From contig NZ_CP019724.1 of assembly GCF_002005225.1 (NCBI RefSeq), forward strand, positions 4,601,001-4,665,000: DNA of 64,000 nt, read 5' to 3'. Shown here piece after piece: positions 1-64,000 of this stretch. The notes below the pieces were generated by a model. It was not told the DNA's origin. It made no database searches and saw only the letters and a program-made list of their open reading frames with translations. The position numbers and the translations under genes are program-made. Within the stretch, counting starts at the first letter, position 1; the number at the start of each line of letters is the position of its first letter. The DNA is from Streptomyces pactum (GTDB lineage Bacteria > Actinomycetota > Actinomycetes > Streptomycetales > Streptomycetaceae).

Positions 1-393
1 GACGTACGTACCGACGTCGCACGCGGTGACGTACCGGCCGCCGAGCGAGGCGACGAACCGGCCGTAGGCGAGGAGCAGCTCCTCGCTCTTGAGCTGCGCC
101 GGGTCGCCGATGATCACGGCCTTGCCGCCGCCGTGCTCGAGGCCGGCCATGGCGTTCTTGTACGACATCCCGCGCGCCAGGTTCAGCGCGTCGGCGACGG
201 CGTCCGCCTCGCTCGCGTACGGGTAGAAGCGCGTACCGCCGAGCGCGGGGCCCAGGGCGGTGGAGTGGAGGGCGATGACGGCCTTGAGACCGCTGGCACG
301 GTCCTGGCAGAGCACGACTTGCTCATGACCTCCCTGCTCCGAGTGGAACAGGGTGTGCAGTACATCAGCAGGTGCGCCGGTTACGTCGGTCAC
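1..393 (-). CDS. vdh: Valine (branched-chain amino acid) dehydrogenase, 5' part only
   Basis: This is the N-terminal 131 codons of an NAD-dependent Glu/Leu/Phe/Val dehydrogenase; the gene runs off the left edge. The enzyme oxidatively deaminates valine and other branched-chain amino acids, feeding catabolism and acyl-CoA precursor supply. The visible part contains the dimerisation-domain signature [12 protein letters not shown] and the substrate-binding lysine segment [14 protein letters not shown] typical of the family. The GTG start at 393 is preceded by AGGAG about eight bases upstream. It is transcribed divergently from the hypothetical gene at 613. The match to the Streptomyces Vdh N-terminus is close from memory; only the truncation limits the call. 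Confidence 0.9.
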
Positions 394-612
394 GGTGGTG
401 ACTCCTGTGTAGTTGCGGCGGGTGGAGACGGTCCCCGTGCGGGTGGCGGGGACTCCGGCATGAGATTAGAGCCTGGCGGTGGCCGCCCGCCGCACAGTGC
501 TCAGGATCACCTCCGCACGGAGTACGGGCGTGGGACGATTTGCAGAGATTCCCGCGCGTTTGTGATCGGCTGCCGCAGGTTTTCGAAGCGGTGCGCGGGG
601 GAGGGAGCAGGC

Positions 613-1464
613 GTGCCCAAGGTGTCCTCGGTGATCGTCCCCTACGCGGCGTACCTGCGGGTGTACGAGCCGCTGGCCGCCTTCCCGGAGGAGGAGCGCG
701 GCCACTGGACCCGGTACGCCCGCCGCACCGACCTGCCCTCCTACCAGGACGAGCTCCGCCGCTCCCTGGCCGACCTGCTGCCCACCCCGCCCGTGGCGGT
801 GCCGGTGCACGAGAGCGCGGACGCCTTCGTGACCGAGGTCGACGGCGTGGTCTGCGTCTGCCCCTGGCGGACCCGGCTGCGCGGCTGGCAGGCGCTCGGG
901 GAACTGGCCGAGGACTTCCCGGAACCGGTGCTGGACGCCCTGATCCCGCCGGTCGTACGCCGCGAGAGCACCCAGGACTACGAGCGGTGGCTGGAGCGCA
1001 ACCCGGACGCCCGCCCCTGGATCCGCACCGCGACCTGGCAGGTGCCGATCAACTGGTTCGTGCTGGTCTCCGACGCGGAGCGGGAGTACGACGGGGGCGG
1101 CGACGGCGAGGGGGCCCCCGCTCCGGTGCTGCGCTACCGGACGCCGATGGTGCAGGCCCGCCGACGCGTGGCCCGGGGCCTGCGGGCGCTGAAGGAGGCC
1201 ATGGACGAGGGGCCGCTCATCGACGGCCTGGTGGACGTGGGGCGCTGGCTGGAGGAGTTCCACCCGCGCTCACTGGTCGAGCTGGACTACGGCGGGCTCG
1301 TGCACGCCCTGCCGGCCGGTGAGTTGGAGGAGGACCACTCCGCGGCGGACGTGGCCGAGGGCATCGAGGCGCTGCGGCACGGCGACGGGGCCACGGCGGG
1401 GGCCGCGTACGGGCGGCTGGTGGAGCGCTGGCGGGCGGTCCGGGACCGGCGGTCGGCGAACTGA
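613..1464 (+). CDS. Conserved hypothetical protein (283 aa)
   Basis: An open frame with strong GC3 bias begins at GTG 613 with GGGAG a few bases upstream; the frame extends further 5' but that part overlaps the vdh promoter side and is unlikely to be translated. The product is soluble and acidic, rich in Trp, Arg and Glu, with no signal peptide or membrane segment. No catalytic motif is recognised. Its place between vdh and bldC is, from memory, conserved in Streptomyces. No function is offered. The start is inferred from the ribosome binding site. Confidence 0.75.
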   Translation: MPKVSSVIVPYAAYLRVYEPLAAFPEEERGHWTRYARRTDLPSYQDELRRSLADLLPTPPVAVPVHESADAFVTEVDGVVCVCPWRTRLRGWQALGELAEDFPEPVLDALIPPVVRRESTQDYERWLERNPDARPWIRTATWQVPINWFVLVSDAEREYDGGGDGEGAPAPVLRYRTPMVQARRRVARGLRALKEAMDEGPLIDGLVDVGRWLEEFHPRSLVELDYGGLVHALPAGELEEDHSAADVAEGIEALRHGDGATAGAAYGRLVERWRAVRDRRSAN

Positions 1465-2010
1465 CGTTTGACGTACCGCCCGATGTGGGGTTTCGTCTTC
1501 CGATCCGACATGTGCCCGGTGTGGGCTGATGTTCTCTCAACAAGGGACGTAGGTCCCGATCCGGGCGTATGCGTCAAGCGTGACGGACCGCACGTACATC
1601 ACTCTTGCGCCCCTTCCCCCTCCTCGTGCCAAAATAGGACAAGGAGCCCAGGGAGGGCTCCTTCCGTCCTGCTGTGGTGCACTGTGGGCGGAATCTCCGC
1701 ATTGCATGCTTTGGGGGGGGTCTCGTGATGGGTCTGACGACCCCTGAGCGTCCTGTGACTGATCGTCACAGGGGCGTGACTGTCCGCTATGGCATGGTCC
1801 ATCGGCTTCCGTCGGTGATGAACACCTGGGAGGGCAATTCCATCGGTTTGGCCGACGCGGCTGGACAGATGGTGTAGTTGTAGTGCCGAGGACAAGCCGT
1901 TCGTCCTATAACCGACTCGACTCGCGTCCGCCATTTCGGGCAACGCGGGTCAAGGTGCAGAATTTAGAGGAAAGAACCGAGAAGGTTCGGTTCTCCCGAG
2001 GAGGCCGCTC
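1465..2010. other. Intergenic region and bldC leader
   Basis: This 546-bp stretch holds no convincing gene. It contains a possible hairpin terminator at 1641–1663, a TATAAC hexamer at 1907–1912 that could be a -10 element for bldC, and just before bldC a short inverted repeat (AACCGA/TCGGTT, about 1976–1993) that would form a small stem-loop in the 5' leader. The promoter assignment is inference. Confidence 0.5.
1641..1663. terminator. Possible terminator hairpin after the hypothetical gene
   Basis: AAGGAGCCC and GGGCTCCTT form a nine-base-pair stem with a short loop. There is no clear T-run after it, so it may be a terminator or simply an RNA structure. Confidence 0.4.
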
Positions 2011-2217
2011 ATGACCGCTCGCACCCCTGATGCCGAGCCGCTGCTGACCCCGGCTGAGGTCGCCACCATGTTCCGCGTCGACCCTAAGACGGTCACGCGC
2101 TGGGCGAAGGCCGGCAAGCTCACGTCGATCCGCACGCTCGGCGGGCATCGCCGCTACCGCGAAGCCGAGGTCCGCGCTCTGCTCGCGGGCATTCCGCAGC
2201 AGCGCAGCGAGGCCTGA
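2011..2217 (+). CDS. bldC: BldC, MerR-like developmental DNA-binding protein
   Basis: The 68-residue product is a single winged helix-turn-helix of the MerR/BldC type: the HTH lies at about residues 11–37 (TPAEVATMFRVDPKTVTRWA), followed by the wing LGGHRRYRE. BldC binds direct repeats cooperatively and controls timing of Streptomyces development, delaying sporulation genes. The size and sequence match BldC essentially end to end from memory. The ATG is preceded by GAGGAGG at good spacing. It is monocistronic, with its own strong intrinsic terminator downstream. Confidence 0.96.
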   Translation: MTARTPDAEPLLTPAEVATMFRVDPKTVTRWAKAGKLTSIRTLGGHRRYREAEVRALLAGIPQQRSEA

Positions 2218-2322
2218 ACAACTGAATAACCGGGCAAAACGGCAGGTCCCCCAACCCGCCGAGGCGCCCGGAACCACAGCTCCAAACGGTGCCGCTCCTG
2301 CCCCAACAGGGGTGCGTCGTGG

Positions 2323-2360
2323 ATCGCGCTGGACTCCGCCGGGTCCAGCGCGATTTTTCT
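2323..2360 (+). terminator. Intrinsic terminator of bldC
   Basis: A perfect 12-bp stem (ATCGCGCTGGAC / GTCCAGCGCGAT) with an eight-base loop is followed directly by TTTTTCT. It is a textbook Rho-independent terminator on the plus strand. The ~285 bases between it and the next gene show no coding region. Confidence 0.9.
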
Positions 2361-2645
2361 GTGTCCGGAGCCGTACCTGGCGAGGGCTGTGGACCGACTC
2401 TGTGAGCGGCCTTGTCGGAGTCTGGGGAGGGGTGTCGGATCGGCTGTGCACGAGCCTGGGAAGGTGGTGCAATTGCACATATTAAATTGACTGGTTGTAG
2501 GGGAGTCGTAAGTGCCACGGTTTCAAAAACTCATGCGGTGACACCCGTCACACAGCGCGGTCCTTGTTGGCTCTGGCATATGTGCGCTAGTGGAGGCGTG
2601 GCCTCCAGCAGGTCTGCATGGCACGGGCGTTGGGGCCGGCGGCGT

Positions 2646-2840
2646 TCACGCGGTCGGTGCGCTCCCGCCCCCGGTGCCCTCTTGACGGCCCGTCGGAGAT
2701 TGCGGGGCGGGCGAGTCCAGCGCCAGCCGCAGCAGCCGGTGGCAGATCGGGCAGTGCCGCGTCAGGTGGCGGTACGACGAAGCGGCCGACAAGTGCGCGC
2801 GGAGCAGGGCTCGCGTCTCGTGCCTGACCGATGCCGCCAT
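2646..2840 (-). CDS. Small CxxC protein (64 aa; probably the DUF6274 family)
   Basis: A 64-residue protein starts at ATG 2840 with GGAGG six bases upstream. Its core is basic and helical and contains HCPICH at about residues 29–34, a CxxC with flanking His that suggests zinc or redox binding; the tail is low-complexity Gly/Pro. I believe this is the small Streptomyces DUF6274 family, often annotated beside bldC, but the function is unknown. It reads away from the tRNA-Asp on the same strand. A longer in-frame extension upstream overlaps the tRNA and is not credible. Confidence 0.7.
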   Translation of the reverse strand: MAASVRHETRALLRAHLSAASSYRHLTRHCPICHRLLRLALDSPAPQSPTGRQEGTGGGSAPTA

Positions 2841-3003
2841 ACGCCGCCTCCAGGGGTCGCACGGAGAACGTGCCCTGTCTTTGGAGTACCGAGCGAATGT
2901 GACGCCGTCAAGGCCGCGAGAGGGCCGCTGAGGGCTTCTGGGGGGCGTGCGGCGGGGCGCGCCGGGGGAGTCGCCGGAGAGGGGCGCACGCGAGGCGAAC
3001 ACA

Positions 3004-3037
3004 AGGAAGGCCCGCACCGATCGGTGCGGGCCTTCCT
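3004..3037 (-). terminator. 34-bp perfect palindrome terminating tRNA-Asp
   Basis: The sequence is a perfect inverted repeat with 17-base arms (AGGAAGGCCCGCACCGA and its complement) and no loop bases. It lies four bases beyond the 3' end of the minus-strand tRNA-Asp, so it most likely ends that transcript, and it is symmetrical enough to act from the other side too. Confidence 0.75.
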
Positions 3038-3041
3038 GCTG

Positions 3042-3116
3042 CGGTCCTGACGGGATTTGAACCCGCGGCCTCCACCTTGACAGGGTGGCGAGCACTCCAA
3101 ACTGCTCCACAGGACC
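3042..3116 (-). tRNA. tRNA-Asp(GUC), copy 1
   Basis: The minus strand folds as a 75-nt tRNA: the acceptor begins GGTCCTG and pairs with CAGGACC, the anticodon loop is CTGTCAA (anticodon GTC) on a CCACC/GGTGG stem, and the T-arm is GCGGGTTCAAATCCCGT. CCA is not encoded. An identical copy lies at 7444–7518 on the other side of hrpA. Confidence 0.96.
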
Positions 3117-3245
3117 AGGATTTGCGGCGCCCACGCGACGGAGTCGCTCATGGATTCTGCTGCGTTGCGCTGCGAGAAGAGACTCTACAGGAGGGTGGGC
3201 CCCTGGGCGAACTCACCCTCCGTGCGCGCCTCGTCACGCGGTCCG

Positions 3246-6200
3246 CTACGGCGTGAGCGCGTCGATCGCCTTCACGATCCGCTTGTCGGAGACGGGGTAC
3301 GCCGTGCCCAGGGCGTGCGCGAAATAGCTGACCCGCAGCTCCTCGATCATCCAGCGGACGTCCAGGACCTGCCGCGGAACCGGCCGCCCCTGCGGCATCT
3401 GCTCCAGCAGCCACGCGTACTCGTCCCGCATCTCGTGGACCTTCTCCATCCGGGAGGTGTCCCGCTGGACGCCGGTCGGCATCTGCTGCAGCCGCCGGTC
3501 GGCGGCGACCAGGTAGCGCAGCAGGTCCGGCAGCCGCCTGATGCCCGCCTCCGTGACGAAGCCGGGCTTCACCAGCGCGTCCAACTGCCCCCGGACGTCC
3601 TGGAGGTTCGCCAGCAGCGCGGGGCTTCGTACGGCCTTCAGGCGGCGTTCACAGGCCTGCCAGGCCGCCAGCACCTGCTGCACCTGACCCACCGTCCGGA
3701 CGGTCGTGTCGACGATCTCCGCGCGGACCTTGTCGTAGAGCTTCCGGTACGACTCCTCGTCCCACGCCGGACCGCCGAAGTCCGCGATCAGTTGGTCCGC
3801 CGCCGCGGTCGCGCAGTCCTCGAACAGGGCCTGGATCGAACCGTGCGGATTCGCGGACAGATGCAGCTTCTGCTGGTTGGTCAGCTTTTCGGACGCGAAC
3901 TTCGCGGGACTGACCGGGATGTTGCGCAGGATCAGTCGGCGCGTGCCCTTCCACATCGCCCGCTCCTGCTCGGCCTCGGTGTCGAAGAGACGTACGGAGA
4001 CGGTGTTCGCCTTCGGCCCGTCGTCGACCAGCGCCGGGTACGCCTTCACCGGCTGACCCGCCCGCCGCGTCTCGAACACGCGGGACAGCGTGCCGATCGT
4101 CCAGTCCGTCAGCCCGGCGCGTTCCAGGGACTCACCGCCACTGCGCTCGGCGGTGGCCGCCGCGGCCTGCGAGAGGGCCTTGCGCGCCTTCGGCCTCAGA
4201 CGCAGCTTCAGGGCCTCCAGGTCCTTGTCCTCGGCCAGTTGGCGGCGCCGTTCGTCGACGATCCGGAAAGTGATCTTCAGGTGGTCGGGGACCCTCGACC
4301 AGTCGAAGTCCTCCGCGTCGAACGGCACCCCCACCATGCGCTTCAGCTCCCGCGCCATGGTCACCGTCAGCGGCTCCTGGAGCGGCACGGCCCGGTCCAG
4401 GAATGCCTGCGCGTAGTTGGGGGCGGGCACGTAGTGGCGGCGGATCGGTTTGGGCAGGGACCGGATCAGCTCCGTGACCACCTGCTCCCTGAGGCCCGGG
4501 ATCTGCCAGTCGAAGCCCTCGTCGGTGACCTGGTTGAGCACCTGGAGCGGTACGTGCACGGTCACGCCGTCGGCGTCCGCACCCGGCTCGAACTGGTACG
4601 TCACCCGGAACTTCAGCGGCCCCTGTCGCCAGGAGTCCGGATAGTCGTCCTTGGTGACCGCACCCGCCTTCTCGTTGATGAGCATCTCGCGCTCGAAGTC
4701 GAGGAAGTCGGGCTGCTCATGCCGCTTGTGCTTCCACCACGAGTCGAAGTGCGCTCCCGAGACGACGTGTTCGGGCACCCGCTGGTCGTAGAAGTCGAAC
4801 AGCGTCTCGTCGTCGACCAGGATGTCCCGGCGCCGCGCGCGGTGCTCCAGCTCCTCGACCTCGGTCAGCAGCCTGCGGTTGTCGGCGAAGAACTTGTGGT
4901 GCGTACGCCAGTCGCCCTCGACCAGGGCGTTGCGGATGAACAGCTCGCGGCTGACCTCCGGATCGATCCGCCCGTAGTTCACCTTGCGCTGGGCCACGAT
5001 GGGCACGCCGTACAGCGTGACCTTCTCGTACGCCATCACCGCCGCCTGGTCCTTCTCCCAGTGCGGCTCGCTGTGGGTGCGCTTGAGGAGGTGCCCGGCG
5101 AGCGGCTCCACCCACTCGGGCTCGATCTTCGCGTTGACGCGGGCCCAGAGGCGCGAGGTCTCCACCAGCTCGGCGGACATCACGAAGCGCGGGGGCTTCT
5201 TGAAGAGCGCCGAGCCCGGGAAGACCGCGAACTTGGCGCCGCGCGCGCCCAGGTACTCGTTCTTCGCCGTGTTCTTCCCACCCTCGCCCCCGGCCGTCTT
5301 CACGTCCTTCATGCCGACGTGGGAGAGGAGACCGGCCAGCAGCGACACGTGGACGCGGTCGTCGGGGGCGGTGTTGTCCTCGTCGCCTGGATGGAGGCCC
5401 ATCTGCCGGGCGACCGTGCGCAACTGCGTGTAGATGTCCTGCCACTCGCGGATCCGCAGGAAGTTGAGGTACTCCTGCTTGCACATCCGGCGGAAGGACG
5501 ACGAGCCCCGCTCCTTCTGCTGCTCGCGGACGTACCGCCACAGATTGAGGAAGGCCAGGAAGTCGCTGGACTCGTCCTTGAAGCGGGCGTGCTGCTGGTC
5601 CGCCTGGGCCTGCTTGTCCGCCGGGCGCTCCCGCGGGTCCTGGATGGACAGCGCCGCCGCGATGACCATGACCTCGCGGACACAGCCGTTCTTGTCGGCC
5701 TCCAGGACCATCCGCGCCAGCCGCGGGTCCACGGGAAGCTGGGCCAGCTTGCGCCCGGTGTCGGTGAGTCGCTTGCGTACGTCCTTCTGCGCCGGGTCCA
5801 GCGCGCCCAGCTCCTGGAGGAGCTGCACGCCGTCGCGGATGTTGCGGTGGTCCGGCGGGTCGATGAACGGGAACTTCTCGATGTCGCCGAGGCCGGCCGC
5901 GGTCATCTGCAGGATGACGGAGGCGAGGTTCGTACGGAGGATCTCGGCGTCCGTGAACTCCGGCCGCGCGGCGAAGTCGTCCTCGCTGTACAGCCGGATG
6001 CAGATACCGTCGCTGGTCCGCCCGCAGCGGCCCTTGCGCTGGTTGGCGCTGGCCTGCGAGATCGGCTCGATCGGCAGCCGCTGCACCTTGGTGCGGTGGC
6101 TGTACCGGGAGATCCGGGCGAACCCGGGGTCGATGACGTACTTGATGCCCGGGACGGTCAGCGAGGTCTCGGCGACGTTGGTCGCCAGAACGATCCTTCG

Positions 6201-7229
6201 GCCGGTGTGCTGCTGGAAGACGCGATGCTGCTCGGCATGCGAGAGCCGGGCGTACAGCGGCAGCACTTCAGTGAATCTGTACCTCTTCTTCTCCAGCGCG
6301 TCCGCCGTGTCCCGGATCTCCCGCTCACCGGAGAGGAAGACGAGGATGTCGCCCTTGCCCTCCCCCATCAGCTCGTCGACGGCGTCGGTGATCGCGGTGA
6401 TCTGGTCCCGGTCGGCGTCGTCCCCGTCCTCTTCGAGGAGCGGCCGGTACCGGACCTCCACCGGATACGTCCGGCCGCTGACCTCGATGATCGGGGCGTC
6501 GCTGAAGTGCCGGGAGAACCGCTCGGGGTCGATCGTCGCCGACGTGATGACGACCTTCAGATCCGGCCGCTTCGGCAGCAACTGGGCGAGGTAGCCCAGC
6601 AGGAAGTCGATGTTGAGGGACCGCTCGTGGGCCTCGTCGATGATGATCGTGTCGTAGGCGCGCAGCTCGCGGTCGGTCTGGATCTCGGCGAGCAGGATGC
6701 CGTCCGTCATCAGCTTGATGAAGGTGGACTCCGGGTTCACCTGATCGGTGAACCGCACCTTCCAGCCGACGGTCTCACCGAGTGGCGTGTCCAGCTCGTC
6801 CGCCACCCGCTCGGCGACGGTGCGGGCGGCGATCCGCCGCGGCTGGGTGTGCCCGATCATGCCGCGGACACCGCGTCCCAGCTCCACACAGATCTTCGGG
6901 ATCTGCGTGGTCTTCCCGGACCCGGTCTCACCGGCGACGATGACGACCTGGTGATCACGGATGGCCTCCGCGATCACGTCCTTCTTCTGGCTGACGGGCA
7001 ACTGTTCCGGGTAGCTGACGGCGGGCACACGTGCCCGGCGCTCACCGATGCGCTGCTCGGCCTTGGCCACTTCCGCCTCGATCTCGGCGAGAACGGCGGC
7101 GCGGGCCTCCGGCTTACGGATCTTCCGCGCACCCTCGAGCCTGCGGCCGAGCCGGTGCGCGTCGCGCAGGGAGAGCTCGGTCAGCCGGGGGGCGAGGGTG
7201 CCGAGGGCGGGGGCGGGGTGCGTAGACAT
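3246..7229 (-). CDS. hrpA: ATP-dependent RNA helicase HrpA (DEAH-box)
   Basis: The 1327-residue product has the full length and architecture of bacterial HrpA. Near the N-terminus is the P-loop GETGSGKTTQIPKI, then motif Ia QPRRIAA, the DEAH box DEAHERS, SAT (TSATID), and motif VI QRKGRCGR, followed by the helicase-associated and OB-fold regions and the long C-terminal DUF3418 domain. It is predicted to unwind or remodel RNA; its physiological substrates are uncertain. It starts at ATG 7229. It is flanked by tRNA genes on both sides on the same strand and is likely transcribed alone. Confidence 0.95.
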   Translation of the reverse strand: MSTHPAPALGTLAPRLTELSLRDAHRLGRRLEGARKIRKPEARAAVLAEIEAEVAKAEQRIGERRARVPAVSYPEQLPVSQKKDVIAEAIRDHQVVIVAGETGSGKTTQIPKICVELGRGVRGMIGHTQPRRIAARTVAERVADELDTPLGETVGWKVRFTDQVNPESTFIKLMTDGILLAEIQTDRELRAYDTIIIDEAHERSLNIDFLLGYLAQLLPKRPDLKVVITSATIDPERFSRHFSDAPIIEVSGRTYPVEVRYRPLLEEDGDDADRDQITAITDAVDELMGEGKGDILVFLSGEREIRDTADALEKKRYRFTEVLPLYARLSHAEQHRVFQQHTGRRIVLATNVAETSLTVPGIKYVIDPGFARISRYSHRTKVQRLPIEPISQASANQRKGRCGRTSDGICIRLYSEDDFAARPEFTDAEILRTNLASVILQMTAAGLGDIEKFPFIDPPDHRNIRDGVQLLQELGALDPAQKDVRKRLTDTGRKLAQLPVDPRLARMVLEADKNGCVREVMVIAAALSIQDPRERPADKQAQADQQHARFKDESSDFLAFLNLWRYVREQQKERGSSSFRRMCKQEYLNFLRIREWQDIYTQLRTVARQMGLHPGDEDNTAPDDRVHVSLLAGLLSHVGMKDVKTAGGEGGKNTAKNEYLGARGAKFAVFPGSALFKKPPRFVMSAELVETSRLWARVNAKIEPEWVEPLAGHLLKRTHSEPHWEKDQAAVMAYEKVTLYGVPIVAQRKVNYGRIDPEVSRELFIRNALVEGDWRTHHKFFADNRRLLTEVEELEHRARRRDILVDDETLFDFYDQRVPEHVVSGAHFDSWWKHKRHEQPDFLDFEREMLINEKAGAVTKDDYPDSWRQGPLKFRVTYQFEPGADADGVTVHVPLQVLNQVTDEGFDWQIPGLREQVVTELIRSLPKPIRRHYVPAPNYAQAFLDRAVPLQEPLTVTMARELKRMVGVPFDAEDFDWSRVPDHLKITFRIVDERRRQLAEDKDLEALKLRLRPKARKALSQAAAATAERSGGESLERAGLTDWTIGTLSRVFETRRAGQPVKAYPALVDDGPKANTVSVRLFDTEAEQERAMWKGTRRLILRNIPVSPAKFASEKLTNQQKLHLSANPHGSIQALFEDCATAAADQLIADFGGPAWDEESYRKLYDKVRAEIVDTTVRTVGQVQQVLAAWQACERRLKAVRSPALLANLQDVRGQLDALVKPGFVTEAGIRRLPDLLRYLVAADRRLQQMPTGVQRDTSRMEKVHEMRDEYAWLLEQMPQGRPVPRQVLDVRWMIEELRVSYFAHALGTAYPVSDKRIVKAIDALTP

Positions 7230-7311
7230 ACGGGTTCCAGGATCTCATCCCCGCCAATTTCGTGGCGAACGATTTCCGTCCGGCCGAGCCGGCCGTCCCC
7301 TGACGACACGA

Positions 7312-7340
7312 AACCCCCGTCGACGATCTCGACGGGGGTT
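7312..7340 (-). terminator. Terminator downstream of tRNA-Phe
   Basis: A perfect 12-bp stem (AACCCCCGTCGA / TCGACGGGGGTT) with a five-base loop lies six bases past the 3' end of the minus-strand tRNA-Phe and ends in TTTCGT on that strand. It closes the Glu–Asp–Phe tRNA run. Confidence 0.85.
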
Positions 7341-7345
7341 GAATG

Positions 7346-7419
7346 TGGCTGGGGCCGGGGTCGAACCGGCGACCTATCGCTTTTCAGGCGATCGCTCGTA
7401 CCAACTGAGCTACCCAGCC
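7346..7419 (-). tRNA. tRNA-Phe(GAA)
   Basis: A 74-nt cloverleaf on the minus strand: acceptor GGCTGGG/CCCAGCC, D-arm TAGCTCAGTTGGTA, anticodon loop CTGAAAA (GAA) on an ATCGC/GCGAT stem, and T-arm GCCGGTTCGACCCCGGC. It is the last gene of a Glu–Asp–Phe tRNA cluster. Confidence 0.96.
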
Positions 7420-7443
7420 GCGAGGTTTCACGTGAAACCTCAG

Positions 7444-7518
7444 CGGTCCTGACGGGATTTGAACCCGCGGCCTCCACCTTGACAGGGTGGCGAGCACTCC
7501 AAACTGCTCCACAGGACC
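7444..7518 (-). tRNA. tRNA-Asp(GUC), copy 2
   Basis: Identical over 75 nt to the tRNA-Asp at 3042–3116, including the GTC anticodon. It sits between tRNA-Glu and tRNA-Phe in what looks like one transcript. The perfect identity makes hrpA flanked by direct repeats. Confidence 0.96.
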
Positions 7519-7553
7519 AAGCTTCGTACGACAGTGTCGCACACCGTACTGCG

Positions 7554-7626
7554 TGCCCCCAACGGGATTCGAACCCGTGCTACCGCCTTGAAAGGGCGGC
7601 GTCCTAGGCCGCTAGACGATGAGGGC
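7554..7626 (-). tRNA. tRNA-Glu(UUC)
   Basis: A 73-nt minus-strand tRNA: the acceptor starts GCCCTCA and pairs with TGGGGGC (one G·U), the anticodon loop is CTTTCAA (TTC) on a CCGCC/GGCGG stem, and the T-arm is CACGGGTTCGAATCCCGTT. It heads the Glu–Asp–Phe cluster. Confidence 0.95.
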
Positions 7627-7706
7627 TATCGGCCCGCCTGGGCGCTTCGCAGCGCGTCGGGGACGTGAGAAGCATATGGGATGGCGGGAGGTATCGCCAA
7701 AACGGT

Positions 7707-9332
7707 TTACGGAGGGCCGGGGGTCGGGCCGCTCGGGGCGGCGCCCGAGGGGCCCGTGCCGGTGGGGGAGGGGCCCGTACCCGTCGGGGACGGGGTCGCC
7801 CCCGGCTGGTTCTCCTTGGGCAGGTGGCGGCTGACCTCGGCCGTCGTCAGGCCCAGGCCGCCCAGTTGGATCTCGTCCCAGGCCTGGAGGCGCCGGCTGT
7901 CCCGGTCGAAGTAGAGGATCGACGCCTGGATCGGGTCGGGGTGCTCCCCCTCGACCGCGCGCAGGCCGCTGCCGCCGGTGGAGCCCTCGATGCGCAGGCG
8001 GGTCCCGTACTTCATGACCTCCATGTCCTCGCGATGGACGTGACCGGCCAGGACCAGCGGCACCTCGCCGTCGACCTCCCGGGCCGCCGACGGTTCGTGG
8101 GCGACGGCGACGTCCACGGGGGTGCCGGCCGCGCTCTGGTCGCGCAGGGCGGAGGCCAGGCGGGCGCCGGCCAGTTCCTGGGAGGCCTCGGCGCCCTCCG
8201 GCTTGGAGCGGTCGGGGGTGAACTGCGGGTCGCCGATGCCGGCGAAGCGCAGGCCCGCGACGGTGCGGGCCCGGCCGTCGTCCAGGACGTGCGCGTTCCT
8301 GAGGCCCTCCAGGTACTCCTGGGTGGCGCGGGAGTCGTGGTTGCCGCGAACCCAGACGTACGGGGCGCCGAGGTCCTCGACGGGGTCCAGGAAGCCGTTC
8401 TCCGCGGCCGTGCCGTGGTCCATCGTGTCGCCCGAGTCGACGATCACGTTCACCTTGTACTGCTCCACCAGCGAGGCGATGATCTTCCAGCTCGCCGGGT
8501 TCAGATGGATGTCCGACACGTGCAGGACGCGGATCGTGGTCGGATCGGGCTGGTAGGCCGGGAGCGTGGAGGTGGCGTCGTAGAGCTTGGTCACGTTCGT
8601 CACCAGGCGTGCCAGCTCCTTCTGGTAGACGTCGAACTCCGTGACGATGCTGCGCGCGTTGCCCACGAGTGAGGGCGCGGAGGAGAGCAGGCCGGAGAAC
8701 TTCGGTTCCAGGACGGAGTCGGGGTTCCAGGTGGCGTACGCGGTGCCGCCGGAGGCGACCAGGAGGGTGAGGGCGAGGCCGCCGGCGGCGAGGGCGCGCC
8801 GGGGGCGCCGGTAGACGGCGAGGCCCAGGGCGGTGGCACCGGTGACGACGGCGACGCAGGAGCGGACGGCCAGGTCGAGGGTGCCGTGTTCGACGTCCCG
8901 GGCGACCTCGTCCTGGAGGCCGGAGAGACGTTCGGGGTGGTCGACGAGGGTCTGGGCGCGGCCGGGGTCGAGCTGGTCGACGTTGACGTCGAGGCGGACC
9001 GGGGCGACGTGGCTGTCGAGCTGGAGGGCGCCCAGCGGTGAGACGTTGATCTTCGTGCCGCCGGTGAGCGACGGGCGCAGGGTCATCGTCGTGTTCATGG
9101 GGCCGACCGGGACGCGGACGTCGCCCACGATCAGCAGACCCAGCCAGGCCCCGAGCAGGACGACGGCGACGAGGCCGACGGCGCGGGTCCAGGGGCGCGA
9201 CCGGGGGGCGAGTTCGGCAGCCGGGGACGTCCGGCGGGCGCGGTGGCGGCGGATGAGGGCGCGCGGGGCGTTGCGAATGGGGTTCATCACCTCGGCCAGG
9301 ACGTGCGGGGCTGCGGCGGGGACGCGGGCCAT
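7707..9332 (-). CDS. Membrane-anchored metallophosphoesterase
   Basis: The 541-residue product has an N-terminal membrane segment (VGLVAVVLLGAWLGLLIVG), a ~150-residue extracytoplasmic-looking region, a second hydrophobic stretch, then a calcineurin-like phosphoesterase domain. Metal-binding motifs are in order: DIH (HVSDIHLN), GD (DSGDTMDHG), GNHD (VRGNHDSR) and GHVH (VLAGHVHRE). The substrate is unknown; the domain would face outside if both helices cross the membrane. The Pro/Thr/Gly-rich tail resembles an exported linker. The ATG at 9332 is chosen because the frame upstream is low-complexity; ATG 9287 is an alternative. It is divergent from the metallopeptidase at 9538. Confidence 0.85.
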   Translation of the reverse strand: MARVPAAAPHVLAEVMNPIRNAPRALIRRHRARRTSPAAELAPRSRPWTRAVGLVAVVLLGAWLGLLIVGDVRVPVGPMNTTMTLRPSLTGGTKINVSPLGALQLDSHVAPVRLDVNVDQLDPGRAQTLVDHPERLSGLQDEVARDVEHGTLDLAVRSCVAVVTGATALGLAVYRRPRRALAAGGLALTLLVASGGTAYATWNPDSVLEPKFSGLLSSAPSLVGNARSIVTEFDVYQKELARLVTNVTKLYDATSTLPAYQPDPTTIRVLHVSDIHLNPASWKIIASLVEQYKVNVIVDSGDTMDHGTAAENGFLDPVEDLGAPYVWVRGNHDSRATQEYLEGLRNAHVLDDGRARTVAGLRFAGIGDPQFTPDRSKPEGAEASQELAGARLASALRDQSAAGTPVDVAVAHEPSAAREVDGEVPLVLAGHVHREDMEVMKYGTRLRIEGSTGGSGLRAVEGEHPDPIQASILYFDRDSRRLQAWDEIQLGGLGLTTAEVSRHLPKENQPGATPSPTGTGPSPTGTGPSGAAPSGPTPGPP

Positions 9333-9537
9333 TGGTCCCGTATGCCCATGGCCCCGGGCGGATATGCGGGTGACGCCCTCCGGCTGCCGGACGTGAGGGG
9401 AGGCGCTGCTGGGGAGCGGTGGGAGCGGTGGGAGCGGTAGGAGCGGTGGGGTGCGTGTGGGGCGGCTGGGGGCGGTCGTGTCGAGGACTGTGTCGAGGGC
9501 TGTGCCGTATGCCACGGTCGTACCTGACAATGGGCCT

Positions 9538-9888
9538 GTGCTGGAGATGACGCGCGAGGAGTTCGAGGAACTGGTCGCCGAGGCCCTGGACCGGATCCCG
9601 CCGGAGCTGACGCGGCTGATGGACAACGTCGCGGTGTTCGTCGAGGACGAACCGCCGACGGACGATCCCGAGCTGCTCGGGCTGTACGAGGGGACGCCGC
9701 TGACCGAACGCGGGGAGTGGTACGCGGGCGTGCTGCCGGACCGGATCACCGTCTACCGCGGGCCGACGCTGCGGTTCTGCGAGACGCGTGAGGACGTCGT
9801 CGCGGAGACGGAGGTGACGGTGGTCCACGAGATCGCGCACCACTTCGGGATCGACGACGCGCGGCTGCACGCGCTCGGGTACGGGTGA
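9538..9888 (+). CDS. Zincin-like metallopeptidase family protein (116 aa)
   Basis: The small acidic protein contains HEIAHHFG at about residues 100–107, the HExxH zinc signature, within the compact metallopeptidase family (formerly DUF1025) common in actinobacteria. Activity is unproven. No Shine-Dalgarno is seen; GACAAT at 9526–9531 lies about six bases before the GTG, which suggests a leaderless transcript. ATG 9547 is the alternative start. A 19-bp tandem duplication covers the final codons and stop, see 9871. Confidence 0.85.
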   Translation: MLEMTREEFEELVAEALDRIPPELTRLMDNVAVFVEDEPPTDDPELLGLYEGTPLTERGEWYAGVLPDRITVYRGPTLRFCETREDVVAETEVTVVHEIAHHFGIDDARLHALGYG

Positions 9889-9937
9889 CGCGCTCGGGTA
9901 CGGGTGACGCGCTCGGGTACGGGTGACGCGCTCGGGT
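9871..9937 (+). repeat. 19-bp tandem repeat across the metallopeptidase stop codon
   Basis: The 19-bp unit GCGCTCGGGTACGGGTGAC occurs three times end to end (9871, 9890, 9909) plus a ten-base partial copy. The first copy encodes the last codons and the TGA, so the duplication repeats the gene's terminus downstream without changing the protein. Confidence 0.9.
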
Positions 9938-10023
9938 CAAGGTCCGCGACCCGTGGCGCGTGTCCTCTTGTGGGTGACGGGAGTTGGGCACGGCGACTCC
10001 CTGAACCCCGGAGGTGGCCGCCC

Positions 10024-10590
10024 GTGCGCCCCTTGTACGTTCCCGTCCGTCTGGCCGCCGCGGCCGTGGCCGTCGCCGCCACCGCCGGCTGCATGAGCAT
10101 CGGCGACGACGCGTCCGGCGGGGGCGCGAGGCCGTCGCACTCCGCCGGGGAGCGTGGCGGCGCGGTGCCCGAGGGCGGCCCCGCGGTGACGGGTGGGAAC
10201 GCCGGGTACGACGCGGCGGCGGCCGACGAGGACCGGCGGCGCGGCAAGGGCAAGAAGGGCGAGGGCGACGGCGAGGACGACGGGAAGGGCGAGGGCAAGG
10301 ACGGGAAGGAGGCCGGCAAGGGGAAGGAACCCACCCCGTCCGCCCCGCCGCCCGCCCACCCGACCGGGGCCCCGCCGCCCAAGGGCGGGGACGACGAGCC
10401 GGACGCCACCCGTACACCGCCCGCGGAGCCCACCCGGACGGCCGAGCCGGAGCCGACGCCGCCCCCGGAGCCGCCCTCGTCCCCGACGCCGGAGCCGACG
10501 GCGGCGGAGCCGTCCGCGTCGGCGCACGAGCCTCCGGGGACGCAGTTGGCGCAGCGGGAACCGGCACCCGAGGCCGGGGCGCCGGCGTAG
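10024..10590 (+). CDS. Putative lipoprotein with Lys/Gly and Pro-rich low-complexity body
   Basis: A GTG start with GGAGGT eight bases upstream opens a 188-residue protein. A basic N-terminus and hydrophobic core end in VAATAGC at about residues 18–24, a plausible lipobox. The rest is disordered: a Gly/Glu/Lys/Asp-rich segment, then Pro/Glu/Thr repeats like wall-spanning stalks. There is no recognisable folded domain, so it may be a surface tether. Composition alone could mislead, but the RBS and signal peptide argue that it is real. Confidence 0.65.
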   Translation: MRPLYVPVRLAAAAVAVAATAGCMSIGDDASGGGARPSHSAGERGGAVPEGGPAVTGGNAGYDAAAADEDRRRGKGKKGEGDGEDDGKGEGKDGKEAGKGKEPTPSAPPPAHPTGAPPPKGGDDEPDATRTPPAEPTRTAEPEPTPPPEPPSSPTPEPTAAEPSASAHEPPGTQLAQREPAPEAGAPA

Positions 10591-10858
10591 CACGAGCAGG
10601 GGCGCATGAGGGCTCAGGCGTGGGCTGACAGCCCGGCTGAGCTGGGCATGTGCTACTCGGTTTGCCTTCGGGGGTGGGGGGTGCGTATGGTGGCAGATCG
10701 TTTGATCCCATTTGCCCGGCGCCACCGCAGAGCGCGCCGTGTGGCGCGTACTCTCCTTTGCCGTGGTGGACCGCATCGAGGCGGTCGTATTGCGAATCGC
10801 GATTCACGGAGTTGACGGGCGCGTGCCGACGAGAGACTCCGGAAGGTTTCGCATTCGC

Positions 10859-13084
<2,226 letters not shown>

Positions 13085-13101
13085 CGTCTGAACGTCTGAA
13101 C

Positions 13102-13147
13102 GCGCCGTGGCCTCCACCCCACCGGGTGGAGGCCACGGCGCTTTTTC
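13102..13147 (+). terminator. Intrinsic terminator of the DEAD-box helicase
   Basis: A perfect 17-bp stem (GCGCCGTGGCCTCCACC and its complement) with a six-base loop is followed by TTTTT. It separates the helicase from the permease. Confidence 0.92.
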
Positions 13148-13209
13148 CCGGGCTGTTCCCGGTCACGAGTGACGCATGTCACGCCCGCCACGGGGGAATT
13201 GCTGGGGGC

Positions 13210-14745
13210 ATGACAGATGACGCCAAGGCGAGTGGGCTCTCGGACGAGGAACGGCTGGCCCAGCTCGGCTACACCCAGGTTCTGGCCCGCCGCATGTCGG
13301 CGTTCTCCAACTACGCGGTCTCCTTCACCATCATCTCGGTCCTCTCCGGCTGCCTGACCCTCTACCTGTTCGGCATGAACACGGGCGGTCCCGCCGTCAT
13401 CACGTGGGGCTGGGTCGCCGTCGGCCTGATGACCCTCTTCGTCGGCCTGGCGATGGCCGAGATCTGCTCGGCGTATCCGACGTCGGCGGGCCTGTACTTC
13501 TGGGCGCACCGCCTGGCACCGCCCCGTACGGCGGCGGCCTGGGCCTGGTTCACGGGCTGGTTCAACGTGCTGGGCCAGGTCGCGGTGACCGCCGGCATCG
13601 ACTTCGGCGCCGCGTCCTTCCTCGGCGCCTACCTGAACCTCCAGTTCGGCTTCGAGGTCACACCCGGCCGCACGATCCTCCTCTTCGCGGCCATCCTCGT
13701 CCTCCACGGCCTCCTCAACACCTTCGGCGTCCGCATCGTCGGCCTCCTGAACAGCGTCAGCGTCTGGTGGCACGTCATCGGCGTCGCGGTCATCGTCGGC
13801 GCGCTGACCTTCGCGCCCGACGACCACCGGTCGGCGTCCTTCGTGTTCGGCGAGTTCGTCAACAACACCGGCTGGGGCAGCGGCGTCTACGTCGTCCTCA
13901 TCGGCCTGCTGATGGCCCAGTACACCTTCACCGGCTACGACGCCTCCGCCCACATGACGGAGGAGACGCACGACGCGTCCACGGCCGGCCCGAAGGGCAT
14001 CGTCCGCTCCATCTGGACCTCCTGGATCGCCGGCTTCGTCCTCCTCCTCGGCTTCACCTTCGCCATCCAGTCCTACGAGGGCGCCCTCACCTCCCCGACC
14101 GGCGCGCCGCCGGCCCAGATCCTGCTCGACGCGCTGGGGGCGACCGCGGGCAAGCTGCTCCTGCTCGTCGTCATCGGGGCCCAGCTCTTCTGCGGAATGG
14201 CGTCGGTGACGGCCAACAGCCGCATGATCTACGCCTTCTCCCGCGACGGCGCGCTGCCCTACTCCCACATCTGGCACACGGTGCACGCGCGCACCCGCAC
14301 GCCGGTCGCGGCGGTCTGGCTGGCGGCACTGGCCGCGCTGCTCCTCGGCCTGCCCTACCTGATCAACGTCACGGCGTACGCGGCGGTGACCTCCATCGCC
14401 GTCATCGGCCTCTACATCGCGTACGTCATCCCGACCCTGCTGCGCGTCCGCAAGGGCGCCGCCTTCGAACGGGGGCCGTGGCATCTGGGCCGCTGGTCGC
14501 GGGCGGTGGGCGTGGTGGCGGTGACGTGGGTCGGCGTCATCACGGTCCTGTTCATGCTGCCGCAGGTCTCCCCGGTCACCTGGGAGACCTTCAACTACGC
14601 GCCGATCGCCGTCCTGGTCGTCCTCGGCTTCGCCGCGACCTGGTGGCTAGCCTCGGCCCGCCACTGGTTCCTCAACCCCGACCACGAACGCAACCGGGCC
14701 CGCGCGACGGCCCGCGCCGAGGCCCCCGAGCCGGTCGATCCGTAG
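13210..14745 (+). CDS. APC-superfamily amino acid permease
   Basis: The 511-residue protein has about twelve hydrophobic helices and the amino acid/choline transporter pattern. The first helix follows ARRMSAFSNYAVSFTIISVL, and the motif YPTSAGLYFW in the TM3 region marks the APC/ACT group that includes GABA, choline and amino acid permeases. It should import an amino acid or amine with a proton; the substrate cannot be read from the sequence. ATG 13210 has a GGGGG stretch just upstream. It stands alone, followed by tRNA-Lys. Confidence 0.88.
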   Translation: MTDDAKASGLSDEERLAQLGYTQVLARRMSAFSNYAVSFTIISVLSGCLTLYLFGMNTGGPAVITWGWVAVGLMTLFVGLAMAEICSAYPTSAGLYFWAHRLAPPRTAAAWAWFTGWFNVLGQVAVTAGIDFGAASFLGAYLNLQFGFEVTPGRTILLFAAILVLHGLLNTFGVRIVGLLNSVSVWWHVIGVAVIVGALTFAPDDHRSASFVFGEFVNNTGWGSGVYVVLIGLLMAQYTFTGYDASAHMTEETHDASTAGPKGIVRSIWTSWIAGFVLLLGFTFAIQSYEGALTSPTGAPPAQILLDALGATAGKLLLLVVIGAQLFCGMASVTANSRMIYAFSRDGALPYSHIWHTVHARTRTPVAAVWLAALAALLLGLPYLINVTAYAAVTSIAVIGLYIAYVIPTLLRVRKGAAFERGPWHLGRWSRAVGVVAVTWVGVITVLFMLPQVSPVTWETFNYAPIAVLVVLGFAATWWLASARHWFLNPDHERNRARATARAEAPEPVDP

Positions 14746-14865
14746 CCACCGCGGCCCAGGACACCGGCTCGACGCGGCCGGGACCCCGATACCCGATCGG
14801 CCTCCCGGCCGCGTCGGGCTATGCTCGGTGTGGCAACATCACGCAGCACCGGGCGACAGCCCCCT

Positions 14866-14938
14866 GGGCCCTTAGCTCAATTGGCAGAGCAGTGGACTTT
14901 TAATCCATTGGTTGTGGGTTCGAGTCCCACAGGGCCTA
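14866..14938 (+). tRNA. tRNA-Lys(UUU), integration target of the mobile element
   Basis: A 73-nt cloverleaf with D-arm TAGCTCAATTGGCA, anticodon loop CTTTTAA (TTT) and T-arm TGTGGGTTCGAGTCCCACA; the acceptor pairs GGGCCCT with AGGGCCT through a terminal G·U. The 3' half from 14894 is duplicated exactly at 40032–40077, so the gene is kept functional by the inserted element. Its original terminator now lies 25 kb away; a substitute hairpin follows at 14981. Confidence 0.96.
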
Positions 14939-14939
14939 C
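14894..14939 (+). repeat. attL core repeat
   Basis: The left copy of the 46-bp identity block starts GGACTTTTAATCC and ends CAGGGCCTAC; it runs from the anticodon region to one base past the tRNA-Lys 3' end. Flanking bases differ from attR on both sides. Confidence 0.93.
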
Positions 14940-14972
14940 TGGTTGTAGGCGGGGGATATACCCTCTGACCTG

Positions 14973-16610
14973 CTACGCAGCGTCCGGGTCGGCTTCGGTC
15001 GACTCGGGCGCTGACTCGTTTTCGAGCCATTGCGTGAGCGATGCGTGAGCGGATGTGGGCTTGGCCTGCGGATCGGCTGCCGTTTGGGCGGACGGTTCGG
15101 CAGCCGCCTGGCGGGACCGGGGGATCAGCTTCGCTGCCTTCTCGGCGATTTCGCGGTCCAGCTCAGGGAGCAGGCTCGTGTACGTGTCCGAGGTCAGCGT
15201 GATGGTGGAGTGCCGCAGCGTCTCCTTCACTGCGTGGATGTCGCCGCCGCCTCCGTGCGTGAGCGTCGCGGCGACGTGGCGTAGGTCCCGGAGGGTGATG
15301 GGCGGCAGGTCGGTCGTGGCGAGGATGCGGCGGAAGGTCTCGGAGACCGTCTCGGGGTGGAGCCAGGAGCCGTCCTCTTTGGTGAACACCTTGCCGGTGT
15401 CCTGCCAGGCGGTGTCCCACTTGGCGCGCTCCTTCTCCTGGCGGGCTTTGTGCTCGCGCAGTTCGGAGATGGTCGTGCTGTCGAGCGCGATCGTGTTCGC
15501 GCTGCCGTCCGTCTTGGGCTCGGACTCGTAGGGGTCCCAGCCGTCCACCACGATCTCCTTGGCGGGCGTGATGAGGCCGGCGTCGAGGTCGATCTCGTGC
15601 CAGTCCTGGCCGACCGCCTCACCGCGCCGGAGGCCGCGGGTGCCCATGAGGTGGAAGATCGCGTACAGGCGGTCGCCCTCGGCCGCGTCGAGGAAGGCGC
15701 CGAACTGCTGGGGCGTCCAGACCATCACCGGGCCGGGGATCTCGCCCGTCTCGCGCCAGCGTCGGACTCGCTTATCGGTCCAGAGAAGTGGCTTCGGGCG
15801 CTTGCCGGACTCCAATTCGACGTGGGACGCCGGGTTGAAGGTGATGAGCTGCTGGGCGATCGCTGAGTTCAGGGCCGCGCGCAGGGTGCGGCGGATCGCC
15901 TGCCGGGATGCCGGGCCGGTGATCTTCCGGAACGGCTTCATCTCCGCCAGCCTGGCCCGTTCGGCCGCGAGCAGCTTCCGCTCGGCTCCCACGGGTCGTC
16001 CGGGCTTGCTCGGCTTGCAGCGGGCGATCTGCTCGCGGCGGGCTTCGTTCTCGGCCGCGATGACCTCGTTGTCGTCGGCAATCCCGTCGAACATCTCCAC
16101 CAGGTGGCCGACGTTGAGGCGGTCGAGGCGTACGTGCCCGATGCGCGGCTTCAGGTGGACGCGGATGTGGGAGGCGTAGCCGTTGAGCGTGGTCTTGCGG
16201 CGCTTCTTCGCGGCGAACCACTGGTCGAGCCACTCGCCGACGGTGAGACTGCCACGGAGGGCCAGGCCCGCCCTGAGGCGGCGTCGGGTCTCCTCGATGG
16301 CGGGCAGCGGGGCCTTCTCTGCGGCGACCTCCTCCAGCAGGGCGACGAGGCGCTGGAGGCTGTCGGGGTCATCCTTGTCCGCCAGGGCGAGAAGAGCGCG
16401 GACGTGGTCGAGGTCGGCCTGAGCCGTCTTCAGGGAGTCGTAGCCGGCGCGGTTGAAGGAGCGGCGGGTGCCGTCTTCGCGGGGTGGGAGTTCCTGGCGT
16501 ATGGAGTACGAGCCGTGCTTGCGGCTGGAGAGTTTCGGGCACTTCTTGCCGAGCGGCTTGCCGGTGTGGGGGTCGCGGCAGTAGCAGCGGCGGTGGGTGG
16601 AACCCTTCAA
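14973..16610 (-). CDS. int: Tyrosine site-specific integrase of the element
   Basis: The 545-residue protein is a phage/ICE-type tyrosine recombinase. An N-terminal zinc-ribbon-like and SAM-like DNA-binding region precedes a core at about 120–260 and the catalytic domain at 300–490, with Arg328 (GLRRGEA), LRDLRH at 440–445 (canonical His replaced by Arg, Arg444 kept), His467 (ETLRHST) and nucleophile Tyr477 (SDTYTSLL). It catalyses integration into and excision from tRNA-Lys. The start is TTG 16610, overlapping the upstream regulator's TGA, with GGAGG seven bases before. Its 3' end also encodes a terminator-like hairpin and arm-site-like repeat. Confidence 0.95.
   Translation of the reverse strand: MKGSTHRRCYCRDPHTGKPLGKKCPKLSSRKHGSYSIRQELPPREDGTRRSFNRAGYDSLKTAQADLDHVRALLALADKDDPDSLQRLVALLEEVAAEKAPLPAIEETRRRLRAGLALRGSLTVGEWLDQWFAAKKRRKTTLNGYASHIRVHLKPRIGHVRLDRLNVGHLVEMFDGIADDNEVIAAENEARREQIARCKPSKPGRPVGAERKLLAAERARLAEMKPFRKITGPASRQAIRRTLRAALNSAIAQQLITFNPASHVELESGKRPKPLLWTDKRVRRWRETGEIPGPVMVWTPQQFGAFLDAAEGDRLYAIFHLMGTRGLRRGEAVGQDWHEIDLDAGLITPAKEIVVDGWDPYESEPKTDGSANTIALDSTTISELREHKARQEKERAKWDTAWQDTGKVFTKEDGSWLHPETVSETFRRILATTDLPPITLRDLRHVAATLTHGGGGDIHAVKETLRHSTITLTSDTYTSLLPELDREIAEKAAKLIPRSRQAAAEPSAQTAADPQAKPTSAHASLTQWLENESAPESTEADPDAA
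14981..15010 (+). terminator. Element-borne replacement terminator for tRNA-Lys, inside int
   Basis: A 13-bp stem capped by TTCG (CGTCCGGGTCGGC–TTCG–GTCGACTCGGGCG), closed throughout if G·U pairs are allowed, starts 43 bases after the tRNA-Lys 3' end and is followed by CTGACTCGTTTTC. On the other strand it encodes the last residues of the integrase. It is structurally equivalent to the chromosomal hairpin at 40084–40113, differing only by transitions. Confidence 0.75.
15031..15053 (+). repeat. Candidate integrase arm-type site, left copy
   Basis: A 23-bp block made of two tandem TGCGTGAGCG units recurs exactly at 39897–39919. It lies 91 bp right of the attL core, inside int. In the circular form the two blocks would flank attP as direct repeats, which is the usual layout of integrase arm sites. 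Binding is inferred. Confidence 0.6.
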
Positions 16611-17287
16611 ACGCGTTCCTCCGGGGTGGTGTTGGGGTCGGGTTCGGGTGGGTCGACGTCGCTCAGGGCGAGTGGCAGGTGGGGTGGGATGGCGCCCTCC
16701 TCGCGGATGTCGCGGCGGAGGTGGCGGAGGTTGTACTTGGCGGAGATGGCCTCGTCGGCGTACTTGGCCTGCTTGCGCTCGGCCTCTTCCTGCTGAGCGC
16801 GGTTGCCTGCTGTCCTGGCTGCGAACCGCGCCCGTTCTTCCTCTTCAAGGGCGGCCAGGGCGGTGCGTACGAGGCTGTCGTGCGCTTCGAAGTCGGGGAC
16901 CAGGCCCGCGTCATACGAGGGCATGTCCTCGTCGCCGGTGAAGCGCCGAAGGGCGTCCCAGGTGGGCACGAGGTGCTGGAAGGGAAGCTCTTGGGTCCGT
17001 TCGACGTAGCCGACCGGGAAGATCAGGCAGACCGGGTACGTCTCCAGGGCGGCGGCCAGGACCATGACGTCCACGAGGGGGAGGTTGGCCCGGCGGCCGG
17101 ACTCCATGTTGGCGATCACGTTGCGCGGGATGGGATACCCGAGCCGCTCGCACCGGTCGGCCAGGTCCTGCGCGCTCCATCCCATCTCCTTCCTTCTCCG
17201 GCGGACTTCGCCGGCCACGTTGGCCTTGACCCGGTCCTCCCACTCGGGAACGTCGTCCTCTTCATCATCGAAACAGCGTTGTGTCAT
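16607..17287 (-). CDS. XRE-family helix-turn-helix regulator upstream of int
   Basis: The 226-residue protein has an XRE-type HTH at about residues 22–75 (MGWSAQDLADRCERLGYPIP then NVIANMESGRR), and a charged helical C-terminal half. Its TGA overlaps the TTG start of int, indicating translational coupling and one operon. It starts at ATG 17287. It probably controls the integrase and the divergent excisionase-like gene from the 96-bp intergenic region, a typical element-maintenance arrangement. The bound operator is not identified. Confidence 0.85.
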   Translation of the reverse strand: MTQRCFDDEEDDVPEWEDRVKANVAGEVRRRRKEMGWSAQDLADRCERLGYPIPRNVIANMESGRRANLPLVDVMVLAAALETYPVCLIFPVGYVERTQELPFQHLVPTWDALRRFTGDEDMPSYDAGLVPDFEAHDSLVRTALAALEEEERARFAARTAGNRAQQEEAERKQAKYADEAISAKYNLRHLRRDIREEGAIPPHLPLALSDVDPPEPDPNTTPEERV

Positions 17288-17383
17288 GAAGACACATTAG
17301 CTTGGTCATCCTGGTAGGTAGACGCCTGGAGCCGAACGTGATGACCGCGTTCGCCGAGGGCTGTACCGAAAGGGGCGCGCTGC

Positions 17384-17623
17384 ATGCGCGATGACGCGAC
17401 CGCGGGACGATCGACGAGTTCGAAGGGGATGAGCCGGGAGGAGCTGCTCGCCCTCCCCGTGTCAGTTGACCTGGACACGAGCAACCGAGCTCTGGGGCTC
17501 GGGCGGAGCAAGGGGTATGAGCTGGCGAAGCGTGGCGAGTACCCGTGCAAGGTGCTGCGGCTCGGCAATGCCTATCGGGTGGTGACCGCGAATCTGCTGG
17601 AACTGCTCGGGCTGGCCGCGTGA
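17384..17623 (+). CDS. Excisionase-like small DNA-binding protein
   Basis: The 79-residue product contains VDLDTSNRALGLGRSKGYEL, then LAKRGEYPCKVLRLGNAYRV, a MerR/AlpA-like winged HTH as found in excisionases and AlpA regulators of actinobacterial integrative elements. AAAGGGG lies eight bases before ATG 17384; an internal ATG at 17429 is possible. It is divergent from the XRE–int operon and the first gene of the rightward element operon. Function as Xis is inferred from position and fold. Confidence 0.8.
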   Translation: MRDDATAGRSTSSKGMSREELLALPVSVDLDTSNRALGLGRSKGYELAKRGEYPCKVLRLGNAYRVVTANLLELLGLAA

Positions 17624-17743
17624 AGGGTCGGCAGCGTAGCAAACCATTCTGCGCTGAGCTGACACAGAAACGCTGGACTGTTGGCGGACATGGACGTACG
17701 GTCCGTGTTCCCTCGCGGTGGCCTGGCGCCCGCGAGAACGGGA

Positions 17744-17775
17744 GGGGCCCCCGGCGGTGCAACGCCGGAGGCCCC
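17744..17775 (+). terminator. Hairpin between the excisionase-like gene and the DUF3631 gene
   Basis: GGGGCCCCCGGCG and CGCCGGAGGCCCC pair with one mismatch around a short loop. There is no T-run, so it could be an attenuator or regulatory RNA structure rather than a terminator. The rest of 17624–17856 shows no gene. Confidence 0.5.
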
Positions 17776-17856
17776 AGCAACCCCGTACGGCCCGTGAAGT
17801 ACCAACCCGGCGGCAAGGGCGTGCAAGCCCGCAGCCGCCAGACGAGGAGCTGCTCC

Positions 17857-19137
17857 ATGGAACATGCGGGAGCCGAGCACTATTCCGACTCCAACACGCC
17901 TTCGTGGCCGCCGGTCGCTGTCCCCGGCCAGCCAGTTGACGGCACGGCATCGCCTTCGCCGAAGGCACCTGCCAGCCCAGTTGAGGCGCCGACCGCGTCG
18001 CCCGACTCCGAGGGCGCGGAGCTCTTGGTCGGCCTGCGGGCGCAGATCAAGCGGTACGTGGCAATGCCGGGTGAGGAGGCTCTCACCGCGGTCACGCTGT
18101 GGATCGCGGCTACGCATTTGCAGCGGGCGTGGCAGCATGCGCCGCGTCTGGCGATCGTGGCTCCGGAGAAGCGGTGCGGCAAGTCACGGCTGCTGGACGT
18201 GGTGACCGAGACCGTCCGCAACCCGCTGATCACGGTCAACGCCAGCGCGGCGGCTATCTTCCGCTCGATCGACGACGAGGACCCGCCGGCTCTCCTGGTC
18301 GACGAGGCCGACACCCTCTTCAGCACCGTCAAGGCGGCGGAGAAGAACGAGGAGGTGCGCGGCCTGATCAACGCCGGCCACCAGCGCAACCGGCCCACGC
18401 TGCGGGTGACCGGGCCCGAGCACAAGCCCACCGCGTTCCCCACCTTCGCCATGGCGGCGCTCGCCGGGATCGGTGATCTGCCGGACACGGTGATGGACCG
18501 GTCGGTGGTCATCCGGATGCGGCGCCGCGCGGACGGCGAGGAGGTGGCGCACTTCCGCACCCACCGCGACACCCCTGCCCTGCACACGATCCGTGACCGG
18601 CTCACCGCCTGGCTCCAGCCGCTGTACGCCCAGGCGTTGGAGATGGAGCCGGCCATGCCGGTCGAGGACCGCGCGGCCGACACCTGGGAACCTCTGGTGG
18701 TCATCGCTGACCTCGCCGGGGGCGAGTGGCCCGCACTCGCCCGCACCGCCTGCCGCGTCATGACCGACTACGAGGCCGGGCAGGACGAGGAAGGCGGCCT
18801 GCGCACCCGCCTCCTGGTCGGCATCCGCCGGGCCTTCGCTGCCGAGAACGACCCGGCGGTCCTGGGCACGAAGCGCCTGCTGGAAGCCCTCAACGCGGAC
18901 AAGGAGGCGCCGTGGGCCGAGTACGGCCCCAACGGGCTGACCCCGCGTGGCCTCCAACTGCTGCTGAAGCCCTACGGCATCAGCTCGGCCAACCGCCGCT
19001 TCCCCGACGGCACCCAGGCCAAGGGCTTCGCCCGCAACCAATTCCTCGACACTTGGGCGCGCTACTGCCCTGAACCGGCTCCGGCGGCCGAGCCCGCACA
19101 GCCGTCGGCCGAGCCCCTTCCCGGCTCCGCGGCCTGA
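17857..19137 (+). CDS. DUF3631-domain ATPase of the element
   Basis: The 426-residue protein has a Pro/Ala-rich N-terminus (1–50) and then a DUF3631-type P-loop ATPase: Walker A PEKRCGKS at 103–110 and Walker B ALLVDEAD at 145–152, followed by a helical C-terminal domain. The family is common on actinobacterial plasmids and integrative elements and is suspected to act in replication or maintenance; the exact role is unknown. ATG 17857 has GAGGAG at good spacing. No separate Rep/primase gene is visible, so this is the best candidate for element replication, as inference only. Confidence 0.82.
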   Translation: MEHAGAEHYSDSNTPSWPPVAVPGQPVDGTASPSPKAPASPVEAPTASPDSEGAELLVGLRAQIKRYVAMPGEEALTAVTLWIAATHLQRAWQHAPRLAIVAPEKRCGKSRLLDVVTETVRNPLITVNASAAAIFRSIDDEDPPALLVDEADTLFSTVKAAEKNEEVRGLINAGHQRNRPTLRVTGPEHKPTAFPTFAMAALAGIGDLPDTVMDRSVVIRMRRRADGEEVAHFRTHRDTPALHTIRDRLTAWLQPLYAQALEMEPAMPVEDRAADTWEPLVVIADLAGGEWPALARTACRVMTDYEAGQDEEGGLRTRLLVGIRRAFAAENDPAVLGTKRLLEALNADKEAPWAEYGPNGLTPRGLQLLLKPYGISSANRRFPDGTQAKGFARNQFLDTWARYCPEPAPAAEPAQPSAEPLPGSAA

Positions 19138-19349
19138 CCCGCGCCGACTCGTCGCACTCGTCCCCGCGCAGGTCAGCGCGGGGACGAGTGAACGGCCCGC
19201 AACGAGTCATCTCGACATCGCCAGCCCACTCGTACCTGCTCTGACCAGGCATGCGACGAGTGGTACGAGACACCACACCTCACGGCGGCCACACCTCGCC
19301 CTCCCCTGCCCCGAGGCCGCCGCCCCCAAGCCCACTTGGAGTACCCCGC

Positions 19350-20102
19350 TTGTCTGCCCGCATCACCGCCACCGCCGCGATTCGCGTCGGCATCGCCCTG
19401 CTCGCCATTTTCGCCTTCGCCCTGTCCTACGACGCCCTGCGCCAGATGGCCGTCGCCATCCACATCCGCGGGCTTCTCACCTATGTCTTTCCGCTTGTGA
19501 TCGACGGGTTCATCGCCATCGGCGTGGGAGCCCTCGTGATGCTGCGCGCCGCCTCGACATGGTCCCGCGTGTACGTATGGACACTCGTCGGCGCCGCAAC
19601 CGTGACGAGTATCTGGGCCAACGCCCTGCACGCCGTCCGCCTCAACCAGCAGACCCGCCAGGGCGATGGCCTCCGCCTCGACGACTTCACAGTCGGCGGC
19701 TTGTCCGCCATCGCTCCGCTCGCCTTGGCCGGCGCGGTCCATCTCTCCATCGTCGTCCACCGCCAGCCCACTGCTCGCGGCCCCGCCGATGTGGCGCGGG
19801 GTGCCGCCGACGTGGCGCCGGATACCGCCGAAGTGGCTGAGGGCCCGCAATCCTCCGTCGAACCGCAGGATCACGAGCCCAGCCATATCTCTCCCGAACG
19901 GCTCGCCCTCGCGCGCACCGCGCCACTGGGACGCAACGGGCGTGCTTCCCGCCGCCACATCGAAGCCACCTTCCGCAGCAGGGACTTGACCATCGGAAGG
20001 ACGGAGGCGGACAAGCTCAAGGACATCCTGCAGGCCGAACTCGACGAAGCCGTTTCCCCGCAGCAGAGGGAGCCCGAAACGGCCTCCGCCAGCGCCGTCT
20101 GA
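19350..20102 (+). CDS. DUF2637 membrane protein (plasmid-transfer associated)
   Basis: Residues ~1–130 hold four hydrophobic helices with the family signature ALSYDALRQMA and then PLVIDGFIAIG, characteristic of DUF2637 proteins found near Streptomyces plasmid transfer/spread genes. The C-terminal half is soluble, with a repeated Ala-Asp-Val-Ala segment and an HTH-like end (GRASRRHIEATF). I chose TTG 19350 because GGAG lies eight bases upstream and the family usually starts right before this helix; ATG 19251 would add a Pro-rich extension. A role in intramycelial spread is inferred. Confidence 0.72.
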   Translation: MSARITATAAIRVGIALLAIFAFALSYDALRQMAVAIHIRGLLTYVFPLVIDGFIAIGVGALVMLRAASTWSRVYVWTLVGAATVTSIWANALHAVRLNQQTRQGDGLRLDDFTVGGLSAIAPLALAGAVHLSIVVHRQPTARGPADVARGAADVAPDTAEVAEGPQSSVEPQDHEPSHISPERLALARTAPLGRNGRASRRHIEATFRSRDLTIGRTEADKLKDILQAELDEAVSPQQREPETASASAV

Positions 20103-20233
20103 CCTCTTCGCTGGTGCCGATCGCCCCGCCGCCCTACCGGGCTCGCCCTGTATCCCCGTGCAGCCGAGCATGGGGGCACAGGGGCGGCGCACGGCGAAGC
20201 ATCCGACCCCAAACAACCTTCGGAGACCGCCCC

Positions 20234-20878
20234 ATGCACGACCCGTACCACGAACTCCCGATCTCCGAGCAGGAGATGGCCACCGGCCTGAACAGCGCAG
20301 CAAGGTATCCCGTTGGACCGTCCAAGGGCCGGTCCAACGGGGGTCCCTCCGCCCCAGGGGTGGCGGAGGGGCTCGGGCACCAGGAGGTGCCCGAGGAGGA
20401 CAAGCTCGTCGAGACCCCCGCCGTTCCGTTGCCGCGAGCCACCGATGCTGCCGCGCTGCACCGCGTCGCCCGCCGCCGTCAGCACGAACCCGTCCAGCGC
20501 AAAGAGCGCGTCGACGTGCGCTACAGCGCCGAAGAGAAGACCGCGATCCTCGCCAAGGCGCGGTCCCTGAACATCGCCGGCGCCCACTACGTCGGCGCCG
20601 TCGTCATGGCCCACCTCCACGGCGACCTCGCGCTGTCCGGCCAGCGCACCCCACTGGACGACTACATCGACGAACTGACCGCCCTGCGCCGCGAGGTCGC
20701 CAGGATCGGCCACAACATCAATCAGATCGCCAAGAAGCTCCACTCCGGCGGCCATCCACACCCTGGGGACAGCGCCATGCTGGCCCAGGTTGAACCCGCC
20801 TTGGACGCAGTAGGCGCCACCGTCCGCCACATCGCGTCCGCCGCGAACCAGGCCGTCGCCAAGAAGCGCGCTCGATGA
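20234..20878 (+). CDS. mobC: MobC-family mobilization accessory protein
   Basis: The 214-residue protein contains a ribbon-helix-helix-like segment (~93–125, VDVRYSAEEKTAILAKAR) and the MobC signature GHNINQIAKKLHSGG at 159–173. Such proteins bind oriT with the relaxase. ATG 20234 has GGAG upstream, and the gene overlaps the relaxase start by ATGA, so the two are translationally coupled. The N-terminal ~60 residues are poorly conserved-looking and coincide with three perfect hairpins in the DNA (20309–20395), which may mean a dual coding/oriT function or a later true start. Confidence 0.85.
   Translation: MHDPYHELPISEQEMATGLNSAARYPVGPSKGRSNGGPSAPGVAEGLGHQEVPEEDKLVETPAVPLPRATDAAALHRVARRRQHEPVQRKERVDVRYSAEEKTAILAKARSLNIAGAHYVGAVVMAHLHGDLALSGQRTPLDDYIDELTALRREVARIGHNINQIAKKLHSGGHPHPGDSAMLAQVEPALDAVGATVRHIASAANQAVAKKRAR
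20309..20395. other. Cluster of three perfect inverted repeats, candidate oriT
   Basis: Three hairpins follow each other within 87 bp: CCCGTTGGACCG/CGGTCCAACGGG (9-nt loop), CCCTCCGCC/GGCGGAGGG (8-nt loop) and CTCGGGCAC/GTGCCCGAG (6-nt loop). They lie inside mobC codons ~26–54, just upstream of the relaxase gene. Relaxase origins of transfer usually contain such repeats next to nic, so I propose oriT; no nic consensus was identified. Confidence 0.45.
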
Positions 20879-22566
20879 TCGCGAAGATCAGCGGAGGCAA
20901 GGACACAGCCGGTCTGATCCGGTACCTGTTCGACACCAAGAAGGCTAAGGACCACACCGACCCCCACCTGGTCGCCTCATGGGACGGCTTCGCCCCCGAC
21001 CCCGGCCGCACCGACGACTTCGACGCCACGAAGAGGCTCCTCGTGGCCGACCTCGACCTGCACGTCAAACAGGCCAGGCGTCTCGGCCGCACCCCCGAGA
21101 AGCACACGTGGCACTGCTCGATCCGAGCCGCCGAGAGCGACCGCCACCTCAGCGACGAGGAGTGGGCCGACATCGCCCGCCGCGTCGTCGCCGCCACCGG
21201 CATCGCACCCGACGGAGATCCGGACGGCTGCCGATGGGTCGCAGTCCGCCATGCCCCCGACCACATCCACATTGCCGCCACCAAGGTCCGCGCCGACCTG
21301 CGTACGGCCCGCCACTGGAACGACTACCTCACCGCCGATCGCGAACTCGCCGCCATCGAGAAGGAATACGACCTCTTCCAAGTCATCCGCGGTGACCGCA
21401 CCGCCGCCGCACGCCCCACCCGCGCCGAACAGGAGAAGGCCCGCCGCGCCGGCCACGACACGACCGCCCGCGAACGCCTGCGCGCCACCGTCCGTACTGC
21501 TGTGGCCGCCGCCTCCACCATCGAGGAGTTCGTCAGCCTGCTCAGCCACCTCGACGGCGTGCTCGTCGAGGTCGTGCACTTCCCCTCAGGGGACGTACGC
21601 GGATACAAGGTCGCCGTCGCCGACGACGCCCAAGGTCCCATTTGGTACTCCGGCTCCAAACTCGCCCCGGACCTGTCTCTCCCCAAGATCCAAGAACGCC
21701 TGGCGGCCATGGGGCCGCAGCCCATTGACCAGTCGGGTAGGCGCAGGCCCAACCCCTGGTACCAGGCGACAGCCGCCGCCGAACGCATTGCCCACCACCT
21801 GGATCAACCTGACGACGGAGCCTCTCAGGCCCATCTGGCCGCTTTCGGTGAAGCCCTCGACGCCGTTGTCCTTGTCACGCCCCAAGCCGTGCGACCTCAA
21901 CTCCGAGAAGCAGCAACCGCGTTCGAGCGCGCCACCCGCTCCCGCATCCACGCCGAACACCACCACGCCCGGGCCCTGCGCGGCGCCGTACGAGCAATGC
22001 TCCGCGAACCTGCGCCCAAAGACGGAGCCGTCCTGGCGATGTTCCTCGACGCCGCGGTCCTCGTCGTCATCGCCGCCGCTCGCTGGCACCAGCTCCACCA
22101 TCACGATCAGCAAGTCGCTGCCGCGCGCGAGACGCTGCTCCATCTCCAAGCCGCCTACGGCCAGGCCGCAGCCGCCCCCTTGGCCGCTCTCGCGCAACGC
22201 CGACCGCCCCAGCAGACCGTGGATCGGCACGTTCGGCACCTGCGCCAGGCTGTGCCCAACCATGCCGAGCAGATCGTCGAAGACCCCGCCTTCGGCGCTC
22301 TCACCGCTGCCCTCGCCGAGGCCGAGGCAGTGGGCCACGATCCGCAGCAGCTCCTCCAACAGGCTGCCGATCAACGCGCCCTTGACGATGCCGACTCTCC
22401 CGCACGAGTCCTGACTTGGCGTATTCAACGCCTCGGCGCACGGCCAGCCCCCAGCGCACGAGCCCGTGCAGCGCAGGCTCGCAGCCGAGCACAGAGCCCC
22501 CACGCTCCGGTACACGTGGCAGCCACCCCCACAACCTTGCTGCCTCCGCGGACACGGCGGCGCTGA
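20875..22566 (+). CDS. Relaxase / mobilization nuclease (MobA/VirD2-like)
   Basis: The 563-residue protein has an N-terminal relaxase domain starting MIAKISGGKDTAGLIRYL, with candidate nucleophile Tyr17 and the metal-binding HUH-type motif RHAPDHIHIA at 125–134 (His126, His130, His132). It would nick oriT and pilot the strand. The C-terminal 250 residues are helical, Ala/Gln/His-rich, with one hydrophobic stretch at ~380–395. It overlaps mobC by four bases (ATGA). With no secretion genes on the element, transfer would need a co-resident conjugative machine. Confidence 0.9.
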   Translation: MIAKISGGKDTAGLIRYLFDTKKAKDHTDPHLVASWDGFAPDPGRTDDFDATKRLLVADLDLHVKQARRLGRTPEKHTWHCSIRAAESDRHLSDEEWADIARRVVAATGIAPDGDPDGCRWVAVRHAPDHIHIAATKVRADLRTARHWNDYLTADRELAAIEKEYDLFQVIRGDRTAAARPTRAEQEKARRAGHDTTARERLRATVRTAVAAASTIEEFVSLLSHLDGVLVEVVHFPSGDVRGYKVAVADDAQGPIWYSGSKLAPDLSLPKIQERLAAMGPQPIDQSGRRRPNPWYQATAAAERIAHHLDQPDDGASQAHLAAFGEALDAVVLVTPQAVRPQLREAATAFERATRSRIHAEHHHARALRGAVRAMLREPAPKDGAVLAMFLDAAVLVVIAAARWHQLHHHDQQVAAARETLLHLQAAYGQAAAAPLAALAQRRPPQQTVDRHVRHLRQAVPNHAEQIVEDPAFGALTAALAEAEAVGHDPQQLLQQAADQRALDDADSPARVLTWRIQRLGARPAPSARARAAQARSRAQSPHAPVHVAATPTTLLPPRTRRR

Positions 22567-22764
22567 CAACATCCCGCGAACAGCCTGGGCTTGACAGTGC
22601 TCTGTGACGCGAAACCAGTCGACGGCATGCCCCTGACATGTGGGGAGCGACAAGCTCAGCCCGGGGCGGACGTAGCACAGGTTCCCGCTGCGCCATAAAT
22701 AGGCGAGGCGGTCAGCTGGATCGTGGGACCATGAATGGGGAGCAAGAACGACGAGGGGGCGGGG

Positions 22765-23841
22765 ATGACGATCAAGCGTGGCCGAAAGGGTGAGCTGGGG
22801 CTCGAGGTGCTGCCGCTGGTTCATATGGCCTTGCCGGAGCCGGATGGGCAGACCCTCCTTCGGGATCGGCATCCAGAAACTATGGCTGCTATTGGGCATG
22901 CACTCCGAGCCTCGCTGGACAATATCTCTCGATTGCAGGGACAGCAGGCCCAGTACGCCTTCGAAGCCGTGGTTGTCGCCCTCGGCGGTGTTCGCTTGAT
23001 CAAGACGGAAGACTCCGGCTCTTACTACTTCGATGACGCCGACGGTGAGCTCCGACCCCCCGATTTTCGGATTATTCTCCGCGACGGAACCGTGCTTCTT
23101 GTCGAGGTGAAGCTCGTGCCACCTGGCAAGGAGAAGAAAGTCAAAGTGCGAGCCAAGGACATGGAGGCGACGGAGGCATACGCCCGTGCCACCGGCGGGC
23201 GCTTGCTGTACGCGCACTATTGGAGTGGACCGAATCTATGGACGCTGGTTCCCCCATCCGCCTTCCAGCGAGACGTTGGGCAACAACGACTTACAGTGTC
23301 TGCCGCCATGATGGCGAACGAGATGGGCATCCTCGGTGACGCTTTTCTGGGCGGAAAGCCACCCTTGACCGTATCTGTATTGATGGATACAGGCATGGAA
23401 AAGTCGGTCGAAGCCGAGGATGAGAGCGATCAGCGACTCATGACAACGGCTGGGGTGGAGCTGTCGAGCGCCGGAAAGGTGATCAAGGATCCGGCGGAAC
23501 TGAAACTGGCGTGGTTTCTGGCGTGGCACAGCGGTTGGATACCGACACAGAGGGCGCAGTTCGACAGTCTCGGCCGAGTCGCAAGGATCAACTACGACTT
23601 CGCTCCGGACGTCGACAAAGACCAAATGCGGGAGATTGCCAAACAGGGGTTTGCCTTCTTCGGAGCGCTCAGCACCCTCTACACGGCGCGGTTCCGGCGA
23701 GCTACAACCACAGATGGGGGCGATATCAGGGCACTGAGCGAGGAGCCTCGGCCTGCCCTCATGGCCCAACTGGTACCCGAGGATTATTGGGAGCAAGACC
23801 GAATTCTCGGGCTTTGGAAATTCAACCTCAAACCGCAGTAA
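22765..23841 (+). CDS. Orphan protein with PD-(D/E)XK nuclease-like motif
   Basis: The 358-residue protein (ATG 22765 preceded by GAGGGGG; ATG 22735 is an in-frame alternative) is not one I recognise. Residues ~95–120 read RPPDFRIILRDGTVLLVEVK, matching the PD-x(n)-E-x-K core (Asp100, Glu114, Lys116) of restriction-endonuclease-like folds, preceded by a Glu-bearing helix (FEAVV, ~67). The C-terminal part is mixed alpha/beta and ends WKFNLKPQ. It is less GC-biased than its neighbours, suggesting separate acquisition. A nuclease role, perhaps in defence or element stability, is inferred; no methylase partner is adjacent. Confidence 0.6.
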   Translation: MTIKRGRKGELGLEVLPLVHMALPEPDGQTLLRDRHPETMAAIGHALRASLDNISRLQGQQAQYAFEAVVVALGGVRLIKTEDSGSYYFDDADGELRPPDFRIILRDGTVLLVEVKLVPPGKEKKVKVRAKDMEATEAYARATGGRLLYAHYWSGPNLWTLVPPSAFQRDVGQQRLTVSAAMMANEMGILGDAFLGGKPPLTVSVLMDTGMEKSVEAEDESDQRLMTTAGVELSSAGKVIKDPAELKLAWFLAWHSGWIPTQRAQFDSLGRVARINYDFAPDVDKDQMREIAKQGFAFFGALSTLYTARFRRATTTDGGDIRALSEEPRPALMAQLVPEDYWEQDRILGLWKFNLKPQ

Positions 23842-23898
23842 AGAAATCTGTTAAACCACCGCCTGTTCTGCACGAGGGCACCCGGGTCCGTACGCTCA

Positions 23899-25035
23899 TC
23901 ACGCCCTCCCCGGAAGGATTTTACTTCCAGGACCGGAGGGCTGTTCGAGGCTTCCCCGGATCACGCTGTCGCTGGCTCGCAGAGCCGCCGCCAGTTCTCG
24001 TTGCAGCTCGTCCGGGAGTATCCCTGCGTCGAGGGCGCAGGTGCGCACCAGCGCGCGACAGTCCTGCACTTGCCGGGCCGTGGCGATCTCGGTGAACAGA
24101 GGGTGAGCCAAGTTCTCGCGGGCTGCGTAGCCGTCCTCGGCGTCCGTCGTCCTGCGGTGGAGGTCCTCGACGATGCGGTGCGCGGCGAGTGCCTCGGCGG
24201 ACCCGATCGCGTCGAGGACGGTGAGTCCGAGGCGGATGTCGAACACGGTCATCCCGGGTTCGGCCTTCCGTCCGGAGTAGGCCGTCACCAGGGCGGCCAG
24301 GTGGCCGTCGATCGACTGCCCGGCGTCGCGGCGGCACAGAACGGTCAGGCACGCCGTGACGGCTTGTTCCCACGGGTCGCCGGGCATCGTGTCGGCGAGG
24401 AGACCAGCCGCCCCTGCCGTGTCGTTCGCAACGAGGGCGGCGAGTACGGCGACCTGCCGACCGTCGAGCATCCGCTGGCCGATGCCATGGTGGGCTTCGA
24501 TGTGCACAAGCGCCTCGGCCCAGCGCCCCTCGGTGGTGAGGGTGCGCGTGCCGTCAGCGAGGAGGACGCGCCACAGCCACGCGCGAACTTCCTGACGGTC
24601 TTCGCTGGCCGCTGTGAGGTCCGCAGGGACGTTGACGCCCTCGAACCGGGCGGCTGTGCCCGTCTCGACGGCCTTGTACAGGTCGAGGAGTCGCTGGCGC
24701 CCCTCATCGGCGTGGCCGGCGCGGATCTGGAGGCGGGCGAGGTTGACGACCGGTTCCAGTCCTCGGATCGCGCTCATGCCGGGCAGGGGGCAGGCGTGGA
24801 GGTAGGCGGCGGCGTGCTGATGACACATCTCGCGGGCGAGGTCGGGGAGGGCAAGGTCGGAGGCGATGAGCGCGGCCTGGTTGTAGACGGCCGATGCGAG
24901 ACCCTGGTCGGCCTTCTTCACCGCGGTGTCGGCCAGGTCGACGAGTGCGCGTACGCGTTCAGGCAGGGGCAGATAGGCGGGGCGGAATCGGGCGACGAGC
25001 GGGAAGCGCTGGGCTGTGAGGCCGTGCGGGTCCAT
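23899..25035 (-). CDS. Helical-repeat (TPR-like) protein of the FxLD lanthipeptide locus
   Basis: The 378-residue soluble protein is almost entirely alpha-helical, with paired-helix patterns (ALIASDLALPDLAREMCHQH; LARLQIRAGHADEGRQRLLD) resembling TPR repeats. It starts at ATG 25035 after GGGGGATTC and reads in the same direction as the lanthipeptide genes, 88 bp beyond the methyltransferase. Similar hypothetical proteins accompany FxLD systems in actinobacteria, to my recollection. It may be a scaffold or regulator; there is no catalytic motif. Confidence 0.6.
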   Translation of the reverse strand: MDPHGLTAQRFPLVARFRPAYLPLPERVRALVDLADTAVKKADQGLASAVYNQAALIASDLALPDLAREMCHQHAAAYLHACPLPGMSAIRGLEPVVNLARLQIRAGHADEGRQRLLDLYKAVETGTAARFEGVNVPADLTAASEDRQEVRAWLWRVLLADGTRTLTTEGRWAEALVHIEAHHGIGQRMLDGRQVAVLAALVANDTAGAAGLLADTMPGDPWEQAVTACLTVLCRRDAGQSIDGHLAALVTAYSGRKAEPGMTVFDIRLGLTVLDAIGSAEALAAHRIVEDLHRRTTDAEDGYAARENLAHPLFTEIATARQVQDCRALVRTCALDAGILPDELQRELAAALRASDSVIRGSLEQPSGPGSKILPGRA

Positions 25036-25123
25036 GAATCCCCCGGGTCGAGAGTGAGGACTGCTGAGGCGGCGGTGCCCACCAGTCGTGTGCCGACGGG
25101 CACCGTCCGCTAGGGGTGGGGCG

Positions 25124-27205
25124 TCATCGCCAGTCGACGACGATGCGGTTCAGCGGGGTGTCGAGGGCGAAGCGACCGGGGCGCTGCTCGATCTCGGGGG
25201 CGTCAAGGGGCTGGATCTCGAACGTGGCCTCACGGTCGCGGTAGTCGCGATCCCAGGTGCGGATGGCGTCGGCGACCCTCGCGACCAGTTCGTCACTGCC
25301 GGGGCCGTGGCCGATGACGCCGAACTCCCAGAGCTTGTCGCCCTCGGGGGTCTTCTCCTTCGACAGGCGCCGGGCGAGGTAGGTGACGGCGCCCTTGTCG
25401 ACGACTGCGGTCGACGAGGGGTAGGGGTCCTCGGTGAGCAGGGTGCCCTTGGCGCTCTGGGGGAACAGCATCCGGACAAGGCCGGAGGGGAGGGAGCAGG
25501 TGACAAACAGTTCCATCCACTCCGGTGACTCCATGGCGCGGACCGTCATGCCCGTCCACTCCTCGGTGCGCGGCTGGTCAAGCACGCCTGCGAGGGCATC
25601 TGCGTCGATGCTGAGCCCGGCGGGGGCCTGGAGTCGTACGGTGCCATCCGTGCTGAGCGGGATCACTCGGCGGTCGTCGTCGGCGATGCCCCGCCGAAGC
25701 GGCATGAAGGTGTTCATCTCACTGCCGAGGGACACCCACCGGCCGTCACGCTGCTCGTAGGCGATGGAGCGGGACACCGTGCCCTTGAGGCGTTGGGGCA
25801 CGAGGAGTCGGCCGCCGGGGGCGAGCTGCTGCAGCCAGGCGTGCGGTACGCCGTGCGCGCCGACGGTGGCGATGATCCGGTCGTACGGCGCTGTTTCGGC
25901 GTAGCCGAGTGCCCCGTCGCGGGTCACGGCCTCGGCGTTGGTGACTCCGGCGGCGGCGAGATGCGTGCGGGCGCCTTCCACGAGGTCGTCGTCGACGTCG
26001 AGGGTGGTCACGTGTCCGTTCTCGCCGACCAGGTGGGCGAGGAGACCGGCGTTGTATCCGGTGCCGGCGCCGAGTTCGAGGATGCGTTCGCCGGGCTGGG
26101 CTTCGAGCTGGTCCAGCATGAGGGCGACGACGCCGGGCTGGGAGGCGCAGGAGATGGACGTGCCGTCGGTGTCGTACTTGATGTGCACCGGTGCGTTGGC
26201 GTAGGCGTCTTCGAGTGACGCCTCGGGCACGAACACGTGGCGGGGCACGGTCCGCAGCGCGGTCTCGACGGCGGACGTGCGGGCGTGTCCGTCCGCGCGG
26301 AGCTGGTCGACCAGGGCGTTGCGGAGGCGCTCGGCGTCCGCCGTGGGGGTGGTGATCGTGTCGGTGTTCACCGCGCTGACGCTATCGATGTCGGCCGTTG
26401 CCTCGGTGGGCGATGCGGTGTGGTCACTCGTTCCCATGACTACCTCTCGTGCGATGTGGGACAGGGCGCTCTGGTCGTTCCGGAGGAGACCGGCGCGGTT
26501 GGCGTGGAAGATCACGTGGTGGGCGATGACGGCTCGCAGGCCGCGGGTGAGGGTGCCGCGGGCTGCGAGGTCGGCGAGCGTGGCGCCGGTCCGCTCGAAG
26601 GCGGTCACCCATTCCTTGTGCGCGTGGAGTGGGCTGCCCGGGTGGCAGAGGTTGTGGGCGTCGGCGGTCATGAGCTTGCGCATGGGCGGGGCCAGTTCGG
26701 CGGCTCGTTCGGGTGGTGGTGGATTGGTGGCTGGTCGAAGGGCTGCGACTTTCGCCCATACGTCGCCCTGTTCGAACCAGTCGAGTCCGGCGCCGCGCAT
26801 CAGGGCGCTCGCCAGCAGGACGGCGGTTTCCCGGCGTCCCAGGTGCATCGGGCTCGGCTGGTAGGTGAGCAGGTGGCGGGAGTCGCTGTGGAACAGTTCG
26901 TGGGCTGCGGCCATGGCCTCCGTGCCGCCGAACGCGTCGGTCTCGGGCTCGTAGACGCAGGGCAGGCACGACATGGCCACGCCGTCGTCGATGAGGTCGC
27001 TCAGGAGAGACTCGATGGCCGGGGAGGGCTTGTCCGCGAGGTAACGCAGCGGCCAGGGCTGCTTGTTCATGAACCACCAGCCGGTGAGCTGCCCGTCGGC
27101 CTCGGCCTCGATCAGAGCGGGGCCGAGGCGTTCGGCGATGGTGTGCCGGGCAGTCTCGCGGTCGCCGAAGGTGATGTTGTGCTGCTGCCAGCGGTCGGGA
27201 GGCAT
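25124..27205 (-). CDS. FxLD-system methyltransferase (thiopeptide-type domain + PIMT)
   Basis: The 693-residue protein joins two parts. Residues ~1–260 form a SpaB_C/thiopeptide-type biosynthesis domain (WWFMNKQPWPLRYLADKPSP), and ~300–690 a protein-L-isoaspartate O-methyltransferase domain with SAM motif GERILELGAGTGYNAGLL. This architecture defines the FxLD-system methyltransferase that accompanies FxLD lanthipeptides. It is expected to methylate an Asp of the modified core, leading to succinimide or isoaspartate; Asp44/Asp45 of the precursor are candidates. ATG 27205 lies 21 bp after lanC. Function is from family; the target residue is inference. Confidence 0.85.
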   Translation of the reverse strand: MPPDRWQQHNITFGDRETARHTIAERLGPALIEAEADGQLTGWWFMNKQPWPLRYLADKPSPAIESLLSDLIDDGVAMSCLPCVYEPETDAFGGTEAMAAAHELFHSDSRHLLTYQPSPMHLGRRETAVLLASALMRGAGLDWFEQGDVWAKVAALRPATNPPPPERAAELAPPMRKLMTADAHNLCHPGSPLHAHKEWVTAFERTGATLADLAARGTLTRGLRAVIAHHVIFHANRAGLLRNDQSALSHIAREVVMGTSDHTASPTEATADIDSVSAVNTDTITTPTADAERLRNALVDQLRADGHARTSAVETALRTVPRHVFVPEASLEDAYANAPVHIKYDTDGTSISCASQPGVVALMLDQLEAQPGERILELGAGTGYNAGLLAHLVGENGHVTTLDVDDDLVEGARTHLAAAGVTNAEAVTRDGALGYAETAPYDRIIATVGAHGVPHAWLQQLAPGGRLLVPQRLKGTVSRSIAYEQRDGRWVSLGSEMNTFMPLRRGIADDDRRVIPLSTDGTVRLQAPAGLSIDADALAGVLDQPRTEEWTGMTVRAMESPEWMELFVTCSLPSGLVRMLFPQSAKGTLLTEDPYPSSTAVVDKGAVTYLARRLSKEKTPEGDKLWEFGVIGHGPGSDELVARVADAIRTWDRDYRDREATFEIQPLDAPEIEQRPGRFALDTPLNRIVVDWR

Positions 27206-27226
27206 AGAGGTCCTTCGGTCGGTGGA

Positions 27227-28501
27227 TCAAGCGATGAGGAGGCATGCGTCCCAGGCGGACTGGGGTGGTGCGGCGGTGCTGGGCGCGAGGAGGGCCAGGG
27301 CTATGCCGGCGGCGCCGTCGAGGAGGCCGGGGCCGCCTTCCTTGTCCTGAATGAGCGCCGTGGCCATGAGTTCGGGGTCAGTGCTTGGTGGGATGACCGC
27401 AGCCAGGAGGGCCGGGATCGCGGCTCGGAGTTTGTCTGCGGTTGAGGGGTGGGCGTCGTCGGCCGTACGCGCAGCGGTGTGGGCGAGGCCGGCGGACCCG
27501 TGGCAGAGGCCGTTGTCCGTCGTGGCCTTCAGCTGCTCGGGATCGGTGAGGGCCGCCACGAGCGCGTTCTCCGCGTCGATCTGGCGGCTGGCGTCGCCGA
27601 GGGCCAGCGCGGCAAGTTGCTGCGCGCGAGCGAGGCCGGCGGTGCCGTAGCACCAGGACGGCCGCCGGGGCGCGGACGGCGCGAGACGCCCCCTGCGCAG
27701 CTCGCCTTGAGTGATCCAGTACGGCCAGTCCGGTCCGCCATCGGCCTTCTGTTTCCAGCGGTCCAGCCAGGCCAGGATGGTGCGTACTGCTGCATGGTGC
27801 CCGTCGGTGACGGAGCCGTTCCGAGCGGCGAGGGCCAGGAGCGCGAGCACGCCGCCGATGCCGTGTGCCATACCGGTGTTGGCGTGTCCGCCGGGGAATC
27901 GGTCGTCCGGGCTGCCCGAGGGCCCGGTCTCCGCCCACCAGCCCGGCAGGGTCTCGCCGTGATGGGTGATCGGTTCGGTGAGGCGCACGCAGTAGTCGAG
28001 GACGGCGCGCATCGTGGAGCTGCCGGGGTCTCGGCGCAGTAGGTAGGCGCCGTATCCGGTGAGGCCCCGGATGGTGTCGAACTCGGCGAGCTGCGGCAGG
28101 CGTCCGGCGTCGATGCGGCGGTGTGCGGTGTCGAGACGGCGTCCGACGTCGACTGCGATCTGCCTGTCCATCGCGTCGAGGGCGCGCTGGTAGGAGCCGG
28201 GGAGGTGGTCGGCGGCGCAGGTCAGGGCGTGGGCGAAGGCGGGCACTCCGTAGAACGGGTGGCTGTCCGGGCCGCTGGTGAGCGGCTGCCGGGAGGCGGC
28301 GGCGAGCCAGTCGTGGGCGCGGTACCACGGGCCGTGGCCGTTCGCGGCCAGCTCGATGTGCAGGAGCGCGATTCCGGGCGGGCCGTAAGCAAGGTGCTGC
28401 CGGTCCGAGGTCAGCGTCCTGGAGGCGAGGCGCACGGTGTCGGGGTCGGCGAGCCGGGCGGCGATGGCGTGGACCAAGCCGAGCGCGGGGTGGGCGGTCA
28501 C
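27227..28501 (-). CDS. lanC: Lanthionine synthetase C-like cyclase (LanC)
   Basis: The 424-residue protein carries LanC motifs: GLTGYGAYLL, the active-site MAHGIGGVLALLALA (His213), and zinc ligands in SWCYGTAGLA (Cys284) and NGLCHGSAGLAH (Cys333, His334). It should form thioether rings by adding Cys thiols to dehydrated Ser/Thr made by LanB. The GTG start at 28501 overlaps the lanB stop (GTGA) with GGGAGG six bases upstream, so lanB and lanC are translationally coupled. The full ligand set implies an active enzyme. Confidence 0.92.
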   Translation of the reverse strand: MTAHPALGLVHAIAARLADPDTVRLASRTLTSDRQHLAYGPPGIALLHIELAANGHGPWYRAHDWLAAASRQPLTSGPDSHPFYGVPAFAHALTCAADHLPGSYQRALDAMDRQIAVDVGRRLDTAHRRIDAGRLPQLAEFDTIRGLTGYGAYLLRRDPGSSTMRAVLDYCVRLTEPITHHGETLPGWWAETGPSGSPDDRFPGGHANTGMAHGIGGVLALLALAARNGSVTDGHHAAVRTILAWLDRWKQKADGGPDWPYWITQGELRRGRLAPSAPRRPSWCYGTAGLARAQQLAALALGDASRQIDAENALVAALTDPEQLKATTDNGLCHGSAGLAHTAARTADDAHPSTADKLRAAIPALLAAVIPPSTDPELMATALIQDKEGGPGLLDGAAGIALALLAPSTAAPPQSAWDACLLIA

Positions 28502-31500
28502 GAGGCCCTCCCACGGGTGCGGGCGGTCCAGGCCAGGGCGGCGGCGCGCGCCAAGTAGAGGCACACCTCTTCCTCCGGGAAGTTCACTGCGACGTGGCGC
28601 ACGAAGTGGACGTGGAGCAGGGAGGTCAGGACGTCGTCGACGGCGATGCCCTCGGTGTCCGGGCCAGGCAAGTGCGGCCGGTACGTGGTGAGCGCCGTAT
28701 CCCGGTCAGCCCATCCCGACACGATGGCGTCCCCGCCCGGGACATGGCGCATCGCCGCCCAGTTGTCGGACGGGTCGGCGAGCCGTACGGCGGCGGTGAA
28801 CTGCGGGCGCGGAACGGGAGCGGGGGTTTTCGGAGGGACGTGGTCGATCAGCCACCGCATCCCGGCTGCGGTGCTGCCGAGGAACGCGGAGGCGATGGCG
28901 ACGGTGTGGGCCGCCATCAGCGTGCGCTGACCGGGGCGCTGTGGCTGCGCGAGCTGGGCCAGGATGGCGCGCGAGTCCGCCCGGAAGACCTCCTCGGCCG
29001 CCTCCCAGGCGGTGCCGGAGCCCCAGCGGCCCATCTCCCGGTAGGAGGTGGGATAGCGCAGGTCAGCCAGCAGGCCGATGCTTCGTACCTCGTCGGCCCA
29101 AGCGCTCACCGTTCGGGCCGTGCCAGCAAAGGCTTCCGGGTCGGGGAGGGCGATGCGTACGCGGAGGTGCTGGTCCGGGTCGCGGAAGCGGATGAACCAC
29201 CATGGCGGGTTACCGAGTTGTTCGAGAAGGCCGGGCAAGTGCCGGGATAGCAAGACGTCTTGGCGGCGGGGGTCGCAGTACAGGGCGGCCAGAAGAACTG
29301 AGGACGCGGCAGGCGTCTGCATCTGGGTCGCCGACAGGACGCGGGCCCGGCTCGGGGTGGGCAGAGGCGGCCACGTCGGCGGTCGGGTCGCCTTGAGGGG
29401 AACTACGATCTCGTGGGCTCGCCCGCCGCACCAGCCGTACGCCTCTGGTTCCGGGGCTTCGACCAGCACAGTCAGGCGCGTGCGGTCGAGGTGTCTGCGC
29501 AGGAGCGCACGGTGGCCGGCCTCGTCGAGGTCGAGGAAGAGGCGCCGGTCATCCTCAACGAGGTAAACGCGGCGCGGCAGCCTCCGCCGGGCGCGCCAGG
29601 CAGCGAACGCGGCGTCCCACTCGACCAGAGAGCGGGCATGGCAGGGCAGTTCGGAGGCTTCCAGCCGCCACCGCGCCGGGGTCAGCACGATGCGGCCGTA
29701 CCGCAGACGCGGAAGGAACGGCATCGCCGCGGCGGCGCCCCAGTCGAAGACAGTGACCTGCGCGCACTGGGCGCGGGACAGTTCGGTGAGGAACCGCACC
29801 AGCGGCGGGGTGTGGGTGTGGAGGTTCAGCGCGTGCATCCCAATGGCCTCAACGCGGTGGCCTCGCTCGGGGACGGCGAGGTACATACGGCGGCCGTCGC
29901 ACCCCACCGCCAAGTCCTCCGAGGTGAGGACGGTGTCCTGCGGGGCACGGTGCTCCTGAAGGCTGATCACGGTGGGCAGGACCTGTGGGGAGCGGGTGAC
30001 GTGGGCGCTCTCGGGGAGCAGGGGCGGGAAGGAGAGCTGCGCGGGCATGGTGTTGCCGTCTGCGGCCGGGAGGTCAGCAAGCTCGGCGACCAGGGCCTCC
30101 CGGTCAGCAAGGGCCAGCACACTGAGGAATCGGCCCGTGGAGACGCCGGCGCCACGGGACACGCTCATGACCTCCAGCCGGAACCGCCCGCGCTGCAACT
30201 CCTCCAGGCTGGCCGCATGCACTCGCACCCCGATCTCCAGGTGCGGCGGCAGCCGAGGCTCGTCGGGCCCTACGTCCAGAGCCTCAATCTGTTGATCCGT
30301 GAGGATCACTTCGTCACGGCCGTCGAGCACAGCGGCCTGAGCCAGCCCTACGAGGGCGTCATCCCGAGCGGAGACACGGGGCCTGCGTGCGCCGGCCGGA
30401 GCGCCTGGGTAGCCGTCGGGATAGCCAGTGCCGCTGTCCGCGACGACCTCCGCGAGCGGCACCATCGTGCCGATGCCGTACCGCTCGTAGAACCGCTGGT
30501 GGTACTCGTTCCACGCGGCGGTCCCGTACGGGCGGATGCTCAAGTGGGTCAGGATGAGAGCGGCGCGCTCGATCTCTCGGGCGACCGTTTCCGGCAGAAC
30601 GATCTGCGCGTCGAGGCGGAGGTCGAGCGCGAGGGGGTGGCGACGCAGGCCGGGGGCGAGGTCTCGCATCTGCGCCGCGACTCTGTCCCGGCCGCCGTGC
30701 GTAGTGCACTTCTCCAAACCCGCCCGGATCGCGTGGAGTTCGCGTACGGTCTCCGCGACCGGGGCCAGGCTCCCGGCGTCGATCGCGTCGAGTTGGCCCA
30801 CCAGATACCCGAGGGCGTCGGTCTCGGTGCTCGGAGCGTGCAGGCCCGTGATCAGCACCCGCCGCCGGATCAGCTCCGCCAGCAGGTGACGCGCCTTCTC
30901 GGGACCGGCCTCAGGGAACTCCGCCTGGAGCTTGTCCACGAGGGTGCCGAACCGGATCGGCGCCCGGGTCCCGGCAAGGACTGCGCGCACCGGTCCGGTC
31001 AGGGCCAGAGACGCCTCGACCGCGCGAGTCCGGTCGTCTTGGACGTCGGGCTGGAACGGCACGATGAGCCGGTCTCCCCGGTACGTCACGGTGTTGTTGG
31101 CGACGACGGGCAGCCGTTCGAGGAGGTCCGGGCATGACTCCAACCACGCGACTACGGCAGCCAGCCACTCTGCCCCCGCGCGGCCGACGGCCACGTGTTC
31201 CTCGCCCCAGCCGGCCCGCGCCTGCGGGCCGAACTCCGCGGTGGCCACGCCGGCGAACAGGCCGAAGGGCGTGGCCCGGTGCTGGGCCCGCAGCAGGTAG
31301 CGGGCTACGGACAGCGCCGCGCGCTGCACATCGCGGCGGGCGGGATGCTCGGCCGTGCACAGGGCCCGTACCTGCGCGGCCAGGACCGGGCTGGAGTGCT
31401 GGAGTGCCTCGGCGACGTCCTTGTTCGCCCAGACCGCGCGTAGCCACGCCACAAGGGCGGACGAACCACTGGGCGAGCGGTCATCGAGGTCAGGGCATGG

Positions 31501-31581
31501 AGGAAATGGCAGCGAGGGCCGGGCCACGGCGCGCACGAGAGCAGTGGAACCGGTGCGGAACGCTGCGGGCGGAGCAACCAC
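28498..31581 (-). CDS. lanB: Full-length class I lanthipeptide dehydratase (LanB)
   Basis: The 1027-residue protein has the large N-terminal glutamylation domain and the C-terminal SpaB_C elimination domain (from ~750; NPPWWFIRFRDPDQHLRVRI). It would dehydrate Ser/Thr of the precursor using Glu-tRNA. I take GTG 31581, which has GGAGG six bases upstream; the longer reading frame would run back through the precursor gene in another frame. It follows the precursor by 89 bp containing a hairpin. It overlaps lanC by four bases. Confidence 0.9.
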   Translation of the reverse strand: MVAPPAAFRTGSTALVRAVARPSLPFPPCPDLDDRSPSGSSALVAWLRAVWANKDVAEALQHSSPVLAAQVRALCTAEHPARRDVQRAALSVARYLLRAQHRATPFGLFAGVATAEFGPQARAGWGEEHVAVGRAGAEWLAAVVAWLESCPDLLERLPVVANNTVTYRGDRLIVPFQPDVQDDRTRAVEASLALTGPVRAVLAGTRAPIRFGTLVDKLQAEFPEAGPEKARHLLAELIRRRVLITGLHAPSTETDALGYLVGQLDAIDAGSLAPVAETVRELHAIRAGLEKCTTHGGRDRVAAQMRDLAPGLRRHPLALDLRLDAQIVLPETVAREIERAALILTHLSIRPYGTAAWNEYHQRFYERYGIGTMVPLAEVVADSGTGYPDGYPGAPAGARRPRVSARDDALVGLAQAAVLDGRDEVILTDQQIEALDVGPDEPRLPPHLEIGVRVHAASLEELQRGRFRLEVMSVSRGAGVSTGRFLSVLALADREALVAELADLPAADGNTMPAQLSFPPLLPESAHVTRSPQVLPTVISLQEHRAPQDTVLTSEDLAVGCDGRRMYLAVPERGHRVEAIGMHALNLHTHTPPLVRFLTELSRAQCAQVTVFDWGAAAAMPFLPRLRYGRIVLTPARWRLEASELPCHARSLVEWDAAFAAWRARRRLPRRVYLVEDDRRLFLDLDEAGHRALLRRHLDRTRLTVLVEAPEPEAYGWCGGRAHEIVVPLKATRPPTWPPLPTPSRARVLSATQMQTPAASSVLLAALYCDPRRQDVLLSRHLPGLLEQLGNPPWWFIRFRDPDQHLRVRIALPDPEAFAGTARTVSAWADEVRSIGLLADLRYPTSYREMGRWGSGTAWEAAEEVFRADSRAILAQLAQPQRPGQRTLMAAHTVAIASAFLGSTAAGMRWLIDHVPPKTPAPVPRPQFTAAVRLADPSDNWAAMRHVPGGDAIVSGWADRDTALTTYRPHLPGPDTEGIAVDDVLTSLLHVHFVRHVAVNFPEEEVCLYLARAAALAWTARTRGRAS

Positions 31582-31615
31582 CAAGTACCTCCGTAGGCGA
31601 GGGGGCCGGGCGGCT

Positions 31616-31645
31616 GGTGCCGTCGCGTGGAGACGCGGCGGCACC
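31616..31645 (-). terminator. Hairpin between precursor and lanB (attenuator)
   Basis: A 13-bp stem with one G·U pair (GGTGCCGTCGCGT / ACGCGGCGGCACC) and a GGAG loop sits between the precursor stop and the lanB start. Partial terminators in this position commonly let RiPP clusters make more precursor than enzyme. No T-run is present. Confidence 0.65.
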
Positions 31646-31670
31646 AGACTGGGGTGATCTGGGGGCCGGG

Positions 31671-31850
31671 TCAGGCGACGTTGGTGGTGCAGGCGCCGCA
31701 GGTGGACCCGCAGTTGTCGTCGGTCAGGTTGACCAGGCCCGCCGGGTCGGCGATCTCGACGAGGGATACGTCCAGGTCGAAGCCGTCCGATGCCCCAGGG
31801 ATCTGCGGGCGTACTTCGGTGCGGCTGGGAACTACGGTGCTGCGCGTCAT
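31671..31850 (-). CDS. lanA: FxLD-family class I lanthipeptide precursor
   Basis: The 59-residue peptide starts at ATG 31850 with GGAG-type RBS (AAGAGGAGTTGAAGC upstream). Its leader has the defining FDLD motif at 24–27, followed by DVSLVEIADPAGLV. The C-terminal core has Cys47, Cys51 and Cys54 and dehydratable Thr43, Ser49, Thr50, Thr55 and Thr56, ending TTNVA. The Asp44-Asp45-Asn46 run is a plausible target of the PIMT methyltransferase. It is the first gene of the lanB–lanC–methyltransferase operon. The gene is easily missed because a longer frame overlaps it. Confidence 0.93.
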   Translation of the reverse strand: MTRSTVVPSRTEVRPQIPGASDGFDLDVSLVEIADPAGLVNLTDDNCGSTCGACTTNVA

Positions 31851-32039
31851 GCTTCAACTCCTCTTAATCGTTGGGGTGTTACTGGGCTGGAGCGCCCACC
31901 AGGTGCCGCTGAGGGAGCGTTGCCACTCGGCTGCTCCCCGGACGGCTCCTGGCCGCCCGGCATGTGGGGACGTGCTCCGCGTAGGAAGTCCTCGCGGGGC
32001 GCCTGACTCAGGCCGGGAAGTCATGTACCGGGAGTCTGA

Positions 32040-32228
32040 TCAAGCGGATGCCGGTCGCCGCTCCATGAAGTAGGCGAGCGCCTGGGCCTTGAGGCGATCG
32101 AGGCACGGCTCGCAGGCGTAGAAGGGCGCGTGCTGCCCGTCCCACTGCACCGGGCCGAGCCACATCACCAGGACTCCGGTACGTCCGCAGCCGAGCCAGC
32201 AATCACCGGTGATCCACGGCCACTCCAT
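32040..32228 (-). CDS. Small Cys-rich protein (62 aa), zinc-ribbon-like
   Basis: The protein has two cysteine pairs, CWLGC at about 10–14 and CEPC at about 39–42, and several Trp, consistent with a small zinc-binding fold. It starts at ATG 32228 and lies 18 bases after the preceding Cys-rich gene in the same operon, upstream of the lanthipeptide precursor. Such proteins occur beside HATPase-type regulators in Streptomyces; the function is unknown. Confidence 0.6.
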   Translation of the reverse strand: MEWPWITGDCWLGCGRTGVLVMWLGPVQWDGQHAPFYACEPCLDRLKAQALAYFMERRPASA

Positions 32229-32246
32229 GGAGGGACGTCCCCTTTC

Positions 32247-32459
32247 TCAGCTGGTCGGGATGGTCGATCTGGCGGCCTGACAGTTGGGAGCACAGGCCCA
32301 GAGCTGGAACGGCAGGCCCCGGTGGCGTATCTCGCCCAGCCGTCGACCGCTCGCTCCCAGCGGCCGAGCACAGAGGGCGCAGTCCATGGCCATCTGCTGG
32401 CGGGGCCGGAGCCGGGCGAGATCCGGAAGGGGCGAGGGTGCCGTGGCCGGGATACTCAC
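32247..32459 (-). CDS. Small Cys-rich protein (70 aa)
   Basis: A GTG start overlaps the stop of the HATPase gene (GTGA), so it is translationally coupled. It contains CALCARPLG at about 27–35 and ACAPNCQ near 55–61, another potential four-Cys metal site with a Pro-rich N-terminus. An internal ATG before CALC is possible. No function is recognised; the pairing with a second Cys-rich ORF suggests a shared role. Confidence 0.55.
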   Translation of the reverse strand: MSIPATAPSPLPDLARLRPRQQMAMDCALCARPLGASGRRLGEIRHRGLPFQLWACAPNCQAARSTIPTS

Positions 32460-32902
32460 TCGCCACCCCCGGTGCGGAGTTCCGCCCAGACCTCTTTGCC
32501 CCAGGGGCGTCTGCCCGAGCCATGCAGGTCGTAGCCCCAGCGGTCGGCGACAGCATCGACGAGAAGCAGCCCACGCCCCGACTCGTCGTCGTCACCCGCC
32601 TGGCCGAGTATGGGCAGACGCGTCGGTTCCCGGTCCACGACCCCAACACGCACTCGTGTCGCGCTCGGCCGCCCGACCGTGAGGCGGATCTCGGGACACG
32701 GAGTGTGCCGGGCGGCGTTCGCGATCAGCTCCGTGACGATCAGCGCGGCACGGTCGGCGAGGCCATCGATGTGCCACACACCGAGGACGGCTCGGACGAG
32801 GTCGCGGCCGATCTCGGCCGTGGACGGCTCGCACGGGAAGGTCTGGCTGTACGTGGGGTGGCCGACGGAGAGGGCCTCAACTGGTGTTCTTAGACTCGTC
32901 AT
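32456..32902 (-). CDS. RsbW-like HATPase (anti-sigma factor type ATP-binding protein)
   Basis: The 148-residue protein is a stand-alone GHKL ATPase: N-box ELIANAARH at 58–66, Asp90 in VGVVDREPT, and G-box SGRGLLLVD at 108–116. Streptomyces encode many of these; they act as anti-sigma factors/kinases or partners in regulatory networks. I use ATG 32902; an upstream in-frame ATG at 32941 adds thirteen residues. It heads a three-gene operon with the two Cys-rich ORFs and points toward the lanthipeptide genes. Regulation of that locus is plausible but not shown. Confidence 0.8.
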   Translation of the reverse strand: MTSLRTPVEALSVGHPTYSQTFPCEPSTAEIGRDLVRAVLGVWHIDGLADRAALIVTELIANAARHTPCPEIRLTVGRPSATRVRVGVVDREPTRLPILGQAGDDDESGRGLLLVDAVADRWGYDLHGSGRRPWGKEVWAELRTGGGE

Positions 32903-33143
32903 TGGGGTGGAGCCTTCGTGTCGTCTCGGCGCCCGGCCCACCCCCGCGGGGGAACCTCAGGGGCGGGCCGGGCCGTCAACAGCCGCCCGCACGGTGGGGC
33001 GCGGCGGGCGACCAGCACCCAGACAACTCCCTTTCCCCGCAGGCTGGTTAGGACGTTCAGGCACTCAGCCGACGGACCTGCCTAGGACGTTTTGACCTCT
33101 CCTTTACCTGGCGGGTGGGGATCGCGCGGACTACCGTGCCCGC

Positions 33144-34427
33144 ATGGACACCACCCGCAACACCGTTCTTGAGGCGTGGATGACCGAACACGGCTACAGC
33201 TCCAACAGCCTCGCCGAGGCCGTGAACAGCGCCATTGAACGGTTGACCGGGCGCCCTGGAGGACTCGACGGCTCATCGGTCCGGGCATGGAAAGCGGGCC
33301 GGGTCACGTGGCCAAAGTCAGCCGCCCGCAAGGCACTTGAGGACGTCACCGGACTACCCGCCGTCGCTTTAGGGTTCGTGCCACGGAGCCGGCCTTCGTC
33401 CACCCCGGCCCCACCGCAGCAGGAGGACCCCGACATGAAGCGCCGCACCCTCGTCGGCAGCATCGCGGCGGCTGCCGCAGCAGCAGCCGCACCCGGCACC
33501 ACATCGCCGCGCCGTATCGGCATGAGCGACGTCAACCGCCTCAACAAGCGCTTCGCCGAGATCATCGCCAGCGACCACCGCCACGGTGGACAACTCGGCA
33601 TCGAACAGCGGGCCGCCGCCCTCGCCGACGAGGCACTCAACCTCCAGAACGCCGGCAGCGCCACCCAGCGGGTGCGCAGCAACCTCTACGCCTCCGCAGC
33701 CGCCTTCCGCTCCTCCGCGATGTGGGCCGCCATCGACGGCCGCCGCTACGACATCGCCAAGGCACACATGCGCGAGGCCCAGGCCCTCGCCGAGATGTCC
33801 GGCGACCAGGCGATCAAGTTCCGCATCTGGAGTCACGCGGGCACCATGTACCGCCACATGGGCCGTCCGGCCGACGCGTTCGCCGCCAACGACGTCGCCC
33901 GCAACCTGCACCTCACACGCCGCGACCCTCTGTTCGCCTCCCTCGGTCTGGCGCGCCAGGGCGCAATCCACGGCACGGCACAGGACCGCACCGGCACCCG
34001 CCGGGCCTTCGAGCAGGCCCAGGACGCCATGCTGCGAGCCGACCCCGCCGACTACCGGCCGGTGTGGATGCTCGCCTTCTACGACCAGGCCGAGCTGGAC
34101 TCCCTAGCCCTCTCCGCACACTTGGCGCTCGGCGACTACTCGACCGCCGAGTACCACGCCCACCGCTGCCTGTCCGCCCTCCGCCCCCACATGATCCGCT
34201 CCCGCGCAATCACCACCACCCGGCTCGCACACGCTCAGCTCGCCCAGGGCGCCCCCGACGCCGCCACGGCCACCGCGATGAAGGTCCCCGCCGAAGCCGC
34301 CACCCAGCACGCCCGGGTCACTCGCATGCTGCAGGAGTTCGGGGCCGCACTGCGCGCCACCGCGCCGGGCACCTCCACCGTGCAGACCTGGACCGAGCAC
34401 ACCGCCACCTGGAGGATGGCCGCATGA
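33144..34427 (+). CDS. XRE-type regulator with helical-repeat (TPR-like) C-terminus
   Basis: The 427-residue product has an HTH-like N-terminal domain (~1–75; NSLAEAVNSAIERL, then SSVRAWKAGRVTWPKSAARK), an Ala-rich linker at ~100–125, and an all-helical domain with TPR-like pairs (YDIAKAHMREAQALAEMSG; RRAFEQAQDAML). This resembles the peptide-responsive or autoregulatory XRE–TPR proteins of Streptomyces. Its TGA overlaps the GNAT gene (ATGA). It is divergent from the HATPase operon across ~240 bp. The signal it senses is unknown. Confidence 0.75.
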   Translation: MDTTRNTVLEAWMTEHGYSSNSLAEAVNSAIERLTGRPGGLDGSSVRAWKAGRVTWPKSAARKALEDVTGLPAVALGFVPRSRPSSTPAPPQQEDPDMKRRTLVGSIAAAAAAAAAPGTTSPRRIGMSDVNRLNKRFAEIIASDHRHGGQLGIEQRAAALADEALNLQNAGSATQRVRSNLYASAAAFRSSAMWAAIDGRRYDIAKAHMREAQALAEMSGDQAIKFRIWSHAGTMYRHMGRPADAFAANDVARNLHLTRRDPLFASLGLARQGAIHGTAQDRTGTRRAFEQAQDAMLRADPADYRPVWMLAFYDQAELDSLALSAHLALGDYSTAEYHAHRCLSALRPHMIRSRAITTTRLAHAQLAQGAPDAATATAMKVPAEAATQHARVTRMLQEFGAALRATAPGTSTVQTWTEHTATWRMAA

Positions 34428-34963
34428 CCACGGCGCCCGCCATCGAACTGCGTACCTTCACCACCCTCGACACAGCCCGCGGCGACCTCCTCGACGTGTA
34501 CGCCGACGTACGCGCCCCACTCCTCCACCTGCCGAACTACGCGGTCACCGCGTTCGGCGAACGCCTGGACCGACACGGCACCGAGCCGGGGTTCACGGCC
34601 GTCCTCGCGTACGCGGACGGGTATCCGGTCGGCTACGCCTACGGCAACACCATCGAGCACGGCGACCGCTACTGGCAGCGCACCAGCCCGACGCCGGCGG
34701 AGAAGTACACCGCGCATCCGGCCGTGGCTTTGAAGGAGATCGGCGTCCGGCAAACCTGGCGGAAGACAGGCACCGCTCGCCGCATCCACGACGCCCTCCT
34801 CGCCACACGCCACGAGTCCTTCGTCACGCTCATGGTCAACCCGGCTGCTGGAGACGGAAAGGTCCACGCGCTCTACAAGTCGTGGGGGTACAAGGACATC
34901 GGCCAGAGTCAGCCGTCACCGGCCTCGCCGGTGCTCGCCGTGATGATCCGTACCATTCGCTGA
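34424..34963 (+). CDS. GNAT-family N-acetyltransferase
   Basis: The 179-residue protein shows a GNAT fold: VLAYADGYPVGYAYGN (beta4 region), EIGVRQTWRKTGTARRIHDA (motif A, acetyl-CoA binding, R/Q-x-x-G-x-A/G variant KTGTA), and a C-terminal LYKSWGYKDIG (motif B). It acetylates an unidentified amine. It is co-translated with the XRE–TPR regulator through the ATGA overlap, a pair that recurs in Streptomyces. A modifying role on the lanthipeptide is possible but unsupported. Confidence 0.8.
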   Translation: MTTAPAIELRTFTTLDTARGDLLDVYADVRAPLLHLPNYAVTAFGERLDRHGTEPGFTAVLAYADGYPVGYAYGNTIEHGDRYWQRTSPTPAEKYTAHPAVALKEIGVRQTWRKTGTARRIHDALLATRHESFVTLMVNPAAGDGKVHALYKSWGYKDIGQSQPSPASPVLAVMIRTIR

Positions 34964-34997
34964 ACAGCCCCCGAGGACGTGCCCCACAACGTGGTGT

Positions 34998-35015
34998 AGG
35001 GGATTCGCATCCCCT
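34998..35015. terminator. Short hairpin between GNAT and the STAND gene
   Basis: AGGGGAT and ATCCCCT form a perfect seven-base-pair stem with a TCGC loop. It could end the GNAT transcript or lie in the promoter of the next gene. Codon and base composition change sharply just after it. Confidence 0.4.
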
Positions 35016-35099
35016 GTCAGCACCCGGCGCTATCGTTGAAGCACTCAGCTCAAGGGGCACCGTTCGTGATGCTGTCACGCAGTGAAGGGGGAAAGGCTC

Positions 35100-38000
35100 A
35101 TGAGTCCTAGGCCAGGGGGTGAGGCTGACAAATTTGGTAACCGCTATGAAGGCGCCTGGACGATTCGACACGTTCTCTACGTGCTTCTTGGTACGGGTCA
35201 TTCTGTAACGGTCGAGGACATCGATGAGCTGGGCCTGGGAGCCGAGTTCACCTATCGCCACGGCGACACCGTAGAAGTCCATCAGTTGAAGCGGCAGAAC
35301 GGCAGCGCAAACACCTGGACGGTCAAATCTCTCCAAGACAAAGGGATTTGGGAGAACGTTCGCTCGCACGTCGAAGATGGACGTCAGTTCCGCTTCGTTT
35401 CCCTATTGCCTGCCAGTCCCCTTCAAGAGCTTGCCGATCGCGCAAGGCGCTCAGGAAACCATGATGATTTCATCAAGCATTGGCTAACGAAAGGGCTCAG
35501 GGACCCATTCGACGACCTTTCATCTTCCGAAATCTTTGAATCTTCGGAGATAGCATGGAAAATCTTGCGAGGCTTTTCGATCTCATGGCCAGATGAGCAA
35601 GACATTGTGAGCATGAACGGAGCATTGGCACAACTCCTTTTGGAAGGTGCAGCCGGAAGTCTAGCGGCAGTTGGTCTAGGGGACTTGATTCAGAATTCCC
35701 TTGGTGTCACGCTTGATGCCCCGGCAATTGATTCTCGCCTGGGCACTTATGGACTGAGTCGGTCCCGACTGCTTAACGCGAGTGGGATTGCTGAACAGGT
35801 TAGCTCGGTTTCTAAGGGGTGGGCATCGAATATTGAGCGAGAGCTCCTTCAACCGACTATTGATCGCTCCGAGGCCGACCAGCTAGTAGGGCTAATCAAT
35901 GGGTCGAATAAACTTCTTCTATTGATGGGGCATGGTGGCGGCGGAAAGAGTGCCGCGCTTCATCACGTCTACGAATCTCTTGACGCGGATTCGGTGCCAC
36001 TTCTAGCTTTCCGGCTTGATCGTCTCGAGCCCTTCTCCTCTACGACTGAGCTAGGGGAAAGGATTGGCGTAGGTGTTTCTCCTGTCACGGCACTTGCTGC
36101 AGTTGCTGGAGAGCGCTCCAGTGTTCTCATCGTGGACCAGTTGGACGCCGTTAGTCTGACATCAGGGAGAATGCCGAGGAACTTTGATGCCGTTGCGAGT
36201 TTGGTGCGCGAAGCGTCAGCATTTCCTGCAATGACGGTCGTTCTCGCTTGTCGGAAATTTGATGTCGAGAACGACTACCGGATCCGCGAACTTGCAGATG
36301 CCAAGAATTGCGCGCATGTCGAGGTCGGGGAGCTTTCCGACGCGCAAGTCACAGAGTCGGTTCGTGCAATGGGATTGGATGCGAACGCGCTAGCTGACCA
36401 CCAAAAGACGCTACTGCGCTCTCCGCTGAACCTTGTTCTGTTGAAGAGTATCGCCGGCGACGAAGACGCCATGGCATTTCAAACCACGAAAAATCTCTTC
36501 GACGCCTTCTGGCAACGCAAGCTGACCGACTGTCGCCAGAGGCGTGATTCAGTTCGCTTTAACAAGGTTATCTCGACTCTTGCTGAGGCCATCAGTGCGA
36601 GGCAGCGGCTCTCTGTCCCGATTACTGCTCTTGATGCCGATGATCTGGCTGATGATGCGGGAGTCCTTGTCTCGGAGCATGTTCTCGTTCGCGATGGTCA
36701 GCAGATCGCATTCTTTCATGAGAGCTTCTTCGACTACGCCTTTGCTCGTGGCTGGATCGAGCGCGATGAGTCACTCGTATCGTTCCTGCTGGGAGGAGAG
36801 CAAGAACTCTTCCGGCGGGCGCAAGTTCGTCAAGTTATGAACCATCTTCGAGAACTCGAGCCAGACCGCTTCGCTGTCGAGACGGAGGCCCTACTTACGA
36901 GTCCCGACATCAGGTACCACATCAAAGATGTGGTCCTTAAACTTCTCGGATCTCTGTCTGACCCAACATCCCGTGAATGGGAGATGGTGACCAACGTCCA
37001 AGAGACACACCCAGCCTTCGAGGCACGACTGTGGCGAATCCTCCAGACAGCACCGTGGTTTGAGCGTCTCGATGCGGAGGGTGTCATCGAAGAGTGGCTT
37101 GACGGGGAAGACGAAACAGAGCAGGGACGAGCCATCGAAGTGATGGCAGGGGCTGCGAAATCAAGCCCTGATCGTCTTGCTGAGATCCTTCAGAGGTACA
37201 AGGCTGTAGCCGAATACCCGCAGTGGCTACGATGGGTAACTCGGTTCTCTGATATCCATCAGAGTCGCCCTCTATTTGATTTGCTCCTCGACGCCGTGAG
37301 GAGCGGGCAATATGTGGGAATGGAGGATGAAGTCTGGCTTTCTGCTCATGATCTCGGTAAGCAGCGGCCCGATTGGGTGGTCGAACTGTTGGCCGCACAC
37401 CTCGTGGACCGGCCTAGTGCCATGGCCGTAGATGACAAAGGGAAGATCGAGACCCTACTTGACCGAGATTACTCGGTAATCCAACTAACGCAACTCGCGG
37501 CAGCGGGAGCACCAGAGCTTTTCTGTGAACGTCTCATCCCGTACATGTTGGGAGTAATGGCTAAGACAGCCTACGAGCACGATGACAGCCGCCCTCATAG
37601 GGATCGGCATTTCTCCCACCGCCACCCACGAACCAACATTCGTGAACTTGAAGATGCACTTCTAGCAGGGGCTGCTACAGCGCTTCGCGGGATCGTTGAA
37701 AGGGACGCCGCATCGGCTCGTCCAGTCCTCGAAAGCCTCGCGTTTGATCCTCACGACACAGCGCAGTGGCTCCTCTATGAGGCATTGCGGGCGGCAGGTA
37801 GTCACTACGCAGATTGGGCAGCCGAGCTTCTACTTCAGGGGACCCACCGGTTTATTAGTGGCTACTATGCGGCAAATGCTGTATGGAAAACGCGGGAACT
37901 CATCCAGAGCACGAGTCAGTTCATGCCTGATGAGGCATTCGCCAGTATTGAAGCTGCGATTCTCGAAGTTCGTTTTCCATGGGAGTCCAAGCCTACGGGC

Positions 38001-39551
38001 TGGTACCCGTTTAATCTGCTTTCAGCGATGCAAGAAGATCGGCTATCTGAGCTAGGGCGCCGTCGACTCGGCGAACTACGCAGGAAGTTTGATTCCGATC
38101 AGCCGGCAGAGCCTCAGGGCGTAACGGGAGGCGCGATCGGCGCTCCCATTAATCAGGCTGCCGCCGGACGCATGAGCGATGAACAGTGGCTGGGTGCCAT
38201 AGCAAAACATAACTCAGAGAGAACCGACTGGCGGACTCACACCGGTGGCGCTTACGAGCAATCACATGTCCTACAGGAGCAAACGAAGAGCGATCCTGAG
38301 AGATTCTCTCGGCTAGCTCTTCGATTTGATGAAAGCGTCCATGCTGCTTACGGTGATGCAATCCTCATGGGACTAGGCAACGCCGATGCCCTTGCTGACC
38401 CTGCGCCGGTGTTTGAAGCCGTCCGACACATCGCTTCCCTCGGACACGAGGCAAACAATCGGTGGCTGGGATCTGCCATCCGAAAGTATCTCAAGACAGT
38501 TCCTCAAGATATCGTTCAGCTTATTATTGACCGCGCGACCGGTGCTAGTGACCCAGTTGATGGCAGCTTGACTGTCCAAACCGCCAATCAAGAGCACACT
38601 CAGGGACGAGACCTGTATACGTCGGGGATTAATTCTTCGCGAGGAAGTGCGGCAGAGATTCTGGGTGACCTCCTTATCTACGACGCGGATGGCTCTCGAA
38701 CAGCGTTGGTTCTCCCAGTGCTCGATGCAATGGCCGAGGATCCTGCTGTCACCGTACGCTCTTGTGTCGCGCATGTGATTCATGCCTCTATGCGTCACGC
38801 TCGTCCTCAGGCGTTGCAAGCATTCGCTCGCCTCATTAATGCAGACGATGAACTTCTGGCTACACATGCTGTAGTGCGGCTTATGGCTCACATTGGCTTT
38901 GAGGACCTTGACGTAGTGAAGCCTGTGATTGAACGCATGCTTCAATCGGAGAGATACGAGACGCGACAGTGTGGCGGGCAATTGGCTGCTCTGGCTGCGA
39001 TGCATTGGAGCTTGGTAGAGATGTTGGACTCGGTGCTCTCAGGCGAAGACGTAGCCAGCCGTATTGGAGCTGCCGGGGCTTGTGCTCACGGGCTGTCTAA
39101 TGCGACCGATACCGCCGTTGCTCAGCGAGCCTTCGAGCAATTTATCGATGACCCTGAAGACAAAGTACGCGGTGCTATTGCTGAATTTGCATCGGTAGTT
39201 CGCGGTCAACGCCTACGTCCCCTGAAGGTCTCTCTCAAAGCACTAATTCATTCTGCCTCTTTCGAGGAGGCTCTACCGCAACTGCTAATTACTCTTGAGC
39301 ACGCCTCTGACCGCGTCGACGACTTGGCGTTGGAGTGCGGTCGTCGATTCGTTGAGATCCATGGAGAGGGCTCGGGAGACATTCGGAATCGCGCAGCAGC
39401 AGACGCACGGCATGTTGGTGAGCTACTAGTTCGGGCGTACGCGCAAGCTACATCGACTACAAGCCGCGGGCAGGTTCTTGATCTACTGGATCAACTTCTG
39501 CTTATCGGGGCCTTTGGTGTGGCGGACTTGGTAGAAAAGTCTGAGCGATAG
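35100..39551 (+). CDS. Predicted nuclease–STAND NTPase–helical repeat protein (candidate anti-phage sensor)
   Basis: The 1483-residue product (ATG 35100; GGGGGA and AAAGG upstream) has three parts. Residues 1–120 look like a DUF4297/Cap4 or Mrr-type nuclease: RYEGAWTIRHVLYVLL followed by DTVEVHQLKRQ, with Gln62-x-Lys64 as the Q-x-K variant of the PD-(D/E)XK core. Residues ~250–560 are a P-loop NTPase with Walker A GHGGGGKS (277–284) and Walker B SVLIVDQLDA (341–350). The remaining ~900 residues are helical repeats. This is the architecture of Avs-type STAND defence proteins: repeats sense a phage protein and the nuclease is activated. The gene is far AT-richer than its surroundings. The defence role is inference. 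Confidence 0.72.
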   Translation: MSPRPGGEADKFGNRYEGAWTIRHVLYVLLGTGHSVTVEDIDELGLGAEFTYRHGDTVEVHQLKRQNGSANTWTVKSLQDKGIWENVRSHVEDGRQFRFVSLLPASPLQELADRARRSGNHDDFIKHWLTKGLRDPFDDLSSSEIFESSEIAWKILRGFSISWPDEQDIVSMNGALAQLLLEGAAGSLAAVGLGDLIQNSLGVTLDAPAIDSRLGTYGLSRSRLLNASGIAEQVSSVSKGWASNIERELLQPTIDRSEADQLVGLINGSNKLLLLMGHGGGGKSAALHHVYESLDADSVPLLAFRLDRLEPFSSTTELGERIGVGVSPVTALAAVAGERSSVLIVDQLDAVSLTSGRMPRNFDAVASLVREASAFPAMTVVLACRKFDVENDYRIRELADAKNCAHVEVGELSDAQVTESVRAMGLDANALADHQKTLLRSPLNLVLLKSIAGDEDAMAFQTTKNLFDAFWQRKLTDCRQRRDSVRFNKVISTLAEAISARQRLSVPITALDADDLADDAGVLVSEHVLVRDGQQIAFFHESFFDYAFARGWIERDESLVSFLLGGEQELFRRAQVRQVMNHLRELEPDRFAVETEALLTSPDIRYHIKDVVLKLLGSLSDPTSREWEMVTNVQETHPAFEARLWRILQTAPWFERLDAEGVIEEWLDGEDETEQGRAIEVMAGAAKSSPDRLAEILQRYKAVAEYPQWLRWVTRFSDIHQSRPLFDLLLDAVRSGQYVGMEDEVWLSAHDLGKQRPDWVVELLAAHLVDRPSAMAVDDKGKIETLLDRDYSVIQLTQLAAAGAPELFCERLIPYMLGVMAKTAYEHDDSRPHRDRHFSHRHPRTNIRELEDALLAGAATALRGIVERDAASARPVLESLAFDPHDTAQWLLYEALRAAGSHYADWAAELLLQGTHRFISGYYAANAVWKTRELIQSTSQFMPDEAFASIEAAILEVRFPWESKPTGWYPFNLLSAMQEDRLSELGRRRLGELRRKFDSDQPAEPQGVTGGAIGAPINQAAAGRMSDEQWLGAIAKHNSERTDWRTHTGGAYEQSHVLQEQTKSDPERFSRLALRFDESVHAAYGDAILMGLGNADALADPAPVFEAVRHIASLGHEANNRWLGSAIRKYLKTVPQDIVQLIIDRATGASDPVDGSLTVQTANQEHTQGRDLYTSGINSSRGSAAEILGDLLIYDADGSRTALVLPVLDAMAEDPAVTVRSCVAHVIHASMRHARPQALQAFARLINADDELLATHAVVRLMAHIGFEDLDVVKPVIERMLQSERYETRQCGGQLAALAAMHWSLVEMLDSVLSGEDVASRIGAAGACAHGLSNATDTAVAQRAFEQFIDDPEDKVRGAIAEFASVVRGQRLRPLKVSLKALIHSASFEEALPQLLITLEHASDRVDDLALECGRRFVEIHGEGSGDIRNRAAADARHVGELLVRAYAQATSTTSRGQVLDLLDQLLLIGAFGVADLVEKSER

Positions 39552-39590
39552 TAGTGAACGGGCGTGATTCCCACACCATTGGCGATCAGC

Positions 39591-39616
39591 AGAGCGCCGG
39601 GCCGGTCCTGCGCTCT
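39591..39616 (+). terminator. Probable terminator of the STAND gene
   Basis: AGAGCGC and GCGCTCT form a seven-bp stem 40 bases past the stop, enclosing a GC-rich 12-base loop that can pair further. There is no T-run. Confidence 0.5.
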
Positions 39617-39717
39617 CGGCAACGGGTGAAACGAGGGCCACGTACGGCGGATGAAAAGTGAGCCGGATTAGGTGGCTCGCTGCGCGCTTCTGACCAGCGG
39701 AAACAGTACCGCGTGGC

Positions 39718-39795
39718 AGCGTCGAGCACCCCGCGGCATGGATCCAATCCCACTCCTAAAGCGGGTGTCGCAGGGATCGAATCCTGCCGTCGCTA
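39718..39795 (+). pseudogene. tRNA-Arg(CCU)-like relic in the element's right end
   Basis: From 39752 the sequence CTCCTAAAGCGGGTGTCG then CAGGGATCGAATCCTGCCG closely follows the 3' half of a Streptomyces-type tRNA-Arg(CCU) as I remember it, with the T-loop TT changed. Six of seven acceptor pairs can form with AGCGTCG at 39718, but the 5' anticodon stem and D-arm do not fold, so it is not a working tRNA. It may be an old attachment-site fragment. Confidence 0.45.
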
Positions 39796-39896
39796 CACTC
39801 AGCGCCCGGTGGAGAAGGCCGCTCGAAGGGGGAGCGGCGGATATACGCGAATCCTGTGAGGCAGCAGGAGCGAACGCTCTGGTCAGCGGCATGTTC

Positions 39897-39919
39897 TGCG
39901 TGAGCGATGCGTGAGCGGA
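39897..39919 (+). repeat. Candidate integrase arm-type site, right copy
   Basis: An exact copy of the 23-bp block at 15031–15053 (two tandem TGCGTGAGCG units), located 112 bp left of the attR core and outside any gene. Its conservation in non-coding DNA argues that the sequence is kept for binding rather than for protein coding. Confidence 0.6.
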
Positions 39920-39981
39920 CGGTGTGGCACAACCCGCCGCGCGGCGGATCGGCACTCACGGCGCACATGCTCTGACCAGGC

Positions 39982-40012
39982 GGTTCCGGACACCGAACCA
40001 GCGTCCGGAACC
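39982..40012. repeat. Perfect inverted repeat beside attR
   Basis: GGTTCCGGAC and GTCCGGAACC are separated by 11 bases and end 19 bp before the attR core. It could be an integrase/excisionase site or a hairpin; nothing equivalent is seen at the left end. The rest of 39552–40031 has no convincing gene. Confidence 0.5.
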
Positions 40013-40031
40013 ACCCAACAGGCTTTGGCCA

Positions 40032-40077
40032 GGACTTTTAATCCATTGGTTGTGGGTTCGAGTCCCACAGGGCCTAC
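40032..40077 (+). repeat. attR core repeat
   Basis: The right copy of the 46-bp tRNA-Lys 3' sequence, identical to 14894–14939. No 5' half of a tRNA precedes it, so it marks the right junction of the element with the chromosome. Confidence 0.93.
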
Positions 40078-40083
40078 CGACGG

Positions 40084-40113
40084 CGCTCGGGTCGGCTTCG
40101 GCCGGTCCGGGCG
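40084..40113 (+). terminator. Original chromosomal tRNA-Lys terminator, now displaced
   Basis: A 13-bp stem with G·U pairs and a TTCG loop (CGCTCGGGTCGGC–TTCG–GCCGGTCCGGGCG), six bases past the attR core, followed by CCGACTCGTTT. In the uninterrupted chromosome it would directly follow tRNA-Lys. Compare the element's copy at 14981–15010. Confidence 0.75.
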
Positions 40114-40150
40114 CCGACTCGTTTCCGGGCAGGCGGGCGCGCGGGTGGGG

Positions 40151-40540
40151 TCAGCCCCGGTCGCCGTTGAGCCACGCGAGCAGGCGGGCGCGCTCCTTGT
40201 AGGAGCAAGGAGTGTGGACGGCGCCGGACGTGACGTAGGTTCCGGACCCGCCCCGCAGGTCGTACCCGTAGTCGCTGGGGCCGTACTCGCCGTCGCGGTA
40301 GCCGTCCATGTCGTCGGCCCAGTCGAGGAGACCGAAGTCGAACCCGAGGCCGAGATTCTCGAGGTACCGGGCGGGGTCGGCCGGTTCCACCGGCGCGGGA
40401 CGAGCGGCCGCCCCGGCGGCGAGCCGGTCTTCGAGGCAGCCGTCGGAGCGCACGGGCTGGCCCAGCCACCACCCGGCCAGGAACACGGCGTACAGAGCTG
40501 TGGCGGCGCCGAGGCGGCGCGGGGTTGTCCAGGCAGGCAT
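40151..40540 (-). CDS. Small membrane-anchored hypothetical protein, paralogue 1
   Basis: The 129-residue protein starts with a basic segment and one hydrophobic helix (TPRRLGAATALYAVFLAGWW), followed by LGQPVRSDGC and a soluble acidic domain with a second Cys (HTPCSYKERARLLAWL) that could disulfide-bond outside the cell. It is clearly related to the next gene upstream at 40607, with the same helix and GQPV turn and the same tail motif RLxAW. Start ATG 40540 lacks a strong RBS. Function unknown. Confidence 0.7.
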   Translation of the reverse strand: MPAWTTPRRLGAATALYAVFLAGWWLGQPVRSDGCLEDRLAAGAAARPAPVEPADPARYLENLGLGFDFGLLDWADDMDGYRDGEYGPSDYGYDLRGGSGTYVTSGAVHTPCSYKERARLLAWLNGDRG

Positions 40541-40606
40541 CCGGGGAGTGTCACACGACACGGGTCCGGCGCCCGCGTCGGCGGACGCGCCCGGCCACAT
40601 CACCCC

Positions 40607-40984
40607 CTACCGCCAATCGCCCTCGAACCACGCCCGCAGGCGGGGGCGTTCGCCCGTGTCGTTGGTGCAGGCGACGGCGTAGTCGGCGAACGTCTGGGAC
40701 AGATGGACGTCGGCGCCCCCACGCGGGCCGCGGGCCGGGTCCGGCATCGGGGCGGACGGGAGGGGGGACACCGGGTCGTACCGTGACGGGTACGCCGTGG
40801 GCGTCGGAGTGGGTGTGGGGAACGGTACGGGTTCGTACTCCTCGGCGATCCGGTCGAGGGCGGCCTGGTCGACGTGGCATTCGGGGGTGACGGGCTGCCC
40901 CAGGTACCAGCCCGCGACGAACACGCCGTAGATCGCGGCGGCGGCGCCGAGGCGGCGCGGGGTGACCCGGCGAGGAGTGTTCAC
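40607..40984 (-). CDS. Small membrane-anchored hypothetical protein, paralogue 2
   Basis: The 125-residue protein begins at GTG 40984, overlapping the upstream gene's stop (GTGA). It has an N-terminal helix (LGAAAAIYGVFVAGWYLGQP), a Cys at the helix exit, a Pro-rich stretch, and a conserved tail with Cys and RLRAWFEGDWR. It is paralogous to the 40151 gene, so a tandem duplication produced the pair. No enzymatic motif is present. Confidence 0.7.
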   Translation of the reverse strand: MNTPRRVTPRRLGAAAAIYGVFVAGWYLGQPVTPECHVDQAALDRIAEEYEPVPFPTPTPTPTAYPSRYDPVSPLPSAPMPDPARGPRGGADVHLSQTFADYAVACTNDTGERPRLRAWFEGDWR

Positions 40985-41169
40985 GGGCGGCCCCGCTCCG
41001 GGGCCCGGGCGGCGCCCCGTCGCGCCTGGACAGCGGCCTCGGCGTCGCCGGCTCGGCGGTCACGGACGAACCGGCAGGCGGCCGAGTACGCGGCGAGGGT
41101 GAAGGCCGCACCGGTTCCGGGGAGGGCGCGGAGGCCAACCCGGTGTATTCCGTGCGGTGTTGTGCTCAT
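40981..41169 (-). CDS. Small hypothetical protein (62 aa)
   Basis: This 62-residue frame from ATG 41169 sits between the MerR gene (12 bp away) and the paralogue pair, overlapping the latter by GTGA. It has a short hydrophobic segment (GTGAAFTLAAYSAACRFV) that could be a single membrane helix, and a basic tail. Its overlaps and spacing fit an operon; sequence evidence alone is modest. Confidence 0.5.
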   Translation of the reverse strand: MSTTPHGIHRVGLRALPGTGAAFTLAAYSAACRFVRDRRAGDAEAAVQARRGAARAPERGRP

Positions 41170-41180
41170 GCCGAGGGACC

Positions 41181-42167
41181 CTAGCCGCAGCGGTGACCGC
41201 CCTGTCCGTGGCTCTGCCCGTGAGCCGCCGGCCGGGACCGGTGCAGGGCCTCGATCATCCAGGGCTGGAAGGGCAGGTGTGCGGGCACCACCTGCCAGTC
41301 GTTGACGGTCCAGACCAGGCGCCAGTACCGCTCGACGAGCGGGTCGTGTCCCGCGTCGAACTGCCGGGCCATCCACGCCCGCAGCTCGGGGCTGTCGGGG
41401 CGGCCGAGCGTGGCGGCGAAGCGCTCCACGACGGCGTCGACGACCGGGACGGCATCGTCATCGTCCGGGTCGATGTCCGCCGCCCTCGCGGCGGCGACGG
41501 TCCGCCTGACGAAGGGGACGAGCTCCGCCGCCGCCTCGGGAGCCGCGCCCGGCAGGGCCTCCTCGTCGGCGGGCGGGAGCGCCGCATGCGCCATGCGCGC
41601 GCGGAAGCCGTCGTCGGCGACGAGTTCGGCGATCTCCACCCACGCGGTGAGCTGGGCGTCGGACGGTTCGTCGGGGAGATCGGGCAGGGCGGTGCGCAGG
41701 GCGGCGGCAGCGCCTCGGGCGTCGGGAGCGCCGGCACCGAGGCCGGCGATGAAGTCGGCCACCATGCGCCGTCGTTCGTCGGAAGAGAGGCGGGTCAGGC
41801 GGTGCATGAGAACTGTCTCCTCGGGGCTCGAGCCGCGCCGGGCGACGAGACGCAGCATGCTCTGCCGCAGGCGCAGCGCGCGGATCTGGAGGGCGGTGGC
41901 GTCGGCGTGCGCGGCGGCGACCTCGGCGACGGGGAGGTCACCGTCCAGGACCCGGCGGACGGTGGGGAGGTCGACGTCCAGCTCCCGCAGGACCCGGACC
42001 AGGCGCAGCCGACCGAGGGCCGCGTCGCCGTAGCGGCGGTAGCCGGCCGGGGTGCGGTGAGTGGGCGGCAGCAGGCCGGTGTCCGAGTAGAACCGGATCG
42101 TCCGTACCGGCACACCGGTACGGGCCGACAGTTCACCGATCGAGTGCAGGGGCGTCGCGCCGTTCAT
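41181..42167 (-). CDS. MerR-family transcriptional regulator
   Basis: The 328-residue protein has a MerR winged HTH at about 7–75 (SIGELSARTGVPVRTIRFYS, then AGYRRYGDAALGRLRLVRVL), a dimerisation helix, and a ~200-residue helical C-terminal effector region with a TipAS/ligand-sensor feel. ATG 42167 follows GGAGAG. A perfect 28-bp dyad lies directly upstream, so it is probably autoregulated. It heads an operon with the small membrane proteins. Confidence 0.88.
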   Translation of the reverse strand: MNGATPLHSIGELSARTGVPVRTIRFYSDTGLLPPTHRTPAGYRRYGDAALGRLRLVRVLRELDVDLPTVRRVLDGDLPVAEVAAAHADATALQIRALRLRQSMLRLVARRGSSPEETVLMHRLTRLSSDERRRMVADFIAGLGAGAPDARGAAAALRTALPDLPDEPSDAQLTAWVEIAELVADDGFRARMAHAALPPADEEALPGAAPEAAAELVPFVRRTVAAARAADIDPDDDDAVPVVDAVVERFAATLGRPDSPELRAWMARQFDAGHDPLVERYWRLVWTVNDWQVVPAHLPFQPWMIEALHRSRPAAHGQSHGQGGHRCG

Positions 42168-42174
42168 GGCGCCC

Positions 42175-42202
42175 ACTCTCCGGTCTCCAGTCACCGGAGA
42201 GT
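42175..42202 (-). promoter_or_regulatory. Perfect dyad operator of the MerR regulator
   Basis: ACTCTCCGGT and ACCGGAGAGT, separated by eight bases, form a perfect inverted repeat seven bases before the merR start. On the minus strand TTGACT overlaps its left edge as a likely -35, with the dyad filling the -35/-10 spacer as in MerR-regulated promoters. Confidence 0.8.
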
Positions 42203-42421
42203 CAAGCCGCCGTACGACGCGGTACAGGGCGGGAGGCGCACGGCGTCGCCGGCCGCCGACCGCGCTCCTCGGTGTCCCACGGGGAGGTCCTGCACCGGCG
42301 GGTCGTCGGCCCCGGCGGGGGTGTGATGATCACCCGGGGCTTCTCGACGCGCGGGCAGGGGGTTCGTGTGAGGGGAGCATCCGCCCCGGACGTCGGGGCT
42401 TTCGGATCGGATGGGACCGGC

Positions 42422-42814
42422 ATGACCGTCACCAAGCTTCTGCTACCCGCGTCTGCCGCCGTGCTGCTGGCCTCGGTCACCGCCTGTGGCGCATCGTCGG
42501 TGCCGCAGGCCTCGCCGAGTGCCTCGGCCGGCTCGGCCACCGCCGGGACGCGTCCCTCGGCGAACGTCCAGCCGGTCACGGCCACCGTGCCCGACGTCAT
42601 CGGCGGCAACGCCGGGCGCGCGTACGAGCAGATGAGCTCCGAGCTCGACATGACCTTCGAGGACGCGAGCGGACAGGGCCGTCGGGTGGACGATCCGGCC
42701 GAGTGGAAGATCTGCGACTCCCGGCCGGGACCGAACCAGCAGATCACCGACGCCCCGGTGGTCTTCGGCGTGGTGCGCGTCTCGGAGAAGTGCCGGGACA
42801 CGACGCCGGAGTGA
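42422..42814 (+). CDS. Putative lipoprotein with PASTA-like domain
   Basis: The 130-residue protein has a lipoprotein signal ending in ASVTAC at about residue 20, a Ser/Ala/Thr-rich linker, and a C-terminal ~75-residue domain starting VPDVIGGNAGRAYEQM and ending in VVFGVVRVSEKC, similar to PASTA-type repeats that bind cell-wall muropeptides. Two cysteines (CDSR, EKC) may bond. It starts at ATG 42422; longer in-frame starts exist upstream but would bury the signal peptide. Confidence 0.7.
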   Translation: MTVTKLLLPASAAVLLASVTACGASSVPQASPSASAGSATAGTRPSANVQPVTATVPDVIGGNAGRAYEQMSSELDMTFEDASGQGRRVDDPAEWKICDSRPGPNQQITDAPVVFGVVRVSEKCRDTTPE

Positions 42815-43031
42815 CGTGTCCCGGGGCTCCGGCGGCACCCGGTGCGCCGCGGACGCGCACGCTTTCGCGGCCGACGGCAGTCCGGGAACGGTGCTCGAGC
42901 GCCGGCGCTCAACCGCGTTCCTCCCGGTCCGCCGGGACGGACTATCGTCGTAGACGTCTTCTGGCAATGACCGACGGTCACTGGCGATGACCGAGGCCCG
43001 CCACGCCGTCCGCTCACCGGAGCCGCCCCCC

Positions 43032-44162
43032 ATGCCCCTCCCCTACGTCCTCCTCTCCGCCGCCGTCTCCCTCGACGGCTACCTGGACGACACCGGCCCC
43101 GAACGGCTCCTGCTCTCCTCCCCGGCCGACTTCGACCGGGTCGACGAGGTGCGGGCGTCGGTGGACGCGATCCTCGTCGGGGCCGGCACGATCCGGGCCG
43201 ACAACCCCCGGCTGCTGGTGAACTCCGCCGAGCGGCGGGCAGCGCGGACCGCGGCCGGGAAGGCGGAGTACCCGCTCAAGGTCACGGTCAGCGCCACCGG
43301 CGAGCTGGACCCGGCGGCACGGTTCTGGCACACGGGCGGGGAGAAGCTGCTGCTGACCACGGACGACGGCGCGCGGCGGGCCCGCGCGCTCGGCATCGCC
43401 GCCGACACCGTGCCGCTCGGCCCCGTGCTCGACTGGCGGGCGGCGCTGGAGTACCTGCACGACCGGCGGGGCGTGCGGCGGCTGATGGCCGAGGGCGGGG
43501 GGACCGTCCACACCCAGCTCCTGCAGCAGGAACTCGCCGACGAACTGCAGCTCGTCCTCGCGCCGCTGTTCGTGGGTGACCCGGACGCGCCCCGGCTGTT
43601 CGGGCCGGGCGGCTATCAGGGCGGGCGGCTGCGGCTGGTGGAGTCGCGGCGCATCGAGGACGTGGTGCTGACGCGGTACCTGCCCACCGCCCCCGGCACC
43701 GGCGACCGCGTGTCCGCCGCCGACCGGCACTGGCTGGCGCTCGCCTGCGAGCTGGCGGAACTGTGCCCGCCGTCCGCGACGGCGTTCAGCGTGGGGGCGG
43801 TCGTGGTCGCCGCGGACGGGACCGAGCTGGCCCGGGGGTACTCACGGGAGGGCGGCGACCCCGTCGTGCACGCCGAGGAGGCCGCGCTCGCGAAGGCCGG
43901 CCCCGCCGGCCCCCGGCTCGCGGCGGCCACCGTGTACAGCAGCCTGGAGCCGTGCGCCCGCCGCGCGTCCCGGCCCGCGCCCTGCGCCCGGCTGATCCTC
44001 GACGCCGGGGTGCGCCGCGTGGTCACGGCCTGGCGGGAGCCGGACACCTTCGTGCCGGGGGCCGACGGCAGCGGAGTGCTCGCGGCCGGGGGCGCCGCCG
44101 TCGTCGTACTGCCGGAGTACGAGGAGCGGGCGAAGGCGCCGAACCGTCACCTGGAGGGGTAG
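43032..44162 (+). CDS. RibD-type reductase fused to a C-terminal cytidine/deoxycytidylate-like deaminase
   Basis: The 376-residue protein contains a RibD C-terminal/dihydrofolate-reductase-like domain at 1–215 (SLDGYLDD; GAGTIRADNPRL; LMAEGGGTVHTQLL) followed by a zinc deaminase domain at 225–370 with HAE (280–282), Cys308 and Cys318. The order is the reverse of classical RibD (deaminase first). It may act in a riboflavin-like or modified-pterin pathway. GGAG eight bases before ATG 43032 supports that start over ATG 42987. No other riboflavin gene is near. Confidence 0.82.
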   Translation: MPLPYVLLSAAVSLDGYLDDTGPERLLLSSPADFDRVDEVRASVDAILVGAGTIRADNPRLLVNSAERRAARTAAGKAEYPLKVTVSATGELDPAARFWHTGGEKLLLTTDDGARRARALGIAADTVPLGPVLDWRAALEYLHDRRGVRRLMAEGGGTVHTQLLQQELADELQLVLAPLFVGDPDAPRLFGPGGYQGGRLRLVESRRIEDVVLTRYLPTAPGTGDRVSAADRHWLALACELAELCPPSATAFSVGAVVVAADGTELARGYSREGGDPVVHAEEAALAKAGPAGPRLAAATVYSSLEPCARRASRPAPCARLILDAGVRRVVTAWREPDTFVPGADGSGVLAAGGAAVVVLPEYEERAKAPNRHLEG

Positions 44163-44217
44163 GGGGATACGGATGTGCATTCCGCCCCCGGGATGACGTA
44201 CAGTAGAGACACAACGG

Positions 44218-44291
44218 CGCGGGGTGGAGCAGCTCGGTAGCTCGCTGGGCTCATAACCCAGAGGTCGCAGGTTCAAATCCTGTCCCCGCTA
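44218..44291 (+). tRNA. Initiator tRNA-fMet(CAU)
   Basis: The 74-nt tRNA has anticodon loop CTCATAA on a stem with three consecutive G-C pairs (GGG/CCC), and an unpaired first acceptor position (C1 opposite U72), both hallmarks of initiators. The T-arm is TCGCAGGTTCAAATCCTGT. It is followed by its own terminator. Confidence 0.95.
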
Positions 44292-44297
44292 CTGAAG

Positions 44298-44335
44298 ACC
44301 GAAGGCCGGAATCCGCAAGGATTCCGGCCTTCGGT
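44298..44335 (+). terminator. Terminator of initiator tRNA
   Basis: A perfect 17-bp stem (ACCGAAGGCCGGAATCC and complement) with a GCAA tetraloop, starting seven bases after the tRNA. Confidence 0.9.
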
Positions 44336-44383
44336 GCGTTCGCGTGCGTTGGCGACGTATGCACCGGCACCGGACCGGCCCGC

Positions 44384-44434
44384 TACCGTCACCGGCCGGT
44401 TACCGTCACCGGCCGGTTACCGCCACCGGCACGG
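44384..44434 (+). repeat. 17-bp tandem repeat
   Basis: TACCGTCACCGGCCGGT occurs twice in direct succession (44384, 44401), followed by a third copy with changes. It lies in the otherwise empty 44336–44572 stretch before the phosphatase gene. Confidence 0.8.
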
Positions 44435-44572
44435 GCCCGCCACCGCTACCGCCTCCGGTCCAGGCACCGTCACCCGATCGGCCCGCACGGCTCGCCCCCC
44501 GCCGGCGCTCCGGGAAACCTGGAGCACGGGACGGCAAGCGGCGCGGACGTGCGGGGCGGCGGGAGACGAGTG

Positions 44573-45778
44573 GTGCGGCCAGGTGACGTGGACGACGAGG
44601 GAGCGCCCGCCCGGGCCGGCGGCCGGCTCCCCGGCGATCCCGTGCCCGACCCCGGCCTCGGCGACCGCCCGGCACCCGTGCCGCCCGCCACCGGCCCGGC
44701 GCGGCGGTGGCGGACCTCGTACGGGCGGACCTTCGTGCGCCTGCTCCCCGTGCTGCTGATCGTCGTCGCCATCCTGTACGACATCTTCACCCCGAGGTAC
44801 TTCACCGCGGGCCCCCTCTACACGGCCGCACCCCTGGTCGCCGCCCCGGTCTACTCGCGGCGCGGTACGGCGCTCACCGGTGTCGCCGTGGTCGCCGCCG
44901 TCATCGGGCTGCAGCTCGGCAAGGGCGTCATCCACTACGTCGACTCCCTCACCGAGCTGATCACCATCGCGACGGTCGCCGTGCTCGCCGTACTCGTGAA
45001 CGGCTTCGTCCGCCGCACCGGCGAGCGGCTCGTCTCCGTCCGCGAGATCGCCGAGGCCGCCCAGCGTGCCGTGCTGCCCGAGCCCGCCGAGCGGATCGGC
45101 GGATTCGAGATCGCCGCCTGCTACGAGGCCGCGCAGGCCGACGCCTTCATCGGCGGCGACCTGTACGCGGTGCAGGACAGTTCGCGCGGCATCCGGCTCA
45201 TCGTGGGGGACGTGCGCGGCAAGGGCATGGGCGCGGTGGCCGCCGTCGCGGTCGTGATCGGCGCCTTCCGCGAGGCCGCCGAGCAGGAGGCGACCCTGGA
45301 GGCGGTGGCGCAACGGCTGGAGCGGGCGCTGGCCCGCGAGGGCGCCCGGCGGGACGGACTGGACGCCTTCGAGGGGTTCACCACCGCCGTACTCGCCGAA
45401 CTCCCGCACGGCGACGGAACCGTACGCATCGTCAACCGCGGCCACCCGCCGCCCCTGCTGCTGTACGCCGACGGCACCCTGCGCCCGCTGCCCGCCCGCG
45501 AGTCGGCGCTGCCGCTCGGCATGGGAGAGCTGGGCGTCTGGCCCGACCGCGCGGAGGAGGCCGCCTTCCCCGGCGGGGCCACGCTGCTGCTGTACACCGA
45601 CGGGCTGTCGGAAGCACGGGACGCCCGGGGGGAGTTCTACGATCCGCACACCCGGCTGGCCGGCCGCGTGTTCCGGCACCCGACGGAACTGCTCGAAACC
45701 CTCGCCGACGACGTGCGCCGGCACTCCGGGGGCGGCATGGCCGACGACATGGCACTGCTCGCCGTACGACGACCCTGA
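44573..45778 (+). CDS. Membrane PP2C/SpoIIE-type serine phosphatase
   Basis: The 401-residue protein has three to four hydrophobic segments at ~55–150 (LLPVLLIVVAILYDIF onward) and a SpoIIE domain from ~165, with metal/catalytic motifs GGDLYAV, VGDVRGKGMGA, NRGHPPPLLL and YTDGLSEARD, ending ADDMALLAV. It dephosphorylates proteins, usually anti-anti-sigma factors, coupling membrane signals to sigma-factor networks. GTG 44573 has GGGAG upstream. No anti-sigma partner is adjacent, so the target is unknown. Confidence 0.9.
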   Translation: MRPGDVDDEGAPARAGGRLPGDPVPDPGLGDRPAPVPPATGPARRWRTSYGRTFVRLLPVLLIVVAILYDIFTPRYFTAGPLYTAAPLVAAPVYSRRGTALTGVAVVAAVIGLQLGKGVIHYVDSLTELITIATVAVLAVLVNGFVRRTGERLVSVREIAEAAQRAVLPEPAERIGGFEIAACYEAAQADAFIGGDLYAVQDSSRGIRLIVGDVRGKGMGAVAAVAVVIGAFREAAEQEATLEAVAQRLERALAREGARRDGLDAFEGFTTAVLAELPHGDGTVRIVNRGHPPPLLLYADGTLRPLPARESALPLGMGELGVWPDRAEEAAFPGGATLLLYTDGLSEARDARGEFYDPHTRLAGRVFRHPTELLETLADDVRRHSGGGMADDMALLAVRRP

Positions 45779-46024
45779 GCGATGTCACCGGACGTGACGA
45801 ACCGACCGCCCTCCGCATAACAACTGATACACCGTCAGAAACTCGAGCCGGAAAGAGGAATACTGAAACCCGGTCAACTCGCCCGGTTTTCACCGATCGT
45901 GAGGCGTACGTCCGGGCCGGATTCGCTAACGATCAAGAGGAACGGCTTGGAATCCGAGCCCTGCGTCTATTAACGTTCGATAACGCAGCGCGGTCGTCCC
46001 AGCCGTCACAGAAGGCGGCTCCGT

Positions 46025-46175
46025 GCGCACGCGCCGAATCCCGCGAGGGAACCGGGGAACCACCACATTGGGGTGAATCGCTCGTACGACGCCGTGGAGA
46101 CACGGCGGATATACGCGCGTAGGAGACCTTCCTGCTCCGAACCCGTCAGCTAACCCGGTAGGCGGAAGGAAGGAA
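46025..46175 (+). promoter_or_regulatory. c-di-AMP riboswitch (ydaO/yuaA class)
   Basis: The leader contains the conserved blocks of this class: GGGAACCGGGGAACCACC, TTGGGGTGAATCG, then TAGGAGACCTTCC, CCGAACCCGTCAGCTAACCC and GGTAGGCGG-AAGGAAGG, just before the M23 peptidase. In Streptomyces such riboswitches switch off cell-wall hydrolase genes when c-di-AMP is high. Boundaries are approximate. Upstream, 45779–46024 shows no gene and is probably the transcription start and 5' leader. Confidence 0.9.
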
Positions 46176-46189
46176 AGGAGTACGCCCAC

Positions 46190-47224
46190 GTGGCGTCCAA
46201 CCGGCCTGCCCCCGAGGCCCCGTTCGTGCCCAGCGGGCACGACACCGACACCTTCGGCTACGACGGCTACCGCACCGAAGAGGGCCCCTGGGAGGAGTGG
46301 AATCCCACCGCGGAATCCATCCGCCCCGTACGCGGCCGGCACCGCGTCGCCAAGCAGCGCGGCGGACTCGCCCGCAGCTCCACCGTCCTCGGCGTCGGTG
46401 TCATAGCCGCGGTCGGCGCGGGCGGCATGGCCAGCGCGCAGACCGGCAAGCCGCCGGTGTCGATCTCCATGCCGGACCTGCCGAACGTCGGCTCGATCAT
46501 CTCCGACGAGGAGGAGCCGGAGCCCGAGGGTTCCGCCACCCCCCTCAGCGGGATCGGCACGGTCGCCGCCGACACCTCCTCGGAGAGCTCCGCAGGCGCC
46601 GGCGAGTCGCTGCGGGCCCGGATCATGGCGCAGGCCGAGCAGCAGCAGGCCCAGGTCGAGACCAAGGCCGCCGCCGAAGCCGCGGCCGCCGCCGAGAAGA
46701 AGGCCGCGGAAGCCGCCGCCAAGGCGGAGAAGGAGGCCGAGGCCAAGGCCGCCGCCGCCAAGAAGAAGGCGGCGGAGGAGGCCGCGAAGAAGGCGGAGGC
46801 CGAGCGGCTCGCGAAGCTGGCCGAGCAGTACACGCTGCCGACCTCCTCGTACACGATCTCCTCCACCTTCGGCCAGGCAGGCGCCTACTGGTCCTCCGGC
46901 CACCACACCGGCCTCGACTTCGCCGCCCCCACGGGCACGCTGCTCAAGGCGGTGCACAGCGGCACGATCACGTCGGCCGGCTGGGACGGGTCCTACGGCT
47001 ACAAGACCGTGCTCACCCTCGAGGACGGCACCGAGATCTGGTACGCCCACCAGTCCTCCATCAGCGTCAGCGTGGGCCAGCAGGTCACCACCGGCGACGT
47101 CATCGGCCGCGTCGGCGCCACCGGCAACGTCACCGGCGCCCACCTCCACATGGAGGTCCACACCGGCGACGGCGGCGGCATCGACCCGATGGCGTGGCTG
47201 CAGAGCAAGGGCCTCACCCCCTGA
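46190..47224 (+). CDS. Secreted M23-family peptidoglycan endopeptidase
   Basis: The 344-residue protein has a hydrophobic segment (STVLGVGVIAAVGAGGMASA) at ~65–85 after a cytoplasmic-looking N-terminus, a long Ala/Glu/Lys coiled coil at ~150–205, and a C-terminal LytM/M23 domain with the zinc motif HHTGLDFAAPTG and GAHLHMEVH. It should cleave cross-links in the wall during growth or spore germination. GTG 46190 follows AAGGAG. The c-di-AMP riboswitch directly upstream puts it in the cell-wall hydrolase regulon. Confidence 0.92.
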   Translation: MASNRPAPEAPFVPSGHDTDTFGYDGYRTEEGPWEEWNPTAESIRPVRGRHRVAKQRGGLARSSTVLGVGVIAAVGAGGMASAQTGKPPVSISMPDLPNVGSIISDEEEPEPEGSATPLSGIGTVAADTSSESSAGAGESLRARIMAQAEQQQAQVETKAAAEAAAAAEKKAAEAAAKAEKEAEAKAAAAKKKAAEEAAKKAEAERLAKLAEQYTLPTSSYTISSTFGQAGAYWSSGHHTGLDFAAPTGTLLKAVHSGTITSAGWDGSYGYKTVLTLEDGTEIWYAHQSSISVSVGQQVTTGDVIGRVGATGNVTGAHLHMEVHTGDGGGIDPMAWLQSKGLTP

Positions 47225-47411
47225 GTCCCGCCCCGCACACCACCCGTCCCCTCTGATCCCCGGCGGTCCTGACGGCGACCCCCCGACGTCAGGGCTGCCG
47301 GTTCGCGGCCCTGCCTGTTTTCGGGGCTGCCTGTTTTCGGGGCTGCCGGTTTGCGGGATCTTTGCCCCGTTTCCGGAATCACCGGATCCGGTGTGCTCGT
47401 TGACGCAGGAC

Positions 47412-48356
47412 ATGACTTCTCTGCGCAAGCTCGGCTCCTCCGACCTGGAGGTCTTCCCCCTCGCCCTCGGCGGCAACGTCTTCGGCTGGACCGCCGACCA
47501 GGACACCTCCTTCGCCGTCCTCGACGCCTACACGGCGGCGGGCGGCAACTTCGTCGACACCGCCGACTCCTACTCCGCGTGGGTCGACGGCAACAGCGGC
47601 GGAGAGTCCGAGACCCTCATCGGCAAGTGGCTCGCCGCCCGCGGCAACCGCGGCGACGTCGTCCTCGCCACCAAGGTCAGCCAGCACCCCGAGTACCCGG
47701 GACTGACCGCCGCGAACATCAAGGCCGCCGCCGACGCCTCACTGCGGCGCCTGGGCACCGACCACATCGACCTCTACTACACCCACTTCGACAAGCCCGA
47801 GGTGCCGGTGGAGGAGATCATCGGCGCGCTCGACGAGCTGGTGAAGGCGGGCAAGGTCCGGCACATCGCCGCCTCCAACATCTCCGCCGAGCGGCTCGCG
47901 GCCTCCCTCGCCTTCTCCGACCGCGAGGGCCTCGCCCGCTACGTGGCCCTCCAGCCCCACTACAACCTGGTCTCGCGTGACACCTACGAGGGTGAGCCGC
48001 GTGACCTCGCCGAACGGGCCGGCCTGGCCGCCGTGCCGTACTACTCCCTCGCGTCCGGCTTCCTCACGGGCAAGTACCGGCCCGGTGCGGCGGTCGACAG
48101 CCCGCGGGCCGGCGGTGCCGCCAAGCACCTGGAGACCGAGCGCGGCAGGCGGGTCCTCGCGGCACTGGACGAGATCGCCCAAGCCCACGACGCGCCCGTC
48201 GCCACGGTCGCCCTGGCCTGGCTGGCCGCGCAGCCGACGGTGGCCGCGCCGATCGCGTCCGCGCGCACGGTGGAGCAGTTGCCGGCGCTGCTGGGCGTGG
48301 CGGAGCTGAGCCTGACGGAGGACGAGGTCGGAAGGCTCACACAGGCGTCGGCCTGA
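47412..48356 (+). CDS. Aldo/keto reductase
   Basis: The 314-residue protein is a full-length AKR (TIM barrel): GGNVFGWTAD, active-site DTADSYSAW (Asp, Tyr), VVLATKV (Lys), and YYTHFDKPEVP (His). The C-terminal VAPIASARTVEQL contacts NADPH. Substrate unknown. ATG 47412 is used; GTG 47391 is an alternative. Between it and the M23 gene are a weak hairpin (47268–47293) and a short CTGCCTGTTTTCGGGG duplication. Confidence 0.88.
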   Translation: MTSLRKLGSSDLEVFPLALGGNVFGWTADQDTSFAVLDAYTAAGGNFVDTADSYSAWVDGNSGGESETLIGKWLAARGNRGDVVLATKVSQHPEYPGLTAANIKAAADASLRRLGTDHIDLYYTHFDKPEVPVEEIIGALDELVKAGKVRHIAASNISAERLAASLAFSDREGLARYVALQPHYNLVSRDTYEGEPRDLAERAGLAAVPYYSLASGFLTGKYRPGAAVDSPRAGGAAKHLETERGRRVLAALDEIAQAHDAPVATVALAWLAAQPTVAAPIASARTVEQLPALLGVAELSLTEDEVGRLTQASA

Positions 48357-48371
48357 GTGCCCGGGGCGGCC

Positions 48372-49922
48372 CTACGCGCGGTGGGGGTGGGTGGGCGCGG
48401 AGTACGGGTTGTACGGGAGGGGCGGGCCCTGGGGGCCGTGCGGGCCGCGGGGGGCGTGCACGGCTGGTGCGGGGTACGGCGTGGGGGCCGGCGCCGGGTG
48501 GCGGTGGGCGGACGCGTACGTCCCGTACGTCGCGTGTGTTCCGTGCGTCGCGTGCGTCGCGTGCGTCCCGTACGGGTACTCCGCGTGCGGTGGTGCCCCG
48601 TAGGGATGGGCCCCGTGCGGTGGTGCCCCGTAGGGATGGGCCCCGTGCGGTGGTGCCCCGTAGGGATGGGCCCCGTACGGAAGCGCCCAGGGTGGTGCGG
48701 TCACCGGTGCGGGCCGTGCCGTGGCCCGGGCCGCGTAGTCCAGTGCCGGGCGGGCCACGGCGCGCCGGTGCCACAGGGCGTCCAGCAGTTCCCGTTCCCG
48801 TACGGCGTAGTCGGCGCCCGCCCTGCCCCGGAGCCCGCGCCGGCGCAGGAACGCGAGCGAGGTCGCGAACGCCTCGTACCGCGCCACCGCCCGCGCCGCC
48901 TCCTTCCCGGCGTGCCGGCGGGCGTGCTGACGGGCGATCCGGCGGGCGCGCATCGAGCCGAGCGCGTACGGCTCCGTCGGCGCCAGCCACCCGGCCACGA
49001 CGTACACGGGCAGCTCGGCGCGCACGGTGCCCAGTTCGCGCTGCCGGGTCCGGATCACCAGCCAGGTCAGCAGGCCGAAGGAGGGCACCATGACCGCTCC
49101 GTACACGGCGAAGAAGCCGTACTCGCCGAACGCGGCCGAGCCGTTCCACAGGGCGTGCACGCCCATCGCCAGCAGCAGGCCGGCCAGGGGGAGCAGGGCG
49201 CGCCGCAGGCGGTGACGGCCCGTGGAGAGCGCGGCGATGCCGAAGCCGATGCCGGTGAGCACGGTGAACAGCGGGTGGGCGAACGGCGACATCACGATGC
49301 GGACGAAGAAGGTCGCCGCGGTGACGGAGGCGATGCCGCTGCCGCCGGTGAGCTGGTCGGTGCCGAAGGCGTTGCCCAGGTAGAGGATGTTCTCGGTGAA
49401 GGCGAAGCCGGTGGCGGTGACGCCGGCTATGACGACGCCGTCGACGATGCCGGTGAAGTCCTTCCTGCGGAAGAGGAAGACCAGAAGGACGGCGGCGGCC
49501 TTGGCGGACTCCTCGACCACCGGGGCTATGACCGTGGCGCCCAGGGTGTCCGCGCCGGCAGGGTCGGCGGTGGCCGTCGCCAGCCATCTCGTCGCGAAGC
49601 TGTTGGCGACGATCGCTATCAGCGCCGCCGCGCAGGCGCCCCAGGCGAAGCAGAACAGCAGGTTCCGCCAGGGCCCGGGCGCCACCCGGTCCAGCCAGCG
49701 GAAGGCGGCGATGAGCAGCGGCACGGGCAGGACCGCGAGGCCGAGCCCCACCAGGAACCCCCGCGTGCCGGTCTGTTCGCGCACCAGGGCCAGGATCACC
49801 AGGCCGGAGAGCGAGAGCAGGGTGATCAGCGCGCCGTGACGTACCCAGGTGCGCTGCCACCAGTGCGGATGCGTATGCGTCCGCGCCGGCGGACGCGTCG
49901 GATACGGGGGACAGGTGGCCAC
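48372..49922 (-). CDS. PrsW-family intramembrane metalloprotease with repetitive His/Gly/Pro/Tyr tail
   Basis: The 516-residue protein has about eight membrane helices, with EESAK (137–141), FAFTEN and a conserved FAHPLFTVLTG, the PrsW glutamate/histidine active-site motifs. Such proteases cleave membrane anti-sigma factors. The C-terminal ~110 residues are tandem GAHPYGAPPH repeats and ATHGTHATYG segments, His-rich and possibly metal-binding. The GTG start at 49922 lies ten bases after trmB, so the two form an operon. Confidence 0.85.
   Translation of the reverse strand: MATCPPYPTRPPARTHTHPHWWQRTWVRHGALITLLSLSGLVILALVREQTGTRGFLVGLGLAVLPVPLLIAAFRWLDRVAPGPWRNLLFCFAWGACAAALIAIVANSFATRWLATATADPAGADTLGATVIAPVVEESAKAAAVLLVFLFRRKDFTGIVDGVVIAGVTATGFAFTENILYLGNAFGTDQLTGGSGIASVTAATFFVRIVMSPFAHPLFTVLTGIGFGIAALSTGRHRLRRALLPLAGLLLAMGVHALWNGSAAFGEYGFFAVYGAVMVPSFGLLTWLVIRTRQRELGTVRAELPVYVVAGWLAPTEPYALGSMRARRIARQHARRHAGKEAARAVARYEAFATSLAFLRRRGLRGRAGADYAVRERELLDALWHRRAVARPALDYAARATARPAPVTAPPWALPYGAHPYGAPPHGAHPYGAPPHGAHPYGAPPHAEYPYGTHATHATHGTHATYGTYASAHRHPAPAPTPYPAPAVHAPRGPHGPQGPPLPYNPYSAPTHPHRA
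48585..48680 (-). repeat. 30-bp in-frame repeats in the PrsW tail
   Basis: Two exact 30-bp units (48601–48630, 48631–48660) flanked by partial copies encode the decapeptide GAHPYGAPPH. The period is a multiple of three, so copy number can vary without frameshift. Confidence 0.88.
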
Positions 49923-49932
49923 GGCATGGACC

Positions 49933-50817
49933 CTAACCGGTGGGGGGCAGCTCCTCGTGCTGATCGCGATGCTGATCGTGATGCTGATCGCGGTGCGGTA
50001 CGGCCTGCTGTACGCGGCGGAAGAGCAAGTCGTTCACCACATGACCCTTGTCCAGACCCTGGCCCTCGAAACGGGTCAGCGGCCGGTGGGCGGGGCGCGG
50101 TGCGAAACCGCCGCCCGGCACGGTGTTCTCGAAGCCGGGGTGCGCGGTGAGGACCTCGAGCATCTGCTCCGCGTACGGCTCCCAGTCGGTGGCGCAGTGC
50201 ACGACGGCCCCCGGCGCGAGGCGGGCCGCGGCCAGGCTCAGGAACTCCGGCTGGATCAGGCGGCGCTTGTGGTGCCGCTTCTTGGGCCAGGGGTCGGGGA
50301 AGTAGACGCGCAGACCGGCGAGGGAGCCGGGGGCGAGCATCTCGCGCAGGAGGATGATCGCGTCGCCGTTGCCCACCCGGATGTTGGAGAGCCGGTGCCG
50401 CTCCGCGAGACCCAGCAGGTTGCCCTGGCCGGGGGTGTGGACGTCCACGGCGAGGATGTTGGTGTCCGGGTCGGCGGCGGCCATCCGGGCGGTGGCCTCG
50501 CCCATGCCGAAGCCGATCTCCAGGACGACGGGGCGGGCGTTCCCGAACAGCTCGCCGAGGTCGATGACCCGCTGACCGTCGATGTCCAGGCCCCACATGG
50601 GCCACAGCCGCTGCAGTGCGTCCGCCTGCCCGGCGGTCACCCGGCTCCGCCGGGGCTGGAAACTCCGGATCCGCCGTTCGAAGTGCGACCCGGCGGGATC
50701 GGCCTTCGGCCCGTCCGGGAAACGGGGCTCGCCCTTGGTACGGGTGTGCCGAAGGGACGCACCGGTGTGCGGTGCGGCGGACCGGGGAGCTTCGGGGGCG
50801 TGGTGGAAGTCAGACAC
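49933..50817 (-). CDS. trmB: tRNA (guanine-N7-)-methyltransferase
   Basis: The 294-residue protein is TrmB: N-terminal basic RRIRSFQPRRSRVT, SAM motif VVLEIGFGMGEATARMA, and the signature YFPDPWPKKRHHKRRL that positions tRNA. It forms m7G46. The C-terminal His/Asp/Gln repeat (HRDQHHDQH) is an unusual tail. The GTG start at 50817 lacks a Shine-Dalgarno but has TAAAAT ~10 bases ahead, consistent with a leaderless transcript. Confidence 0.93.
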   Translation of the reverse strand: MSDFHHAPEAPRSAAPHTGASLRHTRTKGEPRFPDGPKADPAGSHFERRIRSFQPRRSRVTAGQADALQRLWPMWGLDIDGQRVIDLGELFGNARPVVLEIGFGMGEATARMAAADPDTNILAVDVHTPGQGNLLGLAERHRLSNIRVGNGDAIILLREMLAPGSLAGLRVYFPDPWPKKRHHKRRLIQPEFLSLAAARLAPGAVVHCATDWEPYAEQMLEVLTAHPGFENTVPGGGFAPRPAHRPLTRFEGQGLDKGHVVNDLLFRRVQQAVPHRDQHHDQHRDQHEELPPTG

Positions 50818-50870
50818 AATGCGTCAATTTTACGGCCACCGGTCGGCGGGACCGCGGGCAGTCACCTGCC

Positions 50871-50938
50871 GCCCCGTGGCCCGCACCGCCCCGTGGCCCG
50901 CACCGCCCCGTGGCCCGCACCGCCCCGTGGCCCGCACC
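50871..50938. repeat. Four tandem 17-bp repeats before trmB
   Basis: GCCCCGTGGCCCGCACC is repeated exactly four times between the lhgO stop and the trmB start. No spacers separate the copies, so this is a simple tandem repeat, not a CRISPR. Confidence 0.92.
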
Positions 50939-50964
50939 GCGCCGGGGAACGGGGCCGCCCCGGA

Positions 50965-52212
50965 TCACCGCACCGCTCCCAGCATCGCCAGCGCCCTGCG
51001 CGCCACCTCCCGCCCGATCGGCAGTGACGCCGTCGCCGCGGGCGAGGGCGCGTTCAGGACGTGCACCGCGCGCGCCCCCTCACGGATCAGGAAGTCGTCC
51101 ACCAGCGTCCCGTCCGCCAGGACCGCCTGCGCCCGCACCCCCGCCGGCGCCGCCACCAGGTCCTCCTCCGTCACGCCGGGCAGCAGCCTGCGCACGGCGG
51201 TGGTGAACGCCCTCTTCGACAGGGACCGCCGCAGCTCGCCCGCCCCGTACCTCCAGTGCCGCCGGGCTATCCGCCACGAGCCAGGCCAGGTCAGCGTCCC
51301 GCCCAGTTCGCCGGGCCGCACCACGCGCCAGCCGTACCCCTCCCGGGCCAGCGCGGGCACCGCGTTGGGCCCGACGTGGACGCCCCCGTCGATGCCGCGG
51401 GTCAGATGCACCCCGAGGAAGGGGAACGCCGGGTCCGGCACCGGATACACCAGCCCCCGCACCAGCTCCGGCCGCGCCAGCTCGTAGTACTCGCCCCGGA
51501 AGGGGACGATCCGCATGGCCGGGTCGTCCCCGGTCATGCGGGCGACGCGGTCGCAGTGCAGTCCGGCGCAGTTGACCAGGACCCGGGCGCGGATCACCTC
51601 CCCGGAGCGGGTGCGCACGGCGACGCCCAGGTCAGGACGCCGGTCGAGGTGCCGCACCTCGGCGCCGTACCGGATCTCCGCGCCCGAGGCCCGGGCGAGC
51701 TGCCGGGCGACGGCGACGTAGTCGCAGACGCCGGTCGTGCCGACGTGTATGGCGGCGAGGCCGCGGACCTCCGGCTCGTACCCCGGGATCTGTGCCGCGC
51801 CCAGCTCGCGGACCGGTATGCCGTTCTCCCGGCCGCGCTGCACGAGGGCGTGCAGGCGGGGCAGCTCGGAGCGGTCGGTGGCGACGATCAGCTTGCCGGT
51901 GACGGCGTGGGCGATGCCGTACTCGGCGCAGAACTTGACCATCTCCGCCGCACCCCGGACCGCGTAGCGCGCCTTGAGCGAGCCCGGGCGGTAGTAGACA
52001 CCGCTGTGGATGACTCCGCTGTTGCGGCCCGTCTGGTGCCGGGCCGGTCCCGGCTCCTTCTCCAGCACCGTCACACGGGTGCCCGGCGCGGCGCGGGTGA
52101 CCGCGTACGCCGTCGACAGGCCGACGATTCCGCCGCCGATCACCAGCACGTCGCAGTCGTACGCGACGCCGTGCGCGATGTCCCGCGCGGTCGCGGTCCG
52201 CACTCGATCCAT
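50965..52212 (-). CDS. lhgO: L-2-hydroxyglutarate oxidase (FAD-dependent)
   Basis: The 415-residue protein has the FAD-binding dinucleotide fold VLVIGGGIVGLSTAYAVTR near the start, then LEKEPGPARHQTGRNSGVIH and GVYYRPGSLKARY, diagnostic of LhgO/YgaF enzymes that oxidise L-2-hydroxyglutarate to 2-oxoglutarate at the membrane. ATG 52212 is chosen by fold position; a GTG at 52245 would extend it. It is followed by the tandem repeats and trmB and is probably transcribed alone. Confidence 0.88.
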   Translation of the reverse strand: MDRVRTATARDIAHGVAYDCDVLVIGGGIVGLSTAYAVTRAAPGTRVTVLEKEPGPARHQTGRNSGVIHSGVYYRPGSLKARYAVRGAAEMVKFCAEYGIAHAVTGKLIVATDRSELPRLHALVQRGRENGIPVRELGAAQIPGYEPEVRGLAAIHVGTTGVCDYVAVARQLARASGAEIRYGAEVRHLDRRPDLGVAVRTRSGEVIRARVLVNCAGLHCDRVARMTGDDPAMRIVPFRGEYYELARPELVRGLVYPVPDPAFPFLGVHLTRGIDGGVHVGPNAVPALAREGYGWRVVRPGELGGTLTWPGSWRIARRHWRYGAGELRRSLSKRAFTTAVRRLLPGVTEEDLVAAPAGVRAQAVLADGTLVDDFLIREGARAVHVLNAPSPAATASLPIGREVARRALAMLGAVR

Positions 52213-52288
52213 CTCCCGGCCCACCTCCCGGCTCCGATAGTGCACTGCGCCACTGACAATGCCCTCAAACCCGGGAGGGGGCGGTGGA

Positions 52289-53713
52289 TCAGGCCGGGGT
52301 CACCAGAAGCGGACGGGCGCGCTCCCGCAACTCGACCACGCGCGGTTCGTCGCCGTACGGCTCCAGGCGGTGGAGGAGGTCCTTCACGTACTCGGTGGTG
52401 CGGGCCGAGGAGATGCGGCCGGCGACCTCGACCGCCCGCACGCCCTGCTCGCAGGCGGCGTCCAGGTTGCCCGACTCCAGCTCGGCCACCGCCGAGACGA
52501 CGAGCCTCAGGCCGTGCGAGCGTACGAACTCCTCCGTCGGTTTCGACAGGGCCTGCTCGGTGAAGCGGCGGACCTGGCGTGGTGCCTTCAGGTCGCGGTA
52601 GCACTCGGCCGCGTCGGCCGCGAACCGGTCGTAGGAGTAGAAACCCAGCCAGATCGGGTCGCTGTCGCCCGGGCGGGCGCGCTCCAGCCAGCTCTCGGCG
52701 GCCTTGAGGGACGCCCCGGCCGCCGGTGCGTCACCCGCGCGTGCGTGCGCGCGGGCCTCGACCAGGCGGAAGAAGCTCATGGTGCGGGCCGTGGCCAGGC
52801 CGCGGTTGCGTTCGAGCGCGGCCTGGGCGAGGTCCACGCCCTCGTCGCCGAAGCCGCGGTAGGTCGCCTGGAGGGACATGGAGGCGAGGACGTAGCCGCC
52901 CAGGGGCACGTCGGCCGCCGCGCGGGCCAGGCGCAGGGCCTGGATGTAGTAGCGCTGGGCCGCCTCCTGCTGGCCGGTGTCGAAGGCCATCCAGCCGGCC
53001 AGGCGGGTCAGCTCGGCCGAGGCGCCGAACAGCGCGCGGCCTACCTCGTCGGAGTAGGAGCCGAGGAGCAGCGGGGCCGCCTCGACGCGTAAACACTCGG
53101 GGACCATGGAGGAACGCCAGTCGCCGCCCCCGTACTTGGAGTCCCAGCGCCGGGCGTCCTCGGCGGCCTCACGCAGCTTCCGCACATCACTGTGGCCGAC
53201 TTTGAGCGGTGCGCCGGAACCCTCGGCCGGGCTCGCGTCACGCGCCACCGAGCTGTCGGCCGGGGTTATCAGCCATCGCGAGGCGGGCGTCGCGTACGCG
53301 CTCACCGCGAACGAACCGGCCAGCGACTGCCAGATGCCGCCGGCGCCGGAGCGGCGGCCGGCGAGGTCGAGACGGTACAGCTCGGTGGCGGACCTGACCG
53401 CCTGGCCGACGTCCCGGGGGAAGGCGAGGCCCACTTCGGGGGCGGGGTCCGCGTCCGCCAGGCCGATCTCGTGGAGCGGCACCGGCCGGCCGAGCTTCTG
53501 GCCTATGGCGGCCGCGATGAGGTGGGGCGCGGCACCCTGCGGCACCATGCCCTTCGACACCCAGCGCGCCACCGACGTCTTGTCGTAGCGAAGCGTCAAC
53601 CCGCGTTGGGCGCCGAGGTCGTTGACGCGCCGGGCGAGTCCTGCGTTGCTGATTCCCGCGAGGGCGAGAACGGCGCCGAGTTTTTCGTTCGGCCCGCGTT
53701 GCTCCCTGGACAT
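52289..53713 (-). CDS. NsdA/NsdB-like TPR regulator (sporulation-associated protein)
   Basis: The 474-residue protein starts [20 protein letters not shown], with an HTH-like N-terminal region ([20 protein letters not shown]) and a C-terminal all-helical TPR domain ([38 protein letters not shown]). It matches, from memory, the Streptomyces sporulation-associated/NsdA-type regulators that repress antibiotic production or affect sporulation. GAGGGG lies seven bases before ATG 53713. The long in-frame extension upstream is not coding-like. Confidence 0.85.
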
Positions 53714-54402
53714 GCGCCACCCCTCGACACAGACGGCTGCCGCGCTGGCATAACCACGCGGCATTCGTAAACCCAGCGTAGTTCGCCGGATCCCATGCGT
53801 TAAGAGGCATTGTTCCGGATGGCGGGATTGTGGTCCGTACCGAAGCGCGGCGTCCGCACGGTCCGTTGCCACGTGCTCCCAGTGTGTGGCCGTGCGCCCG
53901 CCCGTGCGCTCTTCTCCGGCCACCGGGGGAGCGGTTCCATGGGTGTGCGTGGGTCGGCCCGCTGTACTGGATCCAGTGGGCTGGGGGACACCGCCGCCTA
54001 CATCCCCGCGGGCGGCGGACCGGTCCGGGGGGCGTGCCTCGCCTCCCGGACCGCGCACCGCCGTTCGATGCGCAAAGCCTGTACGGAGCGTGTTCGAACG
54101 TGTCCGCGTGGCGCCGATTTGGCTGAAAATCGATCCCGGTATTTCCGGGGTACCACGGCCCTCACCATGGGAGTTGAGGGCGCGTTGGGTAGCCAAGGGG
54201 CGCGTTGCGGGGGCGCATTCGCGTCGTCTTCGCCCCCTCCGATGGGGTGCGGAGGGACAGTTGACGTCCTCGCGTGAATCTCCGCGGGGGCGCATTCCCG
54301 GGAGCACACGCGGCTCCGCCGATGCTCTGCGGCGCGCCCTTCATGGCAGCATGGGACCAGTTCGTACGGTGCACTGGTTGTCCCCAGCCTGTGGAGGCGT
54401 CG
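53714..54402. other. Divergent intergenic region, no gene seen
   Basis: This 689-bp region separates the regulator from the asparagine-synthase-like gene. It must hold both promoters. Open frames exist on both strands but have no RBS-backed start, no domain and atypical composition. I looked for a short RiPP precursor ahead of the synthase and found none. Confidence 0.6.
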
Positions 54403-56526
54403 ATGCGGTGGTTGGTGGGGTGGAGCAGCGCCGCCGTGGGAGCAGCGGGGATCGCCGGGGCGAACGGCTCCGCGGGTGCCACCGGCTACGACGGCGAGAC
54501 CGTGCAGCCCGTGGGCGCCCAGCCGTTGTGGGGCGACCCCGATCCGCTGTGGGCCGTCGGCGACTGGCGCCCCGACGAGGTGCGCGTCGTCACGGCCGAT
54601 GCGCAGACCCGGATCGCCGTCCTCGGCATCTGCGGCGCGACCGACGAGCAACTGCGGGTCGGACTGTTCGCCGCGCGCGGTGGAGCCCTCCGGCACCTGA
54701 CGGCGTGGCCCGGCAGCTACACGGCCGTCGTCCAGGTGGGCCGGCGGATCACCGTCTGCGGCGATCTCGCGGGCGTACGGCCGGTGTTCCACACTCCTTG
54801 GGAGGGCGGCACGGCGTACGCGACGGCCGCCCTGCCCCTGGCCGACCTCGTCGAGGCCAACCTCGACTTCGGGCACCTCGCCGCGCTGCTCGCCGCGCCC
54901 GACGTGCCGGCCGCGCTGGACGACTCCACCCCGTACGACGGCGTGAAACGCATTCCGCCGGGGCATGCGCTGATCCTGCGCGCCGGGGCGCGGGAGATCG
55001 CCGGGTACGAGCCGGTGGCCTCGCTCGCCGTGGCGGCGCCCTCGGCCGACCCCGACCGGGCGGTGGACGGCGTGCGGGACGCCCTGGTGGAGGCGGTGCG
55101 TACGCGTCTCGCCGCGCCCCGACACGTGCCCGGGGACGGCATCGACCCCGGCCCGGTCCCGGGCATGGGACCGGCGGAACGGCGCGCCGCGCGCGGGATG
55201 CCGGTGCCGGGGATCGGCGCCGACCTGTCCGGCGGACCGGCCTCGGGGACGCTGGCGCTGCTGGCCGCCGGGCTGCCGGGGATGCCGGGGACCGTGCTCG
55301 GGCACGGCACGGGCGCGGGGGAGCGGCTGCTGGCCGTCACCTTCAACGACCTCGCCGTCGGCGGCCAGGAGGCCGAACTGGAGCGGGCGGGCGCTCTCGC
55401 GGCCAACCCGCGGTTGCACCACGTGGTGGTCACCGGCGGCGAGGACGTGCTGCCGTACGCCGCGCTGGACGGGCCGCTGACGGACGAACCGGGTTCCGTG
55501 CTGGTGGCGGCGGCGCGGCACCGGGCGCGGCTGGCGGCGGGCAGTGCGGACCACTTCACCGGGTACGGGGCACGGCAGGTGCTGGACGCCCATCCGGCGC
55601 GGCTGGCCGACCTGCTGATGGACCGCAAGCGGCGCCACCTCGTACGGCCCGTCGCCGCCCTGGCCAAGGCCGACGGGTCGGTGCTGGTCCCCGCGCGCGT
55701 GTACGCCGCGGCGCGGCGGCTGGCGCGTACCCCTTACCGCACCGGGCTCGAGGTGCTCGCCGAGCGGCTGCTGCGCCGGCGCTTCGACACGCCGGGAGAC
55801 GGCCGCGGGGCCATGGAGGCGTCGCTCGCCGTGCTGACCTGGGCGGGGCCGGGGCCGGCGGCGCGGTGGCTGACCGGAGAGGCGCTGGCTGAAGTATCGG
55901 TTCGCCTGCAGACGTCCTCCCAGCGGTCCGGGGTGGGACCGGGGCAGCGGCCGGGCGACTTCCGCGCGCGTGCGTCGCTGGCGCGGCAGGCCGCGGACGT
56001 GCGGGTGCTGGAGCAGGCCACCGAGATCCGCTTCCAGCGGCTGCACACCCCGTTCCTCGACAACCAGGTCGTCCGCGCGTGCCGCGCGCTGCCGGAGGCA
56101 CTGCGGGTGCAGCCGGGCGCGCGGGCGGCGATTTTGCGGACGGTGCTGGAGGGGGCGGGGGTGAGCGAGCTGCCGAGCGGCTGGGGCGCGCCCACGCAGG
56201 CGCTGGCGGCCTCCGCCGCGCGGACCGGGCTGCGGGTCGCCGCGGACTCCCTGCTGGGGCTGTTCGACACGCCGCTGCTCGCGGAGGCGGGGCTGGTGGA
56301 GGCGCGGGTGGTACGCAAGGCGGTGCGCGCGGCGGCCGCGGGCGAGGCGCTGCCGCTGGACGGACTGGCCGACCTGGTCTCCCTGGAACTGTGGCTCCGC
56401 CGCCTCCTGGCCCGCCGCGGCACCTGCTGGACCGGCACCCCGGCCCGCCAGCGCGCGGTACCCGCGGGCATCGCGCCGCAGCGGGGGGCGCTGGGCGGGG
56501 CGGGGACGGTTGTTCGGCGGGGGTGA
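54403..56526 (+). CDS. Asparagine-synthase-like protein with degenerate ATP-binding loop
   Basis: The 707-residue protein has an N-terminal Ntn-hydrolase-like half (MRWLVGWSS; no N-terminal Cys for glutaminase activity; GDLAGVRPVFHT) and an asparagine-synthase C-terminal half. The P-loop-like motif reads GADLSGGPASG at 272–282; the usual SGGxDS aspartate is Ala280, and an inserted Pro/Gly-rich stretch precedes it. FTGYGARQVLDAHPARLADL and RFQRLHTPFLDNQVVR keep later family motifs. Lasso cyclases look similar but no precursor or protease is near. It may be an altered or non-amidating enzyme. GGAGG precedes ATG 54403. Confidence 0.82.
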   Translation: MRWLVGWSSAAVGAAGIAGANGSAGATGYDGETVQPVGAQPLWGDPDPLWAVGDWRPDEVRVVTADAQTRIAVLGICGATDEQLRVGLFAARGGALRHLTAWPGSYTAVVQVGRRITVCGDLAGVRPVFHTPWEGGTAYATAALPLADLVEANLDFGHLAALLAAPDVPAALDDSTPYDGVKRIPPGHALILRAGAREIAGYEPVASLAVAAPSADPDRAVDGVRDALVEAVRTRLAAPRHVPGDGIDPGPVPGMGPAERRAARGMPVPGIGADLSGGPASGTLALLAAGLPGMPGTVLGHGTGAGERLLAVTFNDLAVGGQEAELERAGALAANPRLHHVVVTGGEDVLPYAALDGPLTDEPGSVLVAAARHRARLAAGSADHFTGYGARQVLDAHPARLADLLMDRKRRHLVRPVAALAKADGSVLVPARVYAAARRLARTPYRTGLEVLAERLLRRRFDTPGDGRGAMEASLAVLTWAGPGPAARWLTGEALAEVSVRLQTSSQRSGVGPGQRPGDFRARASLARQAADVRVLEQATEIRFQRLHTPFLDNQVVRACRALPEALRVQPGARAAILRTVLEGAGVSELPSGWGAPTQALAASAARTGLRVAADSLLGLFDTPLLAEAGLVEARVVRKAVRAAAAGEALPLDGLADLVSLELWLRRLLARRGTCWTGTPARQRAVPAGIAPQRGALGGAGTVVRRG

Positions 56527-56674
56527 CGTAGGGCCTTCGGCGGGGGTGCGGTCATCCGTGGCAACGTGCCGCCACGCGGTCATAGCGCTCAGCCGTACGG
56601 GGAAGGGGAAGCAGAACGTGCCCCGTCTCCGCAGGTGCTGAGCGAGACGCGCACAGTGTGCGGCCCGCCCCGCC

Positions 56675-56754
56675 CCGGCCTACCCCGCCCTGGCCTGTTC
56701 CGGCCCGCCCCGGCCTACCCCGCCCTGGCCCGTTCCGGCCCGCCCCGGCTCTGC
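56675..56754. repeat. 35-bp tandem repeat downstream of the synthase-like gene
   Basis: Two 35-bp units differing by one base (GGCCTGTTCC versus GGCCCGTTCC) and a partial third copy lie in the space between the convergent synthase-like and TetR genes (56527–56798), which otherwise holds nothing recognisable. Confidence 0.75.
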
Positions 56755-56798
56755 CCGCCGCGCCCGGCCGCCCGCGCGACGGCGCAGCGAGCGTCGGC

Positions 56799-57590
56799 TC
56801 ACGCCGGTCGCGACCGCAGGCCCTCCAGCAGGATGTCGAGCAGCCGTGCCGCCGCCGCCGCCTGCTGCGCCGCGTCCGGCAGCGAGGGCGCCGCCGTGGC
56901 TATCACCAGCAGCACGTCCGACACCGACACCTCCGGCCGCAGCTCGCCCGCCGACCGCGCCCGCTCCACGAGCCGGCCCACGACGTCCAGCAGCTCCGCC
57001 GCCCCGTCGTCGCCCCCCACGGAAACCGGCCCACCAGCCGACGCACCCGTCGGCGCGGGCTCCTCGGACACCAGCCGCAGCTCGCCGGAGCCCGGCTGTA
57101 TCCGCTGCGGCGGCACCCGCGGCTCACCGGCCGCGGCACCGCCGTCGCCGTCGTCGGACACCCCGACCCGCAGCACCTGCGGCGGCAGCAGCCGCCCGGC
57201 GCCCGAGGCCACCGACGTCCGCAGGAAGCGCGACAGCGCCGACCACGGCTCGTCCTCCTCCCCGAGCGCCGCCCGGGCCTGGTCGGTCAACCGGGCCGTC
57301 TCCTCCTCGGCTATCCGCCGCACCAGGACGTCCTTGCTCGGGAAGCGCCGGTACACCGTGCCGACACCGACCCGCGCGCGCCGTGCCACGTCCTCCATCG
57401 GCGCTCCGTACCCCAGCTCGCCGAAGACCTCGCGCGCCGCACGCAGCACGTGCTCCAGATTGCGCTGGGCGTCCACGCGCAGCGGTGCGCTCCGCGCTCC
57501 GTCCCCGCGTACGCCGCCCGCACCCGCGCTCATCGCGCCACCGGGCGCGACAACGGACGCGGACGACCAATGAGAGTCCTGAACATGCAT
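56799..57590 (-). CDS. TetR/AcrR-family regulator
   Basis: The 263-residue protein has a TetR HTH at ~40–90 (LEHVLRAAREVFGELGYGAP, then VGVGTVYRRFPSKDVLVRRI) and a ligand domain interrupted by a long Gly/Pro/Glu-rich insert, which makes it longer than usual. ATG 57590 has GGGGGATT upstream. It faces the NDH-2 gene divergently across ~370 bp and may control it or itself. Confidence 0.88.
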   Translation of the reverse strand: MHVQDSHWSSASVVAPGGAMSAGAGGVRGDGARSAPLRVDAQRNLEHVLRAAREVFGELGYGAPMEDVARRARVGVGTVYRRFPSKDVLVRRIAEEETARLTDQARAALGEEDEPWSALSRFLRTSVASGAGRLLPPQVLRVGVSDDGDGGAAAGEPRVPPQRIQPGSGELRLVSEEPAPTGASAGGPVSVGGDDGAAELLDVVGRLVERARSAGELRPEVSVSDVLLVIATAAPSLPDAAQQAAAAARLLDILLEGLRSRPA

Positions 57591-57964
57591 GACAATCCCC
57601 CGGTAATGACGTCTCCCCCCGGAGACTCTCCCCGCCATCGAAAGCCGGAGTGCGCGGGAACAGGCCCGGTCCTGCGGCCCGCCCGTCGCGGACCCGTCGA
57701 GCACATCCCCCTACACCCCGTGGGAAAGAACATAGTTGAGCGGGAGTCAATTCAGAAGAGGCACGTTCCGCACGGAGCGCCCCCCGATCGGAGTACGGAT
57801 CGCATACGTCCCGAATGTGCCGCCTTTCGACCCCGCTCCCACCCCCACTGACCTGCGCGACCAGCCCACGCCACGGAGATCCGGCCAAAGCGGCGCCAGC
57901 GTGATCTCCGGTCACACAAATCGACGAGCCTGTGGACAAACGCAAGCGTCGGGTGCGTCATGGG
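57591..57964. other. Divergent promoter region of tetR and ndh
   Basis: No gene is seen. A short dyad, TTGA at 57736–57739 and TCAA at 57747–57750 within AGTTGAGCGGGAGTCAATT, is a plausible TetR operator. The remainder shows no clear structure. Confidence 0.5.
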
Positions 57965-59338
57965 ATGGTGAAGGAACGTGCGCGCATTCTCGTTGTCGGC
58001 GGTGGCTACGTCGGGATGTACACGGCCCTGCGTCTGCAGCGGAACCTGAGAGGCGAACTCCGGCGGGGCGAGGCCGAGATCACGGTCGTCACCCCCGATC
58101 CCTACATGACGTACCAGCCGTTCCTCCCCGAGGCGGCGGCCGGGTCCATCTCCCCCCGGCACGTCGTGGTGCCGCTGCGCCGGGTCCTCGACCAGTGCCA
58201 CATCGTCATCGGCGAGGCGCGGTCCATCGACCACGCGGCACGCACCGCCGCCATCACCACCTTGGCCACCGAGGAGGAAGGCGCGGGCGCCCGACGGCTG
58301 ACCTACGACGAACTCGTCCTCGCGCCCGGCTCGGTCTCCCGCACCCTGCCCGTCCCCGGCCTCGCCGACCACGGCGTCGGCTTCAAGACCGTCGAGGAGG
58401 CCATCGGCCTGCGCAACCACGTCCTCGAGCAGATGGACATCGCCTCCTCCACCCGCGACCCCGCCATCCGCGACGCCGCCCTCACCTTCGTCTTCGTCGG
58501 CGGCGGCTACGCGGGCGTGAAGGCCCTCGGCGAGCTCGAGGACATGGCCCGTTACGCCGCGCGGTACTACCACAACGTCACGCCGGACGACATGAAATGG
58601 GTCCTCGTCGAGGCCTCGGGCCGCATCCTGCCCGAGGTCGGTGAGGAACTGGGCCGCTACACGGTCACCGAACTGCGCCGCCGCAACATCGACGTACGCC
58701 TGGACACGCGCCTGGAGTCCTGCGCGGACCGCGTCGCCGTCCTCAGCGACGGTGCCCGCTTCCCCACCCGTACGGTCGTCTGGACGGCCGGCGTCAAACC
58801 CCACCCGGTCCTCGCCGCCACCGACCTCCCCCTCAACGACCGCGGCCGGCTCACCTGCACCCCGCACCTGTCCGTCGACGGCGCCCCGCACGCGTGGTCC
58901 GCGGGAGACGCCGCCGCCGTCCCGGACGTCACCGCCTCGAAGCCCGGCCGGGAATGCGCCCCCAACGCCCAGCACGCCGTCCGCCAGGCCAGGGTCCTCG
59001 GCGACAACATCGCGCACACCCTGCGCGGCGAGCCCCTCGACACGTACGCGTACAAGTACGCCGGCTCCGTCGCCTCCCTCGGCTTCCACAAAGGCGTCGC
59101 CCACGTCTACGGGCGCAAGCTGAAGGGCTACCCCGCGTGGTTCATGCACCGCGCCTACCACCTCAGCCGGGTCCCCACCGTCAACCGCAAGGCGCGCGTG
59201 CTGGCCGAATGGGCCCTCGCCGGACTCTTCAAACGGGAGATCGTCTCCCTGGGATCACTCGAACATCCGCGAGCGGAGTTCGAACTCGCGGCCGGTGGAA
59301 AGCCTCCTCAGGAACCACCGCGCAACCCGAAGGGGTAG
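57965..59338 (+). CDS. ndh: Type II NADH dehydrogenase / FAD-dependent oxidoreductase
   Basis: The 457-residue protein has two Rossmann motifs, ILVVGGGYVGMYTALRLQ near residue 8 for FAD and LTFVFVGGGYAGVKALGELE mid-protein for NADH, plus WTAGVKPHP and the membrane-associating C-terminal region with YAGSVASLGFHKGVAHVYG. It passes electrons from NADH to menaquinone without pumping protons. ATG 57965 is taken by alignment to the fold; GTG 57932 is in frame upstream. Neither has a strong RBS. Confidence 0.9.
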   Translation: MVKERARILVVGGGYVGMYTALRLQRNLRGELRRGEAEITVVTPDPYMTYQPFLPEAAAGSISPRHVVVPLRRVLDQCHIVIGEARSIDHAARTAAITTLATEEEGAGARRLTYDELVLAPGSVSRTLPVPGLADHGVGFKTVEEAIGLRNHVLEQMDIASSTRDPAIRDAALTFVFVGGGYAGVKALGELEDMARYAARYYHNVTPDDMKWVLVEASGRILPEVGEELGRYTVTELRRRNIDVRLDTRLESCADRVAVLSDGARFPTRTVVWTAGVKPHPVLAATDLPLNDRGRLTCTPHLSVDGAPHAWSAGDAAAVPDVTASKPGRECAPNAQHAVRQARVLGDNIAHTLRGEPLDTYAYKYAGSVASLGFHKGVAHVYGRKLKGYPAWFMHRAYHLSRVPTVNRKARVLAEWALAGLFKREIVSLGSLEHPRAEFELAAGGKPPQEPPRNPKG

Positions 59339-59527
59339 TCCTGACCGGACCCAGGAACTCCCCCGGCCGGTCCGGCGTCTGACGGATGCCGGACCGGTCG
59401 GCACCCTGCCAGACTGGTCCACCACCGCGGGCGCGCCGCCGCTCGCCCCGCGCGGCCCCCGGGGCCCCGGCCGGTTCCCGGTCCGTCCCGGTCCCCGGCC
59501 GCCGACAACTACACGAGGCAAGGATTC

Positions 59528-61177
59528 GTGAACTTCACGCGCTGGAGCGCCCGACTCCCCGGAACGCAGCGCCGCGCCGCAGCGCGGACCGACACGACGG
59601 TCTCCCCCAACCGGCGGAGCGACGGCTCCGTACCCGCCGCCCGCGCCGAACAGTTGACCGACGAGGCCCCGCCCGTACCCGCCGTCGACGACCTCCCCGT
59701 GCGAGACGTCCTCGACCGCGTCCCGGCCCTCGTCGCCCTCGTCCACGGCCCCGACCACCGACTCGCCTACGTCAACGACGCCTACGTAGCGGCATTCGGC
59801 ATGCGCGACCTGGGCAAACGGGCCCGCGAGGCCCTTCCCGAACTCGACGAGCTGGGCCTCTTCCCGCTCCTGGACCAGGTCCAGCGCAGCGGCAGACCGC
59901 GCACCCTGAAGTCCCGCAAGGGCACCGACGGCCGTTCCTACACCTTCACCTGCACCCCGGTCACCGAGGGCGACAGCGACGGCGGCCGCGGCGTACTCGT
60001 CTTCGCGACCGACGTCACCGACCACGCCGAGGCCGCGGCCCGCCTGCGCGCGAGCGAGGGCCGCCAGCGCGAGACCGCCGTCACCCTCCAGCGCTCCCTG
60101 CTCCCGCAGGAACTGGAGGAACCCGACGACCTGCGCGTCGCCGCCACCTACCACCCCGGCGGCACCGAAGCCGCGGTCGGCGGCGACTGGTACGACGTGA
60201 TCACCCTCGGCGGTGGCCGCACCGCCCTGGTCATCGGCGACGTCATGGGCAGAGGCGTCCGCGCGGCAGCGGTCATGGGCCAGCTCCGTACGGCGGTCAG
60301 GGCCTACGCCCGCCTCGACCTCCCCCCGCACGAGGTGCTCCAACTCCTCGACGGCCTCGCCACCGAGATCGACGCCAACCAGATCGCCACCTGCGTCTAC
60401 GCCATCCACGACCCGAACGAGGGCCGGCTGGTCTACGCGTCCGCCGGGCACCTGCCCATCCTGGTCCGCGACGAGAACGGCACCGTCCAGCGCGCCGACG
60501 AACCCACCGGCCCGCCGCTGGGCACCGGCGGCTGGATGCACTCCTCCGGCACGATCGCCCTGGCCCCCGGCTCCACGGCCGTCCTCTACACCGACGGCCT
60601 GGTGGAACGCCGCAACGAAGACCTGGACGAGGGCATCGCCGCCCTGGAGCGCGCCCTGTCCGGCGCGACCGGCGCCCCCCAGGTGATCTGCGACCGCCTG
60701 GTCCGCTCGGCGGGCGTCACCCCGGACCACGACGACGACGTGGCCGTACTGGTCCTCCAGCACCCCGCCCGCAAGGGCGCCGAAGCCGAGCGCTTCCGCA
60801 ACGCCGCGCTGGAACTGCTCGGCGGCGTGGAAGCGGCCCCACGCGCGCGTGCCTTCGCCTCCGGCGTCCTGACGAGCTGGCGTTTCCCCACCGACCTGCA
60901 CGACCTGGGCGTCCTGGCCACCAGTGAACTGGTCGCCAACTCCCTCCAGCACGGCACGCCCCCCATGCGGCTGCGCCTGCGCCGTACCGACCGCCGCCTG
61001 ATCGTCGAGGTCACCGACGGCGACGACCACCTGCCCAGACGCCGCCGCGCCGAGGCCGGGGACGAGTCCGGCCGGGGCATCGCGATCGTGGCGACGATCG
61101 CCTCCAACTGGGGGTCCAGGCGCACACCCGGAGGCGGCAAGGCGGTCTGGTGCGAATTCGTCCTGCCGAAACCGTGA
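59528..61177 (+). CDS. PAS–SpoIIE phosphatase–HATPase regulator
   Basis: The 549-residue protein has a PAS-like domain at ~55–165 (VPALVALVHGPDHRLAYVND), a SpoIIE phosphatase domain at ~185–415 (LQRSLLPQE; GGDWYDVITL; IGDVMGRG; YTDGLVERR; DDDVAVLVL), and a C-terminal RsbW-like ATPase (LATSELVANSLQHG; ESGRGIAIV). It combines phosphatase and anti-sigma kinase activities in one chain, a common Streptomyces signalling format. GTG 59528 follows AAGGA. The ligand and partner are unknown. Confidence 0.92.
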   Translation: MNFTRWSARLPGTQRRAAARTDTTVSPNRRSDGSVPAARAEQLTDEAPPVPAVDDLPVRDVLDRVPALVALVHGPDHRLAYVNDAYVAAFGMRDLGKRAREALPELDELGLFPLLDQVQRSGRPRTLKSRKGTDGRSYTFTCTPVTEGDSDGGRGVLVFATDVTDHAEAAARLRASEGRQRETAVTLQRSLLPQELEEPDDLRVAATYHPGGTEAAVGGDWYDVITLGGGRTALVIGDVMGRGVRAAAVMGQLRTAVRAYARLDLPPHEVLQLLDGLATEIDANQIATCVYAIHDPNEGRLVYASAGHLPILVRDENGTVQRADEPTGPPLGTGGWMHSSGTIALAPGSTAVLYTDGLVERRNEDLDEGIAALERALSGATGAPQVICDRLVRSAGVTPDHDDDVAVLVLQHPARKGAEAERFRNAALELLGGVEAAPRARAFASGVLTSWRFPTDLHDLGVLATSELVANSLQHGTPPMRLRLRRTDRRLIVEVTDGDDHLPRRRRAEAGDESGRGIAIVATIASNWGSRRTPGGGKAVWCEFVLPKP

Positions 61178-61219
61178 TCCACGGAGCCGTGACGGGTGCG
61201 GGACCCGTCACGGCCTCGC

Positions 61220-62509
61220 TCACGCCTCCGCGGCCGCCACCGCGTCGGCCGGCGCTCCGCTCTGCGTGACCACCCGGCTCCCGGCGAGCGACGGCTGGTT
61301 CTGTACGTCCGTGAGCTGTCGCCCCAGCCGCACCGCCAGCACCGTAATGCCCAACGAGAACAACAGGAACGCCACGATGTACGGCGCGTGCAGCGAGGCC
61401 CCGAGCGGCCCGCCCACCGCCGGCCCGATCGCCAGCGCGAGCTGCTTCACCAGGGCGAAGGCGGAGTTGTACTGCCCGGCCAGCCCGGGCGGCGCAAGAT
61501 CCGCCACCAGCGGCGCCACCGTCGGCGACAGCAGCGCCTCCCCCAGCCCGAACAGCGCGTACGTCGAGATGAAGGCGGCCGTCGCCATAGTCTGGCTGCC
61601 GTGCCCGAGCCCGGCGTACCCGGCCACGGCCCACGCCACGGCCCAGATCAGACCGACCGCGGCGATCACGCGCGACCGCTTCCGCCGCTCCACGAACTTG
61701 AGCACCGCGAACTGCGCGACCACGATCACCAGCGTGTTCGCCGCCAGTGCGGTACCCAGAGCGGACGTGGAGATTCCGGCCGCCTCGACGCCGTACGCGC
61801 TCAGCCCCGACTCGAACTGCCCGTAGCAGGCGAAGAACAGCACGAACCCGAGTACGCAGAGCTGCACCATGGCCCGGTTGCCGAGCAACTGCTTCCAGCT
61901 ACCCCCGGCGGACTGCCCCAAGGCCGCCTCCATACGCGGCGCACGGGGTGCGCGCACCGTCGCCATCACCGCGACGAGCAGCAGGAACATCGCCGCCTCG
62001 ATCGCGAACAGCAGGGTGAAGGACGCGGCGCTCGAGGTGTCGACGAGATGACCGCCGATGAGCCCGCCGACGCCGAGCCCCAGGTTCTGCAGGAAGAACT
62101 GCGTCGCGAACGCCCGCGACCGCGTCTCGGACGACGAACAGTCCACGATCATCGTCGCCAGCGCGGGCTGCATCACGGCCTGCCCCGCACCCAGCGCGGC
62201 GGCGGACATCAGCACGGTGGCCGCCGAGGCCGACAGCCCCAGGCTCAGCGCGCCGAGCGCGGCGGTGACCAGGGCGGCGAGGAGTACCGGCAGCGGGCCC
62301 CGCCGGACGATGGCCCGCCCGGCGAACGGCAGCACGATCAACGCGGCCACGGCGAAGACGGCGAGCACGAGGCCCGCCGTGACAGAACCGAGTCCCCGTA
62401 CCTGCGCCACGTAGACGTACAGGTAGGGGACGGTGAAGCCGAGCCCGAACGCGCTGAGTGCGTTGCCCACGTGAATCCGGCGCATCGCTGCGCCCATTGC
62501 CCTGGTCAC
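61220..62509 (-). CDS. MFS transporter (probable efflux)
   Basis: The 429-residue protein has about twelve helices and MFS features (GLGFTVPYLYVYVAQVRGLG; loop FAGRAIVRRGPLPVLL; GAGQAVMQP). It is divergent from a MarR regulator across ~120 bp with operator-like repeats, the classic arrangement for drug efflux. GTG 62509 has AGAGG six bases upstream; GTG 62515 is an alternative. Substrate unknown. Confidence 0.88.
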   Translation of the reverse strand: MTRAMGAAMRRIHVGNALSAFGLGFTVPYLYVYVAQVRGLGSVTAGLVLAVFAVAALIVLPFAGRAIVRRGPLPVLLAALVTAALGALSLGLSASAATVLMSAAALGAGQAVMQPALATMIVDCSSSETRSRAFATQFFLQNLGLGVGGLIGGHLVDTSSAASFTLLFAIEAAMFLLLVAVMATVRAPRAPRMEAALGQSAGGSWKQLLGNRAMVQLCVLGFVLFFACYGQFESGLSAYGVEAAGISTSALGTALAANTLVIVVAQFAVLKFVERRKRSRVIAAVGLIWAVAWAVAGYAGLGHGSQTMATAAFISTYALFGLGEALLSPTVAPLVADLAPPGLAGQYNSAFALVKQLALAIGPAVGGPLGASLHAPYIVAFLLFSLGITVLAVRLGRQLTDVQNQPSLAGSRVVTQSGAPADAVAAAEA

Positions 62510-62553
62510 GTTCACCCTCTCTTGGGTCGATGCTCCATCCGTTAGGAGTGAAG

Positions 62554-62581
62554 ACTTAGAAGCTAAAGTTCGAAGCTAAAG
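62554..62581. promoter_or_regulatory. Candidate MarR operator
   Basis: ACTTAGAAGCTAAAGT is a near-palindrome (TTAG-AAG-CTAA centre), and its GAAGCTAAAG half is repeated 13 bp further at 62572. These AT-rich repeats stand out in the GC-rich divergent promoter region of the MFS and marR genes. Confidence 0.6.
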
Positions 62582-62633
62582 AGTACACAGCGAAGGACTT
62601 CAAGGCAAAGGACCCGCGTGCCATACTGCGGCC

Positions 62634-63182
62634 ATGGGCGACACCTCCGGCGCCGGCGAGCCGACACTCGAAGAACAGATCGCCGCCTACCAGCGCGAGT
62701 TCCAGGACCTCGACCCGCAGGTCGAGAAGATCGTCTCGGCACTGTCCCGCCTCAACCGCCGCATGAACGTCGCGTACGGCCGGCAGACCGCCGGGCTGGG
62801 CATCAGCAACACCGACTGGGAGGTACTGAAGGCGCTCGTCCTCTCCGGCGCCCCCTACCGGCTCGGCCCGGGAGACCTGGCCAAGCGCCTCGGGCTGACC
62901 CCGGCTGCGATGACCCACCGCATCGACCGCATGGTGGGGGAAGGGCTCGTCACCCGGGACCGCGACGAGTCCAACCGGGTCCGCGTCATCGTCGAGCTGA
63001 CGGCGGAGGGGCGCGAGAAGTGGCTGGAGGCCATGCGCCTCGCCACGGTCTTCGAGGAGGACCTGCTCCAGGACCTCTCGGCGGACGACCGGACCGCACT
63101 GGGCGACGTCCTCACCCGCCTCCTGCGCAGGGTGGAGCACGCCCAGCCGGACGCAGGCGGCCGGCTCAGCGATCTCGATTAA
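62634..63182 (+). CDS. MarR-family regulator
   Basis: The 182-residue protein has a winged HTH (NTDWEVLKALVLSGAPYRLG, then PGDLAKRLGLTPAAMTHRID; wing EGLVTRDRDESNRVRV) flanked by dimerisation helices. It probably represses the divergent MFS gene and itself. ATG 62634 lacks a Shine-Dalgarno; CATACT eight bases before it may be a -10 for a leaderless transcript. Confidence 0.92.
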   Translation: MGDTSGAGEPTLEEQIAAYQREFQDLDPQVEKIVSALSRLNRRMNVAYGRQTAGLGISNTDWEVLKALVLSGAPYRLGPGDLAKRLGLTPAAMTHRIDRMVGEGLVTRDRDESNRVRVIVELTAEGREKWLEAMRLATVFEEDLLQDLSADDRTALGDVLTRLLRRVEHAQPDAGGRLSDLD

Positions 63183-63817
63183 AGATCTTGACAGGCTCCC
63201 TTGACAGCCCCCTGAGGGATACGTAAGGTTCTTCGGGTTGCCACGGGGCCGTAACGGTTCTGCGGCAGCACCTCCCGCCGCATCAGCGGCAACCAAACCA
63301 CCAGCACGATCTCCCAGTGGGAATGGTTTCGGCGTGTCCGAATTCAATTCTGATTGGGGCTCGGCAGTCCGATCGACCTCGATTGGGAATCGCCGAGAAG
63401 GTCCGCTAAGGTTTGAGACGTCGGAACGGCCCAACAGCCGGGAAGACAACCCCCTCTGACGGGGAATCGGAGCCCGAAAGGATCTGATAGAGTCGGAGCC
63501 GCCGGAAAGGGAAACGCGAAAGCGGGAACCTGGAAAGCACCGAGGAAATCGGATCGGAAAGATCTGATAGAGTCGGAAACGCAAGACCGAAGGGAAGCGC
63601 CCGGAGGAAAGCCTGAGAGAGTCTCTCGGGTGAGTACAAAGGAAGCGTCCGTTCCTTGAGAACTCAACAGCGTGCCAAAAGTCAACGCCAGATATGTTGA
63701 TACCCCGACCTGATCGGATCACTGATCGGGTTGAGGTTCCTTTGAAACACAACAGCGAGGACGCTGTGAACGGTCGGATTATTCCTCCGACTGTTCCGCT
63801 CCCGTGATGTAAAGCAT
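63183..63817 (+). promoter_or_regulatory. Multi-promoter leader of an rRNA operon
   Basis: This 635-bp region has no gene; it is the upstream region of an rrn operon. The best promoter is TTGACA (63201)–17 bp–TAAGGT (63224). A second candidate is TTGGGA (63383)–18 bp–TAAGGT (63407). Two more -10-like TAGAGT boxes sit in an exact 17-bp repeat (GATCTGATAGAGTCGGA at 63481 and 63561). GTTCCTTGAGAACTCAACAG near 63651 looks like an antitermination/processing leader. Streptomyces rrn operons have several tandem promoters. Confidence 0.8.
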
Positions 63818-64000
63818 TCACGGAGAGTTTGATCCTGGCTCAGGACGAACGCTGGCGGCGTGCTTAACACATGCAAGTCGAACGATGAACCACTTCGGTG
63901 GGGATTAGTGGCGAACGGGTGAGTAACACGTGGGCAATCTGCCCTGCACTCTGGGACAAGCCCTGGAAACGGGGTCTAATACCGGATACTGATCCTCACG
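63818..64000 (+). rRNA. rrs: 16S rRNA, 5' end (partial)
   Basis: The sequence from TCACGGAGAGTTTGATCCTG through GGCGGCGTGCTTAACACATG and the V1 stem is unmistakable 16S rRNA of Streptomyces type. The gene continues beyond the right edge, so 23S and 5S are not visible. Confidence 0.97.

Follow-up and report, generated by a model that had tools for sequence, protein, structure and literature searches.

Attachment sites of the tRNA-Lys element

We analysed a stretch of 64,000 nucleotides from Streptomyces pactum (contig NZ_CP019724.1), which is referred to below as the window. It contains an element of about 25 kb that is bounded by two 46-bp cores. The features at the two ends of the element are as follows.

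14866..14939, + strand: tRNA-Lys(UUU) gene (ARAGORN; Rfam RF00005, 74 bits), the 3′ part of which comes from the element
14894..14939, + strand: attL core, 46 bp, identical to 40032–40077 and ending at the tRNA 3′ end
14942..14976, + strand: spacer hairpin, the first and weaker one in the fold of the 91-nt flank, containing the conserved TCTGACCTGC and the int stop codon
14973..16610, − strand: int, tyrosine recombinase of 545 aa with a predicted start (Pfam PF00589, E 6e-11; PF14659)
14978..15013, + strand: left hairpin, candidate replacement terminator, with a 16-bp stem and a TTCG loop; its minus strand forms the last int codons
15019..15022, + strand: short T-run (UUUU) after the left hairpin, from the terminator scan and the 56-flank alignment
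15032..15053, + strand: probable arm-type repeat (putative arm site) inside the int codons, with an exact copy at 39898–39919 where none is expected
39898..39919, + strand: right-hand copy of the arm-type repeat, an exact match to 15032–15053
40032..40077, + strand: attR core, a tRNA-Lys fragment of 46 bp identical to the attL core
40081..40116, + strand: right hairpin, the displaced chromosomal tRNA-Lys hairpin, with a 16-bp stem and a TTCG loop, beyond attR

A tRNA gene was called at attL only and attR holds a fragment, i.e., the cores are direct repeats in the tRNA 3′ end. The minus-strand int, whose stop codon is at 14973–14975, converges on tRNA-Lys, and its PF00589 match is above the cut-off and adjoins the att site, as in tyrosine-integrase elements at tRNA 3′ ends. 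The core does not reach this stop codon, so integration should leave the Int protein as it is. The element also encodes a relaxase (PF03432) and MobC (PF05713), both above their cut-offs, as in an IME; the name TraB, a translocase that together with a replication protein marks actinomycete ICEs (AICEs), was absent among the selected element proteins scanned. A BLAST search of the 8.55-Mb genome itself with a 109-nt attR query gave four matches. Three were attR itself, the tRNA core, and the left hairpin, and the fourth was weak and lay at a tRNA-Met gene. This search with the attR flank gave no second tRNA-Lys(UUU) match, which indicates that no further copy of this gene is visible.

The right end of the element carries an inverted repeat of its own (39982–40012), which may act as a second insulator hairpin or bind a protein. 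At 8 of 20 partial-core loci, the window among them, it was called 21–24 nt ahead of the core pattern, and matching changes on both arms were seen by eye in loci L056 and L073.

Properties of the two hairpins

The first-pass annotation had reported two 30-base hairpins, at 14981–15010 and 40084–40113. Both were recovered at these coordinates, fully paired (13 of 13) around a TTCG loop, and their stems extend to 16 bp. As had been noted, the two 30-mers differ (at 6 of 30 positions) by transitions alone, and none of these breaks a pair on the plus strand, where Watson-Crick or G·U pairing is retained throughout. The left copy is indeed the end of the int reading frame on the minus strand, lying within the last 13 codons of the 545-aa open reading frame. 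The proposal that the two hairpins occupy matching places held in that a hairpin follows the tRNA at both ends; it starts 38 nt past the tRNA at attL and 3 nt past it at attR, so the places match only roughly. Both hairpins lie outside the block of identity, since the att core ends exactly at the tRNA end.

The left 30-mer folds with −23.0 kcal/mol on the plus strand and −10.3 kcal/mol on the minus strand, and the corresponding values for the right 30-mer are −22.2 and −14.8 kcal/mol. In both hairpins the minus strand turns the G·U pairs of the stem into A·C mismatches. The left 56-nt stretch with the 16-bp stem reaches −35.9 kcal/mol, the stable GC-rich stem-loop expected of an intrinsic terminator. 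The 91-nt left flank folds with −53.5 kcal/mol in the tRNA sense (z −6.84, better than every shuffle) and with −32.2 kcal/mol in the antisense (z −2.23).

The left hairpin was recovered by the attR-flank query of the same genome with 81% identity over 48 nt (E 5e-6), and its likeness to the attR hairpin is not due to chance. Copying within the genome was considered as its origin and rejected. The two hairpins of the window are alike at 40 of 50 positions, and far hairpins of other genomes (see below) reach 43 of 50 to the attR hairpin. The two are thus not each other's closest relatives among the flanks examined, and a recent capture from the element's own chromosome is unsupported.

Hairpins in the 3′ flanks of tRNA-Lys

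For comparison, 59 relatives of int were found in GTDB contigs. A search of 392 genomes with the attR flank matched 359 of them, and its loci were used together with 100 further regions, among the matches listed. The 164 core hits gave 155 distinct tRNA-Lys 3′ flanks, again among the matches listed. A strong hairpin was present in 143 of the 154 scorable flanks and missing from 11. Among 770 shuffles 6 had one, as did 2 of the 153 control stretches taken 400–525 nt further on.

The flanks were divided into a far class (n = 100), whose best hairpin starts at nt 27 or later (mostly about 36–40), and a near class (n = 55). The fold in the tRNA sense was the more stable one in 87 of 92 far hairpins, and strand bias was weaker among the near hairpins (42 of 54). 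Chromosomal marker genes adjoin flanks of both classes, which suggests a turnover of terminators at the tRNA-Lys site. Hairpins stand close after an intact tRNA-Lys in L064–L068, L070, and L071. A second class of near hairpin, GCCCCAG-TCAGA-N-TCTGA-CTGGGGC, starts 3–8 nt after the tRNA (L105, L119, L131, L144, L156, L165, and others) and has TCTGA in common with the spacer of the window's element type. The ORF ends beside ten near flanks had, by eye, no integrase look. One tabulation of the hairpins left out 42 with odd loops.

Covariation and strand specificity

We aligned 56 of the 100 far flanks, namely those with the spacer motif and at least one arm-like GTGAGC, by MAFFT from the sequence alone, and the structure was imposed later. 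No near hairpin was found in flanks with the spacer motif and an arm-like repeat. The first-pass annotation had named an absent or unpaired hairpin in sister elements as the outcome that would speak against it; all 56 flanks possess a strong hairpin, the lowest score being 33. In the alignment 95.5% of the stem cells are paired, 13 of 16 pairs have two-sided changes, and none of 500 shuffles was as high. Sliding the partners reduced the pairing to 26–45%, and RNAalifold recovered 15 of the 16 stem pairs unaided. When the same substitutions were re-placed on a FastTree tree (54 of the 56 rows), the observed pairing of 95.6% compared with a mean of 71.7% and was reached in none of 300 replicates. 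Antisense pairing was also above this null (77.8% vs 58.1%, 1 of 300) and lower than the sense pairing.

The stem of the 56 flanks contains 163 G·U cells and 3 A·C cells. This ratio indicates selection on the tRNA-sense RNA, rather than on DNA symmetry or on the int mRNA; it is a clean mark, at the sequence level, of selection within a gene on RNA of one direction only. With two-sided compensatory changes and pairing specific to the tRNA sense across 56 flanks, the earlier suggestion that RNA structure is under selection gains support.

Overlap of the hairpin with int codons

A strict test asked that the best int match continue in frame as far as a stop at nt 34–36, and 14 of the 56 flanks passed it. 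Eleven of these match the entire 105-residue int tail, and three (L059, L078, and L130) match little beyond the last 40–54 residues; some of the 14 are 5′-truncated int copies. A looser test, for an int-like tail open through the hairpin, was passed by 18 of the 56, weak ones included (L053, L055, and L089). In all 14 strict flanks the tRNA-sense fold is the more stable one (mean −31.7 vs −17.3 kcal/mol). When codons were shuffled synonymously with the amino acids fixed, the observed pairing was reached in 5–34 of 1000 shuffles for each of the 14, and the fold z-scores of the single sequences were modest (mean −1.8 in the sense and −0.4 in the antisense). Twelve of these flanks have GTGAGC copies downstream of the tRNA, at offsets 94 and 105.

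In regards to the other 38 flanks, which have no int read-through, the hairpin is kept with 95.6% pairing, 104 G·U cells against 0 A·C cells, and two-sided changes at 13 of 16 pairs. Two-sided change was seen at 1 of 16 pairs in the strict 14 alone and at 4 of 16 in the looser 18, i.e., most of the covariation comes from flanks without int read-through. The pairing results hold under either split. Furthermore, in twelve flanks an int match of 84–96% identity stops 0.7–2.5 kb from the tRNA, with the hairpin and at least one arm-like repeat still at the tRNA, and matches to integrases of 81–97% identity end at residue 491–524, before the int tail. About 1.7–2.6 kb of other DNA lies between the int match and the att end in the sister elements L005, L006, L010, L012, L016, L019, L024, L025, and L047, where hairpin and arm-like repeats are at the tRNA.

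Read-through in only 14–18 of 56 flanks and a hairpin kept elsewhere indicate that the hairpin belongs to the end of the element and not to int. The idea that the 3′ codons of int double as a candidate tRNA-Lys terminator applies to the window and in 14–18 of the flanks; in 38 flanks the hairpin comes without int codons. The spacing of tRNA, hairpin, and arm repeats is nearly constant, which also fits a DNA-level att geometry.

Terminator scan and spacer hairpin

A generic terminator scan of 14700–15200 called one site, the left hairpin on the plus strand, and shuffles averaged 0.2 sites. The U-run after the stem, ACTCGTTTTC, is short and passes a loose terminator scan, as an intrinsic terminator should. 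The same generic scan of 39900–40300 did not call the attR hairpin, whose T-run is poorer.

The spacer alone gave a mean fold z of −1.8 over the 56 flanks, with 26 of 56 at p ≤ 0.05. In its hairpin the 3′ arm TCTGACCTGC is nearly invariant and the 5′ arm varies, and support for its pairing is moderate; it is perhaps a protein site and an RNA structure both.

Other tRNA targets and other integrases of Streptomyces

Relatives of the same integrase family at tRNA-Arg(CCU) carry a different hairpin at nt ~52–78. The int stop lies at 46–48 in 29 of 51 distinct flanks of this type, so the hairpin is within int codons there too. Its strand bias is small: the sense fold was more stable in 44 of 48, with means of −22.3 and −19.2 kcal/mol. 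The hairpin is almost palindromic, and the codon test was equally strong on both strands, which makes selection at the RNA level less secure for this type. The tRNA-Arg pattern missed 27 of 80 loci; ARAGORN found a tRNA, either tRNA-Arg(CCU) or tRNA-Thr(UGU), in 15 of these, and 12 stayed unread. Such a hairpin, scoring at least 25, is present in all 15 rescued loci, five of which have the int stop at 45–47. The GGCC-rich Arg-type hairpin was also seen after tRNA-Thr(UGU) (L226, L234, L235, L237–L239, L241, L247, and L248). With the int stop at 45–47 in L226, L247, and L248, a third tRNA seems to share the overlap. In each of the three tRNA-Thr(CGU) relatives examined, a hairpin whose sides are A- and T-rich lies at nt 3–39, ahead of the int stop. 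The genome of the window itself has another att end (G000:C1:5006758-5006911, L207); it belongs to the Arg(CCU) type, carries the GGCC-rich hairpin, and has only a partial int match near its tRNA.

We also sampled 70 PF00589 integrase loci of Streptomyces. Forty were chosen by hand from the listed matches, and some of the 70 may belong to the same family. Among neighbouring tRNA and int genes, 32 of 35 pairs converge. Four of the 32 are further tRNAs of one array, and the 28 nearest pairs were scored. A strong hairpin in the tRNA flank was found in 21 of the 28, before the int stop in 20 and in int codons in one (L299); seven had none. One of the three co-directional pairs had a hairpin. Since a hairpin between tRNA and convergent int is common in this sample (21 of 28), the unusual part is the overlap with codons. 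At other tRNAs, hairpins preceded by an A-run and followed by a T-run were seen in L038, L039, L278, L279, L293, L306, L327, and L330; this is as expected of two-way terminators between a convergent tRNA and int.

Proposed function and alternative explanations

The reading that we favour, with a probability of roughly 0.84, is that the element displaces the terminator of tRNA-Lys and brings a substitute terminator hairpin at its left end, which in this lineage lies inside the int codons. Integration into the 3′ part of tRNA-Lys(UUU) would separate the gene from its own terminator hairpin, now about 25 kb away. Just outside the att core, the left end of the element would supply a compensating hairpin and a short U-run that end the tRNA-Lys transcript. 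The last ~26 codons of the converging int would run through the hairpin and the arm-type repeats, and some 114 bp after the tRNA would thus hold arm-type repeats, a tRNA-sense terminator, and the C-terminal codons of int. Because many stem pairs are G·U, the structure should be stable in the tRNA-sense RNA and much weaker in the int mRNA, so that int can be read through. The hairpin, its overlap with int, its conservation, its compensatory changes, and its strand bias are observed, and from the sequences we infer that RNA polymerase stops at the left hairpin. Such a stop would protect the formation of the tRNA-Lys 3′ end and keep antisense transcription out of int and attL.

The same position would suit a signal in the tRNA trailer, for 3′ processing or RNA stability, in place of a polymerase stop. 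Two tandem hairpins directly after the tRNA and the shortness of the U-run point that way; hairpin and U-run nevertheless pass the terminator pattern, and in other elements the A-/T-run hairpins lie at the corresponding position, ahead of the int stop. We regard a trailer signal as unlikely. An inverted repeat serving as a DNA site in attP, for Int or excisionase binding or for the spacing of core and arm, is in our judgement very unlikely. It would account for a hairpin placed between core and arm repeats at nearly constant spacing, for the inverted repeat kept at the right end in relatives, and for the near palindrome of the Arg type with its equal codon bias on both strands. However, 163 G·U against 3 A·C cells would be unexpected for a DNA palindrome, and the stem sequence changes while the pairing holds. 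In L064, L066, and L070, moreover, the tRNA-Lys ahead of the hairpin is intact, a chromosomal marker gene lies downstream, and the sequence that was read contains no int match.

It is barely credible that GC-rich codons, or conserved amino acids at the C-terminus of Int, produced the structure incidentally. Hairpins form easily in a GC-rich genome, and among 36 other int blocks one or more gave an unusually stable fold in that sense (z −3.5). Against this stand the shuffle controls (the hairpin counts of the flanks and the 91-nt fold), the covariation, which is strongest without int read-through (13 of 16 pairs in 38 flanks), and the integrases of 81–97% identity whose matches end at residue 491–524, before the tail.

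If a substitute terminator is what the element carries, the entire tRNA transcription unit, terminator included, appears to be restored, with the terminator in protein-coding DNA of the opposite strand. The att arm at tRNA-Lys, tRNA-Arg(CCU), and probably tRNA-Thr(UGU) would then consist of Int codons, arm sites, and terminator at once, and in the Lys lineage this triple-purpose arm would be one-directional and tuned by G·U pairs. The orientation of int would predict whether the tRNA terminator is replaced or its loss is exploited, as in ICEKp1, and some host tRNA terminators may be relics of past elements. We give about even odds to a general rule of this kind, in which elements with a convergent int bring their own tRNA terminator and host terminators swap with element ends, together with the triple-purpose arm and the prediction from int orientation.

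Relation to known systems

The closest published case that we found is ICEKp1 at tRNA-Asn. There (PMC13023037, NAR 2026), the displaced tRNA terminator stays unreplaced beyond the far end, the tRNA promoter drives the co-directional int, and stem-loops in the int 5′-UTR only attenuate. In both elements, insertion at the tRNA 3′ end displaces the tRNA terminator and the fate of tRNA transcription matters for int. Unlike in ICEKp1, where int runs in the direction of the tRNA, int converges here and the element brings a hairpin inside int codons. Promoter capture of the ICEKp1 type does not match this locus, where int converges and a terminator-like hairpin adjoins the tRNA.

Phage Mx8 has its attP within intP. 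The attachment region of KplE1 overlaps the intS promoter (PMC2951348). The att sequences of KplE1 and of the present element alike share DNA with int, in the int promoter in the former and in the int 3′ codons in the latter. In islands that target tRNA and tmRNA genes, DNA of the element restores the 3′ part of the split gene (Islander, PMC4383910). The element resembles such islands in restoring the tRNA 3′ part, and differs in also supplying a non-identical, separately evolving hairpin outside the att core. Stem-loop terminators of Streptomyces may have or lack a U-run, and stem-loop transcript 3′ ends lacking U are reported in S. clavuligerus (PMC8269248). The left hairpin is likewise a stem-loop; unlike those Streptomyces terminators, it runs antisense to the coding sequence of a convergent gene and is carried by a mobile element.

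The word "terminator" is absent from the main texts of two surveys of Streptomyces and actinobacterial elements (PMC9513070 and PMC3218068). The first-pass annotation knew of no description of terminator restoration within int, and searches of open-licence PMC papers likewise showed no earlier one; older att-site work on SLP1, pSAM2, P4, and HP1 lies mostly outside that literature. Restoration of split tRNA genes by elements is already known.

Other features in the window

A protein of 1489 aa (35082–39551) partially matches the PADLOC candidate defence model PDC-M54A (E 2e-19) and had no Pfam match at 0.001. The region 25124–31857 contains FxLD-type RiPP genes, including a methyltransferase (TIGR04364), a thiopeptide-type protein (TIGR03891), and a weak LanC-like match. 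Upstream of the element, a DEAD-box helicase-like gene has, by eye, a repetitive C-terminal region rich in RGG/DRR (12445–12906).
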